The notes under the pieces were generated by a model. The model had not been told where the DNA came from. It saw only the letters and a list, made by a program, of their open reading frames with translations, and did no database searches. Shown piece by piece: positions 1 to 64,000 of a stretch of 64,000 nt of DNA (positions within the stretch are counted from its first letter, which is position 1; the number at the start of each line of letters is the position of its first letter). Source of the DNA: Mesorhizobium sp. M2D.F.Ca.ET.226.01.1.1 (GTDB lineage Bacteria; Pseudomonadota; Alphaproteobacteria; Rhizobiales; Rhizobiaceae); the NCBI RefSeq assembly GCF_004022705.2, contig NZ_RZOY02000001.1:688956-752955 (forward strand), written 5' to 3'. The translations under genes were made by a program, and so were the position numbers.

Positions 1-36
1 CGCAGCTGAGCCGAGAAGAAGGCTCTTGATGTTCAT
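1..36 (-). CDS. Porin, 5' end only (runs off the window start)
   Basis: Only the first 12 codons are present, read leftwards from the ATG at 36. They encode MNIKSLLLGSAA, the start of a porin signal peptide, and are identical to the start of the full porin at 1013-2230. The identity extends upstream through the Shine-Dalgarno block (CTGGAGGTCAG). It is therefore the 5' end of a second outer-membrane porin of the alphaproteobacterial RopA/Omp2 type, transcribed away from its paralogue. Nothing of the mature protein can be seen. The protein assignment rests on identity with the complete copy. Confidence 0.85.
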   Translation of the reverse strand, partial: MNIKSLLLGSAA

Positions 37-134
37 TTTCTGACCTCCAGTCAGAATCGAACGGAAGAGTCGAGGAGACACGGTCGAGTAGGCCGTTTTT
101 CCCTATCATTTCAGATGGATAAATCCTGGATCAG

Positions 135-386
135 TCAGCGAGGCTCTGTCCGCCAAAACCGCTTGCTGGCGAAGGCCTTGCCGGATCCGGTCTTGAAATA
201 CTGCTCGAGTTGCCGCGCGTTGGCCTCGGTTTCGACCCCGACGTAAGCCTTCAAGGTGACAGGCAAATAGGCCTTGGTCGAGGTCACCTGTCCTGATTGA
301 TGCGATTCGAAACGGCGTCGTAGATCGTTGGTCGATCCGACATAGACATCGCCGTTATGGAGCAGCAGAAAATAGACGTACCACAT
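135..386 (-). CDS. GIY-YIG domain protein
   Basis: An 83-residue protein made up almost entirely of a GIY-YIG nuclease fold. The N-terminal strands carry the YVYFLL and DVYVGST elements (residues 3-20), which match the family's GIY/YIG pair, followed by the basic DLRRRFESH helix. Stand-alone proteins of this size are common in rhizobia, often near tRNA genes, and are thought to be structure-specific DNA endonucleases; the cellular role is not established. The start at 386 has a GGGGGA ribosome-binding site just upstream. It lies downstream of tRNA-Ser on the same strand, separated by a highly structured spacer. Family is secure, function is inferred. Confidence 0.8.
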   Translation of the reverse strand: MWYVYFLLLHNGDVYVGSTNDLRRRFESHQSGQVTSTKAYLPVTLKAYVGVETEANARQLEQYFKTGSGKAFASKRFWRTEPR

Positions 387-391
387 GGTCC

Positions 392-480
392 CCCTACGCT
401 ACTTCGTAGCTTCGGGCGACACTCCCACGCCCAAATGCGGTTCCGGGTGGCCTGCCACCCGAAGCCCGCAGGGCGTAGGG
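392..480. repeat. Nested inverted repeats between tRNA-Ser and the GIY-YIG gene
   Basis: Four nested or adjacent inverted pairs are visible: CCCTACGC (392-399) with GCGTAGGG (473-480), GCTTCGGG (409-416) with CCCGAAGC (458-465), the inner hairpin CGGGTGGC (444-451) with GCCACCCG (454-461), and a small GCTAC-TTC-GTAGC hairpin near 398-410. The stretch starts right at the CCA end of the tRNA, so it could act in tRNA 3' processing or termination, but it has no T-run on either strand and may equally be an inserted palindromic element. Confidence 0.6.
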
Positions 481-571
481 TGGCGGAGAGGATGGGATTC
501 GAACCCACGAGAAGCTTTTGACCTCTACTCCCTTAGCAGGGGAGCGCCTTCGACCACTCGGCCACCTCTCC
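481..571 (-). tRNA. tRNA-Ser (anticodon GCU)
   Basis: On the minus strand the sequence begins GGAGAGG (571-565) and ends CCTCTCC-G-CCA (491-481), giving a perfect 7-bp acceptor stem with encoded CCA. The anticodon stem-loop reads TCCCC-CTGCTAA-GGGAG, so the anticodon is GCU, reading AGC/AGU serine codons. A long variable arm follows, as expected for a class II serine tRNA, and the T-loop GGTTCGAATCC is canonical. Length is 91 nt. The gene is followed by a structured spacer and a GIY-YIG gene; a tyrosine recombinase gene lies about 2 kb away, but no duplicated tRNA 3' end was seen in the window. Confidence 0.97.
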
Positions 572-587
572 GTCGCGCCGCTGGATA

Positions 588-621
588 AAGAAAAGCGCCG
601 GCACAATCAACAAGCCGGCGC
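588..621 (-). terminator. Orphan rho-independent terminator upstream of tRNA-Ser
   Basis: Read on the minus strand this is GCGCCGGC, an 11-nt loop, GCCGGCGC, then TTTTCTTT: a perfect 8-bp GC-rich stem followed by a U-rich tract. It would stop leftward transcription coming from beyond 621, but no convincing protein gene lies there on the minus strand. The only minus-strand ORF ending here (62 codons, 607-795) has no recognisable features. The terminator therefore suggests a small RNA or gene remnant between about 630 and 1000. Confidence 0.65.
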
Positions 622-1012
622 CAGAATCGCGGAAAATTTGCCATGGGCGGCAAGACGGATGACCTCATGCGGCGATTCCATGGCGATTCCCTGCCCGACG
701 ACTGGCAGCTGGCGCCGCAATTTCGGCGGCCCATCGCCGGATTCGACCGGCCGCAAGGCCTTAATGGTTAATGAGAACTTTCGGAGTGAGGCCAAATCGT
801 GTCATTTGTGCAACAACGTACGGGGATAGCGTCTGGATAGGGCTTTCGGCGATACGATCATGGTTGAACGCCGCCGCCGCCTGGGTAAAGGTCATGTTCG
901 AAGGAGCGGCGCGGTGCGCATCTTTTTCGGTAGTGGGGATGGGGCAGGGAACGCTGTCCTTCAGCAAAAAATACCCAGACCCGTTTTTTAACTTTTGACT
1001 GGAGGTCAGAAA
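622..1012. other. Gene-free region upstream of the porin
   Basis: About 390 bases without a supported coding gene. It holds the porin promoter and leader on the plus strand; the last 18 bases (995-1012, TTGACTGGAGGTCAGAAA) carry the ribosome-binding site shared with the partial porin at 1-36. On the minus strand it leads into the orphan terminator at 588-621. Short ORFs on both strands are mutually overlapping and show no recognisable protein features. Confidence 0.6.
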
Positions 1013-2230
1013 ATGAACATCAAGAGCCTTCTTCTCGGCTCAGCTGCGGCCCTGATCGCAGTTTCCGGTGCTCGCGCCGCCGACGCGGTGACCGTCGCCG
1101 AGCCGGAACCGGCTGAATACGTCAAGATCTGCGACGTGTACGGCGCTGGCTACTTCTACATCCCGGGCACCGAGACCTGCCTGCGCATCGGCGGCTATGT
1201 CCGTTACGACATCGGCGTCGGTGACGTCGGCTCGTTCGACGGTGCCCGCTCCGGTGACGTCAAGACCGGCAAGGACCAGGGTACCTTTCAAAAGCATGCC
1301 CGTCTCTCGCTGAAGACCTGGACCGGCCAGGAAACCGAGCTCGGCACGTTGAAGACCTACACCGAGACCCGCTTCAACTTCCAGAACCACAACGCCGACA
1401 CTGCGCCTTACGTCAATGCCGCCGGCAATAGTGGTGTTTCGCTGAACTTCGCCTGGATCCAGCTCGGTGGTCTCCGCGTCGGTAAGGACGAATCGGCCTT
1501 CGATACGTTCATCGGCTACGCCGGCAGCGTCATCCAGGACACGCTCGTCCCCTACGGCGGCTTCGACACCAACGTCGTGCAGTACACCTTCGATGCCGGC
1601 AACGGTTTCTCGGCCATAGTCTCGCTTGAAGAAGGCTCGGGCGGCAGCACCGTCAAGGATGGCACCCACTTTAACCCCGTTCTCAACAATGGCTCTTATT
1701 ACGGCGCTGGTACCATCGACTCCTATGTTCCGCACGTCGTCGGCGGCTTGAAGTGGACGCAAGGCTGGGGCGCCATCACCGGCGTCGTTGCTTACGACAG
1801 CAACTACCAGGAAGTTTCCGGCAAGATCCGCGCGGATGTGAACATCAACGAAGCGTTCTCGCTGTTCATCATGGGCGGCTGGGGCACCAAGAGCCACCTC
1901 GAGGATGTGAGCTTCGTCAGCTATGCAGGCGGTCGCGGCTTCTACAAGCCGTGGGGCGGCAGCTGGGCAGTGTGGGGCGGCGGCACCTACAAGTTCAACG
2001 AGAAGATGTCGTTCAACGCGCAGGTTTCCGCCGATCAGTGGAAGAATGTCGGCGTCGCTGCGAACGTTGCCTATGACATCGTTCCTGGCTTCACGATCAC
2101 AGCCGAAGTTGACTACTCGCATGCGGGCAGATTCGGCGACGCGAATCCGGATCGCCGGAACTACCTTTGGACCGGTGGCGACAAGAAGAACGCCGTCGGC
2201 GGCGTGCTCCGCTTCCAGCGCTCCTTCTAA
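1013..2230 (+). CDS. Outer-membrane porin (RopA/Omp2 type)
   Basis: A 405-residue trimeric beta-barrel porin giving passive entry of small solutes through the outer membrane. The signal peptide is MNIKSLLLGS to ARA (about residues 1-22, Ala-x-Ala cleavage). The mature N-terminus has the family's EPAEYVKICD...ETCLRIGGYVRYDIG block with two cysteines, and the protein ends in the outer-membrane sorting signal ...RFQRSF with terminal Phe. The ATG at 1013 is chosen because GGAGGTC sits eight bases upstream; the TTG at 995 lies within the leader. A strong terminator follows the stop. It is paired with a second, divergent porin whose 5' end is identical. Confidence 0.95.
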   Translation: MNIKSLLLGSAAALIAVSGARAADAVTVAEPEPAEYVKICDVYGAGYFYIPGTETCLRIGGYVRYDIGVGDVGSFDGARSGDVKTGKDQGTFQKHARLSLKTWTGQETELGTLKTYTETRFNFQNHNADTAPYVNAAGNSGVSLNFAWIQLGGLRVGKDESAFDTFIGYAGSVIQDTLVPYGGFDTNVVQYTFDAGNGFSAIVSLEEGSGGSTVKDGTHFNPVLNNGSYYGAGTIDSYVPHVVGGLKWTQGWGAITGVVAYDSNYQEVSGKIRADVNINEAFSLFIMGGWGTKSHLEDVSFVSYAGGRGFYKPWGGSWAVWGGGTYKFNEKMSFNAQVSADQWKNVGVAANVAYDIVPGFTITAEVDYSHAGRFGDANPDRRNYLWTGGDKKNAVGGVLRFQRSF

Positions 2231-2256
2231 GGGCTGGACTGTTACAACTGGAATCC

Positions 2257-2290
2257 GGCCCGGGCGTCTCCACGCCCGGGCCGTTTTGTT
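2257..2290 (+). terminator. Rho-independent terminator of the porin gene
   Basis: A perfect 10-bp stem, GGCCCGGGCG (2257-2266) with CGCCCGGGCC (2273-2282), closes a 6-nt loop and is followed by GTTTTGTTTT. It lies 27 bases after the porin stop codon. Confidence 0.9.
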
Positions 2291-2473
2291 TTCGCGATTG
2301 GTCGAAGCAAACGAAAGGATGGGGGTGAAAACGGTAAGCTGATCGGGTCTGTGGAGCGACTTTGTGGGATCCGCCACCGGCGGATGTGGTCGGGTGCCAG
2401 ACTCGAAAACTCTTGAAAGGACATCTCCGACCGGTTAGGGCTGATAGCTTAACCACAGGGGGTGTGGCTAAAA

Positions 2474-3550
2474 ATGTCGAACGAAGCGATTCAAGAGGGG
2501 GAGTCCTCTGGTCATTTTGCGGTATTTTCTTCTCAGAACTCGAAGTTTAGGTACACCTACAACAAGATCCGGGAAGTAAAATCGTACAGGATCGGGGAAC
2601 TCTTTGCAGCATACCGGGATATACTCTGGGATGATGGGCGGCATAAATACAATGTCAGCTCTTTCATCGGTGAAATAGACGAGATCCTTCTGGGAGAACG
2701 TTTCAGCACCTTTGACCAGAACACCCTGGACAATCTTATCGGTACCTTGCGCCAGCGCGGGAACAGCAACGCAACCATCAATCGCAAGATGGCTGCCCTC
2801 AGCAAATTGCTGCGCAAGGCTCATAAGATGGGAGATATCCACAGCCTGCCCGAGTTCCGCCGCCAGAAGGAGCGGGCGGGGCGGATTCGTTTCCTCGAGA
2901 GGGACGAAGAGGCAAGGCTGTTCGCCGCCATCAAGAGCCGCAGCGAAGATGCCTACCGGCTTTCCGTCTTCCTGGTCGATACCGGCTGCCGCCTCGGCGA
3001 GGCGCTCGGCCTGATCTGGAACGACATTCAGGAACATCGCGTCTCCTTCTGGATCACTAAATCCGGCCGCAGCCGCACCATTCCGATGACCGAACGGGTC
3101 AAGGAGGTGATCAAGCTGCCGCCGACCACCGAAGGCCGCCGGCCGAAAGGCCCGTTCACCAAGCTCAGCCAGGCGCAGTACCGCGCTATCTGGAACGAGG
3201 CGAAGGCCGAGGTCGGTCTCGGCGCCGATGAGCAGGTGGTGCCGCACATCCTGCGCCACACTTGCGCTTCCCGACTCGTTCAGGGAGGTATCGATATCAG
3301 GCGTGTTCAGATGTGGCTTGGCCACCAGACGCTGTCGATGACCATGCGTTACGCGCATCTGGCCACCAACGATCTCGACGGCTGTGTCACCGTTCTCGAG
3401 AAGCCGCGCAGCGACGAGTCCTCGTCACGGTCCGCCGAGAGTTCCGCGTTTGCGTCACCTCTCACGACGCCGACCTCGGTCCCGTCGTCCCGGAAAAAGC
3501 AAGGACCGGAACCGGCCAAGGCGGCTCACAAGCGCTCAAAAGGCAAATAG
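2474..3550 (+). CDS. Tyrosine recombinase / phage-type integrase
   Basis: A 358-residue site-specific recombinase. The N-terminal half (to about residue 140) is a SAM-like core-binding domain; the C-terminal half is the catalytic domain with Arg in TGCRLGEALGL (about 173), Lys in ITKSGRSR, HxxR in HILRHTCASRL (about 257-260), and His and nucleophile Tyr in LGHQTLSMTMRYAHL (Tyr about 292). The tail is Ser/Lys-rich. The ATG at 2474 is preferred over the GTG at 2462. The first 250 bases are visibly more AT-rich than the rest. No excisionase, transposase or phage gene is adjacent, so it is a lone integrase, either a remnant of an island or a domesticated enzyme. Confidence 0.9.
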   Translation: MSNEAIQEGESSGHFAVFSSQNSKFRYTYNKIREVKSYRIGELFAAYRDILWDDGRHKYNVSSFIGEIDEILLGERFSTFDQNTLDNLIGTLRQRGNSNATINRKMAALSKLLRKAHKMGDIHSLPEFRRQKERAGRIRFLERDEEARLFAAIKSRSEDAYRLSVFLVDTGCRLGEALGLIWNDIQEHRVSFWITKSGRSRTIPMTERVKEVIKLPPTTEGRRPKGPFTKLSQAQYRAIWNEAKAEVGLGADEQVVPHILRHTCASRLVQGGIDIRRVQMWLGHQTLSMTMRYAHLATNDLDGCVTVLEKPRSDESSSRSAESSAFASPLTTPTSVPSSRKKQGPEPAKAAHKRSKGK

Positions 3551-3601
3551 GCCGAGCGGATCGGCCTCGCTGGCGGACACAAATCTATATTCCGGTAGCA
3601 G

Positions 3602-3630
3602 AGCCCGGGGCTGATATAGTCTCGGGCTTT
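3602..3630. terminator. Hairpin between convergent integrase and hydrolase genes
   Basis: AGCCCGGG (3602-3609) pairs with CTCGGGCT (3621-3628) with one G-U pair, followed by a short TTTA run. It lies between the integrase stop (3550) and the stop codon of the leftward hydrolase (3629), so it may serve both strands. The U-tract is short. Confidence 0.5.
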
Positions 3631-4525
3631 ACTTATATTCGACTTGATTTTCGACCCGATCGAGGAAAGCTGCGATCCTTGCCGGCAGCTCGTCGGTCTC
3701 AAGAAAAGGCGCATGGCCCTGGCCTTCGACGACGATCGTTTCCATCCCGGAATGCCGCCGCTGCATCTCCGCGAGCGTCGCCCCGGAAAACAGTTTCGAG
3801 TTGGCTCCGCGAATGACAAGCAACGGCACGGCGGCTAAAGCATCGAACTGCGGCCACAGATCCGGCAGCGGTTTACTGAAATCGACGCTGGCCAGCGTGT
3901 CGACCAGCGCCGGATCGAAATCCGGCACAAATCCCGCTTCGGTCTCGCGGCAGATCGCCGCCACCATGCGCGCCCAGTCCGCGTCGCCGAGCGCTGGGAA
4001 GCTGGCGCCGTGCACGTGCCGCTGCGCGTCGACCGCCTCGGCGAGTGTCTTCGGTTTCGGCGCGCGGTCGAGATAGGAGCGGATATGGGCAAGCCCGTCC
4101 GCCTCGATCACCGGGCCGATGTCGTTGAGCACGATGGTCTTCAGCACGGCCGGCTTCAACACGCCGAGCACGTGGATGATCAGCCCGCCGCGCGATGTGC
4201 CGATGAAGGCGGCCTGCTCGATGCCGAGCGCTGAGAGCCCGGCAAGCACGTCGCCGGCTTCGGCCCCGACGTTATAGTGGCTGATATCCGGATCGTAATC
4301 GGACAGCCCGCGCCCGCGGTAGTCGAAGGCAATCACCTTGCGCGGGCTCTTCGCCTTGCCGGAAAGATAGAGCGCCAGTTCATGGAAGTCGCGGGCATTG
4401 CGGGTCAGGCCGGGCAGGCAAACCACCGGCCAGCCGGCGGTGTTCGCCTCGCCGTAAACCCGTGCATGGAGTTTCAGGCCATCGGGTGCGGTATAGAAGA
4501 AGTCGGAGAAACCTTCGCTCGCCAT
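3629..4525 (-). CDS. Alpha/beta-fold hydrolase
   Basis: A 298-residue alpha/beta hydrolase of unknown substrate, probably cytoplasmic. The oxyanion-hole region is CLPGLTRN, the nucleophile elbow is GTSRGG (Ser nucleophile, about residue 110), and the catalytic His is in GQGHAPFLE near the C-terminus; an Asp/Glu acid is expected between them. The start is placed at the ATG at 4525 (MASEGFSDFFYT), where the protein begins to match the family; the open frame continues upstream into a palindromic repeat and should not be counted as coding. GAGGAAG lies about 14 bases upstream. It follows the lytic transglycosylase gene on the same strand. Confidence 0.85.
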   Translation of the reverse strand: MASEGFSDFFYTAPDGLKLHARVYGEANTAGWPVVCLPGLTRNARDFHELALYLSGKAKSPRKVIAFDYRGRGLSDYDPDISHYNVGAEAGDVLAGLSALGIEQAAFIGTSRGGLIIHVLGVLKPAVLKTIVLNDIGPVIEADGLAHIRSYLDRAPKPKTLAEAVDAQRHVHGASFPALGDADWARMVAAICRETEAGFVPDFDPALVDTLASVDFSKPLPDLWPQFDALAAVPLLVIRGANSKLFSGATLAEMQRRHSGMETIVVEGQGHAPFLETDELPARIAAFLDRVENQVEYK

Positions 4526-4598
4526 AGGAGTATAGTTCTTCCTCACTGGAGACGGTCGACAGCTACAGGCGAGGGTAGGGATCGTCAAATGAGGAGTG

Positions 4599-4756
4599 CT
4601 TCCCCTTCTCCTCTTGTGGGAGAAGGTGGCCTCGCGAAGCGAGGTCGGATGAGGGGTGTTCCAGGGAACGCCAACATCTCGCTTCGCTGGAACACCCCTC
4701 AACCGGCTCGGCGCTGCGCGCCGATCCACCTTCTCCCGCAAGGGGAGAAGGGGAAG
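4599..4756. repeat. Large intergenic palindromic repeat (RIME-like), copy A
   Basis: A 158-bp imperfect palindrome with terminal arms CTTCCCCTTCTCC (4599-4611) and GGAGAAGGGGAAG (4744-4756), and internal pairs such as GGGTGTTCCA/TGGAACACCC and CTCGCGAAGCGAG. It has the architecture of the rhizobial intergenic mosaic elements. It lies between the slt stop and the hydrolase start and would form a long mRNA hairpin in a read-through transcript. Related G/C-tract palindromes occur at 50777, 53700 and 61000. Confidence 0.8.
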
Positions 4757-4763
4757 AACGCCC

Positions 4764-6797
4764 TCAGCTCCGCCCGTTCACGAGATCCCCCACGATGTCG
4801 TATTTCCCCGAAATACGCATCTTGTAGACCTCGTAATTTTCCATCACGCGCTGCACGTAACTTCTTGTTTCCGTATAGGGAATCCGCTCGATCCAGTCGA
4901 CCACCTCGTCGACCTGCTTGCCGCGCGGGTCGCCGTATTTCGCCACCCATTGGGCGGCGCGGTTGGGGCCGGCATTGTAGCCGGCGAAGGTCAGCACATA
5001 GGAGCCGCCGAAGCGGTCGAGCTGCTCGCCGAGAAAGGCCGAACCCAGCGTCGCATTGTAGCCGGCATCGCTCGTCAGCCGTGCCTGCGAGAAATTCATG
5101 CCGGCCTTCTTCGCCAACTGCTTGGCCGTACCCGGCATCAACTGCAGCAGGCCGCGCGCGCCGGCGCTGGAAACGGCGCCGACATTGAACTCGCTTTCCT
5201 GGCGGGCAATGGCGTAGGCGAGCGCCTTGCCGGATCCGGAAATATTGGCCGAATCGGGAATGACACCCAGCGGATGCGACAGCGCGCCGACATCGATGCC
5301 GCGCTGGGCGGCGATCTTGCCGACCTTGAGCGCCATGAAATGATTGCCCTGCTTTTCGGCCAGCACCGCAAGCAGCGCCAGCTCGCCGGGGCTGGTCAAT
5401 TGCCCGGCAAGGTCGCGGTAGAGCGTTTCGGCATAGCGGTCATAACCCGCCTCCTGCAGCCGCTTGATCGCGTTGACCGCCTCACGGCCGTCAAAGCTCT
5501 GGCGATCGGCCGCGCTCGGTTTCGGATAGACGATGTTGAGTGTCCTCAACCCCACGCGCTCGCCGGCGAGCTGGCCGTAGAAGGTCGTCCCATAGCTGGC
5601 CGCGCGCGTGAAATAGTCCTTGGCGCTGCCTGGACCGCCGACTTCCGCCGCGCGGCCGAGCCAGTAATAGGCGCGCGACAGCGACACCGGTCCCTGGGCG
5701 AACTCGGTGATGCGCTTGAAGTGGCTGGCGGCGGTCGCCGGGTCGTTGAGGCCGCGCAATGCATACCAGCCGGCATGGAATTCAGCTTCGGCGGCGTTCA
5801 GCGGACTTTCGGCTGCATGCATGGAGACGATCTTGTAGGCGGTCTTCATGTCCCCCTGGTCGACCAGCTCGCGCGACAGCACGCGGCGCTCGACCCACCA
5901 GGCATCGGGGTCGACCAGCGAATCGCGATCCGTCGGCGCTTTCATCACGACGGCAGCCGCGTCGGCGAATTTCTGCTGCTTGCGCAGATATTCCGCCTCG
6001 GCGAAGAAATAGCCGGCCGAACGCTGCGCCGCCGGCACCGCCTTCAAGAGCTTGGCGGCGTTCTTGTCGCCCTTGTCGGCCGCCGCCCAGGCGTCCGCCA
6101 GCGGCTGCGCGCCGGCGAGACCGGCGACGCGCAGCGCCGAGGACGGCCGGTCGGCATAGAACATCCGCTCCATGCGGTAGCGGTGGTCGACCGCCGGGAT
6201 CAGCGTGCCAAATTCCTCGATGATGGTCGCCTCGTCCTTGGATTCCAGCTTTTCCGTGCGCCAGAACGGCACCAGAACCGCCCGCGCCGCTGCCTGGTTG
6301 CCCAGCGCCACCTGCGAGCGGGCAAGGATGATCACGCCCTCCGGCGTCAGCGGCTGGCTGCGGCCGAAGGCCTGCACCACCACTTGCGGCGGCGGATTCT
6401 CGCGATAGAGCGCGCGCTCGCTGTTCTTGCGCAGCGCGATCGTGCCCGGCCATCCGGGCAGCATCTTGGCCGCATCGGCAATCTCGCCGCTCGGCACCTG
6501 GTCGCCGCCATAGAGCGCGATCGCCCAGGCGAGGATGTGCCGGTCGAGCGAAGTGGCGGGCAGCGTGTCGCGCGCATTGCGCGCGCCGGCGATGTTGTTG
6601 GCGGCAAGCGCGTCGAGCCCGCTCTTCAGTTGCGCGATGTCCGGGGCGATCGACGTTTGGCCCGGCGTCTGCGGCACGTCGGGCATGGGAATAGAAGCCG
6701 TGACGCGCGCGTCGACGCTGCCGCCGATCGCCATCGTGGGCGTCAGCGCGACGATCGCGCCCAAAAGCGCGAAGAGTTGAGGCCGCCTCGTCGGCAT
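4764..6797 (-). CDS. Soluble lytic murein transglycosylase
   Basis: A 677-residue periplasmic enzyme that cleaves peptidoglycan between MurNAc and GlcNAc, forming 1,6-anhydro ends. It starts with a signal peptide (MPTRRPQLFALLGAIVAL, about 1-25). A long alpha-helical superhelix (about 30-500) precedes the SLT catalytic domain, which carries ARQESEFN with the catalytic Glu near residue 533, SSAGARGLLQLMPGTA, and FAGYNAGPNR near residue 600. Length matches the Slt70 family. The catalytic domain is complete. It is upstream of the hydrolase on the same strand, separated by a 158-bp palindrome. Confidence 0.93.
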   Translation of the reverse strand: MPTRRPQLFALLGAIVALTPTMAIGGSVDARVTASIPMPDVPQTPGQTSIAPDIAQLKSGLDALAANNIAGARNARDTLPATSLDRHILAWAIALYGGDQVPSGEIADAAKMLPGWPGTIALRKNSERALYRENPPPQVVVQAFGRSQPLTPEGVIILARSQVALGNQAAARAVLVPFWRTEKLESKDEATIIEEFGTLIPAVDHRYRMERMFYADRPSSALRVAGLAGAQPLADAWAAADKGDKNAAKLLKAVPAAQRSAGYFFAEAEYLRKQQKFADAAAVVMKAPTDRDSLVDPDAWWVERRVLSRELVDQGDMKTAYKIVSMHAAESPLNAAEAEFHAGWYALRGLNDPATAASHFKRITEFAQGPVSLSRAYYWLGRAAEVGGPGSAKDYFTRAASYGTTFYGQLAGERVGLRTLNIVYPKPSAADRQSFDGREAVNAIKRLQEAGYDRYAETLYRDLAGQLTSPGELALLAVLAEKQGNHFMALKVGKIAAQRGIDVGALSHPLGVIPDSANISGSGKALAYAIARQESEFNVGAVSSAGARGLLQLMPGTAKQLAKKAGMNFSQARLTSDAGYNATLGSAFLGEQLDRFGGSYVLTFAGYNAGPNRAAQWVAKYGDPRGKQVDEVVDWIERIPYTETRSYVQRVMENYEVYKMRISGKYDIVGDLVNGRS

Positions 6798-6915
6798 TTT
6801 GCGATCCTAGCACATCGTCTGCAGGCGCGGGTACTCGAGACCCGATGCGGAGCCTAAACTTAGGTCGTGAAAGGCTCGTAAACAAAAGGTTATCGAGGCC
6901 GTTCGAATTGCGCTT

Positions 6916-6993
6916 GCTGGTGTCCCGATTCTGAAATTCGCATGACCTTGATATCGGGCACGGCGCGAATTTCAGAATCGCAAGGACACCAGC
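6916..6993. repeat. Large hairpin 1 of a tandem pair
   Basis: The left arm (6916-6941, GCTGGTGTCC then CGATTCTGAAATTCGC) pairs with the right arm (6965-6993), giving 26 bp interrupted only by a 3-nt bulge. The 23-nt loop contains TGATATCG. It lies in the 450-bp gap between the leftward slt gene and rightward dapA, 14 bases from a second hairpin of matching design. Confidence 0.85.
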
Positions 6994-7007
6994 CAACTGT
7001 CGAATCC

Positions 7008-7078
7008 AGTGTCGTGGTTTTCGATGTTCGCTCCGAGCCTGATATCGACGTCTGGCGAACATCGAAAACCACGACACT
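7008..7078. repeat. Large hairpin 2 of a tandem pair
   Basis: A perfect 24-bp inverted repeat, 7008-7031 (AGTGTCGTGGTTTTCGATG then TTCGC) with 7055-7078, around a 23-nt loop. As in hairpin 1, the loop contains TGATATCG and the left arm ends in TTCGC, but the rest of the stem sequence is unrelated. It has no T-run to act as a terminator. Confidence 0.85.
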
Positions 7079-7166
7079 CGCACTATGGCGATGCTTGCCG
7101 CTGAACCGTGTCGAGACTATGGTGCGCGGCTTCGCTTTCGGCTAGAAGGCGCGCAAATAAAACTTC

Positions 7167-7217
7167 GATGCATGTCGCCCAAAGATGGGTACCGGTTTTG
7201 GGACAACGACATGTATC
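7167..7217. repeat. Short palindromic repeat, ATGCATGTCG family, copy 1
   Basis: GATGCATGTCG (7167-7177) pairs with CGACATGTATC (7207-7217), enclosing a second pair CCCAAA/TTTGGG. The same layout, GCATGTCGCCCAAA...GACATGC, recurs at 16164-16213. It ends 33 bases before the dapA start and lies in its leader. Confidence 0.75.
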
Positions 7218-7249
7218 AGATCAACGAAGTTCCAAGGAGTTTGGAAGAT

Positions 7250-8131
7250 ATGCTGAGAGGCTCGCTGACCGCGCTCGTCACACCGTTCGAAAAGAGCGGG
7301 CGTTTCGACGAGAAAGCCTTTCGCGCTTTCATCGAATGGCAATTGGCCGAAGGCACGACCGGCCTTGTCCCGGTCGGCACAACAGGCGAGTCGCCGACGC
7401 TGTCGCATGACGAGCATCGCCAGGTCGTCAAGGTCTGCATCGAGGTGGCCAAGGGCCGCGTGCCGGTCGTCGCCGGCGCCGGCTCCAACAACACCGAGGA
7501 AGCGGTCGGCCTGGTGCAATATGCGGAGAATGCGGGCGCCGACGCGGCGCTGGTGGTCACGCCTTATTATAACAAGCCGACCCAGCGCGGCCTCTATGCG
7601 CATTTCGCCGCCGTTGCCCGGGCAACCAAGCTGCCGATCATCATCTACAACATCCCGCCGCGCTCGGTGATCGACATGATGCCGGAGACGATGGGCCGCC
7701 TGGCGCATGACTTCAAGAATATCGTCGGCGTCAAGGATGCGACCGGCAAGGTCGAACGTGTCTCCGAGCAGCGCATGACCTGCGGCAAGGATTTCATTCA
7801 GCTCTCCGGCGAGGATGCCTCCGCGCTCGGCTTCAACGCCCATGGCGGCGTCGGCTGCATTTCGGTGACGTCTAACGTTGCGCCGCGCCTCTGCGCCGAA
7901 TTCCAGGAAGCCACGCTCTCCGGCGACAGCGCCAAGGCGCTCGACCTGCAGGACCGGCTGTTGCCGCTGCACAAGGCGATCTTCATCGAGCCCGGCCTGT
8001 GCGGCGCCAAATACGCGCTGTCGAAGCTCGGCAAGGTCGAGAATGTGGTGCGCTCGCCGCTGGTGACGATCGAGGCCTCGACCGCCGAGAAGATCGACGC
8101 CGCGATGAAGCATGCCGGCTTGATAAACTAG
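7250..8131 (+). CDS. dapA: 4-hydroxy-tetrahydrodipicolinate synthase
   Basis: A 293-residue TIM-barrel enzyme that condenses pyruvate with aspartate semialdehyde, the first committed step to diaminopimelate and lysine. Visible signatures are [13 protein letters not shown] near residue 45, the catalytic Tyr in IYNIPPR (about 134), and the Schiff-base Lys in GVKDATG (about 163). The ATG at 7250 gives the usual family length and has AAGGAG upstream; the open frame upstream runs through the hairpins and repeat. It lies directly before smpB, an arrangement common in alphaproteobacteria, with 25 bases between them. Confidence 0.96.
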
Positions 8132-8156
8132 GGATGAGGCGCCACCTCTCCGCATT

Positions 8157-8636
8157 ATGAATCAAGTCAAGAAAGCCGACCCCAACAACAGGACGGTCGC
8201 CGAAAACCGCAAGGCGCGCTTTTCCTACGAGGTGCTCGACACGATCGAGACCGGCTTGGTGCTGACCGGCACCGAGGTCAAATCGCTGCGCCAGGGCCAA
8301 GCCAACATCCAGGAGAGCTACGCCTCCGCCGAGGGCGGCGAAATATGGCTGATCAATTCCTATCTGCCGGAATATCTGCAGGCCAACCGCTTCAACCACG
8401 AGCCGCGCCGCCGCCGCAAATTGCTGGTCTCGAAGCGCGAGATGGCCAAGCTCTCGCAAAGCGTCGAGCGCGAGGGCATGACGCTGGTGCCGCTCAAAAT
8501 CTATTTCAACGACCGCGGCCGCGCCAAGCTGCTGCTCGCGATTGCCCGCGGCAAGAAACTGCACGACAAGCGCGAGACCGAAAAGCAGCGCGACTGGTCG
8601 CGCGAGAAGGGCCGGCTGCTGAAGGAGCGCGGCTAA
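8157..8636 (+). CDS. smpB: SsrA-binding protein SmpB
   Basis: A 159-residue OB-fold RNA-binding protein that loads tmRNA onto stalled ribosomes in trans-translation. Family features are [31 protein letters not shown], the PRRRRKLL block, and the basic C-terminal tail [15 protein letters not shown] that reaches into the decoding centre. Length is normal. It is probably co-transcribed with dapA. A short palindromic repeat starts one base after the stop codon. Confidence 0.97.
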
Positions 8637-8637
8637 G

Positions 8638-8681
8638 GCAATTCCAGGAAAAGTCCGTAGGGGTTTTCCGTTCGGAATTGT
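8638..8681. repeat. Short palindromic repeat, GCAATTCC family, copy 1 (after smpB)
   Basis: GCAATTCC (8638-8645) pairs with GGAATTGT (8674-8681), with GGAAAA/TTTTCC inside. The same design follows rsh (15469) and the SRAP gene (48581), and a worn copy follows rarD (57090). In each case it begins within a few bases of a stop codon. Confidence 0.8.
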
Positions 8682-8762
8682 GTCAAAGAGCTTCTCTGGC
8701 TGGATGCGTTTGGTCGCCTGAAAAAAGCCACCGCCGCGTTCTCTTGGTTCGGGCCGAAAAGC

Positions 8763-9509
8763 ATGTCCGACGGGGGGACGGTCTTGGGGAAGCGGATTGT
8801 TTTCTGGGGCGTTGCCGGCGTGGTTGTCGCCTGTGCCGTGGCGGCGGGCGCGTACTACTGGTTCCGTGGCTTTTCGCCGGACCGCGCCGAATTCCCGATC
8901 CGGGGCATCGATGTCTCCCATCATCAAGGACAGATCGATTGGCAGCGCGTCGCGGCCGATGATGTCGCCTTCGCTATCATCAAGGCAACTGAAGGCGGCA
9001 CCCATGTCGATACAGAGTTCGCCACGAATCTACGCGAAGCCCGCGCGGCCGGCCTCGCGGTCGGCGCCTATCACTTCTTCACCTTCTGCCGGCCGGGGGC
9101 CGACCAGGCGAAGAATTTTATCGCCGCGGTGCCGCGCGGCGAGGCACTCTTGCCGCCGGTGGTCGATATCGAGTTCGGCGGCAACTGCCCGCAGCGCCCG
9201 TCGCCGCAGCAACTCAACGCCGAATTGGCGGCTTTCCTCGGCCCGGTCGAGACGGCGTTCGGCAAGCAGGCGATTTTCTATCTGACCGATGAGGCGGCCG
9301 ATGCCTATTCCGACAGCATCATCGCGCGCCGGCGCTGGCTGCGTTCATTGGCGGTCAGGCCGAGCGACAATGATTGGATCTATTGGCAGTACCACAATAT
9401 GGGCCGCGTCGACGGCATCAAAGGCGATGTCGATCTCAACGTGCTGAAGGGCAGCCGCGAGACGCTGGCCGAGTTGTTCGCGCCGACGCCTCGAATTGCA
9501 GGCCCTTGA
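8763..9509 (+). CDS. Glycoside hydrolase family 25 (lysozyme-like)
   Basis: A 248-residue muramidase-type protein. One N-terminal membrane segment or uncleaved signal (about residues 10-32) is followed by a GH25 domain beginning at IRGIDVSHHQGQIDW (Asp of the DVSHHQG motif near residue 50), with FAIIKATEGG, VGAYHFF and the catalytic DIEFGG (about 140). The fold cleaves peptidoglycan and acts in the periplasm. The domain is complete. It is separated from smpB by a repeat and 80 bases, and is convergent with the EamA gene. Confidence 0.88.
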   Translation: MSDGGTVLGKRIVFWGVAGVVVACAVAAGAYYWFRGFSPDRAEFPIRGIDVSHHQGQIDWQRVAADDVAFAIIKATEGGTHVDTEFATNLREARAAGLAVGAYHFFTFCRPGADQAKNFIAAVPRGEALLPPVVDIEFGGNCPQRPSPQQLNAELAAFLGPVETAFGKQAIFYLTDEAADAYSDSIIARRRWLRSLAVRPSDNDWIYWQYHNMGRVDGIKGDVDLNVLKGSRETLAELFAPTPRIAGP

Positions 9510-9533
9510 AGTGTTTGTCGCGCCGCTGAAGGC

Positions 9534-10463
9534 TCACGATCCTCCCGGCGCCGGTGCACCAAGACGTTTGCTGGCAATACGTTCTGCGATCGCTGACAAG
9601 CCCATCCCGGCGGCCATGATCGCGATGGCGGCGAACTGGATCGTCATCGGTGTTTCGCCGAGCACCGCCATGCCGACAACCACGGTGGCGATCGGTATGC
9701 CCGGCAGAAACAGCGATGCCGTCTGCGGCCCCAATTGCCGGACGATATAAGTATAAAGGAACATGGCCGCCGCGCCGGACAAAATTCCCTGGATCAGAAT
9801 CTGGCTGACGATCTCCGTGGCCGCCGCGGCATGGATTTGGCTTGGCGCGACAAAATAGAGAACCGGCAGCGGCAGGCACGATAGAAGCACCACCGCGGTT
9901 GTCGCGGTGACCGGATCGGCCCGCCACTGTCTCACAAGAACCGCATAGGTCGAGAACATCAAACCCGATCCGATGAAAAGCATATCGCCGAAGAGAACGC
10001 CGCCTGTTCCGCCACCCGTTGGCGCGATGAACAGCACCAGGCCGGCGATGATCGCGAGAACGCCGATGGTCCGTTGCTGCGAAGCGCCGTCATGGAAGAC
10101 GATGCGCGACAGCAGGAACGAAAAGAAGACGATTGATGCTGGACAGAGCGCCGCCGCATGGGCGGCGGGCGCATAGGTCAGGCCCCAATTGATGATCAGG
10201 GGATAAGGCAATCCCGCCAGCGCCGCCAAGGCCAATGCCCGTTGCCAGCCAAGCGCCGTCATGCTTGCAAAGCGGCTGCGCCAGACGATCGGCAGAAACA
10301 CAGCTCCCGCGCCGCCAAAGCGCAATATGGCCAGATCCGTCGCAGTCAGATGCTCCCTGAGGCTGAAGCGCGCGGCGACGAATTGCACGGCGTAGATGCC
10401 GATCATGGTCAGGCCCGCGATGATCGCCAGCCTGGAGTTTCCCGAGTCTCGTGTGTCTGCCAT
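9534..10463 (-). CDS. EamA/DMT-family transporter
   Basis: A 309-residue inner-membrane protein with about ten transmembrane helices arranged as two EamA repeats (roughly residues 10-145 and 155-300), typical of drug/metabolite exporters. Substrate cannot be read from sequence. It is transcribed divergently from an Lrp/AsnC-family regulator with 144 bases between the starts, an arrangement usual for amino-acid exporters controlled by their own Lrp-like activator. Amino-acid or metabolite export is therefore an inference from context. Confidence 0.85.
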   Translation of the reverse strand: MADTRDSGNSRLAIIAGLTMIGIYAVQFVAARFSLREHLTATDLAILRFGGAGAVFLPIVWRSRFASMTALGWQRALALAALAGLPYPLIINWGLTYAPAAHAAALCPASIVFFSFLLSRIVFHDGASQQRTIGVLAIIAGLVLFIAPTGGGTGGVLFGDMLFIGSGLMFSTYAVLVRQWRADPVTATTAVVLLSCLPLPVLYFVAPSQIHAAAATEIVSQILIQGILSGAAAMFLYTYIVRQLGPQTASLFLPGIPIATVVVGMAVLGETPMTIQFAAIAIMAAGMGLSAIAERIASKRLGAPAPGGS

Positions 10464-10607
10464 GTTCTGCCGCCATCATGACATCGTCGCCGGAGACCGC
10501 CTCCACCGATGCGATGACAAGCGCAGGTTATTGCCGAAAGGCCTGCGGCGAAATACGCTCTTTTCCTGAAATAGGAGGGAGACTCACACATCAGAGGTGG
10601 TTTCAGC

Positions 10608-11081
10608 GTGAATACCAATGCGAACGATCTCGACAGTATCGACCGCAATCTTCTTCGGCTGCTGCAGGAGGATGGACGACGCACCACGCTCGATTTGGCG
10701 GCGCGTGTCGGCTTGTCGCCGACCGGCACCAGCCTGCGGGTGAAGCGGCTGTTTCGCGAAGGCTACATCACCGCGGTCAGGGCCGTTCTCGATCCGGCAA
10801 AGATCGGGCGCGGTACGCTCGTCTTCATCGAGGTGCGTCTCGACCATACGGCGCCGCATATTTTCGAACGCTTCGCCGAGGCGGTGACCAAGGCGCCCGA
10901 GGTTCTCGAATGCCACATGGTCGTCGGCGGCTTCGACTATCTGGTAAAGGCGCGCATTTCGGAAATGGCCGCCTATCAGGATTTCCTGACCCGGGTCATC
11001 CTGCCGCTGCCCGGCGTGAAGGAGACGCACACTTACGCCTCGATCGGCGACGTGAAGCCGGATGCGCTCCTGCCGGTATAG
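10608..11081 (+). CDS. Lrp/AsnC-family transcriptional regulator
   Basis: A 157-residue regulator. The N-terminal winged helix-turn-helix (LDSIDRNLLRLLQEDGR and LAARVGLSPTGTSLRVKRL, residues 7-50) is followed by the RAM/AsnC ligand-binding domain (VFIEVRLD, VLECHMVVGGFDYLVKARI, about 65-150). The start is GTG with GAGGTGG upstream. It is divergent from a DMT exporter, its likely target. The C-terminal domain of this family usually senses an amino acid; the effector here is unknown. Confidence 0.9.
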   Translation: MNTNANDLDSIDRNLLRLLQEDGRRTTLDLAARVGLSPTGTSLRVKRLFREGYITAVRAVLDPAKIGRGTLVFIEVRLDHTAPHIFERFAEAVTKAPEVLECHMVVGGFDYLVKARISEMAAYQDFLTRVILPLPGVKETHTYASIGDVKPDALLPV

Positions 11082-11110
11082 CCGCCGGACCATCGGGGCG
11101 GCGCCTGAAT

Positions 11111-11767
11111 CTAGTTCTTCAGAAACGCCGCGATCTCGCTGAACACGCTGACGAACATCTCCTCCGTCAGAACGCCCGTATTGGTGTTGTAGCGCGAGCA
11201 GTGATAGCTGGAGAACAGCGCGATGCCGCTGGCTATTTGCCTCGTGCCATGGCGGAACGGAAAGGCGGCGACGCGCTCGCCCAGTGCCCGCACCGTCGAC
11301 TGGTGCGCGATCGAGCCCAGTGTCAGGATGGCGCGCAAATTGGGAAAGCGCGCGATGGTCGGTCTCAGAAAAGTCCGGCAGGTGGCGATCTCCGCGCCCA
11401 CCGGCTTGTTTTCCGGCGGCACGCAGCGCACCGCGTTGGTGATGGCCGCGCCGACAAGCTCGAGCCCGTCATCCGGCCTTGCCTTGAACTCGCCGCGCGC
11501 CAGGCCATGCGCGATCATCGTGCCGTAGAGCAGGTCGCCGGCATAGTCGCCGGTGAAGGGGCGTCCGGTGCGGTTGGCGCCGCGCAGACCAGGCGCCAGG
11601 CCGACGATCAGAAGCTTGACCGAAGCCTCGCCCTCTGGCGGCAGAAAGGTCGGCACCGGCGCATTGAACCAGCTTGGCTCACGCTCGCGCCATACGGCAA
11701 TGAAATCATGCAGCCGCGGGCAAAGCGGGCAATCGCGGCTGGGTTCGGGGCAGGGCGCGGCGTTCAA
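11111..11767 (-). CDS. Uracil-DNA glycosylase, family 5 (UdgB-like)
   Basis: A 218-residue base-excision repair enzyme. It has the family 5 signature GLAPGLRGANRTGRPFTGD (motif 1) and the N-terminal CPLCPRL cysteines that, with later cysteines (VRCVPPE, ATCRTF), ligate a 4Fe-4S cluster. Family 5 enzymes remove uracil and some deaminated purines from DNA. The second motif, normally HPSPLNTQTG, here reads SYHCSRYNTNTG, which keeps the N-TG end but is altered at the start. It lies 12 bases after the NYN gene, on the same strand. Confidence 0.88.
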   Translation of the reverse strand: MNAAPCPEPSRDCPLCPRLHDFIAVWREREPSWFNAPVPTFLPPEGEASVKLLIVGLAPGLRGANRTGRPFTGDYAGDLLYGTMIAHGLARGEFKARPDDGLELVGAAITNAVRCVPPENKPVGAEIATCRTFLRPTIARFPNLRAILTLGSIAHQSTVRALGERVAAFPFRHGTRQIASGIALFSSYHCSRYNTNTGVLTEEMFVSVFSEIAAFLKN

Positions 11768-11779
11768 GGCCGGCGCCCG

Positions 11780-12361
11780 TCAATAATCGTCCTCGTCGAC
11801 TTCGGCCGGTTCCGGCCGCCGCACCGGCCGCTCCGACGGATCGCGGCCGACTTCGTTCTTCAGCGTCATCAGGTCGATGAAATGGTCGGCCTGGCGGCGC
11901 AGATCGTCGGAGATCATCGGCGGCTGCGAGGCCATGGTGGAGATGATCGACACTTTGCGGCCGCGCCGCTGCAGCGCCTCGACCAGCGTGCGGAAGTCGC
12001 CGTCGCCGGAGAAGATCACATAATGGTCGACGACGTCGGCCAGCTCCAGCGCATCGACGGTCAACTCGATGTCCATATTGCCCTTGATCTTGCGGCGCCC
12101 GGTCGAGTCGGTGAATTCCTTGGCGGGCTTGGTCACCACCTTGAAGCCGTTGTAGTCGAGCCAGTCGATCAGCGGCCGGATCGAGGAATATTCCTGATCC
12201 TCGACGAGCGCGGTGTAATAGTAGGCGCGCAGCAGATAGCCGCGCTTCTGGAAGCTCGACAGGAGCTTGCGGTAGTCGATGTCGAAACCCAGCGCGCGCG
12301 ACGTGGCGTAGAGATTGGCGCCGTCGATGAAAAGAGCGATCTTTTCACGGGGATCGAACAT
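11780..12361 (-). CDS. NYN (LabA-like, DUF88) domain protein, probable RNase
   Basis: A 193-residue protein of the NYN/PIN-like superfamily. Conserved acidic residues are Asp in ALFIDGANLY (about 14), KGNMDIELTVDAL (about 100), and FSGDGDFRTLVEAL (about 120), forming a metal-dependent nuclease site. The C-terminus is a charged, proline-rich tail ending DEDDY. The ATG at 12361 has AAGGAATG upstream. Members are widespread in alphaproteobacteria; the RNA substrate is unknown. It is divergent from rpoZ and immediately upstream of the uracil-DNA glycosylase gene on the same strand. Confidence 0.88.
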   Translation of the reverse strand: MFDPREKIALFIDGANLYATSRALGFDIDYRKLLSSFQKRGYLLRAYYYTALVEDQEYSSIRPLIDWLDYNGFKVVTKPAKEFTDSTGRRKIKGNMDIELTVDALELADVVDHYVIFSGDGDFRTLVEALQRRGRKVSIISTMASQPPMISDDLRRQADHFIDLMTLKNEVGRDPSERPVRRPEPAEVDEDDY

Positions 12362-12664
12362 TGAAAAACATTCCTTTCGAAAATTTCTGTCGTCTAAAAG
12401 CGTTTGACGTATGGGCCGATAAATGGGCCTTGGTGCCATCATATCCGAAATAACGCGCAATTTATGGATATCCAAGGGCACGAGCCGCATTGCAAGCAAT
12501 TGTGATCGCCACTATGTGAGCCGTATCATGGCGCGGCGCGATGATGAGCCGGGCAAAGGGTCCGCAGACCTGACGCCGTAGCCATAAAGCTTGTATTTCG
12601 GCCGCACCCGCGTTATGGAGCGCGCCAGCTTTCCATCAAATCCATCGCATGAAAGGGGCAGTCC
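12362..12664. other. Divergent promoter region, NYN gene / rpoZ
   Basis: About 300 bases between divergent starts. The part next to the NYN gene (12362-12480) is AT-rich and probably holds its promoter. AAAGGGG at about 12652 is the rpoZ ribosome-binding site. No repeat or further gene was seen. Confidence 0.5.
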
Positions 12665-13066
12665 ATGGCCCGCGTAACCGTTGAAGATTGCATCGACAAG
12701 GTCGACAACCGTTTTGAACTCGTGCTGCTCGCCGGCCACCGCGCCCGCCAGATCAGTCAGGGCGCGCAGATCACCGTTCCGCGCGACAATGACAAGAATC
12801 CGGTCATCGCGCTGCGCGAGATCGCCGACGAGACGCTGTCTCCCGACGACCTGAAGGAAGACCTGATCCACTCGCTGCAGAAGCATGTCGAGGTCGACGA
12901 GCCGGAGGCCGAAGGCGAGGCGATCGCCGACCAGACCGGTACGGCTGCCGTCGCTGCCGACACTGACGACGCCGAGGAGAACATCGCTTTCGACCGCATG
13001 AGCGAAGAAGATCTGCTCGCCGGCATCGAAGGTCTGGTGCCGCCGGAAAAGAGCGACGACTACTAA
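12665..13066 (+). CDS. rpoZ: RNA polymerase omega subunit
   Basis: A 133-residue small RNA polymerase subunit that assists beta' folding and assembly. The N-terminus [29 protein letters not shown] is the family signature, followed by [11 protein letters not shown]. The acidic C-terminal extension (about 80-133) is typical of rhizobial homologues. It lies immediately upstream of rsh, a classical alphaproteobacterial pair; omega also helps form a ppGpp-binding site in many proteobacteria. Confidence 0.97.
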
Positions 13067-13067
13067 G

Positions 13068-13117
13068 AGCTTTTGATGGTTCTGCTCAGCTGGTTGTTGA
13101 GCGGATTCTGAAAAGCT
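13068..13117. repeat. Imperfect inverted repeat after rpoZ
   Basis: AGCTTTTGATGGTTCTGCTCA (13068-13088, 21 nt read as two blocks AGCTTTT and GGTTCTGCTCA) pairs imperfectly with the arm 13098-13117 ending AAAAGCT. It begins two bases after the rpoZ stop. It may stabilise or end the rpoZ transcript, or be a further intergenic repeat family; there is no T-run. Confidence 0.5.
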
Positions 13118-13180
13118 TCGGAGTTCGCCTGGATCAAGCATCCGGCACTTCCGTCTCGTAAGTTTCGTGGCTATCTATGG

Positions 13181-13208
13181 GATGCGTCGCACCTTGGTGC
13201 GGCGCATC
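13181..13208 (+). promoter_or_regulatory. Stable hairpin in the rsh leader
   Basis: GATGCGTCGCACC (13181-13193) pairs with GGTGCGGCGCATC (13196-13208) over 13 positions with a single G-U pair and a 2-nt gap, ending 29 bases before the rsh start codon. No T-run follows, so it is not a standard terminator. Its position suggests an effect on rsh translation or mRNA processing; function is not known. Confidence 0.5.
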
Positions 13209-13237
13209 AATCATTTCAGCACCGCGAGAACCCGCCC

Positions 13238-15469
13238 ATGATGCGTCAGTATGAGCTTGTCGAGCGCGTCCAGCGCTACAAGCCTGACGTCAACGAGGCG
13301 CTGCTCAACAAGGCCTATGTCTACGCCATGCAAAAGCATGGCCATCAGAAGCGCGCCTCGGGCGATCCCTATTTCTCGCATCCGCTCGAAGTAGCGGCCA
13401 TCCTCACCGACATGCACATGGACGAGGCGACCATTGCCGTCGCGCTGCTGCATGACACGATCGAGGACACGACCGCGACCAGGGCCGAGATCGACGAATT
13501 GTTCGGTCCGGAAATGGGCAAGCTGGTCGAGGGCCTGACCAAGCTGAAAAAGCTCGACCTCGTCTCGAAGAAGGCCGAGCAGGCGGAGAACCTGCGCAAG
13601 CTGCTGCTCGCGATCTCCGAAGATATTCGCGTTCTACTGGTAAAGCTCGCCGACCGCCTGCACAACATGCGCACGCTCGACCATATGCCCGAGTCCAAGC
13701 GCCTGCGCATCGCCGAGGAGACGATGGACATCTATGCGCCTTTGGCCGGGCGCATGGGCATGCAGGGCATGCGCGAGGAGCTGGAGGAAATCGCCTTCCG
13801 CTACATCAACCCGGAGGCCTATCGCGCCGTCACCGCGAGGCTTGCCGAGATTTTCGAGCGCAACAAGGGCGTCCTGCAGGAGATCGAGACGGCGCTGTCG
13901 GGCCTGTTCGAGAAGCACGCCATCAAGGCGAGCGTGAAGAGCCGGCAGAAGAAGCCGTGGTCGGTGTTCCGCAAGATGGAGGCCAAGGCGCTCTCCTTCG
14001 AGCAGCTCTCCGACATTTTCGGCTTCCGTGTCGTGGTTGATTCCGTCGACGACTGTTACCGCGCGCTCGGCGCTATCCACACCACCTGGTCGATGGTGCC
14101 TGGCCGTTTCAAGGACTACATCTCGACGCCGAAGCAGAACGACTACCGCTCGATCCACACCACCATCGTCGGCCCGTCGCGCCAGCGCGTCGAATTGCAG
14201 ATCCGCACCAAGGAGATGAACAAAATAGCCGAATACGGCGTCGCCGCGCATTCGATCTACAAGGATACCGGCGGCAAGATGAACGGCGCCGGCCATGCGA
14301 TCTCCAAGGAGACCAACGCCTATGCCTGGCTCAGGCGCACCATCGAGCAGCTGGCCGAAGGCGACAACCCGGAGGATTTCCTCGAAAACACCAAGCTGGA
14401 GCTGTTCCAGGACCAGGTCTTCTGCTTCACGCCCAAAGGCATGCTGATCGCGCTGCCGCGCGGCGCCACCCCGATCGATTTCGCTTATGCCGTCCACACC
14501 GATGTCGGCGACACCTGCGTCGGCGCCAAGGTCAATGGCCGCATCATGCCGCTGATGACGGAACTGAAGAATGGCGACGAGGTCGAGATCATCCGCTCCA
14601 AGGCGCAGGTGCCTCCGGCTGCCTGGGAATCGGTCGTGGTCACCGGCAAGGCGCGCGCCGCCATCCGTCGCGCCACCAAGAATGCGATCCGCAAGCAATA
14701 CTCCGGCCTCGGCGCCCGCATCCTGGAACGCGCCTTCGAGCGCGCCGGCAAGACCTTCACCAAGGAGAGCCTGAAGCCGGTGCTGCACCGGCTGGCGCGC
14801 AAGGACATCGAGGACGTGCTGGCTTCGGTTGGCCGCGGCGAGCTGAGCTCGACCGACGTGATGAAAGCGGTCTTCCCCGACTATAAGGACGAGCGCGTCA
14901 CCGTCGCGGCGCCCAAGCAGCGCGAGGAAGGCTGGTCGAAGATCCGCAACGCTGCCGGCATGCTGTTCCAGATGCCCGGCACGCGCGCCGCGCGCAAGGA
15001 TAAGGACCAGCCGCGCGACGGCGCGGTGCCGATCCGCGGCGTGCGTGGAGACTTGCCGGTGCGCTTCGCGCCGGAAGGTGCCGTGCCTGGCGACCGCATC
15101 GTCGGCATCATCCAGCCGGGAACCGGCATCACCATCTATCCGATCCAGTCGCCGGCGCTGCAGGCCTTCGATGATCAGCCCGAGCGCTGGATCGACGTGC
15201 GCTGGGACATCGACGAACGCACCAAGGAACGTTTCCCGGCGCGCATCTCGGTCACTGCCATCAATGCGCCCGGTTCTTTGGCCGACATCGCCCAGGTCGT
15301 TGCATCCAACGACGCCAACATCCATACGCTGTCGATGATCCGAACCGCGCCTGATTTCACCGAGATGCTGATTGACCTCGAGGTCTGGGACCTAAAACAT
15401 CTCAACCGGCTCTTGTCGCAGCTCAAGGACAATTCGAGCGTCAGCGATGCGCGGCGCGTTAACGGCTAG
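13238..15469 (+). CDS. rsh: Bifunctional (p)ppGpp synthetase/hydrolase
   Basis: A 743-residue RelA/SpoT homologue, the single long Rsh of rhizobia, which makes and degrades the alarmone (p)ppGpp under starvation. Domains in order: HD hydrolase (about 20-200, with HDTIEDT near residue 73), synthetase (about 230-350, with FGFRVVVDSVDDCYRALG and the DYIS/KQNDYRSIHT motif), TGS (about 385-450, FCFTPKGMLIALPRGATPIDFAYAVH), and a C-terminal ACT domain (about 665-740). Both catalytic domains look intact. It sits downstream of rpoZ; a 13-bp hairpin lies in its leader and a palindromic repeat overlaps its stop codon. Confidence 0.96.
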   Translation: MMRQYELVERVQRYKPDVNEALLNKAYVYAMQKHGHQKRASGDPYFSHPLEVAAILTDMHMDEATIAVALLHDTIEDTTATRAEIDELFGPEMGKLVEGLTKLKKLDLVSKKAEQAENLRKLLLAISEDIRVLLVKLADRLHNMRTLDHMPESKRLRIAEETMDIYAPLAGRMGMQGMREELEEIAFRYINPEAYRAVTARLAEIFERNKGVLQEIETALSGLFEKHAIKASVKSRQKKPWSVFRKMEAKALSFEQLSDIFGFRVVVDSVDDCYRALGAIHTTWSMVPGRFKDYISTPKQNDYRSIHTTIVGPSRQRVELQIRTKEMNKIAEYGVAAHSIYKDTGGKMNGAGHAISKETNAYAWLRRTIEQLAEGDNPEDFLENTKLELFQDQVFCFTPKGMLIALPRGATPIDFAYAVHTDVGDTCVGAKVNGRIMPLMTELKNGDEVEIIRSKAQVPPAAWESVVVTGKARAAIRRATKNAIRKQYSGLGARILERAFERAGKTFTKESLKPVLHRLARKDIEDVLASVGRGELSSTDVMKAVFPDYKDERVTVAAPKQREEGWSKIRNAAGMLFQMPGTRAARKDKDQPRDGAVPIRGVRGDLPVRFAPEGAVPGDRIVGIIQPGTGITIYPIQSPALQAFDDQPERWIDVRWDIDERTKERFPARISVTAINAPGSLADIAQVVASNDANIHTLSMIRTAPDFTEMLIDLEVWDLKHLNRLLSQLKDNSSVSDARRVNG

Positions 15470-15514
15470 CGCAATTCCAGGAAGTGCGTGGCGGTTTTCC
15501 GTCCGGAATTGCGC
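15469..15514. repeat. Short palindromic repeat, GCAATTCC family, copy 2 (after rsh)
   Basis: GCGCAATTCC (15469-15478) pairs perfectly with GGAATTGCGC (15505-15514). The first base is the last base of the rsh stop codon. The spacer contains GCGTGGCGGTTTTCCG, as in the other copies. Confidence 0.85.
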
Positions 15515-15582
15515 AAAATCTAATCGACTGGACCGTGGACACCAAAAGGAACGGTTCGGAACAGGATTGAATGGGGGACGAC

Positions 15583-16161
15583 ATGAATACCGACGAAGTG
15601 CTGGGCATTTTCCGCGAGGCGGGCGCCGTTCTCGAAGGTCATTTCATCCTGACGTCGGGCCTGCGCAGCCCGGTCTTCCTGCAGAAGGCGCGGGTCTTCA
15701 TGCATGCCGGCAAGACCGAGCGTCTGTGCAAAGCGCTGGCCGAGAAAATCCGGGCAAATGTGCCGGGCAGGATCGACTACGTCGTCGGCCCGGCCATCGG
15801 CGGCCTGATCCCGGCCTATGAAACCTCGCGCCATCTCGGCGCGCCGGCGATCTGGGTCGAGCGGGAAGGGGGCGAGTTCCGGCTGCGTCGCTTCGAGATC
15901 GCCAAGGGCTCGCGCGTCGTCATCGTCGAGGACATCGTCACCACGGGCCTGTCGATCCGGGAGACCATCGACTGCCTGCGCGAGATCGGCGCCGAGGTCG
16001 TGGCGGCTGCCTGCATCATCGACCGCTCGGCCGGCAAGACCGATGTCGGCGTGCCGCTGATCGCGCTTGCCGAATATGAGGTGCCGGCCTATCCCGCCGA
16101 CCGCCTGCCGCCGGAACTCGCCGCCATTCCGGCGGTTAAGCCTGGAAGCCGCAACATCTGA
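15583..16161 (+). CDS. pyrE: Orotate phosphoribosyltransferase
   Basis: A 192-residue enzyme joining orotate to PRPP to give orotidine 5'-phosphate in pyrimidine synthesis. The family motifs are [17 protein letters not shown] near the N-terminus and the PRPP-binding loop [14 protein letters not shown] (about 110-125). The start at 15583 (MNTDEVLG) is preferred over 15571 because GGGGGA lies at the proper distance and rhizobial homologues begin this way. It follows rsh after the palindromic repeat. Confidence 0.95.
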
Positions 16162-16163
16162 GG

Positions 16164-16213
16164 GTGCATGTCGCCCAAAAATGTGCAGCGGCTTTAGGAG
16201 TCATGACATGCAC
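16164..16213. repeat. Short palindromic repeat, ATGCATGTCG family, copy 2
   Basis: GTGCATGTC (16164-16172) pairs with GACATGCAC (16205-16213). The interior GCCCAAAAATGTGCAGCGGCTTTAGGAG resembles the copy at 7167. The right arm contains the ATG (16208) of the following VOC gene, and AGGAG (16196-16200) inside the repeat is its ribosome-binding site. Confidence 0.8.
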
Positions 16214-16612
16214 GAGGCAAAAGCCAAAATGATCGCCGGCATCGACCATTTCGTGCTGACGGTTCGCTCGGTCGAAGCGACCTGCGACTTCTACACGCGC
16301 GTGCTCGGCATGCGGCGACTGGACGAGCCGAACCGGCCGACCGCCCTTCTGTTCGGCCCGCAGAAGATCAACCTGCATGAAACCGGTCGTACTTTCGAGC
16401 CGAAGGCGAAGGCGCCGACGCCGGGTTCCGGCGATTTCTGTCTCGTGGCCGCGGTGCCGCTTGCCGAAGTCCAGGCCAGCCTTGCGGCCAATGGCGTGGG
16501 GACCGAAGTCGGCCCGGTCGAGCGCATCGGTGCGCGCGGCGCGATGATGTCGGTCTATTTCCGCGATCCCGACGACAATCTGGTCGAGGTCAGCGAGTAC
16601 CGGCTCGATTGA
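16208..16612 (+). CDS. VOC-family (glyoxalase-like) protein
   Basis: A 134-residue vicinal-oxygen-chelate protein. It shows the two beta-alpha-beta-beta-beta units: IDHFVLTVRSVEATCDFYTRVLGM (about 10-33) and FCLVAAVPLAEVQASLAANGV (about 75-100), with metal-ligand candidates His in GIDHFV and Glu in NLVEVSEY. Length matches virulence-protein-like members such as YwbC. The substrate cannot be told. Start ATG and ribosome-binding site both lie inside a palindromic repeat. The 3' end overlaps the convergent GNAT gene by 23 bases. Confidence 0.85.
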   Translation: MHEAKAKMIAGIDHFVLTVRSVEATCDFYTRVLGMRRLDEPNRPTALLFGPQKINLHETGRTFEPKAKAPTPGSGDFCLVAAVPLAEVQASLAANGVGTEVGPVERIGARGAMMSVYFRDPDDNLVEVSEYRLD

Positions 16613-17120
16613 GATCGAGCCGCATGGCGCAACGCTGGTCCGAAGGCATGCCGTGTTCGACTTCGTCGCCGAGCAGGCTGGCCAACCGTTCGTCGATCTC
16701 GGCGCCCTCCAGGACACGAAATCCGAACTTGCGATAGAAGGGCGCGTTCCAGGGGACGGCGCGAAACGTGGTCAGCGTCACCCCCGCCAAGCCGCGCCGC
16801 CGGGCGTCCGCGACCGCCCGCTCGAGCAGCGCCCGGCCGATGCCTTGGCCCTGCCGGTCGAGGTCCACGTCCAACTCACAGATATGCAGCGCATCGCCCT
16901 CGATCCCGGCGCTCAGGAAGCCGACCAGCCGGTCCTCCTCGTCGGCGGCAACCCAGCATGCGCCTCCGGCGATCAGCGCGCGGTGTCGCTCGACGCTGAC
17001 ATTGTCCCCGTCGGCGAGCCACGCCAGTTCCGCGATGGTGCGAAACGCTTCTCCGGCCGATTGTTCGATGGCCGGCAATGCCTTTGCGTCCTCGGACCGC
17101 GCCGGTCGAATGGTGATCAT
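16590..17120 (-). CDS. GNAT-family N-acetyltransferase
   Basis: A 176-residue acetyl-CoA-dependent acetyltransferase. The fold runs from ITIRPARSEDAKALPAIEQ through CELDVDLDRQGQGIGRALLE, where DRQGQGIGRAL (about 93-103) is the acetyl-CoA pyrophosphate loop, to NAPFYRKFGFR. The acceptor is unknown. It is convergent with and overlaps the VOC gene end by 23 bases. Confidence 0.88.
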   Translation of the reverse strand: MITIRPARSEDAKALPAIEQSAGEAFRTIAELAWLADGDNVSVERHRALIAGGACWVAADEEDRLVGFLSAGIEGDALHICELDVDLDRQGQGIGRALLERAVADARRRGLAGVTLTTFRAVPWNAPFYRKFGFRVLEGAEIDERLASLLGDEVEHGMPSDQRCAMRLDLNRAGTR

Positions 17121-17337
17121 TGGTGCCGCATAACCCTATTCTTTTCCTCAGTTTCGCCAGAAATGAGGCTCTTGTAACAGCCTGCGGCAGACCATCGCGG
17201 CGGCGTTTCGTTGTTACGCGGCCTGGCGGTCTCTATATCAGAGTCTTGTTGCCTTTCTGCGCCCTGGAAGCGCAAGATGTGTTGGCGCGACCCGGTGGGC
17301 AGGGGCAGCGCGTGTTTGGACCGGGAACTGGAACAGA

Positions 17338-17925
17338 GTGCTTTTTCGACGCCGAGTGCCTGATGGCCTCCTGGAGCGGGTGCGTACTTATCTTTGGCCG
17401 CGCCGCTCGTTCTCACGTTCCGTGCAGTATTTCTCCAAGCGCATCCTGCGGCTGAAGTCGACGCCGCATTCGGTCGCCGCCGGCGTCGCCGCGGGTGTTT
17501 TTGCCTCCTTCTTCCCGCTTGGCGCCCATTTCGTGGTTGCCGCGGTGCTTTGCTGGGTGATCGCCGGCAATCTGGTCGCGGCGGCGCTTGGCGCGGTGTT
17601 TTTCGGCAATCCGCTGACCTCCCCGCTACTGTGGGGCGCGTCCTGGGAAATCGGCAAACTGATCCTGCGTGAGCGTCTGCCCAAGCACGGGCCGCCCGAG
17701 CATCTCGGCGAAATGATGCACAAGCTCTCCTTCGCCAAGCTCTGGCATCCCGTTCTGGAGCCGATGCTCATCGGCGCGGTGCTGCTTGGCCTAATCTTCG
17801 GCCTTCTGTTCTATGTCATCACGCGCTGGGGCATGACCGTGTTTCGCGAGCAGCGCAGGAAGCGCATGGCCGAGCGCGCCGAGAAGAAGGCGCGGCAGGG
17901 TGGACGGGAAATGCCGGCGCAATGA
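17338..17925 (+). CDS. DUF2062 membrane protein
   Basis: A 195-residue inner-membrane protein with the DUF2062 domain: [34 protein letters not shown] (about 45-85), [16 protein letters not shown] (about 97-112) and a final transmembrane segment near 145-167, then a basic tail rich in Arg and Lys. Function is unknown; homologues often lie beside pyrimidine, pyridoxine or acpS genes in alphaproteobacteria. The start is GTG at 17338. Its TGA stop overlaps the acpS ATG, so the two are translationally coupled. Confidence 0.85.
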
Positions 17926-18335
17926 TCATCGGCATCGGCAGCGACCTCATCGACATCAGACGCATCGAGAAATCGCTGGAGCGGCACGGCGCGCGTTTCG
18001 TCCAACGCATCTACACCGAGGTCGAGCAGGCCAAGTCGGAAAAGCGCGCCGCCCGCGCCGCGTCCTATGCCAAGCGCTTCGCCGCCAAGGAGGCCTGCGC
18101 CAAGGCGCTGGGTACAGGCATGGCCGAGGGCGTCTTCTGGCGCGACATGGGCGTGGTCAACCTGCCGAGCGGCGCGCCGACCATGGCGCTGACCGGCGGC
18201 GCCGCGGCCAGGCTGGAGAAGATCCTGCCGAAAGGCCACCGCGCGCTCATCCACCTCACCATCACCGATGATTTCCCGCTTGCTCAAGCCTTTGTGATCA
18301 TCGAGGCGGTGCCCGCCGAACAAGCGCCACATTGA
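17922..18335 (+). CDS. acpS: Holo-[acyl-carrier-protein] synthase
   Basis: A 137-residue phosphopantetheinyl transferase that moves 4'-phosphopantetheine from CoA to acyl carrier protein. Motifs: [22 protein letters not shown] at the start, with the Mg-binding Asp in GSDLID (about 7-9), and [17 protein letters not shown] (about 46-62) with the catalytic Glu of the KEA motif. Length is normal. It overlaps the DUF2062 stop by four bases (ATGA) and is followed by lepB, rnc and era. Confidence 0.96.
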
Positions 18336-18414
18336 TTCCATCTGACCACCAGCGGCATGACGTTGCCCAGCGCGCGCCGAGACTCTATACCAACATCGCA
18401 CAATCGAGGACGAC

Positions 18415-19164
18415 ATGAGCGTGGCTGAAAAATCGCAGAAGAAATCCGGCGGGCTTGGTGAGACCTTTTCCGTCATCATCCAGGCTCTGCTTCTCGCGCT
18501 CGTCATCCGCACACTGCTCTTCCAGCCCTTCTCCATTCCGTCCGGCTCGATGCGGCCGACGCTCCTCGAAGGCGACTATCTCTTTGTCACCAAATGGGCC
18601 TATGGCTATTCGCGCTATTCGCTGCCGTTCGGCCCCGATCTCTTCTCGGGCCGCATCTGGGGCTCGGAACCCAAGCGTGGCGACGTGGTGGTGTTCAAGT
18701 TCCCGCCGGATCCGTCGGTCGACTACATCAAGCGCGTCGTCGGCCTGCCCGGCGACAAGATCCAGATGAAGAACGGCCAGCTTTTCATCAACGACGTCGG
18801 CGTGCCGCGCGAAAAGACCGGCCAGATCGACAATCCAGATGTCACCGAGGAAAACCGGCCGATCGACGTCTATCGCGAAACGCTGCCGAACGGCGTCAGC
18901 TACGACACGCTCGACATCAATTCCGATTCGATCGGCGACAACACGCGCGAATTCGTCGTGCCGGCCGGCCACTATTTCATGATGGGCGACAATCGCGACA
19001 ATTCTTCCGACAGCCGCTTCGCCGTCGGCTTTGTTCCGGCCGAGAACCTCGTCGGCCGCGCCAACCTCATCTTCTTCTCGATCGCCGGCAAGGCGAGCCC
19101 GCTCGAGATCTGGAAGTGGCCGTCGCTGATGCGTGCCGGGCGCCTGTTCCATTTCGTCCACTAG
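18415..19164 (+). CDS. lepB: Signal peptidase I
   Basis: A 249-residue inner-membrane serine peptidase that removes signal peptides from exported proteins. One N-terminal transmembrane helix (about 18-38) precedes the catalytic Ser45 in IPSGSMRPTLLEGD and the general-base Lys106 in DYIKRVVGLPGD; the later box GDNRDNSSDSRF (about 190) is also present. All family boxes are intact. It stands between acpS and rnc in the conserved lepB-rnc-era-recO arrangement. Confidence 0.97.
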   Translation: MSVAEKSQKKSGGLGETFSVIIQALLLALVIRTLLFQPFSIPSGSMRPTLLEGDYLFVTKWAYGYSRYSLPFGPDLFSGRIWGSEPKRGDVVVFKFPPDPSVDYIKRVVGLPGDKIQMKNGQLFINDVGVPREKTGQIDNPDVTEENRPIDVYRETLPNGVSYDTLDINSDSIGDNTREFVVPAGHYFMMGDNRDNSSDSRFAVGFVPAENLVGRANLIFFSIAGKASPLEIWKWPSLMRAGRLFHFVH

Positions 19165-19168
19165 AGCG

Positions 19169-19885
19169 ATGGCGGCCAGCAAGCGTTTGACAGCCGACGC
19201 CCTTGCCGAGGCGCTTGCCCCGCGCACCGGCCACGCCTTCGTCGACCGGCAGCGCCTGCAGCGGGCGCTGACCCACGCCAGCGCGCGTTCGAGCCATGCC
19301 GGCGTCGATTACGAGCGCTTCGAATTCCTGGGCGACCGCGTTCTCGGCCTTGTCGTCGCCGACATGCTGCTCGCGACCTTTCCCGAGGCCGCCGAGGGCG
19401 AGCTTTCGCTGCGCCTCAACGCGCTGGTCAATGCCGAGGCGCTGTCCGAAATCGCCGAGGAGATCGGGCTGCCCGAACTGGTGCGCGCCGGCTCCGACGT
19501 GCGCAATCTCGAAGGGCGCAAGCGCACCAATCTGCGCGCCGACGCGCTGGAGTCGCTGATTGCCGTGCTTTATCTGGATGGTGGTCTGGACGCTGCCCGC
19601 GCCTTCATCCACCGCTACTGGCAGCCGCGCTCGCAGGCCATAGGTGCGGCGCGCCGCGACGCCAAGACCGAATTGCAGGAATGGGCGCACCAGGCGGCCG
19701 CCGGCGCCGTGCCGGCCTACCGCATCGACGCCCGCGAGGGGCCGGACCACGACCCGCTGTTCACCGTCAGCGTCAAGGTCGGCTCATTTGCCCCGGCGAC
19801 CGGCAGCGGCCGTTCCAAGCGCGAGGCCGAGCAGGCCGCGGCGGCTACTCTTTTGCTGCGCGAAGGCGTATGGAGCGCGGCATGA
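19169..19885 (+). CDS. rnc: Ribonuclease III
   Basis: A 238-residue dsRNA endonuclease that processes rRNA precursors and regulatory duplexes. The RNase III signature ERFEFLGDRVLGLVVADML (about 45-63) supplies the catalytic Glu and Asp, and a C-terminal double-stranded RNA-binding domain (about 165-235, TELQEWAH, SKREAEQAAAATLL) follows. The ATG at 19169 begins five bases after the lepB stop and gives the usual length. The TGA stop overlaps the era ATG. Confidence 0.97.
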   Translation: MAASKRLTADALAEALAPRTGHAFVDRQRLQRALTHASARSSHAGVDYERFEFLGDRVLGLVVADMLLATFPEAAEGELSLRLNALVNAEALSEIAEEIGLPELVRAGSDVRNLEGRKRTNLRADALESLIAVLYLDGGLDAARAFIHRYWQPRSQAIGAARRDAKTELQEWAHQAAAGAVPAYRIDAREGPDHDPLFTVSVKVGSFAPATGSGRSKREAEQAAAATLLLREGVWSAA

Positions 19886-20802
19886 CGGAAATTGAAACCT
19901 CTGAAGTCCCCGCGACGCGCTCCGGGTTCGTCGCGCTGATCGGCGCGCCCAATGCCGGCAAGTCGACGCTGGTCAACCAGCTGGTCGGCGCCAAGGTGTC
20001 GATCGTGACGCATAAGGTACAGACCACCCGCTCCATCGTGCGCGGCATCGCCACGCACGAAAACGCGCAGATCGTCTTCGTCGATACGCCCGGCATCTTC
20101 AAGCCGAAGCGACGGCTGGACACCGCCATGGTCACCACCGCCTGGGGCGGCGCCAAGGATGCCGATGTCGTGGTGCTTCTGATCGACGCCGAGCGCGGCA
20201 TCAAGGGCGATGCCGATGCCATCCTTGACCGGCTGAAGGACGTCCGCCAGCCGATGCTGCTTGTTCTCAACAAGGTCGACCGCGTCAAGCCGGAGACGCT
20301 ACTGGCGCTGGCCGCGACCGCGAACGAACGCGTGCCGTTCAAGCGCACCTTCATGGTCTCGGCGCTCACCGGCTCCGGCTGCAAGGACCTGCTCGACTAT
20401 CTCGCCGAGACGTTGCCCGCCGGCCCCTGGTACTATCCGGAAGACCAGATCTCCGACTTGCCGATGCGTCAGCTCGCGGCCGAGATCACCCGCGAAAAGC
20501 TTTATCTGAGGCTGCATCAGGAACTTCCTTATTCCTCGCATATCGAAACCGAGAAATGGGAAGAGAAGAAGGACGGCTCGGTGCGCATCGAACAGGTCAT
20601 CTATGTCGAGCGCGACAGCCAGAAAAAGATCGTGCTTGGCCACAAGGGCGAGACGATCCGCGCCATCGGCCAGGCCGCGCGCACCGAGATCGCCGAGATC
20701 CTCGAGCAGAAGGTGCACCTCTTCCTGTTCGTGAAAGTGCGCGAGAACTGGGGCGACGACCCCGAGCGCTACCGCGAGATGGGGCTGGAGTTTCCGCATT
20801 AG
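19882..20802 (+). CDS. era: GTPase Era
   Basis: A 306-residue GTPase needed for 30S subunit maturation; it binds the 3' end of 16S rRNA. G motifs: P-loop GAPNAGKST (about 16-24), DTPG (about 70), NKVD (about 130). The C-terminal KH domain is marked by GHKGETIRAIGQAAR (about 255-270). The start codon overlaps the rnc stop (ATGA). Confidence 0.97.
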   Translation: MTEIETSEVPATRSGFVALIGAPNAGKSTLVNQLVGAKVSIVTHKVQTTRSIVRGIATHENAQIVFVDTPGIFKPKRRLDTAMVTTAWGGAKDADVVVLLIDAERGIKGDADAILDRLKDVRQPMLLVLNKVDRVKPETLLALAATANERVPFKRTFMVSALTGSGCKDLLDYLAETLPAGPWYYPEDQISDLPMRQLAAEITREKLYLRLHQELPYSSHIETEKWEEKKDGSVRIEQVIYVERDSQKKIVLGHKGETIRAIGQAARTEIAEILEQKVHLFLFVKVRENWGDDPERYREMGLEFPH

Positions 20803-20824
20803 CGTCATCATTGATGCCGGTCTG

Positions 20825-21682
20825 GTGCGCCGGCTGGTCGATGCGCAGTTCCTTGACTGGCGGGATCTGCCGGTCAGCCCGGTCGCCTTCGGCGGCTGGG
20901 ACAACCGCACCTTCCATCTCGGCGACGAGATGGCGGTGCGCCTGCCGAGCGCCGCGCCCTATGCGCTGCAGGTCGAGAAGGAACAGCGCTGGCTGCCGAG
21001 ATTGGCACCCCTCCTGCCGCTGCCCATTCCGACGCCGCTGGCCATGGGCGAACCGGCGGAATTCTATCCTTGGCATTGGTCCGTCTATCGCTGGATCGAA
21101 GGCGAGACGGCGAAGACTGCGCACATCGCCGACCTTCAGGCGTTCGCAATCGCGCTGGCCGATTTCCTCGTTGCCTTGAGGCGTATCGATCCGACGGACG
21201 GACCTGCGCCGGGCCAGCACAATTTCTACCGCGGCGGTCCGGTTAGCGTTTATGACGGAGAGGCGAGGCAAGCCATCGCCGCGCTCGAAGGCCGCATCGA
21301 CACGCGGGCCGCCACAACCGTCTGGGAAGCAGCCCTTGCCGCCGCCTGGCACGGCTCGCCGGTCTGGTTCCACGGCGACGTCGCTTGGGGCAACCTCCTC
21401 GTCGAGGACGGCAGCTTGAGCGCCGTCATCGATTTCGGCACATCAGGCATCGGCGATCCATCCTGCGACCTTGCCATCGCTTGGACCTTCTTTGAAGGTG
21501 CGAACCGCGAGGCCTTTCGCGAACGCATTGACGTCGATGACGCGACCTGGGCGCGCGGCCGCGGCTGGACGCTGTGGAAAGCGCTGATCACCGTTGCCGG
21601 ACACGACGCCAACCAGGCGGAGGCCGCAAGGCAGCGCCGTGTGATCGACGAGGTGCTGGCGGATCACCGGAAATGGGCGTGA
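20825..21682 (+). CDS. Aminoglycoside phosphotransferase (APH)-family kinase
   Basis: A 285-residue protein kinase-like phosphotransferase. The ATP-lobe FGGWDNRTFHLGDEMAVRLP (about 24-44) is followed by the catalytic loop HGDVAWGNLL (about 180) and the metal-binding IDFGTSGIGD (about 203). The family phosphorylates small molecules such as aminoglycosides, macrolides or metabolites; chromosomal rhizobial members are usually not resistance genes. The start is uncertain: GTG at 20825 is the first standard codon in frame, but homology-like sequence seems to reach about nine codons further upstream, almost to the era stop. Confidence 0.85.
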   Translation: MRRLVDAQFLDWRDLPVSPVAFGGWDNRTFHLGDEMAVRLPSAAPYALQVEKEQRWLPRLAPLLPLPIPTPLAMGEPAEFYPWHWSVYRWIEGETAKTAHIADLQAFAIALADFLVALRRIDPTDGPAPGQHNFYRGGPVSVYDGEARQAIAALEGRIDTRAATTVWEAALAAAWHGSPVWFHGDVAWGNLLVEDGSLSAVIDFGTSGIGDPSCDLAIAWTFFEGANREAFRERIDVDDATWARGRGWTLWKALITVAGHDANQAEAARQRRVIDEVLADHRKWA

Positions 21683-21686
21683 TGGT

Positions 21687-22481
21687 TCAGGCAACTGCAA
21701 GCCGCGCCGCCGGCCGGCGCACGAAGCTTTCAGTGCCGTAATAGGCAACGATCGCGACCGCGATAACCGCCCAGATCGCGACACCGATCCACTGTTGCTG
21801 CACATAGTCGCCGTCGACGAACACCTTGCCGAGGAAGCGCACGCTGTTCTGGTGCGTGACATGCATCAGGATGGCGAGAAGCACGCTGCCGGTGTTCTGG
21901 TAGAGCCAGGTGAAGACGATGCCGGCCAGGACGACGTTGATCGTCCCGTAAAGGCTGAGGTCACCGATCAGGCCGAGCGGGAAATGCCAGATTGCCCATA
22001 TCGTGCCGAGGATCAGGCCGGCGGCGAGGGCCGAATGGTTGGCAAGCAGGCGCGGTGCTGCAAAGCCGCGCCAGCCGGGCTCCTCGCCAAGCGGGCCGCT
22101 GAAGACGGCGTAGAGCGCGATCATCGGCACGATTTCGGAGAAGGCCGGGACATTGCCCCAGGCAGGCGGCGCTGAGCCGAACAGCGGATTGATCAGGATC
22201 GAGGCGAGTTGCGCCCCGAACGGCAAGCCGAACGCCACCAGATACCAGATCGGCCGGACGCGCCATTTCACCATCGAGGCCAGGATGGCCTTGACTGCGC
22301 TCCAGCCTCCGGCAAGTGCCGCCACGATGAAGCCGGAAACCGCCGGTCCGAAGGTGAACCAGGGAATGCTCTCGCCATTGGACAGGTAGAACGGGACGAA
22401 GGCCAACCACGTCAGGCCGAGTGTCAGCGAAAAAAAGGCAGTCAATCGGTGCTTCCACACCAGGTTCAGGAAGGAAGTCAT
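21687..22481 (-). CDS. CPBP-family (CAAX-like) intramembrane metalloprotease
   Basis: A 264-residue membrane protein with about eight hydrophobic segments. The family's three active-site motifs are present: EEPGWRGFA (about 145-153), WAIWHFPLG (about 178-186) and HVTHQNS (about 220). Bacterial members include bacteriocin self-immunity proteins and proteases of unknown substrate. The ATG at 22481 has AAAGGA before it; a further ATG at 22526 is possible. It is convergent with the APH-family gene, only four bases apart. Confidence 0.85.
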   Translation of the reverse strand: MTSFLNLVWKHRLTAFFSLTLGLTWLAFVPFYLSNGESIPWFTFGPAVSGFIVAALAGGWSAVKAILASMVKWRVRPIWYLVAFGLPFGAQLASILINPLFGSAPPAWGNVPAFSEIVPMIALYAVFSGPLGEEPGWRGFAAPRLLANHSALAAGLILGTIWAIWHFPLGLIGDLSLYGTINVVLAGIVFTWLYQNTGSVLLAILMHVTHQNSVRFLGKVFVDGDYVQQQWIGVAIWAVIAVAIVAYYGTESFVRRPAARLAVA

Positions 22482-22741
22482 GTCGGATCCTTTCTCGGGC
22501 GGATCTGTGGGGGTTTCCCGGGCCACCGCTCAGTCGACGTGCCACGGCAAACCCAGCCGCGCCGTCGAACACATCGTCAATGCGTTGATGAACCTCGGTC
22601 AGCCGAAAATCCCGATCCCTTTCCGATGGATTTCCGATATTTGGCCGGCTCGGCCTCATCCCAATCCAAAATGTCAGGACGCGTCGGGCCTGGGGTGCCG
22701 AAATCTTGATTTCGCCACCCAACAGGTGAAAAGCTCCGCCC

Positions 22742-23500
22742 ATGGAATGGCGCGACGAGGGAATCGTTCTCGGCACTCGCAGGCATGGCGAAACCAGCGC
22801 CATCCTCGAGGTGATGACGCGCACCCATGGCCGCCATCTCGGCCTGGTGCGGGGAGGGCGCTCGCGCAAGCAGCAGCCTGTGCTGCAGCCCGGCAACCGC
22901 GTCGATCTCTTGTGGCGGGCGCGGCTCGACGAGCATCTCGGCATTTTCCAGGCCGAGGCGATCGAGATGAATGCCGCGCGGCTCATGGACAGCGCGATCG
23001 CCGTCTACGGCCTGCAGACCATGGCCGCGCATCTGAGGCTCCTGCCCGAGCGCGACGCCCATGGCGGTCTTTACGAGGCCCTTGCCGTGATGATTGCCCA
23101 TCTCAGCGATGCCGATGCGGCGGGCGAGCTGGTGGCGCGCTTCGAGCTGCTCATCCTCGATGAACTGGGCTTCGGCCTCGATCTCAGCCAATGCGCGGCG
23201 ACCGGGTCCAGGCAGGATCTCGCCTATGTCTCGCCGAAATCCGGCCGCGCCGTCTCCCGCGCGGCGGGTGCAGCCTGGCGCGACAAGATGCTGGCGCTGC
23301 CGGCCTTCCTGCAGCGCGGTTCCGGCCTGCGCGCCGATGCGGCAGCTCTGGAAGACGCCTTCCGGCTGAGCGGCTTCTTCTTCACCCGCCATGTCTACGA
23401 GCCGCGCGGCCTTGAGCCGCCCGACGCCCGCGCCGGCTTCCTGGCCGCGCTGCGCCGGCATCATGCGGCATTGAAGGCGATTGCCGGGCAAGAAGGATAG
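22742..23500 (+). CDS. recO: DNA repair protein RecO
   Basis: A 252-residue protein of the RecFOR pathway that loads RecA on single-stranded gaps covered by SSB. The N-terminal OB fold is recognisable ([30 protein letters not shown] region, about 1-75), followed by the helical domain with [23 protein letters not shown] (about 128-150), a hallmark of the family. Length is normal. It belongs to the era-recO block, from which it is separated here by the kinase and CPBP genes. Confidence 0.94.
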
Positions 23501-23508
23501 ACGGGTGC

Positions 23509-23973
23509 CTACTTCGCGCCGTGCCGTTCCAGGAAATCATCGAGCATGGGACGCTGGCCTTTCAGGATCTTGAGGCCGGCTTCGGGCAATGAAAACCAGG
23601 CGGCCCGATCCACTTCGGGGAATTCCTTCATTCTTCCCGATTTCGGCGGCCACTCCATGGTGAACATGTTGCTCTTGACGGCATTTGCATCGATATCGGC
23701 CTCGACGCTCCACGCCATGACGATTTTTCCGCCCGGCTGCTTGTAGCTGCCGAGCGGCTGGAAGTCGCCGTCGATGGCGATGCCAAGCTCCTCTTCGGCC
23801 TCGCGTCTGGCGGCTCCGAGCTCATCCTCGTCGTCGCCGATCAACCCTTTCGGAACAGACCACGCGCCCTCGTCCTTGCGCGCCCAGAACGGTCCGCCCG
23901 GGTGGACGAGCAGGAATTCGAACACGCCGGCGATGCGCCTGTGGATCAGCAGGCCGGCACTTCGCTGCGGCAT
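23509..23973 (-). CDS. NUDIX hydrolase
   Basis: A 154-residue pyrophosphohydrolase with a complete Nudix box: Gly in GLIGDDED, then ELGAARREAEEELGI (about 42-64), matching G-x5-E-x7-REUxEExGU. The N-terminus (QRSAGLLIHRR, FLLVHPGGPFW) and KQPGGKIVMAW suggest the YfcD-like or diadenosine-polyphosphate type; the substrate is not determined. It is convergent with recO. Confidence 0.88.
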   Translation of the reverse strand: MPQRSAGLLIHRRIAGVFEFLLVHPGGPFWARKDEGAWSVPKGLIGDDEDELGAARREAEEELGIAIDGDFQPLGSYKQPGGKIVMAWSVEADIDANAVKSNMFTMEWPPKSGRMKEFPEVDRAAWFSLPEAGLKILKGQRPMLDDFLERHGAK

Positions 23974-24239
23974 CGGTCACCTCACGGCTTTTCTTCGGTC
24001 GTAGGAGAGTAGCACGAGTATTTCGCCACCGAGGTCGCGCATTCTCGCCCGCGGCCTTTGCGGCCCAGCATAGGATAAACCGGCAAGTTGCTGGCAATCG
24101 GCGACGAACATGCTCGATCTTGTCGGCCCGATCTTGTTAGTCGGCCAAATCTTGTTGGTCGGCAAGACGCTGATTTGGACCAGCCGTCGCATTGCCGTAT
24201 TTATTGGCCACGACTGGTCTGGTTTTGAGGGAAACCGCC

Positions 24240-27006
24240 ATGTTTTTCAGCCTGATCGCCATTGCCGCCGTCATCGCTCTTTTCGTCATCGTTTCACACC
24301 AGCAGAACCGCATCAGCCTGATCGAACGCGAGCTTGGCGCGCTGCGCAGCCTGGTGCTTTCCGGCGCCGCGCCGCCCGCGTCGAAGGCGGCTGAAGCTGC
24401 CCCAAGCGAGGTCGCACCCGCGGCTATCGCCACGGAGGCTGCGGTCGAGGGCGCCGTTGCTGCCGAGCCCGCTGCCTCGAAGCCGGATACCGCTGATGCC
24501 GAGGTTGCCGCCGGGCCGTGGAAAGGCGAGGCGGCTGAGGACGGCGCGGCAGAGCCTGAGGAGGCCGAGACCGCTGACACGGCCGCGCCAGCCCGAGCGG
24601 CCGCGCCCGCCAGAGCCGCGCGCCAGACCGACGTCGAGACGGCGCTGGGCACGCGCTGGGCGGTCTGGGTCGGCGGCATCGCGCTGGCGCTGGGCGGCCT
24701 GTTCCTGATCCGCTACACCATCGAGGCAGGGATTTTCGGCCCTGGCGTGCGCCTGACCATGGCCGGCATTCTCGGCCTTGTGCTGGTTGGCGGCGCCGAA
24801 TTCATCCGCCGCACCGGCTTCAGGGTGCCGGTACAGGGCGCCGCCGGCGCCTATATCCCGGCGATCCTGACCGGCGCCGGCGCCTTTATCCTGTTCGGCA
24901 CGGTCTATGCCGCGCATGGCATCTACGGCTTCATCGGCCCGGCAACCGCCTTCGCCCTGCTTGGCGCCGTCGGCGTCGCGACCATTGGCGCTTCGCTCCT
25001 GCACGGCCTGGCGCTGGCCGGCATCGGCCTCGTCGGCGCCATGGTCACGCCGGCGCTGGTTTCCTCTGAAGCGCCCAATCCCTGGGCGCTGTTCGTCTAT
25101 CTGGCGATCGTGCTTGCAGCAACCGCCGCAATCGCCCGCATCCGCGACTGGAAGGCGCTGGGGGCCGCCGCCTTCGCCGGCACCGGCATCTGGACCATTC
25201 TCTACATGGTCGACGCTCCGGACGTGAACCTCGCGGCCGTGCTGTTCATCAGCCTTGCCACGCTTGCCGTGCTTGCCTTCGTCTGGCTTGCCCCGTTCTT
25301 GACCGCTGGCCGTGACGATACGGAGCGCGGCTTCGACTGGCCCTCGATCGTGCCCGGCTTCTTCATCGCCCTGAGCGCGCTGGGCCTATCCGTCGATCCG
25401 GCCTTTGCCAGCGCCGGCGATGCCTTGCATGGCGCGGTCCTCTTGGCCGCGCTGGTCGCGGTGGCGCTCTACCGGCCGCGCGCGCTGCCGCTCGCCTTTG
25501 CCGCCGGCATCGCCACCGTGCTGATCTACCTCGGCATCATCCCGCCCGCCACGATCGGCGCCAATGCACTTGATGTCGGGCTGGACGCTCAGCCCCTGGC
25601 GTCGTCCGACACGCTGACATTCCGCGTCGGCATCGCGCTCGGCCTGGTCTTCCTCGCCGCCGGCTTCTGGGCCGCGCGCCGCTTCGCTGTCATCGCCCCG
25701 GTGCGCGGGGCCTGCTGGGCGGCCTGGGGTGTCATCGCCCCGCTGGTGGTGCTCACCGCGCTGTGGCTGACCTTCGGCGATATCGACCGCGATCTCGGCT
25801 ATGCGCTGCCGGCGCTGTTGCTGATGTTGGCCTCTGCCGCCGGCGGCGAATGGATTGCCAGCGCCGAGGAGCCGCCGCTGACCGGCGGCCCGGCCGTGTC
25901 GTTCGCGCTCGGCGGGGCCGGCGTTGCCGGCCTGCTGATGCTGCACATGGCCTTCGGTTCGGGCTGGACGACCGTGCTGCTCGGCGCTGCCGCTATTTTG
26001 CCGGCGCTGGCGACGCGCTGGCGGTCCTACCCCGTGCTGGGCTGGATCGCGGTGGGCGCGGCGGTCGCGGTGCTTGGCCGCGTCGCCTTCGATCCGACCA
26101 TCGTCGGCGCGGCGTTGCTCTCCAGGACGCCGGCCTTCAACTGGCTGCTGCCAGGCTATGGCGTGCCGGCGATCGCCTTCGGCTTCGCCGCCTGGCAGCT
26201 CGCCCGCACCACCAACGGCCGGCCGCGCCTTGCCATGGAAGCGGCTTCGGCGCTGTTCGCGCTGCTCACCATCGCCATGCTGGTGCGCCATGCCATGCAT
26301 GGCGGCGTCATCGACACCGGCACCGTGACGCTTGCCGAACAGGCGATCTACACGCTGATCGCGCTCGGCGCCGGCGCCATACTGGTCGCCATCGACATGC
26401 GCTCGCCAAGCTCGGTTCTGCGCTATGGCTCGATGGCTGCCGGCGTGGTCTCGGCCGGCTTGATCGCCGTGCAGCATTTCGTCGTGCTGAACCCGCTGCT
26501 GACGGACGAGTCGACCGGCACGATCCCGGTCTTCAACCTTCTGTTCCTCGCCTATCTGCTGCCGTGCCATCGCCGCCGGCGTGCTGGCGCTCTATGTCCG
26601 CGACAAGCGCCCGCGATGGTATGCGGCGATGCTGGCGCTGATCGCCGCGCTGCTTGCCTTTGCCTATGCCACGCTCTCGGTGCGGCGCCTGTTCAAGGGC
26701 GAGTTCATCGCCTGGTGGAGCGGGCTTGGCCAGTTAGAGACCTACACCTATTCGGCGCTCTGGCTGATCATTGGCGTGGCGCTGCTCACCGCAGGCGTCT
26801 GGCTGAAATCGCAGGTGCTGCGCATCGCCTCAGCGGTGCTGATCGCGGTCGCGGTGGTGAAGGTCTTTCTGTTCGACATGTCGGAGCTTGAAGGCGTGCT
26901 GCGCGCGCTGTCCTTCATCGGCCTGGGCGCCGTGCTGATCGGCATCGGGCTGTTCTACCAGCGGCTTCTGACGCGGGCCGCGCGGGAGGCCAACAAGATT
27001 TCTTGA
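24240..27006 (+). pseudogene. DUF2339 membrane protein, disrupted by a frameshift
   Basis: A very large polytopic membrane protein with an N-terminal helix, a coiled coil (QQNRISLIERELGALRSLV), an Ala/Glu/Pro-rich linker (about 45-135) and then some twenty hydrophobic segments, as in DUF2339. The reading frame is coherent from the ATG at 24240 to about 26563 (FLAYLLP); there one extra base in CTGCCGTGCCATC shifts it. The correct continuation (AIAAGVLALYVRDKRP...) is in another frame from about 26566 to the stop at 27006. Removing one base would give an intact protein of about 921 residues. It is either a pseudogene or a sequencing error; function is unknown in either case. Confidence 0.85.
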
Positions 27007-27010
27007 AAGA

Positions 27011-27051
27011 ATATCCATTTTGGTATATCTGGAATATCCAAAAGGGGATAT
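27011..27051 (+). promoter_or_regulatory. Probable VapBC operator/promoter
   Basis: ATATCCATTTTGG (27011-27023) pairs with CCAAAAGGGGATAT (27038-27051), enclosing an internal palindrome-like GGTATATCTGGAATATCC. This AT-rich inverted repeat ends five bases before the vapB start, as expected of the operator bound by a VapB/VapC complex in autoregulation. Confidence 0.6.
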
Positions 27052-27055
27052 TGGC

Positions 27056-27298
27056 ATGCCTCTCTACATACGTGACGATGAAGTGGATGCGCTGGCCGCC
27101 AAGTTGCAGCGCGAAACAAACGCACCGAGCAAGACTGAGGCGGTGCGGACAGCCCTTATTCATGAACTGGAACGTAATCGTGCCAAGGTACCGCTGCGCG
27201 ATCGGATTGTGCGGCTTCAAGCGGAGGCGAAGAAGATCGGTCTGCCCAATCCCGAGTTCGATATGAAGAAATTCACCGATGAGATGTGGGAAGACTGA
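27056..27298 (+). CDS. vapB: Type II antitoxin, VapB-like
   Basis: An 80-residue antitoxin of the Rv0623/PSK type. The N-terminus MPLYIRDDEVDALAAKLQ and SKTEAVRTALIHELER (about 23-38) forms a ribbon-helix-helix DNA-binding part; the C-terminus NPEFDMKKFTDEMWED is acidic and likely wraps the toxin. It has AAAGGGG upstream and its TGA overlaps the vapC ATG by one base. Confidence 0.9.
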   Translation: MPLYIRDDEVDALAAKLQRETNAPSKTEAVRTALIHELERNRAKVPLRDRIVRLQAEAKKIGLPNPEFDMKKFTDEMWED

Positions 27299-27711
27299 TG
27301 TTTGTCGACGCTTCGGTGATCGTCGCAATTCTCAACCAGGAACCGGGCTGGGAGGAATTATCCAAGCAACTCTCCCGGCCTGTCGACTTCTACGTCTCTG
27401 CCATGGTCCGTTTTGAAGCGACGCAGGCTCTTGCGCGAGCCGGCGCGGGTTCCCGCAAGCCGACGGCTGAAGCACTCCTCAAAGCTCGCGATCTGGTGGA
27501 TCAACTTATTGTGGAAATTGGCGGGAAAAATGTCCCGATCGGCGACGAGATCGGTTCGCGTGCTATCGATGCCAGCGCTCACTATGGCAAGGCCGTTGGT
27601 CACCAAGCTGACCTGAACTTGGGTGACTGTTTTGTCTATGCCTGCGCGAAAGCTATCGGCACTCCACTGCTCTACAAAGGCAATGATTTCCTGCTCACGG
27701 ATTTGAGATAG
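27298..27711 (+). CDS. vapC: VapC-like PIN-domain toxin ribonuclease
   Basis: A 137-residue PIN-domain RNase, the toxin of a VapBC module. The acidic catalytic residues are visible: Asp4 in MFVDASV, Glu in MVRFEATQAL (about 41), Asp in LNLGDCFVYACAK (about 105) and Asp in YKGNDFLLTDL (about 127). All four are intact, so the toxin is probably active. PIN toxins of this kind cleave tRNA or rRNA; the target here is unknown. The overlap with vapB couples their translation. Confidence 0.92.
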   Translation: MFVDASVIVAILNQEPGWEELSKQLSRPVDFYVSAMVRFEATQALARAGAGSRKPTAEALLKARDLVDQLIVEIGGKNVPIGDEIGSRAIDASAHYGKAVGHQADLNLGDCFVYACAKAIGTPLLYKGNDFLLTDLR

Positions 27712-27871
27712 TTAGGCTTTCTCGCGGATAGCCGGGAATAACCCGACCCGCGCCTTCGTTATTCGCGTGCTTGGGTAATCGCAGCGGTTCGGCCGCTTCG
27801 CGCTGACTGCTTGCACCGCGCCGGAAAGGCGCGTTCTATCGGGATGGAAAGCGACCACGAAACAAGCGGTC

Positions 27872-28390
27872 ATGGACGACAAGAAGGCAGCGATCCTGAG
27901 CGAAATACCGCGGTTGCGGCGCTATGCGCGCTCGCTGCTGCGCGACCGAGATTCCGCCGATGATCTCGTCCAGGATTGCCTGGAGCGGGCGCTCGTGCGG
28001 CTCGACAACTGGCAGACTGGAGAAAGCCCCCGGAGGTGGCTGTTTACGATCATGCATCACTTGTTCATCGACCAGATGCGCAAGGTCAACCGGCGAGGCG
28101 AGGCGGCGATCCTGCCTCTCGAAGCCGGGGAAGCCCAAGCCGCACCCGCCGATCAGGTCGAGACCATTGCCTCGCGCGAAATCATGGATGCCTTGCAGGC
28201 GATCAGCCCCGATCGCCGCGCGGCATTGGTGATGGTCGCCATCGAGGGCTTTTCCTATGCCGAGGCCGCCAACATCCTTGGCGTGCCGGCCGGCACGCTG
28301 ATGTCGCGCATAGCGCGCGGCCGCGAGGAACTGCGAGGACTTCTCGACGACTCATCGCGCCGCCGCTCGATAAGGATCGTTGAGAAATGA
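27872..28390 (+). CDS. ECF-family RNA polymerase sigma factor
   Basis: A 172-residue extracytoplasmic-function sigma factor. Region 2 (ILSEIPRLRRYARSLLRDRDSADDLVQDCLERAL, about 8-42) binds the -10 element and core; region 4 (DRRAALVMVAIEGFSYAEAANILGVPAGTLMSRIARGR, about 108-146) binds the -35. No region 3 or C-terminal extension. It overlaps the start of an anti-sigma factor (ATGA) and is likely controlled by it. A GGAAT-N17-CGTT sequence at 27735-27760 could be an ECF-type promoter. Confidence 0.92.
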   Translation: MDDKKAAILSEIPRLRRYARSLLRDRDSADDLVQDCLERALVRLDNWQTGESPRRWLFTIMHHLFIDQMRKVNRRGEAAILPLEAGEAQAAPADQVETIASREIMDALQAISPDRRAALVMVAIEGFSYAEAANILGVPAGTLMSRIARGREELRGLLDDSSRRRSIRIVEK

Positions 28391-29178
28391 CCCGCCGCGA
28401 TTTCTCCGAACGCGATATCCACATGGCCCTCGACGGCGAGCTGCCGGGCGAGGAACGCATGGCCTATGACGCCTGGCTCGAGGCCAATCCCGAGATGAAG
28501 GCGAAGTCGGCGCGCTACATTGCCGACCGTGCCGCCATGCGCGCTGCCTTCGCGGGCGTGATGGACGAGCCGGTGCCGGCGAGGCTGCGGCAGGCATTGC
28601 TTGGCGAGGCGCCTGTCAAGGCGTCGGCCTGGCGTTCGCGCTGGTGGCTCTCTGCCGCCGCTGCCGTGGTGCTCGCCGTCGGCGGGCTCGGTGGCTATGT
28701 CGCCGGCGTCGACAGCATTGCCCGCGTCGGCGACGACGACCAGCTCGCCGAACAGGCAATCGCTGCCCATGTCGTCTACGCCGCCGAGAAGCGCCATGCC
28801 GTCGAGGTTCCGGCGAGCGACAAGGAGCATCTCCAGACCTGGTTGTCTAACCGCGTCGGGCTGAAGCTGGTCGCGCCCGACCTTGCGGCCGAGGGCTTCC
28901 AGCTGGTCGGCGGCCGGTTGCTGCCGGCCGGTGAGCAAGGCAAGGCGGCGATGTTGCTCTACGAGGACGCCAAGGGCGAGCGCATCTCGCTCTTCGTCAC
29001 CGCCGATTCGTCAGCGACCTCCAAGGGCACCTATACGGCCGAGGGGGGCGGACCGGAGGCGGTCTATTGGCTCGACAAGGGCTATGCTTGCGCCGTCGTC
29101 GGATCATTGCCGCCGGAGCGGCTGTCGGATGTCGCAAAGACCGCCTATGGCCAGCTCCTGGCCGGCATATCGAGCTGA
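28387..29178 (+). CDS. Anti-sigma factor, single-pass membrane protein
   Basis: A 263-residue protein. The cytoplasmic N-terminus (about 1-80, ERDIHMALDGELPGEERMAYDAWLEANPEM) is a RsiW/ChrR-like anti-sigma domain without the HxxxCxxC zinc motif. One transmembrane helix follows (WWLSAAAAVVLAVGGLGGYVAG, about 83-104) and then a periplasmic domain of about 155 residues. It should hold the overlapping ECF sigma factor at the membrane until a signal acts. The ATG overlaps the sigma gene's stop by four bases. The signal cannot be inferred. Confidence 0.87.
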   Translation: MTRRDFSERDIHMALDGELPGEERMAYDAWLEANPEMKAKSARYIADRAAMRAAFAGVMDEPVPARLRQALLGEAPVKASAWRSRWWLSAAAAVVLAVGGLGGYVAGVDSIARVGDDDQLAEQAIAAHVVYAAEKRHAVEVPASDKEHLQTWLSNRVGLKLVAPDLAAEGFQLVGGRLLPAGEQGKAAMLLYEDAKGERISLFVTADSSATSKGTYTAEGGGPEAVYWLDKGYACAVVGSLPPERLSDVAKTAYGQLLAGISS

Positions 29179-29179
29179 A

Positions 29180-29202
29180 CCGGCTGCGTTTTTTGCAGCC
29201 GG
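29180..29202 (+). terminator. Hairpin after the anti-sigma gene
   Basis: CCGGCTGC (29180-29187) and GCAGCCGG (29195-29202) form a perfect 8-bp stem directly after the stop codon. The T-run (TTTTTT) lies in the loop rather than behind the stem, so termination efficiency is uncertain. Confidence 0.45.
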
Positions 29203-29384
29203 CAGGCCTCTGAACGGCAATTCTGTTCAAACATTTTGCCCTTTTCTGCCGTGGCGCAAACTGTCACAATTCGGCCCTAATCAAGGAGCGATAGCGCTTG
29301 ATGAATGCCGGCGTTTCGGCCGGTATTTGCGACGCATCCACCGGGGCCGTTTCCACAACACAATCGAGGTTTTCCCAAGCCCGC

Positions 29385-30482
29385 ATGCCTGCCGAGATTC
29401 GAAAGGCCCGCGCGTCAGACGTCGATGACCTCGCCGCCATCGAGAAGGCTGTCTTTCCCGGCGACAGGCTCTCGCGCCGCTCCTTCCGCCAGTTCATCGA
29501 GCGCGAGACAGCCGAGATGCTGGTGGCCGAGAGCGAAGGTCGCGTCGCCGGATACGCGGTGGTGCTGTTTCGCAAAGGCAGCGGCGTGGCGCGGCTCTAT
29601 TCCATTGCTGTCGGTCCCTTCTTCGGCCGGCTCGGCATCGGCCGCCTCCTGCTGGCCGCCGCCGAGGAAGCAGCCTTCGAGCATGACCGGCTTTTGCTGC
29701 GCCTTGAAGTGCGCGAGGACAACGACCGCGCCATCCGTGTCTACGAGCAGGCCGGCTATCGCAAACTGGGCCGCGAGCCCGACTATTACGAAGATGGCGC
29801 GACGGCCCTGCGCTACGAAAAGACGCTGCGCGGCGACACGCCGACGGCGACCAAGGTGCCGTTCTACCAGCAGACCTGCGAGTTCACCTGCGGACCATGC
29901 TGCCTGATGATGGCGATGGCCAATTTCGACCGCGGCTTCGTGCCCGACCCGGTCATGGAAATCCGCCTGTGGCGCGAGGCGACCACCGTCTTCATGATGT
30001 CGGGCCCCGGCGGTTGCGAGCCTTTCGGCCTGGCGGTCGCCGGCTATGAGAGCGGGCTTGCCGCCGAGATATTCGTCTCCTTCTACGGCGCACTGTTCCT
30101 GCAGTCGGTGAGGAGCGCGGACAAGCGCCGGGTGATGGAGCTTGCCCAGGTCGATTTCCGCCGCCGCGCCGAGCTCTATGGCATACCCGTCAATTACCGT
30201 CCGTTCGGCATCGGCGACATCCGCGACGCCTTGGCCCAGGGCAAGCTTGTGCTGGTGTTGATCAGCGGCTTCCTTATGTTCGGCAAAAAGGTGCCGCATT
30301 GGGTGCTGGCCATCGGCGACGATGGCGACCATATCCTGATCCACGACCCTTGGGTCGAGGATGAAAGGCAGGAAACCATACTCGATGCCGCGAACATTCC
30401 AGTGCCCTACGACATCTTCATGAATATGGCGCAGTTCGGCCGCGACGGTTTGCGCGCCGCCATCACTCTGGGAAAACGCTGA
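29385..30482 (+). CDS. GNAT acetyltransferase fused to a papain-like (C39-type) peptidase
   Basis: A 365-residue two-domain protein. Residues 1-150 are a GNAT acetyltransferase with the acetyl-CoA loop GRLGIGRLLLAA; residues about 155-365 are a papain-like domain with QQTCEFTCGPCCLMMAM (candidate oxyanion Gln and catalytic Cys), KVPHWVLAIGDD (His) and ILIHDPW (Asp). The upstream ATG at 29301 has a better ribosome-binding site (AAGGAG) and would add 28 residues outside the GNAT fold; 29385 is chosen because it begins the domain. It lies three bases before a RimK-like ligase gene, so the two should act in one pathway, perhaps making and trimming or acetylating a peptide. The substrate is unknown. 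Confidence 0.85.
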   Translation: MPAEIRKARASDVDDLAAIEKAVFPGDRLSRRSFRQFIERETAEMLVAESEGRVAGYAVVLFRKGSGVARLYSIAVGPFFGRLGIGRLLLAAAEEAAFEHDRLLLRLEVREDNDRAIRVYEQAGYRKLGREPDYYEDGATALRYEKTLRGDTPTATKVPFYQQTCEFTCGPCCLMMAMANFDRGFVPDPVMEIRLWREATTVFMMSGPGGCEPFGLAVAGYESGLAAEIFVSFYGALFLQSVRSADKRRVMELAQVDFRRRAELYGIPVNYRPFGIGDIRDALAQGKLVLVLISGFLMFGKKVPHWVLAIGDDGDHILIHDPWVEDERQETILDAANIPVPYDIFMNMAQFGRDGLRAAITLGKR

Positions 30483-30485
30483 ACA

Positions 30486-31949
30486 ATGACCTGGGTAATC
30501 CTGACAGGCAGGCAGAACGATCTCGATCAGGTGGCCACACCCCACAAGATCATCACCAACCGCGATTATCTCGCGCATCCGGCGCTGTTTCGCGGCCAGC
30601 GGCCGAAGGTGATCAACCTGTCGAACAATTACGGCTATCAGAGTCGCGGCTACTACGCCTCGCTGCTGGCCGGCTCGCGCGGCCATCGGGTGATCCCGAC
30701 CGTCGAGACCATGATCGACCTGTCGGAGCGCAAGCTTTACGAGCACGCGCTGCCGGAGCTCGAGCTCGCCTTGAACAAATGCCGCAAGGATCTCGGCGGG
30801 ACTTTTCCAGCAAAGGTCGCGATCTTCTTCGGCATCGGCCCGTCGAAAGTCTGGGACCGTTTCGCCAAGCTGTTGTTCGACTGGTTCCGCGCGCCGGCGC
30901 TCGAGGTCCACATCAAGGACAGCGCCGAATGGGCCTCGATCCGCAAGATCGGTTTCCTGCCGCTCGCCCGCATGACCGAGAGCGAGGAAGAAGTCTTCCT
31001 GCAGTGCCTCGACACCTACACCAATCGCGAATGGCGCGACACCAAGGGCCGCACGCCGGCGCGCTATACGTTCGCGACGCTGGTCGACCCGCATGAGGAA
31101 TTGCCGCCGTCGGAAATCTCCTCGCTGCGCTATTGGGCGAGGATCGCCGAGAAGATGGGCGTCGAGGTCGAGCCGATCACCAGGAAGGACCTCGCCAAGC
31201 TCGCGAACTACGACGCGCTGTTCATCCGCGAGACGACGTCGATCTCCAACCACACCTACCGCTTCGCGCGCCGCGCCCAGCAGGAAGGCATGCCGGTGAT
31301 CGACGACCCGCTGTCGATGATCCGCTGCACCAACAAGGTCTATCTCAACGAGCTGATGACCTACAACAAGGTGCCGGTGCCGCCGACGGTGATGATCGCC
31401 GGCACCTCCGACTTCGAGGTGGCGGCGCAGACGCTCGGCTTCCCGCTGGTGCTGAAAATCCCGGATTCGTCCTTTTCGCGCGGCGTCAAGAAATGCGAGA
31501 ACATGGCCGAGCTGACCAAGCTCGCGACCGAATGGCTTGAAGATTCCGACCTTCTGATCGCGCAGAAATTCATTCCGACCGAATATGACTGGCGCGTCGG
31601 CGTGCTCGGCGGCCAGCCGCTGTTTGCCGTGCATTATCTGATGGCGAAGAAGCACTGGCAGATCGTCAACCACAAGGCCAACGGCAAGCCCGACCAGGGC
31701 GGCATAAAGACCTTCACGCTGAAGCAGACGCCGCCACATGTCGTCGAAACGGCGGTCAAGGCGGCCAAGTGCATCGGCGACGGCCTCTACGGCGTCGACC
31801 TCAAGGAAACCAAGGACGGGGTCTTCGTCATCGAGGTCAACGACAATCCCAATCTCGACCATGGCTGGGAGGATTCCGGCGAGAAGGACGAGCTGTGGGT
31901 GCGGCTGACGCAGTGGTTCCTGGAACGCCTGGAGAGGCCGGAGAAGTAG
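30486..31949 (+). CDS. RimK-family ATP-grasp ligase with RLAN-type N-terminus
   Basis: A 487-residue ligase. Residues about 1-150 match the N-terminal domain found on a distinct group of RimK-like proteins; the C-terminal half (about 270-480) is an ATP-grasp fold with the ATP-binding LVLKIPDSSFSRG, a RVGVLGGQPLFAVHY strand and the Mg-binding VFVIEVNDNPNLDHG near residue 455. RimK enzymes add amino acids, often glutamate, to a carboxylate of a protein or metabolite. Catalytic residues look complete. The ATG at 30486 follows the GNAT-peptidase stop by three bases. The acceptor and the amino acid added cannot be read from sequence. Confidence 0.87.
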   Translation: MTWVILTGRQNDLDQVATPHKIITNRDYLAHPALFRGQRPKVINLSNNYGYQSRGYYASLLAGSRGHRVIPTVETMIDLSERKLYEHALPELELALNKCRKDLGGTFPAKVAIFFGIGPSKVWDRFAKLLFDWFRAPALEVHIKDSAEWASIRKIGFLPLARMTESEEEVFLQCLDTYTNREWRDTKGRTPARYTFATLVDPHEELPPSEISSLRYWARIAEKMGVEVEPITRKDLAKLANYDALFIRETTSISNHTYRFARRAQQEGMPVIDDPLSMIRCTNKVYLNELMTYNKVPVPPTVMIAGTSDFEVAAQTLGFPLVLKIPDSSFSRGVKKCENMAELTKLATEWLEDSDLLIAQKFIPTEYDWRVGVLGGQPLFAVHYLMAKKHWQIVNHKANGKPDQGGIKTFTLKQTPPHVVETAVKAAKCIGDGLYGVDLKETKDGVFVIEVNDNPNLDHGWEDSGEKDELWVRLTQWFLERLERPEK

Positions 31950-31962
31950 TGGCGGGAGGAAG

Positions 31963-32120
31963 GGGAATTGAGGAACTGAAGAATTGAAGAACTGAAGAAT
32001 TGAAGAAGAATGGAGTGTCTGGACAGAACAATCTGCATCATTGGCCTCCTCGTTTTCTAACCTTATGAGTTACTCAATTCTTCAATTCTTCAATTCTTCA
32101 GTTCTTCAATTCCCCAATTC
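31963..32120. repeat. Octamer tandem repeats arranged as a giant inverted repeat
   Basis: The left block (31963-32010) is a run of the 8-mers GAACTGAA and GAATTGAA alternating four times; the right block (32074-32120) is their complement, TTCAATTC and TTCAGTTC repeated five times. The two blocks face each other across about 60 bases and can form a stem of some 40 bp. It is not a CRISPR array, because there are no spacers. It lies between the RimK-like gene and the DUF3303 gene. Confidence 0.85.
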
Positions 32121-32145
32121 CCATCATTCCAACCGAGGGAAAAGA

Positions 32146-32418
32146 ATGCTGTTCTTCGTGATCGAGGATTTTCACGGCGCGGACCGCAAGGAGATCTACC
32201 GCCGCTTCCGTGACAAGGGCCGGTTGAAGCCGGATGAGCTAGTCGTGCACCACAGCTGGATCGCCGGCGACATGAGCCGCTGCTTCATGCTGGTGGAGGC
32301 CGACGACGTGACGATCCTGCAGCGCTGGGTCGTCGAATGGGCGGATCTCGTGGAGTTCGAGATCGTTCCCGTGGCCAGCAGCAAGGACATGGTCGTGGCG
32401 CTAGCCGGGCACCTGTGA
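32146..32418 (+). CDS. DUF3303-like small protein
   Basis: A 90-residue protein resembling DUF3303: MLFFVIEDFHG, then ELVVHHSWIAGDMSRCFMLVEADD (about 30-53), TILQRWVVEWADLVEFEIVPV. It is a ferredoxin-like alpha/beta fold of unknown function, probably cytoplasmic. GAGGGA lies ten bases upstream of the ATG. It is separated from the RimK-like gene by a 150-bp inverted octamer repeat, so membership in that operon is doubtful. Confidence 0.8.
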   Translation: MLFFVIEDFHGADRKEIYRRFRDKGRLKPDELVVHHSWIAGDMSRCFMLVEADDVTILQRWVVEWADLVEFEIVPVASSKDMVVALAGHL

Positions 32419-32527
32419 ATAAGATTCCGGCCGCCGTTTGCTCAATTTGACAGGGACTGCCTAACCGCGTCTTAAGCCAGACTTGCTATCCGACCTGCAT
32501 TGTGGATTGCCCAAAGGCTCTCGAAAG

Positions 32528-33163
32528 ATGATCAGGCTGTTTCAATCAGGTAATTGCGGTCAGATACTATACATAGTCCTTCTGGTTCTTTTGTTTGGCT
32601 TTGATTTCGCCAAGGACCCGATCGAGCATTTTCTCGTGGGAACAAAAGAAGGCATTCAGAAGCAGATCTATGCGGCTGACGGCAACAACATAGCCCGGAG
32701 TCAGAGGTCCTTTGTCGAGGAGCTGAGGGTCCCGGATTATGGGATGCACGATGCTCCGAAGTCCGCCGAGGAGCATGCCTCCGGCATCGTCGCCCAGGCG
32801 CTCGCCATGGAGGCGAAAAGCTCTGCCATCGGGACGATTTACATGTCGATACTTGTGGCGATGGGCTTTGCCACCATCGTTGCGATTATTTGGATGGTGT
32901 TCGCCCGCGTACGCGACATTGGCTGGCCTGCCGCCGCGGGGTTCGGCATTCTTGCTCCGAAGCTCGCGATCTCGGTGCTTCCCGGCAGTCTTCCGCCGCT
33001 GACCTTCGACATTCTGCAATACGGCTTCATCGTCGCCATAATAGTGCTTGGGCTCGTGCCGGGTGGATTTGCCGACGGACCGCGTGCCCGGCCGGTTCGA
33101 CAGGCAGCCGTAGCCGAACCGGCGCGTCGCGCCGCAGGCCAATTCGGTCAAAGACGACGCTGA
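32528..33163 (+). CDS. Predicted membrane protein, DUF805-like region
   Basis: A 211-residue protein not recognised with certainty. Hydrophobic segments are at about 12-27, 98-120, 128-150 and 165-185; between the first and second lies a roughly 70-residue soluble stretch. The phrase ARVRDIGWPAAAGFG resembles the RLHDIGRSGW signature of DUF805 membrane proteins. The start at 32528 (MIRLFQSG) is chosen over the longer frame. The C-terminal end overlaps the LysR gene on the other strand by 16 bases. Confidence 0.65.
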   Translation: MIRLFQSGNCGQILYIVLLVLLFGFDFAKDPIEHFLVGTKEGIQKQIYAADGNNIARSQRSFVEELRVPDYGMHDAPKSAEEHASGIVAQALAMEAKSSAIGTIYMSILVAMGFATIVAIIWMVFARVRDIGWPAAAGFGILAPKLAISVLPGSLPPLTFDILQYGFIVAIIVLGLVPGGFADGPRARPVRQAAVAEPARRAAGQFGQRRR

Positions 33164-34086
33164 GCAGCAGCGCCCAGCGCCGGCGATCCGACCGCGCTCG
33201 CGCATTCCCCGATCAGCCATTCGCGGAAGGCAGTTACGATGTCGCGCCTTGCGCTTCGTTCCGGGATGGTCAGGCAATATTGCTGGCGCAACGCCAGCGA
33301 TCGGGCCACGGGCCGGACCAGCCTTCCGTCCTCAAGCGCCTGGGCGCAGTAGACGCCCTGTGCCAGCGCCACGCCCAGTCCTGAGATCGCGAGATCGAGC
33401 GCCGCCCGTGACGAGTTCGCGGAGAGACCACGCTGTGCCGCACGGCCCGGCCCGTTTCCCGCCGCCTCGAACCAGTTGCGCCAGGATGGAAAAGACGCGC
33501 CGGTCGGCCCCCAGTCGGTGTGGATAAGCGGCAGGCCGGCAAGCGGCTCGCTTCCGGGCACGGCCTTGCGAAGGAGTTCCGGGGCGCACACCGGATAGAC
33601 GGCGTCCCTGACGATCTCCTCGGTCGGATGCTCCCGGTAATGCGGACCGTAGGAGAGGCGGATGTCGATCAACTCGTGCTCGAACGGCACCGGATCGTCG
33701 TCGCCCCTGAGCGATATGTCGGCAGCGCCATGGCCGGCGACGAAACCGGCGAGCCGCTCCGAAAGCCATCCCATCGCCATCGAAGGCGGCACCGAGATCA
33801 CGAGTCGTGGCCGGAACGCATCGCCGCCGACATCGCGCGCGACGCTGCCGATTTCGCGGAACGCCATGCTGAGCCTCGGCAGCATCTCCACCCCGGCCTC
33901 GGTCAGCACCGCGCGCCGGTTGACCCGGTGGAACAGTTTTCGCCCCATCTGCTCCTCGACGGTGCGGATGAGCTGGCTGACGGCCGCTGCCGAAACCGAC
34001 AATTCCTCGGCGGCGGCCGCAAAGCTGCCTGTGCGCGCCGCCGCTTCGAAGGCCTGAAGTCCGCGTAAGGAGGGAAGGGCGACCAT
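33148..34086 (-). CDS. LysR-family transcriptional regulator (GcvA-like)
   Basis: A 312-residue regulator. The winged helix-turn-helix is at residues 1-60 (LRGLQAFEAAARTGSFAAAAEELSVSAAAVSQLIRTVEEQ), the effector-binding domain at about 90-300. The N-terminus RxLxAFEAAAR and GRKLFHRVNRRAVLTEAG place it near the GcvA/AmpR group. It is divergent from a fatty-acid desaturase gene; a palindrome at 34098-34118, between them, is a likely binding site. Confidence 0.9.
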   Translation of the reverse strand: MVALPSLRGLQAFEAAARTGSFAAAAEELSVSAAAVSQLIRTVEEQMGRKLFHRVNRRAVLTEAGVEMLPRLSMAFREIGSVARDVGGDAFRPRLVISVPPSMAMGWLSERLAGFVAGHGAADISLRGDDDPVPFEHELIDIRLSYGPHYREHPTEEIVRDAVYPVCAPELLRKAVPGSEPLAGLPLIHTDWGPTGASFPSWRNWFEAAGNGPGRAAQRGLSANSSRAALDLAISGLGVALAQGVYCAQALEDGRLVRPVARSLALRQQYCLTIPERSARRDIVTAFREWLIGECASAVGSPALGAAAQRRL

Positions 34087-34097
34087 GACGATCCAAT

Positions 34098-34118
34098 TAG
34101 ATAAGCTGGACTTATCTA
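34098..34118. promoter_or_regulatory. Probable LysR operator between regulator and desaturase
   Basis: TAGATAAG-CTGGA-CTTATCTA is a perfect 8-bp inverted repeat around five bases, centred 22 bases from the LysR start and 64 bases from the desaturase ATG. It contains the T-N11-A pattern of LysR sites and lies in the only AT-rich stretch of the region. Confidence 0.7.
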
Positions 34119-34171
34119 TTTTGCAGAAATCCTCGTTTTTAGAAAGGTTTCTTTCTGGTTATCGTGGTCTC

Positions 34172-35089
34172 ATGAATGCAATCGATCACGCCGAATCCGT
34201 CGACCATCGCTACGTCATCGCCTCGCTGAGCAACGAGGAACGCAGCCGGCTGACCGGCAAGTCGGATGGGCCGGGCCTCATCCAGTTCACGCTCCATCTC
34301 GGCGCGATCATCGTCCTTGGCGTGCTGATCGCGGCGAAGGTGCCGTTCTGGCCGGTCCTGATGCTGCCGCAGGGCATCCTGATTGTGTTCCTGTTCACGC
34401 TGCTGCATGAGACCGTGCACAGGACCGCGTTCGAGACGCAATGGCTGAACGATATGGTGGCGCGTTTTTGCAGCCTGGCGATCGCGCTGCCGGCCGACTG
34501 GTTCCGCTATTTCCACTTCGCCCATCACCGTTTCACCCAGGATCCGGAGAACGATCCGGAACTGGCCTTTCCGAAGCCAGAGACCTTGCGGCAATACATC
34601 GTCCACGTCTCGGGGCTGCTGGTGTGGTGGGGCCACTTCAAGACGCTCTACACCAACGCGACCGGCGGCTGCCGCGACAGCTACGTGCCGCCGAAGGGCC
34701 TGCCGAAGGTGAAGGCCGAGGCGCAAGCGATGATCGCCTTCTACGTCGTCCTGCTGGCGCTTGCGGTCTGGTTCAAGGCGTCGGTGCTGCTCTATGTCTG
34801 GATCGTGCCGGCACTGCTCGGCCAGCCATTCCTCAGGCTCTATCTGATGGCCGAGCACGGTCGCTGCCCGCTCGTCGCCAACATGCTGGAAAACACCCGC
34901 ACGACGCTGACCAACTGGTTCGTGCGCAAGCTGGCCTGGAACATGCCTTACCATGCCGAGCATCACGCCTATCCGGGCGTCCCGTTCCACCAACTGCCGG
35001 AATTCCACCGGCTGATCGAGCGGCATCTGAAAGTGGTCGAGCCCGGCTATGTGAGCTTTCACGAGAAATACATCGAGACGCTGCGCTGA
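34172..35089 (+). CDS. Fatty-acid desaturase-family protein
   Basis: A 305-residue membrane di-iron enzyme. Three histidine boxes are present: HETVH (about 78), HFAHHRFTQD (about 113) and HAEHH (about 268). Transmembrane segments lie around 40-75 and 180-215. The superfamily includes acyl-lipid desaturases, beta-carotene ketolases and alkane hydroxylases, so the substrate is open. The ATG at 34172 is preferred because a start at 34085 would overlap the divergent LysR start and place the operator inside the coding region. Confidence 0.85.
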   Translation: MNAIDHAESVDHRYVIASLSNEERSRLTGKSDGPGLIQFTLHLGAIIVLGVLIAAKVPFWPVLMLPQGILIVFLFTLLHETVHRTAFETQWLNDMVARFCSLAIALPADWFRYFHFAHHRFTQDPENDPELAFPKPETLRQYIVHVSGLLVWWGHFKTLYTNATGGCRDSYVPPKGLPKVKAEAQAMIAFYVVLLALAVWFKASVLLYVWIVPALLGQPFLRLYLMAEHGRCPLVANMLENTRTTLTNWFVRKLAWNMPYHAEHHAYPGVPFHQLPEFHRLIERHLKVVEPGYVSFHEKYIETLR

Positions 35090-35102
35090 CGTTGCGCGGT
35101 CG

Positions 35103-35138
35103 GCACCGGCCGCCTCCGCCTGAGGAAGCGGCCGGTGC
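35103..35138. terminator. Hairpin between convergent desaturase and SDR genes
   Basis: GCACCGGCCGC (35103-35113) pairs with GCGGCCGGTGC (35128-35138), a perfect 11-bp stem with a 14-nt loop. It lies midway between the two stop codons and probably ends both transcripts, although neither strand shows a long T-run. Confidence 0.6.
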
Positions 35139-35143
35139 GGTGG

Positions 35144-35899
35144 TTAGACCTGGGCGATGCCGCCGTCGACGAACAGCTCGGCGCCCGTGACGAAGCTTGA
35201 ATCGTCCGACGCCAGGAACACTGCCGCCTTGCCGATCTCGTCGGGATCGCCAAGCCGGCCCATCGGTACCTGGGCAGCAAGGAAATCAAGCAGGCCCTTC
35301 TGCTGCTCGGCTTCGGGTCCGGCAAGCTCAGCGAGGCCCGTTGTTCGGGTTGGGCCGGGGCTGAGGATGTTGACACGGATCTGTCGCTCCTTCAGGTCGA
35401 TTATCCAGCTGCGGGCAAAATTACGCAGGGCCGCCTTCGAGGCGCTGTAGACGCTGAACGCCGCCGTGCCGGTCGAGCCGGCGGTTGAACCGGTGAGAAT
35501 CACCGAGGCACCGTCGGTCAGCAGGGCGAGCGCCTTCTGCACCGTGAACAAGACGGCCTTGACGTTGCGGTCGAACGTTTCGTCAAAGTGCTGTTCGGTT
35601 ATCTGGCCAAGCGGCAACATGGAACCGCCGCCAGCATTGACCGAGAGCACATCGATGCGGCCGCTTTCCGCTTTCACCTGGGCATAGAGCCGGTCTAGAT
35701 CGTCAAAGCTGGTCGAGTCGGCCTGAATGCCGGTGGCGTTCTTCCCGATTGCAGCGACGGCTCTGTCGATCTCGGCCTTGCGTCGTCCGGTAATATAGAC
35801 ATGCGCGCCTTCGGCGGCGAAGCGTTTGGCGATGCCGAGGCCGATGCCGCCGCTGGCGCCGGTCACCACGGCGATCTTTCCTTCGAGTTTCCTTGTCAC
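35144..35899 (-). CDS. SDR-family oxidoreductase
   Basis: A 251-residue classical short-chain dehydrogenase/reductase. It has the NAD(P)-binding [15 protein letters not shown] (about 12-26), VNAGGG at about 88, the catalytic Ser region [11 protein letters not shown] and [10 protein letters not shown] (Tyr about 153, Lys about 157). The SALSLE-type C-terminus [16 protein letters not shown] is typical. The GTG at 35899 is chosen because AGGAG lies eight bases upstream. It is divergent from a LysR regulator (35993), its likely controller. Confidence 0.88.
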
Positions 35900-35956
35900 T
35901 TTCGTCACTCCTGTTGTGGGTGACGGAGACATATGGACAGGCATCTCCTTTCAAAA

Positions 35957-35981
35957 TAGCAATATTTGCAAACAACCATTG
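35957..35981. promoter_or_regulatory. Possible LysR operator between SDR and LysR genes
   Basis: The 93-bp gap between the divergent starts is AT-rich and contains GCAATATTTGC (35959-35969), an 11-bp palindrome, followed by AACAACCATTGCA. A T-N11-A motif is embedded. The site is suggested by position only. Confidence 0.4.
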
Positions 35982-35992
35982 CAGGATTGACG

Positions 35993-36910
35993 ATGTCAAA
36001 AGCGCCGGATTTCGAAGGTTTGGCCATGTTCGCCAAGGTCGCCGAGGAGCGATCCTTCGCCGCCGCCGCACGTGTGCTCGGCCTGTCGGTGGCGACGGTG
36101 TCACGTGGGGTCAGCCGACTGGAGGAGCGGTTTGGCGCACGGCTTTTCAACCGGACGTCGCGGCGCCTGGCCCTCACCGATTTTGGTCAGCGTCTGGCCG
36201 AGCGCGCGTCGCGCCTCTACCGCGACGCGGAGGATGCCGAGAACGCGGCGCGAGAACTGTCGGCCGGCCCGCGCGGCCTTGTGCGTCTGGCCGTTCCAAT
36301 GTCGTTCGGACTCCGATGGGTGGCGCCGTTGCTTCCGGATTTCTTCAAGCTCTATCCTGACGTGTCGATCGATATGCACCTGAGCGATGCGGTCGTCGAT
36401 CTGATCGGCGAAGGCTTCGATGCCGCCCTACGGATTGCGGTGTTGCCGGATTCCTCGCTGGTAGCCCGGCGCCTGTGCGGCATTGCTCCTTTCATCGTCG
36501 CGGCGCCGTCCTATCTCGCCAGGCATGGCCGGCCGGTCAGGCCACGTGACCTCCACGCGCATCACTGCCTTGGTTATGCCTACCGGCCACGCCAGGACGT
36601 CTGGCGTTTCAGCAATGCTGCGGGCGATGAGGAGGTCATCACACCGTCAGGGCCGTTGCGGGTCACCAATTCCGATGCCCTTGTTCCGACCGTACTGGCC
36701 GGAACCGCGATCGCCGAGCTGCCGGAATTCATTGCCAGCGAATACCTTGTCGACGGGCGTCTGGAGGCGATCCTGACCGACTGGACCTTGCCAAAGGGCG
36801 CGCTGTACTTCGTCACGCCATCGGCGCGCTCGCGCCCCGCAAAGGTCGAAGCGGTCGCCAGTTTTATGGCAGCGCGCCTGTCACACCCAAGCTGGCTGAA
36901 CCCGAAATAG
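35993..36910 (+). CDS. LysR-family transcriptional regulator
   Basis: A 305-residue regulator with helix-turn-helix at about 8-65 (FAAAARVLGLSVATVSRGVSRLEERFG) and effector domain at about 90-295 (GLVRLAVPMSFGLRWVAPLLPDF). It is of the CrgA/AaeR-like group that often controls an adjacent oxidoreductase. The ATG at 35993 has AGGA upstream. It is divergent from the SDR gene at 35144-35899. Confidence 0.9.
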   Translation: MSKAPDFEGLAMFAKVAEERSFAAAARVLGLSVATVSRGVSRLEERFGARLFNRTSRRLALTDFGQRLAERASRLYRDAEDAENAARELSAGPRGLVRLAVPMSFGLRWVAPLLPDFFKLYPDVSIDMHLSDAVVDLIGEGFDAALRIAVLPDSSLVARRLCGIAPFIVAAPSYLARHGRPVRPRDLHAHHCLGYAYRPRQDVWRFSNAAGDEEVITPSGPLRVTNSDALVPTVLAGTAIAELPEFIASEYLVDGRLEAILTDWTLPKGALYFVTPSARSRPAKVEAVASFMAARLSHPSWLNPK

Positions 36911-36928
36911 CCGCGATACCCGCTGAGC

Positions 36929-39070
36929 CTAGCCGGATTGCCTGACCGCAGCGGTCGTCTTCAGCAGCCGGCCAATATCGGACGCCTTGGTCGGCCTGCC
37001 GATCAGATAGCCTTGCGCCTCGCCGCAGCCGGCCTTGCGCAGCATGTCGAGCTGCGCTTCGGTTTCGACGCCTTCGGCGGTGACGGTGATGCCGAGCTCG
37101 GCGCCGAGCCCGATTACGGTGCGCACGATCGCCGCTGTGTCGCGCTTGTCGAGGTCGCGGATGAAGGAGCGGTCGATCTTGATCTTGTCGACGGGAAAGC
37201 GGCGCAGATAGCCGAGCGAGGAATAGCCGGTGCCGAAATCGTCGAGCGCGATGCGCACGCCGAGGCCACGCAACTGGCTAAGGGTCTTCAGCACCGCGTC
37301 GCTTTCGTCCATCATCACCGTCTCGGTGATTTCGAGCTCCAACCGGTCGGCGGGCAGGCGGGAAAAGGCAAGCGCCGAGATCACGCTGCGGGCGAAGCCG
37401 CCGCTCTTGATCTGCGCGGCCGAGACATTGACGGCCATGCGCATGTCCGGCGGCCAGTTCGCAGCCACGTTGCACGCCTTGCGCAACGCCCAGTCGCCGA
37501 GCTGCACGATCAATCCGGTCTCCTCGGCGACGGGGATGAAGTTTTCCGGCGACACCAGGCCGCGCGCCGGCGAGCGCCAGCGCATCAGGGCTTCCGCGCC
37601 GACGATATCGCCGGAGCCGATATTGAGGATCGGCTGGAAATCGAGCTCGAATTCGCGCTTGGGCAGTGCCGCTTCGAGATCGACCTCGAGCGCGCGGCGC
37701 TCCCGCATCAGCGCATCCATGCCCGGCTCGAAGAAGCGATAGACATTGCGCCCTTCGCTCTTGCCCCGGTAGAGCGCCATGTCGGCGTTGGTGAGCAACG
37801 TGTCGGCATCGTGCCCGTCGCCTGGATAAAGCGCGATGCCGAGGCTGGCACCCACATGCATTTCGCGCCCCTTGTCGCGATAGGGCTTGCCGACGATCTC
37901 GACAATGCGCTTGGCAAGCTTTTCTGCATCGGCGGCACCTTTGATGCCGAACTGGATGATGGCGAACTCGTCGCCGCCGAAGCGCGCCACCACATCCTTG
38001 CTGCTGCGCACGGCATGCTGCAGCCGCTTGGCGACGCATTTCAGCAACCAGTCTCCGGCCGGGTGGCCGAATGTGTCGTTGACGGCCTTGAAGCGGTCGA
38101 GATCGAGCGAGAAGATCGCCAGCGGCCCGGCCTTGGCGTCGCCAAGTGCCTGGTCCAGGCTTTCGCGAAACATCGAGCGGTTGGGCAGGTTGGTCAGCGT
38201 GTCGTGATGCGCAAGATGCGTCATGCGCTCTTCGGCGCGCCGGCGCTCGGTGACGTCCTCGAAGGTCGCCACCCATCCGCCGCCGGCGAGCGGCCGGCGA
38301 GAGACAAAGAGCGTGCGGCCGTCGACGAGCTCGCGATAGCTCGAGCGCGACTGGCCGGCTTCCAGAGCCGCCTTCGTCTTTCCGACCTCGATGTCGATCT
38401 CAATTGGCATGAAGATGCGCAGGCCAACGAGTTTCTCCAGCATCTGGCCGTGCGTCATGCCCAGCGGGAAATCCGCGGCCTTGGCGTTGCACAGATCCAG
38501 GAAGCGCTGGTTGCGCACGATCAGGCGGCCCTCGGCGCTGTACATCAGCAGGCCTTGCGACATGTTGGCCAGGGCGGCGTCGAAGCGGCGATGCTGCTCC
38601 TTCAATTCTGCTTCGGCGCGTCGCTGTTCGGTCACGTCCTCGTAGATCGACACCCAACCGCCAACGGCGATCGGCCGGTGCGAAATGACCACGGTGTGTC
38701 CATCCGACAGGACTTCCTCATAGGTCGAGGGCTTGGCGCCGTCGATATAAGGCTTACGGATCGCGTAGAGCGCCGCAGCACTTTGCGAGGCAATGCCTAT
38801 ATCGACGCTGTGCTGCAGGATATCGAAGAAGCGTATGCCGGGCTTCACCACCCTGGCGTCGAGGTGGAAGATATCGAGATAGTTACGATTGCAGATGATC
38901 ATCCGCTCGTCGGCATCGAACATGCACAAGCCGTGCGACATGTTCTCGACGGCCGCAGAAAAGCGCTCGTTTTGCGCGCGAAGTTCTTCGGCTATTCGTC
39001 GGGCTGGGCCAATACCGGTCGTCCTTCGCCTGCCGGCGACCGAACCAGTCTTGACGTGTGCACCAGGCAT
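36929..39070 (-). CDS. PAS-PAS-GGDEF-EAL c-di-GMP signalling protein
   Basis: A 713-residue cytoplasmic protein without transmembrane segments. Two PAS-type sensor domains (about 35-150, FSAAVENMSHGLCMFDADER; about 165-275, FDAALANMSQGLLMYSAEGR) precede a diguanylate cyclase domain with intact GGDEF (VARFGGDEFAI, about 365) and a phosphodiesterase domain with EAL (GAEALMRW, about 490), DDFGTGYSSL (about 615) and GVET. The inhibitory I-site is not canonical: the four residues five before GGDEF are SSKD, not RxxD. Both enzymatic domains look capable, so the net direction of c-di-GMP turnover is unknown. It is convergent with the upstream LysR gene. Confidence 0.93.
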   Translation of the reverse strand: MPGAHVKTGSVAGRRRTTGIGPARRIAEELRAQNERFSAAVENMSHGLCMFDADERMIICNRNYLDIFHLDARVVKPGIRFFDILQHSVDIGIASQSAAALYAIRKPYIDGAKPSTYEEVLSDGHTVVISHRPIAVGGWVSIYEDVTEQRRAEAELKEQHRRFDAALANMSQGLLMYSAEGRLIVRNQRFLDLCNAKAADFPLGMTHGQMLEKLVGLRIFMPIEIDIEVGKTKAALEAGQSRSSYRELVDGRTLFVSRRPLAGGGWVATFEDVTERRRAEERMTHLAHHDTLTNLPNRSMFRESLDQALGDAKAGPLAIFSLDLDRFKAVNDTFGHPAGDWLLKCVAKRLQHAVRSSKDVVARFGGDEFAIIQFGIKGAADAEKLAKRIVEIVGKPYRDKGREMHVGASLGIALYPGDGHDADTLLTNADMALYRGKSEGRNVYRFFEPGMDALMRERRALEVDLEAALPKREFELDFQPILNIGSGDIVGAEALMRWRSPARGLVSPENFIPVAEETGLIVQLGDWALRKACNVAANWPPDMRMAVNVSAAQIKSGGFARSVISALAFSRLPADRLELEITETVMMDESDAVLKTLSQLRGLGVRIALDDFGTGYSSLGYLRRFPVDKIKIDRSFIRDLDKRDTAAIVRTVIGLGAELGITVTAEGVETEAQLDMLRKAGCGEAQGYLIGRPTKASDIGRLLKTTAAVRQSG

Positions 39071-39237
39071 GAGGACGCCTTCGGGCCGTGACCGAACACA
39101 ATACTGTCCTGGTCGCCGGTTAATTTAGCGTTCTCGCGGCTAGCAATCACATCAGATGGCCGACGATCCGGCCGCTAGGGATTCGTGGCCGGCCGGGCCG
39201 TTTGTGCGGAGCGACGTGGCCTCGGGCCTGTCTTTGG

Positions 39238-40281
39238 CTATTGTAGTAAGCTGCCCGAATCTTGCGGTTTCAGGACGTCGAAATTGAGCTCCCGCCAGCG
39301 ATTGGGAGTCGTGCCCTCCCACTCGCGAAACGCGCGGTAGAAGGAACTCGCGTCCTGATAACCGAGCAGGCAGGCGACCTCGTCAATGTCGGCTGTCGGA
39401 TCCGACAGCAGCTGCCGGCCGAGTTCCTGTCGTGCGTTGATGAGAAGCTCGCGGAAGCTGGTTCCTTGCTCGGTGATGCGCCGCTGCAGCGTGCGTTCGC
39501 TCATCCCAAGCTCGCGCGCGATGTCGGAGAGCTCCGGCCTTCCACTCGCCAAGCTCCGTTTCAACACGACCTTCACCTGCTCAGCAATCGAACTTTGCGC
39601 GCTAAGCTCGCCGAGCGCGGCGGCCAGCGCGGGCGTAAGGATATCGAGAAGCTCTGGGTTGTGGCCCGGAAAGGGACGGTCGAGATCGGCGGAACGCAGG
39701 ACCAGCAAGTCGCGCGCCGCGCCGTAGCGGACCGGACATCCGAAATAGTCCCGATGCGCGCCGCTCTTGTCGTCGGGACGCGTGAGCTCGACACGAAGGG
39801 GGACAAGATGCTGCCCCGTTCCCCGCCGGCCGAGCTCGACAAGAAAGGCAAAGGCGACGTCGGTTGCGACTGCAGGCGTCGGCTCGTTGGCGTAAAGCCA
39901 CTCCGAACTCATCGTGCATTCACCGTTCTCGTCGGAGACATGCAACTGTTCGGGAGAGCAAAGTCGCTTAAAGCGAGCAATCCGGGCGATGCCGTCGCGA
40001 TAGTTCCGCGCGTGGAAAGCGGCGAGCGTGGAGGGCGGGTGGATCGCGGTATCGGCGGCCTCGACCAGCCGGATGCCCAGAGCCGGTTTCGCGTAGAGTT
40101 CCTCGAGAGCCCTCCACAGCGTGAAATACTGCGCGGTCGTGACGAAGGCATGTTCGTTGAGGTGAAGGGTGGCGGGAAGCCTGGCTTGCCGCAACACGGC
40201 CGACGCAGGCAGGCCCAGGCGCTCCACGGCACGCCAGAAGGCCCGAGGCACCTTGCATTTGTCGCCCGGAACTCCGCTCAT
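39238..40281 (-). CDS. AraC-family transcriptional regulator
   Basis: A 347-residue regulator. The N-terminal part (about 20-200) resembles the arabinose-binding-domain type found in OruR/ArgR-like AraC proteins; the C-terminal two helix-turn-helix motifs (about 245-340, DIARELGMSERTLQRRITEQG and VACLLGYQDASSFYRAFREW) are intact. The ATG at 40281 is chosen. It lies 34 bases after an SDR gene on the same strand and probably controls that operon. Confidence 0.88.
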   Translation of the reverse strand: MSGVPGDKCKVPRAFWRAVERLGLPASAVLRQARLPATLHLNEHAFVTTAQYFTLWRALEELYAKPALGIRLVEAADTAIHPPSTLAAFHARNYRDGIARIARFKRLCSPEQLHVSDENGECTMSSEWLYANEPTPAVATDVAFAFLVELGRRGTGQHLVPLRVELTRPDDKSGAHRDYFGCPVRYGAARDLLVLRSADLDRPFPGHNPELLDILTPALAAALGELSAQSSIAEQVKVVLKRSLASGRPELSDIARELGMSERTLQRRITEQGTSFRELLINARQELGRQLLSDPTADIDEVACLLGYQDASSFYRAFREWEGTTPNRWRELNFDVLKPQDSGSLLQ

Positions 40282-40315
40282 GCCCGTTCTCCCGCCCTGC
40301 TGCCGCCTCCGCCGC

Positions 40316-41146
40316 TCATCGCATCTGGCTGAGGATGAGGCGATCGAACATGCGGTCACCGAAACATTTTCTCACACCAATCATCATCTTCGCATATTTG
40401 CCGGCGGCGTAGCGTGTCCTCGGCCTGGCCGAGCTTATGGCGGCCGAGACGACCTCGGCGATCACGCTCGGATCGCTGCCGCGGCCGTGGCCATAGCTTG
40501 CTCGGGTCGTCTTCGCCACGGCCTGCGTTACCTTCGCATAGGCGCCGCTTCCGGATCGCTTCAAAAGCCCATCCGCGACGACATCGCCGAATCCAGTCTC
40601 GATCAGGCCCGGCTCGACGACCACGACCTTGATGCCGAAGGGAGCGAGCTCGAGCCGGAGGCTATCCGACCAGCCTTCCAGCGCGTGCTTCGTCGCGTGA
40701 TACCAAGCGCCGAGCAAGGTATAGATCTTGCCGCCCATCGAGGTGATGTTGACGATCGTGCCCGCCTTCCTTCTGCGCATCGATGGCAGGAGAAGCTGCG
40801 TCAGGCGTGCGGGGCCAAAGACGTTCACCTCGAACTGATAGCGCGCTTCATCGATGCCGATTTCCTCGACCGGCCCGTAAAGCCCGAAACCGGCATTGTT
40901 GACCAGGACATCGACACCGTCGACTTCGGCAAGGATGTTGGCGACAGCCGCTTCGATATCTGCGTCCTTCGAAATGTCCATGCGCAACACGCGCGCGCCG
41001 AGGGCAGCGAGGTCGTCCATCTTCTCGATCTGGCGCGCGGCGACATAGACCTGATATCCGTCCCGGATCAGGCGCCTGGCGATTTCCTTGCCCATGCCGG
41101 ACGACGCGCCGGTCACAAGGGCTGTCTTTCTCTTCCTGTCAAACAT
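40316..41146 (-). CDS. SDR-family oxidoreductase
   Basis: A 276-residue short-chain dehydrogenase with TGASSGMGKEIARRL (about 13-27), VNNAGFGLYG (about 88), and YHATKHALEG (Tyr about 151, Lys about 155). The longer C-terminus and LPSMRRRKAGTIVNITSMGGKIYT resemble the retinol-dehydrogenase-like or adh_short group. The substrate is unknown. It leads a two-gene operon with the AraC regulator. Confidence 0.88.
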   Translation of the reverse strand: MFDRKRKTALVTGASSGMGKEIARRLIRDGYQVYVAARQIEKMDDLAALGARVLRMDISKDADIEAAVANILAEVDGVDVLVNNAGFGLYGPVEEIGIDEARYQFEVNVFGPARLTQLLLPSMRRRKAGTIVNITSMGGKIYTLLGAWYHATKHALEGWSDSLRLELAPFGIKVVVVEPGLIETGFGDVVADGLLKRSGSGAYAKVTQAVAKTTRASYGHGRGSDPSVIAEVVSAAISSARPRTRYAAGKYAKMMIGVRKCFGDRMFDRLILSQMR

Positions 41147-41304
41147 GATTGCCTCTTGATCTTGCTTGACCCGGATCTAGGGGCAGGCGCTCGCCCATTC
41201 AGTGACGAAGCACGCCATTGCGGTGGCAGATTACGCCAACCTGCGCCGCTTTTCATGAAACTGATTAGCAGTCGTGTCCAGTGACGGTCGCCGGCCTGCC
41301 TTCT

Positions 41305-41943
41305 TTAGCTTGCCGGACTGGCGGCAAGTGAGGACTGGCGCGTGGCTTCCAGCGTCTTGAAACGCTTGAGAAAAGCCGTCTGAGCCCAGGTCACGGATTT
41401 GGGCGTGAAATCGAAGCGGTCGGCGGAAAAGCCGCGCGGCCGGCCGAAATACTCGGTCGCCTCCGCCGTCGAAAAGCCGGCCAGCAGCGTCGCCTCATAA
41501 TAGGCGGCGATCTGGTCGGCGCGCTTGATATCCTTGCGCAAGGAGGCGGCGAGCTCCGCCGGCAGCGAGAAACGCAGATGGATGGCGCGCTGCAGGCGCA
41601 GCTCGCAGTCCTTGTACGAACCGCCCATCACCGATTTGAACGGCGAGATCATGTCGCCGATGACATATTCCGGCGCATCGTGCAGCAGCGCGGCGAGCCG
41701 CGCCTCGGCCGTGGCCTGCGGCGCCAGCTCGCCATAGAGCGCCTCGACCAGCAGCGAATGCTGCGCGACGGAGAAGGCGTGATCGCCGCTGGTCTGGCCG
41801 TTCCAGCGGGCGACGCGGGCAAGCCCATGCGCGATGTCGGCAATCTCGATGTCGAGCGGCGAGGGATCGAGCAGGTCGAGCCGCCGGCCTGAAAGCATGC
41901 GTTGCCAGGCGCGCGGTGGCGCGCCGGCCCGGTCGGCCGCCAT
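41305..41943 (-). CDS. HD-domain hydrolase (YfbR-like)
   Basis: A 212-residue metal-dependent phosphohydrolase. HD-domain ligands are visible as His in FSVAQHSLLV (about 62), HD in AALLHDAPEYVIGD (about 87-88) and a later Asp in KRADQIAAYYE. The layout resembles YfbR-type 5'-deoxynucleotidases. The ATG overlaps the ygfZ stop by one base, so the two genes are co-translated. Confidence 0.85.
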   Translation of the reverse strand: MAADRAGAPPRAWQRMLSGRRLDLLDPSPLDIEIADIAHGLARVARWNGQTSGDHAFSVAQHSLLVEALYGELAPQATAEARLAALLHDAPEYVIGDMISPFKSVMGGSYKDCELRLQRAIHLRFSLPAELAASLRKDIKRADQIAAYYEATLLAGFSTAEATEYFGRPRGFSADRFDFTPKSVTWAQTAFLKRFKTLEATRQSSLAASPAS

Positions 41944-42806
41944 CAGGCCTCCTCCGCAGTGGCCGCGTCCTGCGGGAAGGAGAATTTTGCCCAGGCGGGG
42001 ATCGCAAGCGTAACCGGAACATCGCCCGCCATGATCGCCTCGCCGGCATCGAGCGCCGCCTTGATGCGATCGATACGGGCGATGGCAAGGCCGATCTTGC
42101 CGTCGACTGAGCCGAGCGCACCCACGGGCCGGCCGGCAACGGTAAGCTCGGTTCCCGATGCGGGCAGGGTACTTTCGGCCGACACGATCAGCACGCGACG
42201 CCGCGCGGTGCCGCGATGCTGCATGCGCGAGACCACTTCCTGGCCGATATAGCAGCCTTTCTTGAAGCCCACCCCGCCGGTTTCGTCGAGCAGCACGTCA
42301 TGCGGGAAGGCATCGCCGAGCTGATAGTCGGAGCCGCTTTCGGCGACGCCGTTGGCGATGCGAACGGCTTTCCAGCCATCAGGATCGCCACCGCCCTTTG
42401 CCCCGCCGGCATAAGCACGCCCGACCGCCACATCGCGGAAGCGCGTGTCGGCAAGCGCTGTTGAATCGGAAGATGAGGCGGTTGAATCATCGCCCCACGC
42501 GACCGTGACAACCACCTGATCCTGCTTGGCAATATCGGCCTTCGCCCTTAGCCGGTAAAGCATCAGCCGGCGCACGAAATCGTCTGCGATGTCGGCCCGG
42601 CATTCGAGACGAAAGCCGTTGTCGCCGACGCGCGAGATCAGGAAATCGAAAAGGATCTTGCCCTGCGGCGCCAGCAGCGCGCCCGGTTTTGCCTGGCCCG
42701 GCCCAAGCGTGTCGAGATCGGTGGTGAGGATATTCTGCAGGAGATGCTCGGCATCGGGGCCTGACACGGAAATGAGCGCGCGGTCGTTGAGCTGGGCAAA
42801 GGGCAT
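41943..42806 (-). CDS. ygfZ: YgfZ/GcvT-like folate-binding protein
   Basis: A 287-residue protein of the COG0354 family that uses tetrahydrofolate in Fe-S cluster assembly or repair, the bacterial relative of mitochondrial Caf17. The diagnostic motif KGCYIGQEVVSRMQHRG (about 190-206) with its conserved Cys is complete. The ATG at 42806 is chosen; the open frame extends to a TTG at 42833, and neither has a clear ribosome-binding site. It is co-transcribed with the HD hydrolase and divergent from dihydroorotase. Confidence 0.88.
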   Translation of the reverse strand: MPFAQLNDRALISVSGPDAEHLLQNILTTDLDTLGPGQAKPGALLAPQGKILFDFLISRVGDNGFRLECRADIADDFVRRLMLYRLRAKADIAKQDQVVVTVAWGDDSTASSSDSTALADTRFRDVAVGRAYAGGAKGGGDPDGWKAVRIANGVAESGSDYQLGDAFPHDVLLDETGGVGFKKGCYIGQEVVSRMQHRGTARRRVLIVSAESTLPASGTELTVAGRPVGALGSVDGKIGLAIARIDRIKAALDAGEAIMAGDVPVTLAIPAWAKFSFPQDAATAEEA

Positions 42807-42891
42807 GAGGGTAAAATCGGCCTGATCTTGCAAAACGTTCGGTCATTACGTAAGCCGGCCACACTCCCCCCGCAAGAGATTGGACCTGCCC

Positions 42892-44223
42892 ATGGCAACC
42901 ACCTTCGACCTCATCCTGACAGGCGGCACGGTGGTCAACCATGACGGCGAAGGCCGGCGCGACATCGGCGTGAAGGCCGGACGCATCGCGCGGATCGGCG
43001 ATCTCGCTCAGGCCTCGGCCGGCGAAACCATCGACTGCACCGGCCTGCACATCCTGCCAGGCGTCGTCGACAGCCAGGTGCATTTCCGCGAGCCGGGGCT
43101 GGAGCACAAGGAGGACCTGGAGACGGGCTCCCGTGCGGCGGTGCTGGGCGGCGTCACCGCCGTCTTCGAGATGCCCAACACCAATCCGTTGACCACCAGC
43201 GAGGCCGCACTTGCCGACAAGGTGCGCCGCGCCACCGGCCGCATGCATTGCGACTTCGCCTTCTGGGTCGGCGGCACGCGCGACAATGCGCGCGATGTCG
43301 GCGAACTGGAACGGCTGCCGGGAGCGGCAGGCATAAAAGTGTTCATGGGTTCGTCCACCGGCGATCTTCTGGTGGAGGACGACGAGGGCGTCGCCTCGAT
43401 CCTGCGCAACACGCGCCGCCGCTCCGCCTTCCATTCCGAGGACGAGTTTCGCCTGCGCGAGCGGCTGGGCGAACGCATCGAGGGCGATCCGTCGTCGCAT
43501 CCGGTCTGGCGCGACGAGGTCGCAGCACTTCGCTGCACCGAGCGGCTGGTGCGCATCGCTAGGCAGACCCGCGCGCGCATCCATGTGCTGCATATCTCGA
43601 CGGCCGAGGAGATCGTCTTCCTCGAACAGCACAAGGATGTCGCGACCTGCGAGGCGACGCCGCACCATCTGACGCTGACGGCGGACGACTATGCCAGGCT
43701 TGGCACGCTTCTCCAGATGAACCCGCCGGTGCGGGCCTCACGCCACCGCGACGGCGTCTGGCACGGCATTGCGCAAGGGATCGTCGATGTTCTTGGCTCC
43801 GACCACGCGCCGCACACGCTGGCCGAGAAGGCAAAGCCTTATCCGGCCTCGCCGTCGGGCATGACCGGCGTGCAGACGCTGGTGCCGATCATGCTCGATC
43901 ACGTCAATGCCGGCCGGCTCACCTTGCAGCGCTTCGTCGATCTTTCCAGCCACGGCCCGCAGCGCATTTTCGGCATGGCCAGGAAGGGCCGTGTCGCCGC
44001 CGGCTACGATGCCGATTTCACGATCGTCGATATGAAGCGGCGCGAGACCATCACCAACGCCCAGGCCGGCTCCAAGGCCGGCTGGACGCCCTATGACGGC
44101 AAGCAGGTGACCGGATGGCCGGTCGGCACCATCGTGCGCGGCAATCGCGTCATGTGGGAAGGCGAGATCGCGACACCCAACCAGGGCAGGGCAGTCGAAT
44201 TCTCCGAGGCGCTGCCGGTTTAG
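42892..44223 (+). CDS. Dihydroorotase (amidohydrolase family)
   Basis: A 443-residue amidohydrolase, most like the class I dihydroorotase of pyrimidine synthesis (PyrC/AllB group). Metal ligands: HxR box in SQVHFREPG (about 61-66), the Lys in AGIKVFMGSS (about 147, probably carboxylated), His in CEATPHHLT (about 255) and Asp in GSDHAPHTL (about 305). The ATG at 42892 is used; the TTG at 42880 is upstream. Allantoinase or hydantoinase activity cannot be fully excluded, but the SDHAPHT motif favours dihydroorotase. Confidence 0.85.
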   Translation: MATTFDLILTGGTVVNHDGEGRRDIGVKAGRIARIGDLAQASAGETIDCTGLHILPGVVDSQVHFREPGLEHKEDLETGSRAAVLGGVTAVFEMPNTNPLTTSEAALADKVRRATGRMHCDFAFWVGGTRDNARDVGELERLPGAAGIKVFMGSSTGDLLVEDDEGVASILRNTRRRSAFHSEDEFRLRERLGERIEGDPSSHPVWRDEVAALRCTERLVRIARQTRARIHVLHISTAEEIVFLEQHKDVATCEATPHHLTLTADDYARLGTLLQMNPPVRASRHRDGVWHGIAQGIVDVLGSDHAPHTLAEKAKPYPASPSGMTGVQTLVPIMLDHVNAGRLTLQRFVDLSSHGPQRIFGMARKGRVAAGYDADFTIVDMKRRETITNAQAGSKAGWTPYDGKQVTGWPVGTIVRGNRVMWEGEIATPNQGRAVEFSEALPV

Positions 44224-44273
44224 CCCGGCCAAAATTGGATTTGTTAAGCGCTCTGCATTATCTTGAATGCGCT

Positions 44274-44498
44274 ATGACCGACAACATCGCGCCGATCATT
44301 CCTGCAGAATTTCCCGAGCTCCAGGCACTCGCCTGGAACCGCGATGTCGCGCGCCCCATCCCGGCTAAGGAGGCCTTTGCACTTTATGAGCGCAACTGGC
44401 GCTTTGTCGATCAAAAGCGCCTTACGGCGCGTGAGAAGCTGCTTATCATGAAATTGGCTGACGAATTCGGCCACGGTATCCTTCTGACCACATCGTGA
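44274..44498 (+). CDS. Small protein upstream of AbiEii toxin, probable antitoxin
   Basis: A 74-residue protein (MTDNIAPIIPAEFPELQAL...) of no recognised family. It is mostly helical and charged, with WNRDVARPIPAKEAFALYERNWRF and TAREKLLIMKLADEF. It lies 67 bases before an AbiEii-like nucleotidyltransferase gene on the same strand, the position of an antitoxin in such pairs. Both genes have lower GC than the neighbouring dihydroorotase. The antitoxin role is inferred from context only. Confidence 0.6.
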   Translation: MTDNIAPIIPAEFPELQALAWNRDVARPIPAKEAFALYERNWRFVDQKRLTAREKLLIMKLADEFGHGILLTTS

Positions 44499-44565
44499 TG
44501 ATCCATCGTTCTGTCCTTGACGCGCGCAATCGCCGCGCCGGACAGGAATATTGCGGGTAGAAATC

Positions 44566-45279
44566 ATGAAGGCGTTCGGAAAGCCGGAACATAGGATTAT
44601 CGCCGAAGCCCTCGGGCTGATGGATCGTGACTTTCTGACGGCCACCCAATGCTGGTTTGGCGGGGGCACGGCCATCCTTATGAAACTAGGCGAGTATCGC
44701 CGGTCGCTGGACCTGGATTTCCTTCGCGCGGACGCTGGCGGCTACCGCGAGCTGCGAACACGAGCATCGGAACTCGGCATTCGAGCCTTTTTTCCCGAGC
44801 CCGTCGAAGCTGCTCGGGATTTCCAGATCGACCAATACGGCCTGAGGACAATGGTGCGCCTGAGGGAGCACCCGATCCGGTTCGAAGTCGTCCGGGAGGG
44901 CCGCATCGATTTGCGCGGTCATTTTGACGAGGATTTGGGGATACCGGCGCTCGTTCCAGCAGACATGTTTGCAGAGAAGCTGCTGGCGAATGCCGACCGA
45001 TGCCAGGATCGCGCTGTCGCGTATCGTGACGCCTTCGATCTCGGGATGCTGGTCAAAGGGTATGGGCAAATCCCAACCGAAGCCCTCGACAAGGCGCAAA
45101 CTGCTTATGGACCCGACATCGAACGCAAAGTTGCCTGGGTAGTGGGTAAGCTCCGGGACATAGGCGAACTGCGCGACGCAGCCGAAGTCTTGCAAATGGA
45201 CCCTGCGGTAGGTGCTGACGCCATCTCGGCCTTGCAAGAGGAAGCGGCTCGCATCTGGCCGGAGACCGGAAAGAGATAA
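44566..45279 (+). CDS. AbiEii/AbiGii-type nucleotidyltransferase toxin
   Basis: A 237-residue nucleotidyltransferase of the AbiEii (DUF1814) family. The active-site signature is FGGGTAILMKLGEYRRSLDLDFL (about 28-50), with the GG-T and the DLD metal-binding aspartates, and MFAEKLLANADR (about 137-148) carries the conserved Lys. AbiEii proteins are toxins of type IV or type II-like phage-defence systems that modify tRNA ends; here the partner is not an AbiEi-like protein but a 74-residue one. The ATG at 44566 is used. Codon and base use are lower in GC than the flanking genes, suggesting transfer. Confidence 0.8.
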   Translation: MKAFGKPEHRIIAEALGLMDRDFLTATQCWFGGGTAILMKLGEYRRSLDLDFLRADAGGYRELRTRASELGIRAFFPEPVEAARDFQIDQYGLRTMVRLREHPIRFEVVREGRIDLRGHFDEDLGIPALVPADMFAEKLLANADRCQDRAVAYRDAFDLGMLVKGYGQIPTEALDKAQTAYGPDIERKVAWVVGKLRDIGELRDAAEVLQMDPAVGADAISALQEEAARIWPETGKR

Positions 45280-45288
45280 GTTTCCCGC

Positions 45289-46095
45289 TTAATCCCCAGC
45301 CACGAAAAACAGCCACTGCCCCGTGGGCGTGATGCCGACACGGTAGAAGATGTAGGCGCCGAACTGCTTCATGTCGTCATAGTCGCTTGCTGTGACCAGC
45401 TTGAATAATTCGACACGCTGCCTGGCATCGAGCTTGTCGAGCGGCAGCGCGAAGAAATACGGCCACACATAGAGCTCCTGCGGCGTGCCGGTATCGACAT
45501 GCACATAGCCGGCCGACAGCACCTCTTCCAGTATGGCGAGGATTTCCTGGCCGTCGCCGTCGCCCGAAAGGCTCTTGAGGAAGGTGACCGGGTCGCCGTC
45601 AATGTCGCCCAGCGACAATTGCGTCATCGTATCGCCCTTGCCGATCAGCGGCCTGAGCTTCTCGATATCGCCACTTTTGCAGGCCTCGATGATCAGCCCG
45701 TGCATGCGCTTGACCGGTTCGGGAAGCGTGTCGAGGTCGTAGACGACCGCGGGCGGCGGCGCATCGGGGTCGGCGCGCGGGCTGGTGATGCCGCCATTGG
45801 CGGGCGGCGTTTCCGGTTCCGACTTATCCTTATCGTCGGCCGGCTGGCCGCTGTCCCTGGGCTTTGAGCCGGGTCCTTCCGGCACCGGCACGGTCGCGCC
45901 GGGTGCGGCGCTGTCGCCACTGGCGGGCGGAGTGAGGGGGGAAGGCAGATCCTCGCGCTGGATCTCGCTCAGCGCGTAGGACGGGGTGCTGGCGAGGCTC
46001 AAAGGCAGTGCCAGGCAGGAAGCGGCGATCAGGATGTTGAGGGTCAGCCCGCATGGCTGGCCGGACATCGAAAATCTCACCGCATGCCTCTCCAT
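45289..46095 (-). CDS. Exported protein of unknown function
   Basis: A 268-residue protein with a signal peptide (CGLTLNILIAASCLALPLSLASTPSYA, about 15-42), a proline/serine/aspartate-rich low-complexity linker (about 45-110) and a soluble C-terminal domain (VKRMHGLIIEACKSGDIEKLRPLIGKGD...). It is of no recognised family to me; rhizobial homologues of similar shape appear familiar. The start at 46095 is one of several possible ones. A periplasmic location follows from the signal. It ends close to the convergent AbiEii-type gene. Confidence 0.65.
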   Translation of the reverse strand: MERHAVRFSMSGQPCGLTLNILIAASCLALPLSLASTPSYALSEIQREDLPSPLTPPASGDSAAPGATVPVPEGPGSKPRDSGQPADDKDKSEPETPPANGGITSPRADPDAPPPAVVYDLDTLPEPVKRMHGLIIEACKSGDIEKLRPLIGKGDTMTQLSLGDIDGDPVTFLKSLSGDGDGQEILAILEEVLSAGYVHVDTGTPQELYVWPYFFALPLDKLDARQRVELFKLVTASDYDDMKQFGAYIFYRVGITPTGQWLFFVAGD

Positions 46096-46211
46096 TGTTA
46101 CCCGGCCTGACCGGGCGGCGCTTTGAATGATCAAGCGCGTTGGGCATGATGCCCAAACGGCGCGCGTCCGTCAAAAAGTGACTGCTAAAAAGTCGCTGTC
46201 AAAACAGGCGG

Positions 46212-46469
46212 CTAGTGCTTGAGCCGCTCCGGCTCGAACGCGCCGGCAATCACCTTTTCCCGCATGCGGTCGAGCAGCGCCAGCGCCGAGGTCTCGCCAT
46301 TGGCGCGCAGCATTTCGCCGAAGGCCGTTTCCAGCGCGGCTTCGGCGATGATTTCAGGTTCGATGCCAGCCGACAGGCCTTCCGCCCAGGCTTCGCTGTG
46401 GCTCTCCACGGCGGTCAGGCGCTTTTCTTCCCTGACCAACGCGTCGATGTCGCTGACACCATGTTCCAT
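46212..46469 (-). CDS. Small conserved-looking protein of unknown function
   Basis: An 85-residue acidic, helical protein (MEHGVSDIDALVREEKRLTAV... ending FEPERLKH). No family is recognised. The ATG at 46469 has AAGGTGG eight bases upstream; the frame opens a few codons earlier with a TTG. Codon use is like the neighbours, so it is probably a real gene. It has its own promoter region of over 300 bases. Confidence 0.6.
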   Translation of the reverse strand: MEHGVSDIDALVREEKRLTAVESHSEAWAEGLSAGIEPEIIAEAALETAFGEMLRANGETSALALLDRMREKVIAGAFEPERLKH

Positions 46470-46823
46470 TGCGATGTCCACCTTCTGCAAGCGGCGATCC
46501 GACCGATGGATCTTGGCTTGGTCTGTCAGTTCGTCCGCAGTCTCACTTAAGTCTTTGTAAATACGACATTTTTAGGGTCAAAATCTACATTGCCGGCGAG
46601 ACTGCCCTCAATCGATGTCGAGCTTAGCCGATTAGACCGGCTTGCGGCATCAAAACCTTCAGTTTGAGTTAATTCCACAATTGCGCGCTAACGTTTCATT
46701 AACGCTGTTGCGCAATTGCAACACATCATTGCACCAGAGCGGGACAGGAGACAATAAGGCACGTCACATTAGTGCCGATTGTCGCAAAAAACTGGGCAAA
46801 ACGCGCTTGCCGCGGATCAAGCC
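46470..46823. other. AT-rich gene-free region with one palindrome
   Basis: About 350 bases between two leftward genes. It holds the promoter of the 46212-46469 gene and a 17-bp imperfect inverted repeat (46679-46717). No ORF or RNA is supported. Confidence 0.5.
46679..46717. repeat. Inverted repeat, probable operator or terminator
   Basis: AATTGCGCGCTAACGTT (46679-46695) pairs with AACGCTGTTGCGCAATT (46701-46717), with two mismatches or a bulge in the centre. It lies about 110 bases after the TIGR02301 stop, far from either gene, and has no T-run. Confidence 0.45.
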
Positions 46824-47201
46824 TCAATTGCCATAGCGGGAAGCAATGTCGCGCGACAGCGTCTCGCCTTCCTTCATGTAGCGGGCAATGGCCGCGGTCG
46901 CCGAAGGCGTGCATTGCGTATAGGTGCCGCTGAAGGAGCGGTAGCCGCGGTTGAACGAGGCGATGAAGCGGGCGCGCCGGTCGGGATCGGGATTTTCCGA
47001 TTCGAGCAGCTTTTCCATCTCGACCCGCCACTGGTCGCCCTTCTCGCCGCAGAGATTGCGCAGGAAATGCAGTGACCCCAGAACTTCCGCCAGCCGCATC
47101 AGCCCGGGCTCGAACGGCGCCTCGGCGGCGAGTGCCGGCCGCGCCACCACTGCCATGCTGATGGCAAGGCATGCGGCAAGAAAGGGCGAGGCGCGGGTCA
47201 T
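46824..47201 (-). CDS. TIGR02301-family exported protein
   Basis: A 125-residue protein with a signal peptide (ASPFLAACLAISMAVVARPALA, about 4-25) and the conserved block RLAEVLGSLHFLRNLCGE...WRVEMEKLLESE...RARFIASFNRGYRSFSGTYTQCTPSA. Two cysteines (about 50 and 96) probably form a disulphide in the periplasm. I recognise it as the alphaproteobacterial TIGR02301 family, of unknown function. The ATG at 47201 is used. Confidence 0.8.
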   Translation of the reverse strand: MTRASPFLAACLAISMAVVARPALAAEAPFEPGLMRLAEVLGSLHFLRNLCGEKGDQWRVEMEKLLESENPDPDRRARFIASFNRGYRSFSGTYTQCTPSATAAIARYMKEGETLSRDIASRYGN

Positions 47202-47288
47202 CAAAGCCTTGGCGTGAGGGGAACCAAAGCTTTGTGGCGAAACATTTTGTCGCCTGCAAGGCGATTTTTGCCGGTTACCCGGTGCGTC

Positions 47289-47699
47289 TTAAACAGGCCC
47301 GAGCAATTCCTCGGCGACCGAGAACACATCGCCGGCCAGCGGCATGTCCGCCATTTGCGCCAACGTGTAGAAAGCCGCGGTCTCGGCATCGTCGCTGGCC
47401 ACCGGCTCGCCGCCGGCATAGGTGGCGCCGAATACCGTCAACAGATAGTCGACCGGGTGGTTTTCGCCGCTGCCGTCGATATGGATGTCGCGCAGCGGGC
47501 GATAGTCGCCGGCCTGCAATCCGGTTTCTTCAAGCAATTCGCGTGCTGCGGCTTGCGGCAAGGTTTCGCTCGGCTCGACCTTGCCGCCCGGATAGGCAAA
47601 CAGTCCTTTGGAAGGTGCGCGTGCACGCTTGACCAATAGCACCGTCTTACCGCGCACGACGGCGACGGAGACGGAGGGGACGATCTTTCTGGGTTCCAT
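47289..47699 (-). CDS. NUDIX hydrolase
   Basis: A 136-residue Nudix pyrophosphohydrolase. The box GGKVEPSETLPQAAARELLEETGL (about 38-61) is complete. Its size and the preceding SVSVAVVRGKTVLLVKRARAP resemble ADP-ribose or MutT-like enzymes. Substrate cannot be told. It is divergent from the SRAP gene (118 bases between starts) and upstream of the TIGR02301 gene on the same strand. Confidence 0.88.
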   Translation of the reverse strand: MEPRKIVPSVSVAVVRGKTVLLVKRARAPSKGLFAYPGGKVEPSETLPQAAARELLEETGLQAGDYRPLRDIHIDGSGENHPVDYLLTVFGATYAGGEPVASDDAETAAFYTLAQMADMPLAGDVFSVAEELLGPV

Positions 47700-47817
47700 A
47701 AGAGCCGATTTGCTTGCAGTCTTGTTGTGGACCGATTGGTCCGATCAAAGCTTTAGTCGTTGCGGCGTGGCGGTTCCATCGCCACTTTCATCGCACACCA
47801 GTTGACGAGCCCGATCC

Positions 47818-48579
47818 ATGGCTGGACGCTTCGCCCTGACCGCCACTCCGGAACAGACCGCAGCCTTCCTCGGCCTTGCCGAATTGGAAGCATTTCCACC
47901 CCGCTACAACATCGCGCCGACTCAGCCGGTGCTGATGGTGCTTGCCGGCCCGCAGCGCGAGCCGGGCTCGAACCTGCCGGAGCGCCAGGCGATACTGGTG
48001 CGATGGGGCCTGATCCCGGCCTGGGTCGAGGACACCAGGGAGTTCCCGTTGCTCTTCAACGCCCGCTCCGAGGGCGTGCTGCAAAAGGCTTCGTTCAAGA
48101 CCGCCATGCGCCACCGGCGCGCTCTTGTACCGGCATCCGGTTTCTATGAATGGCAACAGTCGGGCGGGGCAAAGGGCCAGCCTTATTGGATTCGGCCGAA
48201 GCACGGCGGCATGATTGCCTTCGCCGGCCTGATCGAGACCTTCTCCGAACCGGGCGGCTCGGAGATGGACACCGGCGCGATTCTAACGACCGAGGCCAAT
48301 ACCGGCATCTGCCACATCCACGACCGCATGCCGGTGGTGATAGAGGAGCGCGACTTCGCCCGCTGGCTCGATTGCCGCACACAGGAGCCGCGTGACGTGC
48401 TCGATCTGCTGAAGCCCGCCGAGCCCGATTTCTTCGAAGCGATTCCGGTTTCAGACCTCGTCAACAAGGTCGCCAACACCGGGCCGGAGATTCAGGAGCG
48501 AGGCATCGTGTCGCCGCAGGCCGAAAAGCCCAGGCGCCAAAAGCCTGGCGCGGACGAAAATCAGATGAGTTTGTTTTAA
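47818..48579 (+). CDS. SRAP (YedK/HMCES)-family protein lacking the N-terminal Cys2
   Basis: A 253-residue SRAP-domain protein. Active members crosslink abasic sites in single-stranded DNA through the alpha-amino group and thiol of Cys2, exposed after Met removal. Here the protein begins M-A-G-R-F where the family has M-C-G-R-F, so the crosslinking cysteine is absent. The remaining motifs are intact: PRYNIAPTQPV (about 28), LLFNARSEGVLQKASF (Asn about 80), GFYEWQQ (Glu about 109) and CHIHDRMPV (His about 164). GCT cannot come from TGT or TGC by a single change. A palindromic repeat follows the stop. Confidence 0.88.
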   Translation: MAGRFALTATPEQTAAFLGLAELEAFPPRYNIAPTQPVLMVLAGPQREPGSNLPERQAILVRWGLIPAWVEDTREFPLLFNARSEGVLQKASFKTAMRHRRALVPASGFYEWQQSGGAKGQPYWIRPKHGGMIAFAGLIETFSEPGGSEMDTGAILTTEANTGICHIHDRMPVVIEERDFARWLDCRTQEPRDVLDLLKPAEPDFFEAIPVSDLVNKVANTGPEIQERGIVSPQAEKPRRQKPGADENQMSLF

Positions 48580-48580
48580 A

Positions 48581-48624
48581 GCAATTCCAGGAAAAGCGTG
48601 GAGCGGTTTTCCGTTCGGAATTGC
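48581..48624. repeat. Short palindromic repeat, GCAATTCC family, copy 3 (after SRAP gene)
   Basis: GCAATTCC (48581-48588) pairs with GGAATTGC (48617-48624), with GGAAAA/TTTTCC inside. It begins one base after the SRAP stop codon and closely matches the copies at 8638 and 15469. Confidence 0.85.
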
Positions 48625-48746
48625 GCAAAACCATCCGGAAGGCTGCTTGCCTCGGGAGGCTGCTTTGGGGCCTTCATCTCCAGGGCGCTCTTCGGCGCCC
48701 TCATCGCCGGCGTCCCCATCGTCGGGACAGTGCCCGTCGTGCCCTT

Positions 48747-48902
48747 TCAGGCAGCGCGCGGCGAAACGATCTTCTGCGCGGGCTTCTTCTTCTTCGCGGT
48801 GTGCAGAAGGGCGGCGACGATCGCCGCCGGGCCGATCGCGCGGTAGTGGTTGGCCAGTGCGGGCTGCGTTTGTCGGTTCTGTTCCTGCTTGCTGCGAGCC
48901 AT
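48747..48902 (-). CDS. Small basic protein of unknown function
   Basis: A 51-residue protein, MARSKQEQNRQTQPALANHY followed by RAIGPAAIVAALLHTAKKKK and a short basic tail. The central YRAIGxxAxxAAL stretch is familiar from many short rhizobial proteins of unknown function. GGGAAGAG lies shortly upstream of the ATG at 48902. It is too short for firm proof; the codon use and ribosome-binding site support it. Confidence 0.6.
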   Translation of the reverse strand: MARSKQEQNRQTQPALANHYRAIGPAAIVAALLHTAKKKKPAQKIVSPRAA

Positions 48903-49293
48903 GATTCTCTTCCCTGGTAACAGTTTCGTGTTCAGCGTTTGGCGGCGGATTCCGACCAAATCGTGACATCTGGCGGTCTAGCCGGCGAATGTTTCATCAC
49001 TGTGCCGACATGTTTAATAAAATGTTTCGCCCCGTCTTTACCTGTGATCCGACGACATCTTTCCCAAGTGGAGCGACTTGACGGCAACACCCGCCAGAGC
49101 GATAAAGCCGGCCATGAAAACGTCTTTCGCCATTTGTGGCATTTGCATTATTGGCTAGCCTCGCGCTGGTCCGGACGTTTTCGCCTCATCTTTCCCTAGA
49201 GTGGACAAACGCCCCGGCCAGCAGGCTGGAGCCCGATTTGTGCCTGCGGCGCAGACAAGGCTCCGACCAATCTAAGGGATCGGAAGGGCACGC
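48903..49293. other. Gene-free region upstream of cysS
   Basis: About 390 bases between the divergent small-protein gene and cysS. It should contain both promoters. AT-rich parts lie near 49000-49080. GGAAGGG at about 49281 is the cysS ribosome-binding site. No repeat, T-box-like element or ORF of note was found. Confidence 0.5.
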
Positions 49294-50745
49294 ATGTCTG
49301 ACGCATCGAAGGGCCTCGGCCTCTACAACACGCTGACGCGGACGAAGGAACCGTTCGTTCCGATCGACCCGCTCAATGTGCGCATGTATGTCTGCGGCCC
49401 GACCGTCTACGACTTTGCCCATATCGGCAATGCGCGTCCGGCGATCGTCTTCGACGTGCTCTTCCGTCTGTTGCGTCATCTCTACGGCGAAAGCCACGTC
49501 ACGTATGTGCGCAACATCACGGACGTCGACGACAAGATCAACGCGCGTGCGCTTCGCGATTTCGGCGAGGCGATCGCGGCCGGAAAGCTCTCCCTCAACG
49601 ACGCCATCCGCAAGGTCACGGAAAAGACCGCCGACCAGTATCACAAGGATGTCGCCGCCCTTGGCTGCCTGCAGCCGACCTTTGAGCCGCGCGCCACCGA
49701 GTTCGTCGCGCCCCGCGCCGACGGCAAGGCCGACATGCTGTCGCTGATTTCGCAATTGATCGAGCGCGGCCATGCCTATGTCGCCGGCGGCGAGGTGCTG
49801 TTCGACACCGCCTCGATGCCGGACTATGGCGAATTGTCGAAGCGCAATCTCGACGAGCAGCAGGCGGGCGCCCGCGTCGCCGTCGACGCGCACAAGAAGA
49901 ACCCCGGCGATTTCGTGCTGTGGAAACTGTCGAGCCCCGAAGAGCCCGGCTGGGAAAGCCCGTGGGGCAGGGGCCGGCCCGGCTGGCACATCGAATGCTC
50001 GGCCATGTCGGCGGCCTATCTCGGCGAGGTCTTCGACATTCACGGCGGCGGCTTGGACCTGATCTTCCCGCACCACGAGAACGAGATCGCCCAATCGCGC
50101 TGCGCCCACGGCACCAAGGTGATGGCCAACGTCTGGATGCATAACGGCTTCCTGCAGGTCGAGGGCCAGAAGATGTCGAAGAGCCTCGGCAATTTCTATT
50201 CGATCCATGAATTGCTGGAGACCGAGACTTTTGGTGGCCGCACCTGGCCCGGCGAGGTGCTCAGGCTGGCGATGCTGATGACGCATTACCGCGAGCCGAT
50301 CGACTTTTCCGTGCGCAAGCTGGAAGAGGCGGAAAACACGCTGCGCAAATGGAAGCGCGCCGCCGACCTCGCGCCCGCGGCCGCGAACGACCTGCCGCCC
50401 GAAGTGGTGGAAGCGCTGTCCGACGACCTCGCCACCTACACGGCGTTCCAACGGCTGACGCAGCTTGCCGGCGAGGCGAGCGAGGTTGGCGGCGACGCAG
50501 GGAATGGCGCGGCTGCTTCGCTCAAAGCAGCGCTGGCCTTCCTCGGCTTTGATGTCGGCGCGGCCAAGGTGGACGAAGTCGCCGTCGCCAAGTCGATCGC
50601 CAAACGCTTGGAATTCATCGCCGCCAAGAACTGGGCGGAGGCGGATCGCATCCGCGACGAGCTGCTGGCGCAAGGCGTGCAGTTGAAGGACGGCAAGGAT
50701 CCTGTCACAGGCGAGCGCGTGACGACCTGGGAGATCAAGCGGTGA
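49294..50745 (+). CDS. cysS: Cysteinyl-tRNA synthetase
   Basis: A 483-residue class I aminoacyl-tRNA synthetase that charges tRNA-Cys. The N-terminal [18 protein letters not shown] (about 28-45) contains a zinc ligand Cys and the HIGN form of the HIGH motif; KMSKSLGN (about 292) is the second ATP signature. The zinc site continues with ECSAMS and [10 protein letters not shown] large C-terminal DALR/anticodon part follows. The length is slightly above the family's 460, normal for rhizobia. Confidence 0.97.
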
Positions 50746-50776
50746 GGGCGGATGCTCTCATGATGGAGAGGTTGGA

Positions 50777-50946
50777 GCGAGGCCCCCCTCTCTGTCCTGC
50801 CGGACATCTCCCCCTCAAGGGGGGAGATTGGATGTCGCCTTGGCTTTCGCCAATCGCCGACGTTGACCATTGGGCGCCGTCGGCGGAGCTGCTGATCTCC
50901 CCCCTTGAGGGGGAGATGCCCGGCAGGGCAGAGAGGGGGGCCTCGC
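50777..50946. repeat. Large intergenic palindromic repeat (RIME-like), copy B
   Basis: The ends GCGAGGCCCCCCTCT (50777-50791) and AGAGGGGGGCCTCGC (50932-50946) are perfectly complementary over 15 bp, and inner arms CATCTCCCCCTCAAGGGGGGAG and CTCCCCCCTTGAGGGGGAGATG also pair. The centre contains GGCTTTCGCCAATC, shared in inverted form with copy C (53700). It ends one base before the ATG of the DUF559 gene. Confidence 0.85.
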
Positions 50947-50947
50947 G

Positions 50948-51346
50948 ATGACTCATCATCGTGTATCTCCAGCCAACCGTGGCAATGCTCGCAAGATGCG
51001 CAAGGCGATGACAGACGCCGAATTGAAGCTCTGGAATGAGGTCCGCGCCGATAGGCTGATGGGAATGGCGTTTAGGCGTCAGATGCCCATAGCTGGCTAC
51101 ATCGTCGATTTTGCCTGCCCCAAGAAGAAGCTGATTATCGAACTGGACGGCTCGCAACATGCTTCGCCCGATGTCTCGGCGTCTGACGCGGCGCGAACCG
51201 CGACGCTTGAAGCGATCGGCTGGACCATCCTGCGCTTCTGGAATGACGACGTGATCCGCGATATCGACAATGTCTGCCAGCACATCGTCATCGCGGCCGG
51301 CCCGGCCGATGCGCCGGCGCTACCAAGGGAGGAACTCGTCATATGA
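50948..51346 (+). CDS. DUF559 (Vsr-like) endonuclease-domain protein
   Basis: A 132-residue protein of the DUF559 family. The restriction-endonuclease-like core is clear: RKAMTDAELKLWNEVR (about 17-32), GMAFRRQMPIAGYIVDFACPKKKLIIELDGSQH (about 41-73; Asp and the E-L-D core are metal-binding) and GWTILRFWNDDVIRDI. DUF559 proteins are stand-alone members of the PD-(D/E)XK superfamily related to Vsr; role unknown. The ATG lies directly after a long palindrome. Its stop overlaps the VOC start. Confidence 0.88.
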   Translation: MTHHRVSPANRGNARKMRKAMTDAELKLWNEVRADRLMGMAFRRQMPIAGYIVDFACPKKKLIIELDGSQHASPDVSASDAARTATLEAIGWTILRFWNDDVIRDIDNVCQHIVIAAGPADAPALPREELVI

Positions 51347-51729
51347 TCGACCATCTCGGCATCACCGTTTCCGACTTTGACGTGTCGAAATCGTTCTACG
51401 ACAAGGCGATGGCGCCGCTCGGCGCTTCGCTGCTCTACATGGTGCCGCAGGAATACACCGGAGGCGCCAAGGTCGGCGGCTATGGCCGCGACCGGCCGGT
51501 GTTCTGGGTCACCGCCGGCAAGGAGAAGCCGAAGGACCACCAGCACATCGCCTTCACCGCGCGCAGCCGCGCCGAGGTCGATGCTTTTCATGCTGCGGCC
51601 CTTGCCGCCGGCGGCAAGGACAATGGCGGGCCGGGCCTGCGGCCGCACTATCATCCCAACTACTACGGCGCCTTCGTCTTCGATCCCGACGGCAACAATG
51701 TTGAGGCGGTTTGCCATGATCCGGCGTGA
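51343..51729 (+). CDS. VOC-family (glyoxalase-like) protein
   Basis: A 128-residue vicinal-oxygen-chelate protein: MIDHLGITVSDFDVSKSFYDKAMAPLG at the N-terminus, HIAFTARSRAEVDAFHAAALAAGG in the second half, and FVFDPDGNNVEAVCH (Glu ligand) at the end. It resembles the lactoylglutathione lyase-like group. The ATG overlaps the DUF559 stop by four bases (ATGA). Substrate is unknown. Confidence 0.87.
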   Translation: MIDHLGITVSDFDVSKSFYDKAMAPLGASLLYMVPQEYTGGAKVGGYGRDRPVFWVTAGKEKPKDHQHIAFTARSRAEVDAFHAAALAAGGKDNGGPGLRPHYHPNYYGAFVFDPDGNNVEAVCHDPA

Positions 51730-51750
51730 TTTCAAGAATCGGAGTCCGTC

Positions 51751-52238
51751 ATGAGCCTCGACAACCGGCCGGTCTATACGGGCGGCTGCCAATGCGGCGC
51801 GGTGCGCTTCCGCGTCGAGGGCAGGCTCGGCGATGCCTCGATCTGCCATTGTCGCATGTGCCAGAAGGCGAGCGGCAATTTCTATCTGCCTCTGGTCTCC
51901 GTGCGCGGCGCCAAGCTCGACTGGACACGTGGCGAGCCGAAGCGCTTCCGCTCGTCCAGCGCGGCCTGGCGCGGCTTCTGCGCCGAATGCGGCACGCCGC
52001 TGACTTTCGAGGCGCCGGACGGCATTGCGCTGGCGATCGCTGCTTTCGACGACCCGACCGGTATCGCGCCGACTGTGCAGTGGGGCGCCGAGGCAAAACT
52101 TCCCTATGTCGACAGCATACCGAAACTGCCGTCCGAGGACACGATGGCCGATATCGGCTCCGCGCCTTATCTGGCCGAGCTCGTCTCCTATCAGCATCCC
52201 GACCACGACACCGACCAATGGCCGCCGGAGGAAAGACC

Positions 52239-52242
<4 letters not shown>
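51751..52242 (+). CDS. GFA-family (glutathione-dependent formaldehyde-activating-like) protein, copy 1
   Basis: A 163-residue zinc protein of the GFA/CENP-V family. Two zinc sites are formed by GGCQCGAVRFRVEG (about 11-24), SICHCRMCQKASGNF (about 33-47) and FCAECGTPLTF (about 73-83). GFA proteins bind glutathione or S-hydroxymethyl adducts, but for most members the reaction is unproven. The next gene is a closely similar copy, and the two overlap by four bases. Confidence 0.87.
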
Positions 52243-53677
<1,435 letters not shown>

Positions 53678-53699
53678 TGATGCAGGTTCGTGCTCTACG

Positions 53700-53859
53700 G
53701 CGCCCCCCTCTGGCCTGCCGGCCATCTCCCCCACAAGGGGGGAGATCAGCAGCTTCGGCCACGCCGTTTCTCCTGCAGCGCTGGAGATTGGCGAAAGCCG
53801 AAGTGCCGTCCAATTTCCCCCCAAGTGGGGGAGATGCCCGGCAGGGCAGAGGGGGGCGC
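53700..53859. repeat. Large intergenic palindromic repeat (RIME-like), copy C
   Basis: GCGCCCCCCTCT (53700-53711) and AGAGGGGGGCGC (53848-53859) are perfectly complementary ends, with inner pairs CATCTCCCCCACA/GTGGGGGAGATG and GGCCTGCCGGC/GCCCGGCAGGGC. The centre GATTGGCGAAAGCC is the reverse complement of a block in copy B, so the elements are the same family inserted in opposite orientation. It lies between pip and cimA. Confidence 0.85.
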
Positions 53860-53888
53860 GAAGGATCGCAGCTTTTCGAGCTATAGCC

Positions 53889-55505
53889 ATGAAAAAACAA
53901 AGACTTTTCCTCTTCGACACGACCCTCCGTGACGGCCAGCAGACGCCGGGCATCGATTTTTCCGTCGAGGACAAGATCGCCATCGCAAAACTGCTCGACG
54001 AGTTCGGCATCGATTATGTCGAGGGCGGCTATCCGGGCGCGAATCCGACCGACACCGCCTTCTTCCAGAAGAAGCGCACGCAAGGGGCAAAGTTCGTCGC
54101 CTTCGGCATGACCAAGCGGGCAGGGGTCTCGGCTTCCAACGATCCGGGGCTGGCGGCGCTGGTGCAGTCGAAGTCGGATGCCATCTGTTTCGTCGCCAAG
54201 AGCTGGGACTATCATGTCCGCGTCGCGCTCGGCTGCACCAACGAGGAGAACCTGGAATCGATCAAGGTCTCGGTCGAGACGGCGGTCGCGGCCGGCAAGG
54301 AGGCCATGGTCGACTGCGAGCATTTCTTCGACGGTTTCAAGGCCAATCCGGACTACGCTCTGGCCTGCGCCAGGACCGCCTACGATGCCGGCGCGCGCTG
54401 GGTGGTGTTGTGCGACACCAATGGCGGCACGCAGCCCTCGGAAGTGCGCGCCATCGTCGAGAAGGTAATCGCTGGCGGCATCCCGGGCGATCATCTCGGC
54501 ATCCATGCGCATGACGACACCGGCCAGGCGGTGGCCAACTCGCTCGCCTCCGTCGAGGCCGGCGTGCGCCAGATCCAGGGCACGCTGAACGGCATCGGCG
54601 AGCGCTGCGGCAACGCCAACCTCATCTCCATCATTCCGACGCTTTCGCTGAAGCCGGCCTTCGCCGATCGATTCGAAACCGGCATTTCGGCCGAAGTGCT
54701 GACCGGCATCTCGCGGCTCTCCCGCGCCTTCGACGAATTGCTCAACCGCGCGCCGGAAGCCCAGGCGCCATATGTCGGTTCCTCCGCCTTCGCCACCAAG
54801 GCCGGCATCCATGCCTCCGCGCTTGCCAAGGAGCCGGCGACTTACGAGCACGTGCCGCCTGAAGCCGTCGGCAACCGCCGCCGCGTCATGGTCTCCGACC
54901 AGGGCGGCAAGGCCAATTTCCTCGCCGAGCTGAAGCGGCGCGGCATCGACGTGCCGAAGGACGATCATCGGCTCGACGCGTTGATCGCGGTGGTCAAGGA
55001 GCGCGAGGCCGAAGGCTATGCCTACGAAGGCGCCGACGCGTCCTTCGAGCTGCTCGCACGCAAAATGCTGCACGGCCTGCCGGAGTTCTTCAACGTCACA
55101 TCCTTCCGTTGCATGGTCGAGCGCCGCTTCGACGCCAACGGCAATCTGAAGACCGTCTCCGAGGCGATCGTGAAGGTCGAGGTCGATGGCGAGGAGAAGA
55201 TGTCGGTGGCGGAAGGCCACGGCCCGGTCAATGCGCTCGACATCGCGCTGCGCAAGGACCTCGGCAAATACCAGAGCGAGATCGTCGACCTCGAGCTCGC
55301 CGACTTCAAGGTGCGTATCCTCAACGGCGGCACCGAGGCCATCACCCGCGTCCTGGTCGAATCGCATGATTCCACCGGCGCCCGCTGGTGGACGGTCGGC
55401 GTCTCGGAAAACATCATCGACGCCTCCTTCCAGGCGCTGATGGATTCGATCATCTACAAGCTGATGAAGAACCGCGAGATGGCGGGGCTGGTGGCGGCGG
55501 AGTGA
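53889..55505 (+). CDS. cimA: (R)-citramalate synthase
   Basis: A 538-residue enzyme of the LeuA/isopropylmalate synthase superfamily that condenses pyruvate with acetyl-CoA to (R)-citramalate, an entry to isoleucine synthesis independent of threonine. The N-terminal TIM barrel shows DTTLRDGQQTPG (about 10-21), GIDYVEGGYPGANP, and the zinc-binding HAHDDTGQAVANSL (about 205). The C-terminal part (about 400-530) is the regulatory LeuA-dimer domain. Length fits long citramalate synthases rather than isopropylmalate synthase. It follows a RIME-like repeat. Confidence 0.92.
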   Translation: MKKQRLFLFDTTLRDGQQTPGIDFSVEDKIAIAKLLDEFGIDYVEGGYPGANPTDTAFFQKKRTQGAKFVAFGMTKRAGVSASNDPGLAALVQSKSDAICFVAKSWDYHVRVALGCTNEENLESIKVSVETAVAAGKEAMVDCEHFFDGFKANPDYALACARTAYDAGARWVVLCDTNGGTQPSEVRAIVEKVIAGGIPGDHLGIHAHDDTGQAVANSLASVEAGVRQIQGTLNGIGERCGNANLISIIPTLSLKPAFADRFETGISAEVLTGISRLSRAFDELLNRAPEAQAPYVGSSAFATKAGIHASALAKEPATYEHVPPEAVGNRRRVMVSDQGGKANFLAELKRRGIDVPKDDHRLDALIAVVKEREAEGYAYEGADASFELLARKMLHGLPEFFNVTSFRCMVERRFDANGNLKTVSEAIVKVEVDGEEKMSVAEGHGPVNALDIALRKDLGKYQSEIVDLELADFKVRILNGGTEAITRVLVESHDSTGARWWTVGVSENIIDASFQALMDSIIYKLMKNREMAGLVAAE

Positions 55506-55511
55506 GGGCGC

Positions 55512-56039
55512 GTGGGCTTCTCGATAAGCTGGTTCGGCTTTCGCGGTTACGAGATTAAGGACGCCGCGGCCCTGTTCGGCAGGGACGTCGGCGACTCTTC
55601 GGAGGATTTCGATGCTCCCATAAGCGCTTACCTTAGCAATAAGAACTGGGCGATCATCATCCTGGATTATTGTAGCTTTCCCAACCCTCCCGACAGTTAT
55701 CTATCGGTGTTCTCGCAGGGCAGGGAAATGGTCGTCGTGCATGTAGAGGAACATCAAATGTTCGCTCGCGCCGAGTTCTGGAGCAACGGAAAGAACATCT
55801 GGCGAGTTTGGCATAGTGGCGACAAGAACATCAGAGATTTCCACACCACGGGCGATCCTCCAGCGTCCTTTGAATCGCTGAGGCAGCAGGCGTTTTCAAA
55901 GCAGGACAAGGAAAGTAATGTCGATCATGTCTTCGACATTCCTCTCGATCTGGCGGCGGAGCTGACGGGCTTCAGGCATGATGAGGGAGCGCCCGACAGG
56001 GTCTTCTTCGAGCTTGTCAAAAGACCTGCCCAGAAATGA
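55512..56039 (+). CDS. Hypothetical protein, low-GC orphan
   Basis: A 175-residue protein of no recognised family (MGFSISWFGFRGYEIKDAAALFG...). It is soluble, with aromatic-rich stretches (NWAIIILDYCSFPNPPDSY, ARAEFWSNGKNIWRVWHSG) and an acidic composition. The start is GTG at 55512, eight bases after the cimA stop. Base and codon use are more AT-rich than the neighbours. Its shape would suit an immunity or SUKH-like protein, but nothing supports that beyond size and composition. Confidence 0.65.
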   Translation: MGFSISWFGFRGYEIKDAAALFGRDVGDSSEDFDAPISAYLSNKNWAIIILDYCSFPNPPDSYLSVFSQGREMVVVHVEEHQMFARAEFWSNGKNIWRVWHSGDKNIRDFHTTGDPPASFESLRQQAFSKQDKESNVDHVFDIPLDLAAELTGFRHDEGAPDRVFFELVKRPAQK

Positions 56040-56162
56040 GCATGCATCGCTGTCGAGGCGCCTGGGCGCGACGTCAACCCCTTGAACCATCACCAAAAGT
56101 CCATTGATCCATCATAATTTTGTGATGGTCTTGGACGATCCGCTGGGCCATAGCGTTGGGCC

Positions 56163-57089
56163 ATGGTCACAGCGACAGCCGATCTCGATCACGACGCCAA
56201 AGCCCGCCGAGGATTCCTTTTGGCGCTTGGCGCCTATTTCCTTTGGGGACTGCTGCCTTTCTACATGAAGGCGGTGGCGCATCTGCCGCTTGCCGAGGTG
56301 ATCGCCAACCGTGTCGTCTGGTCGGTGCCGATCGCGGCTTGCGTGCTGGTCTGGGCCGGCCGCACAGCCGACTTCAAGGCGGCGATCCGCTCGCCGAAAA
56401 GCCTTGCCATGGCGGCGCTGACGGCGGTGCTGATCTCGGTCAACTGGGGCATCTATGTCTGGGCAATCGCGGTCGACCGCACCGTCGAGACCGCTCTCGG
56501 CTATTACATCAACCCGCTGGTCAACGTCGTCGTCGGCGCCGTGCTGCTCGGCGAACGGCTCGACCGGCTGCAGATCGCGGCGGTTGCGTTGGCCGCGGTC
56601 GCGGTTTCGGTGCTGACCGTCGAGGCAGGCAAGCTGCCCTGGGTATCGCTGGCGCTCGCCTTCTCTTTCGCCGCCTACGGCTTCTTCCGCAAGACGCTGC
56701 CGATCGGCCCCAGCCAGGGCTTTCTGCTCGAAGTGCTGCTGCTCTCGGTGCCGGCGCTTTGCTACATCGTCTACCTGATCGCCACCGGCCAGGATCATTT
56801 CATCTCCAGCACCGTTTCCGACACGGCCTTGCTGATCGGCTGCGGCCCGATCACCGCGGTGCCGCTGCTGCTCTTCGCCTTCGGCGCCCGGCTGCTGCGC
56901 CTGTCCACCATCGGCATCATGCAATATATCGCGCCGACCATGGTGTTCCTGATCGCCGTGCTGATCTTCGACGAGCCGTTCGGCGCCACGCAGGCGATCG
57001 CCTTCGCGCTGATCTGGACGGCGCTGGCGATGTATTCATGGTCGATGTTCAGGGGCCGCGAGGTCCGCCCGGCGGCGCCTGCGAGATAA
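56163..57089 (+). CDS. rarD: RarD-family EamA transporter
   Basis: A 308-residue inner-membrane protein with about ten transmembrane helices in two EamA-type halves. The N-terminus ARRGFLLALGAYFLWGLLPFYMKAVAHLPLAEVIANR and INWGIYVWAIAV-like sequence (SVNWGIYVWAIAVDR, about 95-109) are the RarD signature. Chloramphenicol-sensitivity and amino-acid export have been proposed for the family; the substrate is unknown. A worn palindromic repeat follows the stop. Confidence 0.9.
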   Translation: MVTATADLDHDAKARRGFLLALGAYFLWGLLPFYMKAVAHLPLAEVIANRVVWSVPIAACVLVWAGRTADFKAAIRSPKSLAMAALTAVLISVNWGIYVWAIAVDRTVETALGYYINPLVNVVVGAVLLGERLDRLQIAAVALAAVAVSVLTVEAGKLPWVSLALAFSFAAYGFFRKTLPIGPSQGFLLEVLLLSVPALCYIVYLIATGQDHFISSTVSDTALLIGCGPITAVPLLLFAFGARLLRLSTIGIMQYIAPTMVFLIAVLIFDEPFGATQAIAFALIWTALAMYSWSMFRGREVRPAAPAR

Positions 57090-57127
57090 GCAAAAGTGCG
57101 AGACGGCTTTCCGTCCGCAACCGCGTC
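57090..57127. repeat. Degenerate GCAATTCC-family repeat (after rarD)
   Basis: GCAAAAGTGCGAGACGGC followed by TTTCCGTCCGCAACCGCG keeps the core of the family (AAAGTGCG...CGG-TTTCCGTCCG) but has lost its outer arms. Like the other copies it starts directly after a stop codon. Confidence 0.5.
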
Positions 57128-57146
57128 GAACAGAGGAGGGCGCCCG

Positions 57147-57833
57147 ATGTACATCCTGCATATCGGCAACAAGAACTATTCGTCCTGGTCGCTGCGCCCA
57201 TGGCTGCTGATGCGCGTCCTCGACATTCCCTTCGAGGAGCGGCTGACGCCGTTCCCGAATGGACCAAGTTTCGACCTCTACAGGCAGTTTTCACCGAACG
57301 GCCGCGTACCCTGCCTGGTCGACGATGGCTGGGCGGTCTGGGATTCATTCTCGATCGTTGAGTGTCTTGCCGAACGCCATCCGGGCGTCTGGCCGGCGGA
57401 CGCGAAGGCGCGCGCCTGGGCACGCTCGGCCGCCGCCGAGATGCATTCGAGCTTCACCGCGCTGCGCAACGACTGCCCCATGAGCTGCGGCGTGCGCGTC
57501 GAACCGTTGCCGATGTCCGCCGCGCTGAAGCACGACCTCTTCCGCATGGGAGACTTGTGGAACGACGGCCTTGCGCGTTTCGGTGGGCCGTTCCTGGCCG
57601 GGGACCGTTTTGGTGCCGTCGATGCCTTCTTCGCTCCCGTCGCGTTCAGGGCGCAGTCCTATGGCCTGGCTTTCGAGGGCGCCGCTGCCGCCTACCCGAA
57701 GCGGCTGCTCGACCTGCCGGCGATGCGCGAATGGTATGCGGCCGGCCTCGCCGAGACCTGGCGCGAACCCGGCCATGAAGCGGAAGTCGCTGCCGCGGGC
57801 ACGATAGTCGAGGATCTGCGGGCAACCGCTTGA
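57147..57833 (+). CDS. Glutathione S-transferase family protein
   Basis: A 228-residue GST. The N-terminal thioredoxin-like domain (about 1-82) has ILHIGNKNYSSWSLRPWLLMRVL, with the candidate catalytic Ser in NYSSWSLRP, and the glutathione-binding GRVPCLVDD and DSFSIVECLAE. The helical C-terminal domain follows. GAGGAGGG precedes the ATG at 57147. It is convergent with the CorA-like gene. Confidence 0.9.
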   Translation: MYILHIGNKNYSSWSLRPWLLMRVLDIPFEERLTPFPNGPSFDLYRQFSPNGRVPCLVDDGWAVWDSFSIVECLAERHPGVWPADAKARAWARSAAAEMHSSFTALRNDCPMSCGVRVEPLPMSAALKHDLFRMGDLWNDGLARFGGPFLAGDRFGAVDAFFAPVAFRAQSYGLAFEGAAAAYPKRLLDLPAMREWYAAGLAETWREPGHEAEVAAAGTIVEDLRATA

Positions 57834-57837
57834 AGCG

Positions 57838-58833
57838 CTACACCCGCCCCAGCCGTCGCACGATCTTGTAAACGATGCCGGCGATGACGACCGAGATCGC
57901 CGTCACCACCCAAAAGCCGTGCGGCGTGTCGACCAGCGGCAGCCCGCCGACATTCATGCCGAACAGGCCGGAGATGATGGTCATCGGCAACAGCACCGCC
58001 GTCATGACCGACAGGATGTAGAGCAGCTGGTTCGACTGCTCGGTGAGCTTCGCCATCAGCTCGTCCTGCAAAAGGCGGGTGCGCGCCTGCAACTGCTCGC
58101 CGTCGTGATGCAGCGTATGCGCCCGGTGCGAGAGACGTGTGGCCATGTCGTTGATCGTGTCCGGCAGCTCGTTGCGATGCGAATGGTCTAGGTGGCGGAA
58201 AAGGCTGGTGAGCGTCGCCATCTGCCGGTGGATCAGCACCAGCTGCCGGCGCGCGTCGACCAGCGCCTGGCGCTCATTGTGCCACGCGTCGCACACGATG
58301 CGGTCCTCGATGCCGTCAAGCGTGTCGCCCATCCTGTCGAGCTCGACCGCCATGCCGTCGAGCGACTGGCCCATCACCGCCTCGATCAGCTCGGCCGGCG
58401 CGCGGAATTTGCGCGTGCCGCTCTCCACCAGCTTGCGGATCCTGTCGACCGATTCCAGCGGCTGCTTGCGGGCGCCGATCAGCATCTTGTCGTTGAAGGC
58501 GAAGCGGAAGTGGGTGAGCCCGCGCGCCTCGGCAAAATCGTGCCTGAGGTCGGGCAGGTCGCCATAGAGGAAGTCGTCCTCGAAATCGATCTGGCAGCCA
58601 TGGCTGGGCGACAGGAAGGCATCGCGCACCGGTGCCGGCAGCGCCCGCTCGGCGCCGATCTCCCGGCGGGCACGCATGTCGGTGATCTGGTAGCTGCGCC
58701 AGGTCCAGTGCGCCTCGGCGGGGTCCTTGGTGCGGGAACCGTCGGCCTTGAAATGGTAGATGAAGAACAGCCCGTGTTCGTCAGGCAAATAGGGCGAGAG
58801 ATCGGTGCCTTCGGTGGGGAGGGCGATGTTCAT
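57838..58833 (-). CDS. CorA-family divalent cation transporter (ZntB-like)
   Basis: A 331-residue CorA-fold transporter. The large cytoplasmic funnel (about 1-265) precedes two C-terminal transmembrane helices (about 270-292 and 302-322), between which is the signature GMN (ISGLFGMNVGGLPL, about 283-296). The sequence resembles ZntB zinc transporters more than CorA magnesium channels, including the N-terminal EHGLFFIYHF. The ATG at 58833 is used; the open frame upstream is not coding-like. Confidence 0.88.
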   Translation of the reverse strand: MNIALPTEGTDLSPYLPDEHGLFFIYHFKADGSRTKDPAEAHWTWRSYQITDMRARREIGAERALPAPVRDAFLSPSHGCQIDFEDDFLYGDLPDLRHDFAEARGLTHFRFAFNDKMLIGARKQPLESVDRIRKLVESGTRKFRAPAELIEAVMGQSLDGMAVELDRMGDTLDGIEDRIVCDAWHNERQALVDARRQLVLIHRQMATLTSLFRHLDHSHRNELPDTINDMATRLSHRAHTLHHDGEQLQARTRLLQDELMAKLTEQSNQLLYILSVMTAVLLPMTIISGLFGMNVGGLPLVDTPHGFWVVTAISVVIAGIVYKIVRRLGRV

Positions 58834-59078
58834 GGCGGCTTCGCCGGCTCTTGATATGGTCGGGTCGCCGGGGGCGGCCAGCGCTCCTTCTAGCACGTGC
58901 TGTCGGCCCGCGTGTGACAGTCGGATGACGGCCGAGGCCTTGCCGGTCTCCGCCCTGGTTCCGTGACCCCCAAAAAATTCTTCCGCGCCCCGGGAATAAA
59001 GCCCCGGACTTCCGGGTCTTGGCTGTAGCGAGGCCATCCTCCCAAGGCGCGCATCAACCACCCGGAAGGACTACCAAC

Positions 59079-59294
59079 ATGAACAGAACCATCTTCGCCG
59101 CAGTCGCCATTCTCATTGCCACCGGCAGTGCCTTTGCTGGCAGCGACCACTTCGTCGCGGCCGGTCAGCAGGCTGTCGCCGTCGACACCACCACCACTGC
59201 TTCCATCGCGCAATCCGAAATGGCCCGCCACGACATGAAGCCGGCCGCCAGGATCGCTGCGGATGAGCCCGGCCAGGGCATCTGGGGTCGCTGA
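59079..59294 (+). CDS. DUF680 small exported protein
   Basis: A 71-residue protein with a signal peptide (MNRTIFAAVAILIATGSAFAG, cleavage near residue 20) and a short mature part rich in Ala, Thr and Asp, ending GQGIWGR. It matches DUF680, a family known to me chiefly from Mesorhizobium, whose function is unknown and which often occurs in many paralogues. GGAAGGA lies about 11 bases upstream of the ATG. Confidence 0.82.
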   Translation: MNRTIFAAVAILIATGSAFAGSDHFVAAGQQAVAVDTTTTASIAQSEMARHDMKPAARIAADEPGQGIWGR

Positions 59295-59513
59295 GCTAGG
59301 AGTCAGGACCGACGGTCCTGATCCTAGGCGGGGAAGGCACGCCTCGCCGGGCTCGGAGCCGAAATCCTGATCTCCCCGGCGCCGGCCGATCTTCAGTCGG
59401 ACCGGCCGACACCGGTTCCGCAGCCGGCGGAGGGTCGCACCGGGCCCTCCGCCAATCTCTCATACCGCCTGAACCCTGAAGCAAACGCGCAAGCCATGAA
59501 GAGGAGATTTCTG

Positions 59514-60485
59514 ATGTTCAACATGACACGCCGCATGGTGCTCGGATCAGCTGCCGCCGCTGCCGCCTTCGGCATTGCCGGCAAGCTGGAATTCGCGCCC
59601 GCGGCTCACGCCGAAACCCCGGTCGAGCCGCTGGTCGGTTTCTACAAATACAAGGTCGGTTCGCTCGAGGTCACCGCCGTCTATGACGGCATTTGGCGCA
59701 AGCCCCATGACCCGGCCTTCATCAAGGGCGTCTCGGTCGACGATACCAAGGCGGCGCTCGCCAAGGCGGGGCTCACCACCGACTTCATGCCGATCCCGCT
59801 CACCGTCATGGTGCTCAAGATGAACGGCCGCACCATCATGATGGATGCGGGCTCCGGCGTCGGTCAGTGGCAGGCCAACGCCACGCATCTGCCGGCCAAC
59901 ATGAAGGCCGCCGGCATCGACTACAAGGCGATCGACACCATTCTGATCTCGCATTTCCATCCGGACCATGTCTGGGGCCTGATGGAGAAGGGCACCAACG
60001 ATCCGGTGTTCCCGAATGCCGAGCTGATCGTCAATGCCACCGAGTACAATTGGTGGACCGATCCCAGCCGCCTCGCCAAGCTGCCCGAGGGCCGCAAGCC
60101 GGCGGGCAAGCGCATCGCCGAGAACTTCCCGAAATGGAAGAACTGGAAGCTGGTCGACGACGGCGCCGAAGTGATGCCCGGCATCCGCATCATGGTGGCG
60201 CCCGGCCATACGCCTGGACATTCCGTCTACCATGTCGATGCCGGCGCCGAGCAGTTCCTCGTCTCGGCCGACACCATGTATGTGCCGGCGCTGCTTGCCC
60301 CACACCCCGAATGGCAGGGCGCCTACGACCAGGACGGGCCGATGGCGATCGCCACGCGCCACCGGATTATCGACCAGGTGATCGCCGACAATGTCCGCAT
60401 CTGCGGCTCGCACTTCCCGTTCCCCGGCACCGGCAGCTTCGTCAAGGACGGCAACGCCTACGCCTTCACCCCAACCGAGATCTGA
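59514..60485 (+). CDS. MBL-fold metallo-hydrolase with Tat signal
   Basis: A 323-residue metallo-beta-lactamase-fold protein. The N-terminus TRRMVLGSAAAAAAFGIAG is a twin-arginine signal (cleavage near residue 40), so it is exported folded. Metal ligands: ILISHFHPDHVWG (about 145-157), GHTPGHSVYH (about 236), SADTMY (about 251) and GSHFPFPG (about 302). The ATG at 59514 has GAGGAG seven bases upstream and is preferred over the ATG at 59496. The substrate is unknown; quorum-quenching lactonases and many other enzymes share this outline. It is followed by a TPR gene. Confidence 0.9.
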   Translation: MFNMTRRMVLGSAAAAAAFGIAGKLEFAPAAHAETPVEPLVGFYKYKVGSLEVTAVYDGIWRKPHDPAFIKGVSVDDTKAALAKAGLTTDFMPIPLTVMVLKMNGRTIMMDAGSGVGQWQANATHLPANMKAAGIDYKAIDTILISHFHPDHVWGLMEKGTNDPVFPNAELIVNATEYNWWTDPSRLAKLPEGRKPAGKRIAENFPKWKNWKLVDDGAEVMPGIRIMVAPGHTPGHSVYHVDAGAEQFLVSADTMYVPALLAPHPEWQGAYDQDGPMAIATRHRIIDQVIADNVRICGSHFPFPGTGSFVKDGNAYAFTPTEI

Positions 60486-60520
60486 TCAAATCGGATCCCG
60501 AACAGAAAGCGACAACTTCC

Positions 60521-60982
60521 ATGAAACACGCACTTTTCGTGGTGCTCGGCGCCATTGCGATCTTGACCGCCGCCCCGATCGCCATCGCCGTTCCGGCCTA
60601 TGCCGTGGACGACATCGAAGGCGCCGACGCGCCCGACCTGACGGCCGTCAAGGCCAAGATCGACGCCAAGGACTACAAGGGCGCGCTGGCCGACCTGCGC
60701 GACCTGGCGCAGGACACCCAGCAGGCCGACGTCTACAATCTGCTCGGCTTCACGCTGCGCAAGACCGGCGACTACCAGACCTCGCTGACCTACTACACCA
60801 AGGCGCTGGAGCTAAAGCCCGACCACAAGGCCGCGCATGAATATCTGGGCGAGCTCTATGTCGAGACCGGCGACATGGCCAAGGCCAACGAGCAGCTCGC
60901 CTCGCTGGAGAAGCTATGCCCGTCGGGCTGCGAGGAGCTTTCCGACCTCAAGCAGGCCATTGACACCAAGGTGACGAAGTAA
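60521..60982 (+). CDS. TPR-repeat periplasmic protein
   Basis: A 153-residue protein with a signal peptide (MKHALFVVLGAIAILTAAPIA, cleavage near residue 28) and about three tetratricopeptide repeats from residue 40 (ALADLRDLAQDTQQADVYNL, KTGDYQTSLTYYTKALELKP, KAAHEYLGELYVETGDMAKA). The two cysteines near the C-terminus (LEKLCPSGCEELSDLK) look like a periplasmic disulphide. TPRs mediate protein contacts. It starts 35 bases after the MBL-fold gene and probably shares its transcript. Confidence 0.85.
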   Translation: MKHALFVVLGAIAILTAAPIAIAVPAYAVDDIEGADAPDLTAVKAKIDAKDYKGALADLRDLAQDTQQADVYNLLGFTLRKTGDYQTSLTYYTKALELKPDHKAAHEYLGELYVETGDMAKANEQLASLEKLCPSGCEELSDLKQAIDTKVTK

Positions 60983-60999
60983 CGCTGCTGTTCCTCGCG

Positions 61000-61140
61000 C
61001 CCACGAAGTGGGGGAGAGGTGGCCGCAAGGCCGGAGAGGGGCCCGGCGCTGACCTCTCCCGCCAACACCAACTGTTGGGCGCCACGGCGGTAGCGCCCGA
61101 AAACCGGAGCCGGCGTTCCTCTCCCTCGCGCTGGCTCCGA
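61000..61140. repeat. Large intergenic palindromic repeat (RIME-like), copy D, degraded
   Basis: GGGAGAGGT (61012-61020) pairs with ACCTCTCCC (61052-61060), with GGCCGCAAGGCC and GGGGCCCG inside, and further CTCTCCC-rich sequence continues to about 61140. It resembles copies A-C but only half of the palindrome is well preserved. It lies between the TPR and DoxX genes. Confidence 0.65.
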
Positions 61141-61217
61141 CCTTTCAACGTCGAGCACGCGGGCGCGCGTCCACGCGAACGCGTGATGGCCACTGTTTCC
61201 AAAGACTGGAGCCGACC

Positions 61218-61724
61218 ATGATACCGAGCGAACTTGTCAAGAATCTGCATGCCAGGGACGTCGCCCTGCTTGCCGGCCGGCTGCTTCTGTCCCTGATCTT
61301 CGTGCATGAGGGACTGCAACTGGCGACGCATTTCGAGGGCGCTCAGAAAGCCATGGCCGCGCTCGGCGTCGGCACGCCGCTGCTCATCGCCACCATCCTG
61401 CTGCAGCTCGGCGCTGGCCTGTCGGTGGCGTTGGGCATACTGGCACGGCTCGGCGCGATCGGGCTCGGACTGTTCTGCCTGATGACGGCAAGCCTCTTCC
61501 ACACCAATTTCGCCAGCCAGAACGAATTGCTGCATTTCGAGAAGGACCTGGCGATCGCCGGCGGCATGTTCATCCTGGCGCTCGCCGGTTCCGGCCGGCT
61601 GTCGGTCGACCGCGTGCTGGTCGAGATGATGAAGGGCAGGGCGGGCGCGAGCGCCAAGGTCGACACCACGGCCACGCCGGGCGAGCCGCATCTATCGACC
61701 GGTGTGACAAGCCTGCCGGTGTGA
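61218..61724 (+). CDS. DoxX-family membrane protein
   Basis: A 168-residue inner-membrane protein with four transmembrane helices (about 15-35, 50-75, 80-102 and 115-135). The LAGRLLLSLIFVHEGLQLATHF start and ALGVGTPLLIATILLQLGAGLSVALGILARLGA match DoxX/YphA. DoxX proteins have been linked to respiratory or redox functions, but the role here is unknown. The C-terminal 30 residues are hydrophilic. Confidence 0.87.
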   Translation: MIPSELVKNLHARDVALLAGRLLLSLIFVHEGLQLATHFEGAQKAMAALGVGTPLLIATILLQLGAGLSVALGILARLGAIGLGLFCLMTASLFHTNFASQNELLHFEKDLAIAGGMFILALAGSGRLSVDRVLVEMMKGRAGASAKVDTTATPGEPHLSTGVTSLPV

Positions 61725-61734
61725 CGCGGTCGCC

Positions 61735-62517
61735 TCACAACACGCTCGTGATCCCGCCATCGACCAGCAGCGTCTGCCCCGTCACGAAGCTTGCCGCATC
61801 CGATGCCAGGAACACGGCGGCACCCGCCAATTCCTCCACATCGCCCCAGCGCCGCATCGGGGTGCGGCCAGTCAGCCAGGTCGAGAATTTTTCGTCGGCG
61901 ACCAGGGCGGCGTTGAGCTCGGTCTTGAAATAGCCGGGCGCGATTGCGTTGACGCGCACGCCGTGCTGGCCCCATTCGCCGGCCATCGACTTGGTCAGCA
62001 TGGTGATCGCCCCCTTGCTCGCCGCGTAAGGCGCGATCGAGGGGCGGGCGAGCGCGCTCTGCACCGACGAGACGTTGATGATGACGCCCTTGCGGCGCTG
62101 GATCATGCCTTTCACCGCGGCGCGGCTCACCTTGAACACGCCGTCGAGATTGGTCGCCATCAGCGCGTCCCAGTCGGCGTCGGAAAAAGTCTCGAGCGGC
62201 GCGCGGCGCTGGATGCCGGCATTGTTGATGAGGATGTCGATCGGCCCGGTGCCGGATTCCGAAGCCGCGATTGCCGCATCGACCGATTGCGTGTCGGTGA
62301 CGTCGATCAGCGTCTCCGTCACCGAATAGCCTTCGGAACGCAGCCTGTCGCCGGCAGCCTTGAGCTCGTCGGCCTTGCGGCCGCCGATGGTGACGCGCGC
62401 GCCGGCTCCGGCCAACGCCTCCGCGAAGGCGAGGCCCAACCCGCGGCTGGCGCCGGTGATGAAGGCATGTCTGCCTTCGAGGCCGAAGAGGCGGCCGAGA
62501 TAATCAGTCGAACGCAA
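61735..62517 (-). CDS. SDR oxidoreductase, gluconate 5-dehydrogenase-like
   Basis: A 260-residue classical SDR: ITGASRGLGLAFAEALAGAGA (NADP-binding, about 20-40), INNAGIQRRAPLE (about 95), and YAASKGAITML (Tyr about 160, Lys about 164). The IQRRAPLE stretch is characteristic of 5-keto-D-gluconate reductase (IdnO). Its start overlaps the stop of the idnD-like gene by 14 bases, so the two are one operon for L-idonate/gluconate use. Confidence 0.85.
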   Translation of the reverse strand: MRSTDYLGRLFGLEGRHAFITGASRGLGLAFAEALAGAGARVTIGGRKADELKAAGDRLRSEGYSVTETLIDVTDTQSVDAAIAASESGTGPIDILINNAGIQRRAPLETFSDADWDALMATNLDGVFKVSRAAVKGMIQRRKGVIINVSSVQSALARPSIAPYAASKGAITMLTKSMAGEWGQHGVRVNAIAPGYFKTELNAALVADEKFSTWLTGRTPMRRWGDVEELAGAAVFLASDAASFVTGQTLLVDGGITSVL

Positions 62518-63535
62518 TTTGCACCTTCATCGATTGCGATTTGTCGCTGGCCAGCTCGAAGGCTTTTCGCGCCTCGGCGAGCGGCAGCGTGTTGCTGAGC
62601 AGCGGCGCGACGTCGATGCGGCCGGAGCCGATCAGGTCGACGGCGAGGGCGAATTCCGTGTCGAAGCGGAAGCTGCCCTTCACCTGGATTTCCTTGGTGA
62701 CGATCATCGACATCGAAAGCTCCGCCGTCGCGCCCTGGCCGACGGTCACCAGCGTGCCGCGCGGCTTGATGATAGGCAAGGCGCTGGCCACTGTCGCGCC
62801 CTGGCCGGCGGCCTCGAAGACGACGTCGAAATACCCCTTTTTGGCGGCATAGGCGTCCATCGCGTCGGCGTGGGTGGCGACATTGATGGTGCGGTCGGCG
62901 CCGGCTTGCGTGGCGTATTCCAGCGGCTTGTCCTGCACGTCGGTGACGACCACCTCGCGCGCGCCGGCAAAGCGCGCGGCCAGCACCAGCAGTGTGCCGA
63001 TCGGCCCGGCGCCCATGATCAGCACGCGGCTGCCATAGACCGGCGCTTGGGCGACCGCATGCAGCGTCACGGCGAGAGGCTCGGCGAAGGCCCCGGCGGT
63101 GGGGTCGGCGTCCTTCGGCAGCGGCACGGCGTTTTCGGCGCGGCAGACCAGATGCTCGGCAAAACCGCCCTGCACGTGCGGGGTTCGCATCGCGGACCCC
63201 AGGAAGCGCATGTCGAGGCAATGGATCGGATGTCCGGCCCGGCAGAAGGCGCAGACGGCACAGGGATTGGCTGGATTGACGGCGACCGCCGTGCCCACCG
63301 CCGGCCCGGACACACCGGTGCCGAGCGCCTCGACGTGGCCGGCGATCTCATGGCCGAGGATCATCGGCTCCTTCATGCGCACGGTGCCGAAGCCGCCATG
63401 GCGGAAATAATGCAGGTCCGAGCCGCAAATGCCGCCGCGCGCAATGCGCACCAGCACCTCGCCGGGACCGGGCGTTGGCGTCTCGCGCTCCTCGACATGG
63501 AGGTCGAGCGGCTGGCGTAGCACCACAGCCCGCAT
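62504..63535 (-). CDS. L-idonate 5-dehydrogenase (zinc alcohol dehydrogenase type)
   Basis: A 343-residue medium-chain dehydrogenase. The catalytic zinc site is GGICGSDLHYFRHGGFG (Cys about 37) and GHEIAGHV (about 62), the structural-zinc region is PCAVCAFCRAGHPIHC (about 92-107) with its cysteines, and the nucleotide fold has VLIMGAGPIGTLL (about 172). It fits IdnD, which oxidises L-idonate to 5-keto-D-gluconate; the downstream SDR would then act on that product. The ATG at 63535 is used. A divergent GntR gene lies 180 bases away. Confidence 0.85.
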   Translation of the reverse strand: MRAVVLRQPLDLHVEERETPTPGPGEVLVRIARGGICGSDLHYFRHGGFGTVRMKEPMILGHEIAGHVEALGTGVSGPAVGTAVAVNPANPCAVCAFCRAGHPIHCLDMRFLGSAMRTPHVQGGFAEHLVCRAENAVPLPKDADPTAGAFAEPLAVTLHAVAQAPVYGSRVLIMGAGPIGTLLVLAARFAGAREVVVTDVQDKPLEYATQAGADRTINVATHADAMDAYAAKKGYFDVVFEAAGQGATVASALPIIKPRGTLVTVGQGATAELSMSMIVTKEIQVKGSFRFDTEFALAVDLIGSGRIDVAPLLSNTLPLAEARKAFELASDKSQSMKVQIAFD

Positions 63536-63629
63536 CGAGGATGTTGGCGACAAACCGGCTCTCCGCTGCTTCGCTCGAATTTCTCTTCCCGCAGCTAACA
63601 GGAAAGCCGCGGCGGCTTCAACTGCATTT

Positions 63630-63645
63630 ATCTGACAAATCAGAT
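63630..63645. promoter_or_regulatory. Probable GntR operator, idnD/GntR divergent region
   Basis: ATCTGA-CAAA-TCAGAT is a perfect 6-bp inverted repeat with a 4-nt spacer, extended by TT and GA on the flanks (TTATCTGACAAATCAGATGAT). It lies between the idnD start (63535) and the GntR start (63715), where a FadR-type regulator would be expected to bind. Confidence 0.6.
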
Positions 63646-63714
63646 GATATGGACAGACCCGGCTCGGTGAGGTAACACCGACCGGTTGTTGGCAGACTAA
63701 ACGGGCCGGGACAA

Positions 63715-64000
63715 ATGGCAGGCAACCAGACCGCGTCGGTGACGGACGAGATAACCAATAGTCTCGGCCGCGAGATTCTCGGCGGGCTGTTTCCACCTGG
63801 CGCGACGCTGCTCGGCGAGGAAGAGATTTGCGCCCGCTTCGGCGCCAGCCGCAGCGCCGCCCGCGAGGCGGTGAAGATCCTGTGGGCCAAGGGGCTGCTG
63901 CTCACCCGCCCGCGGCGCGGCTCGCGCATCCGGCCGCTGAAGGACTGGAATTTTTTGGACCCGTCGGTGTTGGGCTGGCTGCGCGCCAGCGCCACACCGC
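63715..64000 (+). CDS. GntR-family (FadR-type) transcriptional regulator, 5' part
   Basis: The first 95 codons of a GntR-family regulator, cut by the window end. The N-terminal winged helix-turn-helix is complete: VTDEITNSLGREILGGLFPPGATLLGEEE, then ICARFGASRSAAREAVKILWAKGLLLTRPRRGSRI (about 10-75), followed by the start of an FCD-type effector domain (LKDWNFLDPSVLGWLRA). It is divergent from the idonate/gluconate dehydrogenase genes and probably represses them in response to a sugar acid. The ATG at 63715 is used. Confidence 0.88.
   Translation, partial: MAGNQTASVTDEITNSLGREILGGLFPPGATLLGEEEICARFGASRSAAREAVKILWAKGLLLTRPRRGSRIRPLKDWNFLDPSVLGWLRASATP

Follow-up and report, generated by a model that had tools for sequence, protein, structure and literature searches.

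Two long hairpins stand one behind the other in the spacer between an slt-like gene and dapA, two divergent genes that flank it, and the locus raises the question of what such large palindromes are and what keeps their arms paired. In the window, by which we mean the whole stretch of 64 kb that was analysed, both hairpins lie where the initial annotation had placed them and have the geometry that it described. Hairpin 1 pairs 6916-6941 with 6965-6993 in a stem of 26 bp that carries a 3-nt bulge (CAA, 6981-6983), and hairpin 2 pairs 7008-7031 with 7055-7078 in a stem of 24 bp without a mismatch. Each encloses a 23-nt loop, 14 bases separate the paired stems, TTCGC ends each left arm and TGATATCG is present in both loops, its position shifted by one base between them on the + strand. 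Folded as single-stranded DNA, a 183-nt stretch reaches -58.6 kcal/mol, compared to a mean of -26.2 (sd 3.0) for 200 dinucleotide shuffles, none of which matched the native energy (z -10.65), and only two other inverted repeats in the 64 kb passed our filter (arms of at least 16, an exact seed of 12, at most 80 apart). No open reading frame of 60 amino acids or more lies wholly within the window copy, no promoter-like or terminator-like sites were found in the slt-dapA spacer, and a search of Rfam 15 over the window hairpins gave sub-threshold matches only, mostly to microRNA families, with none at gathering score either here or on three other hairpin loci. The features are listed below, with scores from R2, a wider covariance model of the hairpin that was built from 22 hairpins.

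4764-6797, - strand: lytic transglycosylase gene, slt-like; matches below curated cut-offs
6917-7080, no strand: whole double-hairpin insertion, 164 bp, from the empty-site alignment
6917-6992, - strand: hairpin 1, an inverted copy of hairpin 2; R2 85.3 bits on the - strand
6917-6941, no strand: hairpin 1 outer arm, the left terminal inverted repeat; foot CTGG at its start
6942-6964, - strand: hairpin 1 loop, 23 nt; the - strand reads GCCGTGCCCGATATCAAGGTCAT
6965-6992, no strand: hairpin 1 inner arm; 3-nt bulge 6981-6983, inner foot CCAG 6989-6992
6993-7005, no strand: inter-hairpin spacer, 13 nt, by the element extents
7006-7080, + strand: hairpin 2; R2 65.3 bits on the + strand
7032-7054, + strand: hairpin 2 loop, 23 nt; reads TCCGAGCCTGATATCGACGTCTG
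7055-7080, no strand: hairpin 2 outer arm, the right terminal inverted repeat; foot CTCG at its end
7250-8131, + strand: dapA; TIGR00674, E 2.1e-95, above cut-off

The stem sequences had been taken to be unrelated, which is not borne out. When hairpin 1 is read on the - strand and hairpin 2 on the + strand, the loops share 16 of their 23 bases, compared to 2 when both are read on one strand, and 5 of 100,000 shuffles reach 16. The arms match at 17 of 25, equalled by 2 of 100,000, and the two hairpins are thus divergent copies of a single unit in inverted orientation. In the genomes G034 and G015 hairpin 2 has a 3-nt bulge at the position equivalent to the hairpin 1 bulge; in the window it is absent after 7014, and hairpin 2 is perfect here because its bulge has been lost. 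The insertion accordingly measures 167 bp in G034 and G015, where both bulges survive, and 164 bp in the window; the right outer foot is CTGG in those two genomes and CTCG in the window. When hairpin 1 and hairpin 2 are compared across three genomes, both sides have changed in 9 of 26 pairs while 98.7% of cells are still paired, and no shuffle out of 500 attains either value; the count of further pair types was as high in 499 of 500.

Whether related strains lack the insertion was a check proposed by the initial annotation, and many of them do. Our search of 61 genomes (the own genome, 36 others of the genus and 24 from other families) gave an alignment through the hairpins, besides the window, in G034 and G015 only, and in 27 of the 27 other same-genus loci that were fetched (L009-L035) the hairpin segment is uncovered by any match. 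Relatives without the element join 6920 to 7077-7080 via a single CTGG (query 181 to 338). In an alignment of eleven empty and three occupied sequences all eleven empty sites read CTGG, and G034 and G015 read CTGG-element-CTGG. The initial annotation would have taken as refuting its view a loop motif found in no other hairpin together with no conservation in related strains; instead, similar hairpins occur elsewhere among members of the genus, and at least ten genomes have the dapA copy in common.

The history of this locus was not one simple gain, because the slt tree (37 strains) interleaves ten occupied strains with empty ones in well-supported pairs, with six changes needed and all six forced; the dapA tree (36 strains) needs eight, of which three are forced. 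Since the dapA copies share site, orientation and sequence, repeated gain is less likely than either repeated clean loss, with the two CTGG feet slipping against each other, or exchange between strains by recombination. We regard the dapA copy as probably an immobile relic, old and slowly decaying. The window element is a probable solitary relic in its own genome, where neither BLAST, nor the loop pattern whose search had been suggested, nor the model-scored candidates yielded a second copy; the window was scanned whole with the hairpin models, and the rest of the genome through a limited number of scored candidates.

Beyond this genome, the hairpins belong to a family that is scattered through rhizobia and, more thinly, through other alphaproteobacteria. 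R1, a covariance model of the hairpin, detected it with an E-value cut-off of 0.01 in 49 of the 146 same-genus genomes searched, and R2 in 59 of 297 genomes of the family, spread over 32 of 109 genera; both counts are lower bounds because the filters were strict and 32 (R1) or 16 (R2) candidates were scored per genome. Two hairpins were present in 28 of 30 loci examined with R1, and 25 of the 28 scored best as left - and right +, with one tie and with L054 and L061 deviating. Each unit folds into a hairpin some 78 bp long, with arms of about 25 bp, an interior of about 23 nt and often a 3-nt bulge in the arm that faces the partner, and the usual layout is two units head to head around a spacer of about 13 nt. 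A search by DNA pattern led to eight named records, four from Mesorhizobium, one from Paramagnetospirillum marisnigri, one from a Micropepsaceae MAG and two from alphaproteobacterial MAGs, and the pair is present in all eight. The record of Mesorhizobium hawassense AC99b carries the same hairpin pair, and L364, from an alphaproteobacterial MAG, has the flanks of the dapA locus, as judged by reading. Among plasmids, a copy from G185 matched ten records at 72-79% identity (Roseibium 5, Labrenzia 4, Ochrobactrum quorumnocens 1), and the window element and a G315 copy matched none. A 34-nt end query returned the same nine Roseibium and Labrenzia records and one Bacillus match, which we take as chance. 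A phage search gave no match, and among viral contigs there was a single match, at a contig end.

Copies that look recently moved occur in several genomes. G185 holds eight, 91.6-100% identical over about 167 bp and with unrelated flanks; match lengths run from 165 to 178 bp, with none longer within the stretches of about 2 kb that were compared, and the feet are CTAG on the left in eight of eight and on the right in seven of eight. Five copies in G248 are 94-99% identical, again with unrelated flanks, and have CTAG feet at both ends in every case. The copy sets of G289, G412 and G420 are less uniform, some copies being truncated or at contig ends. Several G420 contigs end inside the element, and L272 and L273 start with 127 identical bases, consistent, as expected, with a repeat that breaks the assembly.

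By a manual count, the outer arms of the G185 element agree at 20 of 24 positions and so form terminal inverted repeats. The ends of fresh copies read CTAG-TGTGG.../...CCACA-CTAG, and the element end adjoining the CTAG foot is TGTSNYGRWTYYGAARTTC. CTAG occurs 23 times in the window compared to 215 expected from base composition. Two solo hairpins, L338 and L346, are 97.4% identical over 77 nt in differing surroundings; because solitary hairpins also move, each hairpin can be viewed as a minimal element with its arms as terminal repeats. In L253 one element is nested in another, and by reading, the host's inner foot CTAG stands on both sides of the guest; for the outer element, relatives are too distant for an exact empty site. 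A sister double-hairpin family, with arms CTAGTGGATTGAATTTGACG and CTAGTGGTCTTTTTGATTCC, is found in the genus of G185 (L253 835-1165, L263 893-1060), and one of its copies hosts a nested insertion. Hairpins at L318 1450-1595 and L339 1501-1574 are chimeric, their arms seemingly from different units, perhaps through deletion or recombination between neighbours.

Empty targets are mostly C-pyrimidine-purine-G, and fresh copies end in CTAG. At the rplY-pth locus 30 empty sites read CCGG in 27 cases, CTGG in two and neither in one; at the aroQ locus, also with 30, there are 20 CCGG, two CTGG and eight others, the nearest relative (TGGG) being among the eight. For L088 the site is CCGG in each of the three nearest relatives, and the remainder include divergent sites and other inserts. 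Translations were read to name rplY, pth and aroQ, and the site counts are manual. Occupied ends over the four loci are CTGG/CTGG (dapA, G034), CTAG/CTAG, CTGA/CTGG and CTCG/CTAG. The outer foot in those copies fits the inner foot of the same hairpin and not always the empty site, which suggests to us that the outer foot is corrected to the inner one after insertion. At two loci an empty CCGG faces an occupied CTAG/CTAG or CTCG/CTAG, and a simple duplication of 4 bp fits at dapA (CTGG) only. No usable empty site emerged when the flanking sequences of the Ochrobactrum and Roseibium copies were searched, and a search for the L072 locus, in which 24 of 61 genomes matched at a best identity of 69%, was set aside.

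The L088 site takes unrelated palindromes as well, since several genomes carry another palindrome family there, with CCGGATATTGCGA...TATCCGG and variants in L181, L184 and L190-L192; similar inserts are seen in L180, L183, L187 and L189. In G015, G023, G107, G116, G155 and G162 the halves of the rplY-pth query lie about 100 bp apart, a gap wider by some 90 bp than in the other genomes.

One of the options first put forward for this locus, a small mobile element of the MITE type, is supported by the empty sites, by near-identical copies in scattered places, by the inverted repeats at the ends and by the preference for a target tetranucleotide. The remaining question is how stems of such length stay paired; from their equal geometry, selection on structure rather than simple duplication had been suggested. 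Comparing stems for compensatory changes, as had been recommended, gave an answer that differs with the scale of the comparison. Between copies the compensatory changes are there: both members have changed in 16 of the 25 pairs, a number that none of 500 shuffles reaches, and 544 cells contain 85 double changes, 7 one-sided standard pairs such as G-U and 17 unpaired cells. The covariation score was likewise reached by no shuffle, and the pair-type count was reached by 487 of 500, in shuffles that ignore the relatedness of the copies.

Within loci, however, one-sided changes dominate. The ten dapA copies have 18 one-sided and 3 two-sided changed cells, or 14 and 3 without four cells of G108 (at 90, 92, 94 and 95) that look misregistered beside a lost bulge, and four other loci gave 29:12 (14 copies), 9:0 (8), 2:0 (4) and 4:1 (3). 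Of 41 changed cells at the L046 locus, 12 are paired changes, in a count that took in the presumed member L051; from the counts away from dapA L087 was dropped as short. One-sided changes in these vertically inherited copies are mostly pair-breaking. Rows of dispersed copies gave 12:3 (G185) and 7:1 (G248), counts that carry no weight because the consensus folds pair parts of both hairpins together. Selection on structure is thus not supported, given that the hairpins are inverted copies of one unit and that one-sided changes outnumber paired ones in vertical copies. In the dapA copies the cells off consensus amount to 2.4% in stems, 5.0% in loops, 3.1% in the spacer, 3.1% in the left flank and 5.7% in the right flank, and weak constraint is possible because the stems show about half the variation of the loops.

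The hairpin 2 bulge is missing in G000, G127, G109, G150 and apparently G108, and the element of L055 has a bulge in both arms. In L054 and L061, both at the L046 locus, the loop is inverted in place (identity 0.91 reversed, 0.00 forward), and ten other copies of that locus have forward identities of 0.87-1.00; the two flips may be one shared event. This read-out includes one copy with a shortened loop and an ambiguous row for L051, and excludes the B-loop column, which mostly caught the A hairpin. Template switching at inverted repeats homogenises arms and inverts spacers according to the available part of PMC8604942, and the same process is treated in the portions of PMC8794818 and PMC7202029 that were accessible. 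Because one-sided changes dominate within loci, loops flip and bulges are lost or copied, we infer that the stems are kept up by template switching and mobility and not by selection on an RNA.

We therefore read the window element, with a probability of roughly 0.7, as one copy of a non-autonomous, MITE-like family of mobile DNA whose arms are kept by mobility and template switching. On this view the arms would serve as terminal inverted repeats, and the whole would be a minimal transposon that a DDE-type transposase preferring CTAG-like sites cuts and joins in trans; an IS481-type enzyme is a candidate for that role. Mobility would favour intact repeats, so that the arms stay nearly perfect, and template switching between the arms during replication would erase or copy a bulge, change both arms together and allow the loop to flip. 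The dapA copy could disappear again cleanly if its two feet slip against each other, or recombination could replace it. Several observations weigh against this reading: the interleaving of occupied and empty strains in the slt tree, the 4-bp target duplication that fits dapA alone, the lower variability of dapA-copy stems than of loops, the paired changes at the L046 locus and a number of further pair types not above that of shuffles. A limited search also found no transposase partner, covering the end pattern in four copy-rich genomes and the genes of one wide-spaced layout. In those four genomes a 23-nt outer-arm pattern, with up to 2 mismatches, gave 27, 26, 17 and 11 matches, 81 in all, and the reversed control gave none. 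Two wide-spaced arrangements were considered as autonomous partners and rejected: the genes enclosed by hairpins 5.3 kb apart in L347 read as ordinary host genes, as do those between hairpins about 2.5 kb apart in L066, a spacing shared by L067 and L068. The host-gene names in L066 and L347 come from reading translations.

That the mobilising enzyme is specifically an IS481-type DDE transposase is possible but doubtful. The ends of fresh copies resemble those of that family, in which, as far as the available parts of PMC2516522 and PMC3053399 describe it, ends start with TGT and insertion is at NCTAGN. CTAG thus stands at both ends, followed by TGT as the first bases of the element, and the part of PMC2516522 at hand gives ISLxc2 ends of TGTG... 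with NCTAGN direct repeats. Unlike in that family, no 6-bp duplication was seen, no transposase gene is linked and the base before CTAG differs between the ends in seven of eight G185 copies; the target site of IS481 itself is loose, one copy having also used CCTAAC in the accessible part of PMC3053399. A different enzyme is called for if the element is REPIN-like. A Y1 (RAYT) transposase would then move it as single-stranded hairpins, using the foot tetranucleotide for cleavage or as a guide. Pairs of inverted palindromes, solo units and a foot of four bases are shared with REPINs and BIMEs, the REP pairs that go with a RAYT, and the unpaired bulge would also fit. The inner feet CCAG at dapA are complementary to the target CTGG, and a Y1 gene is present in 4 of 16 hairpin-bearing genomes, including the copy-rich G248. 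However, Y1_Tnp (PF01797) is absent from the other 12, among them G000, G185, G289 and G315, the inner feet mismatch the usual empty-site CCGG at the three other loci, and REPs are much shorter than these hairpins with their arms of about 25 bp and interior of 23 nt. With no Y1_Tnp match in the own genome and only 4 of 16 genomes positive, we rejected a RAYT as partner and consider this explanation improbable.

A structured RNA under selection, be it a small RNA or a leader of dapA or slt that regulates or is processed, would account for the strong covariation between copies, the z-score of the fold, the location in the spacer of two divergent genes and stems less variable than loops, yet we hold it to be very improbable. 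The element is absent from this spacer in all of the other same-genus loci fetched, and since the units face opposite ways, any one transcript contains the loop of one hairpin together with the complement of its partner's. The scarcity of one-sided standard changes such as G-U, the mostly pair-breaking changes of orthologous copies and the Rfam matches, all below gathering score, argue in the same direction. RNA processing in the spacer, another option first put forward, is not called for by anything observed at this locus. Chance local inverted duplications in one genome, with no family behind them, would fit the missing second copy in the own genome, but the same architecture recurs in other genera, which leaves this a negligible chance. 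It seems unlikely, lastly, that what truly moves is one hairpin of 78 bp, rewritten at each move via a foldback intermediate that copies one arm from the other. If that were true, new copies would start with perfect arms and mutually fitted feet, and RNA-like covariation would arise in a DNA element without RNA function, through an enzyme not yet described.

Placed beside known systems, our preferred MITE-like family is small, gene-free and dispersed, with terminal inverted repeats and a preferred short target, as MITEs are. It differs from them in that each terminal repeat is the arm of a complete hairpin, that two minimal units stand head to head and that no parent insertion sequence was identified. 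Like RIME1 and RIME2, the Sm repeats, Bru-RS and Br-REP of Hyphomicrobiales, it is an intergenic palindromic repeat of rhizobia and their relatives. RIME1 comprises two large palindromes, and the present family may be identical to it. The literature covered, which lacks most subscription papers, that on RIME1 included, contained no description in which we recognised the family. The Br-REP1 consensus, as quoted in the available part of PMC5082802, is a different sequence from the window element.

Here base-pair covariation on a large scale has its best explanation in DNA processes, which calls for caution when RNAs are sought by covariation. A compact family spread over several orders of one bacterial class also lends itself to the study of template switching, loop inversion and clean palindrome loss, and offers a way towards an unknown transposase. 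In annotation it accounts for a recurring intergenic repeat of rhizobia with long hairpins.

The window holds further repeats. Just ahead of dapA, at 7158-7230, lies a second dispersed palindromic repeat, GCATGTCGCCCAAA...GGTACCGGTTTTGGGACAACGACATG, with copies elsewhere in many same-genus genomes; at this site it is absent or doubled in some relatives, and against Rfam BASRCI27 it scores 36.9 bits, below the threshold of 59.8. Just downstream of slt, at 4646-4705, there is a 23-nt inverted repeat, 91% complementary with arms 14 nt apart, and at 50777-50946 a 52-nt inverted repeat that is 96% complementary with 66 nt between its arms.
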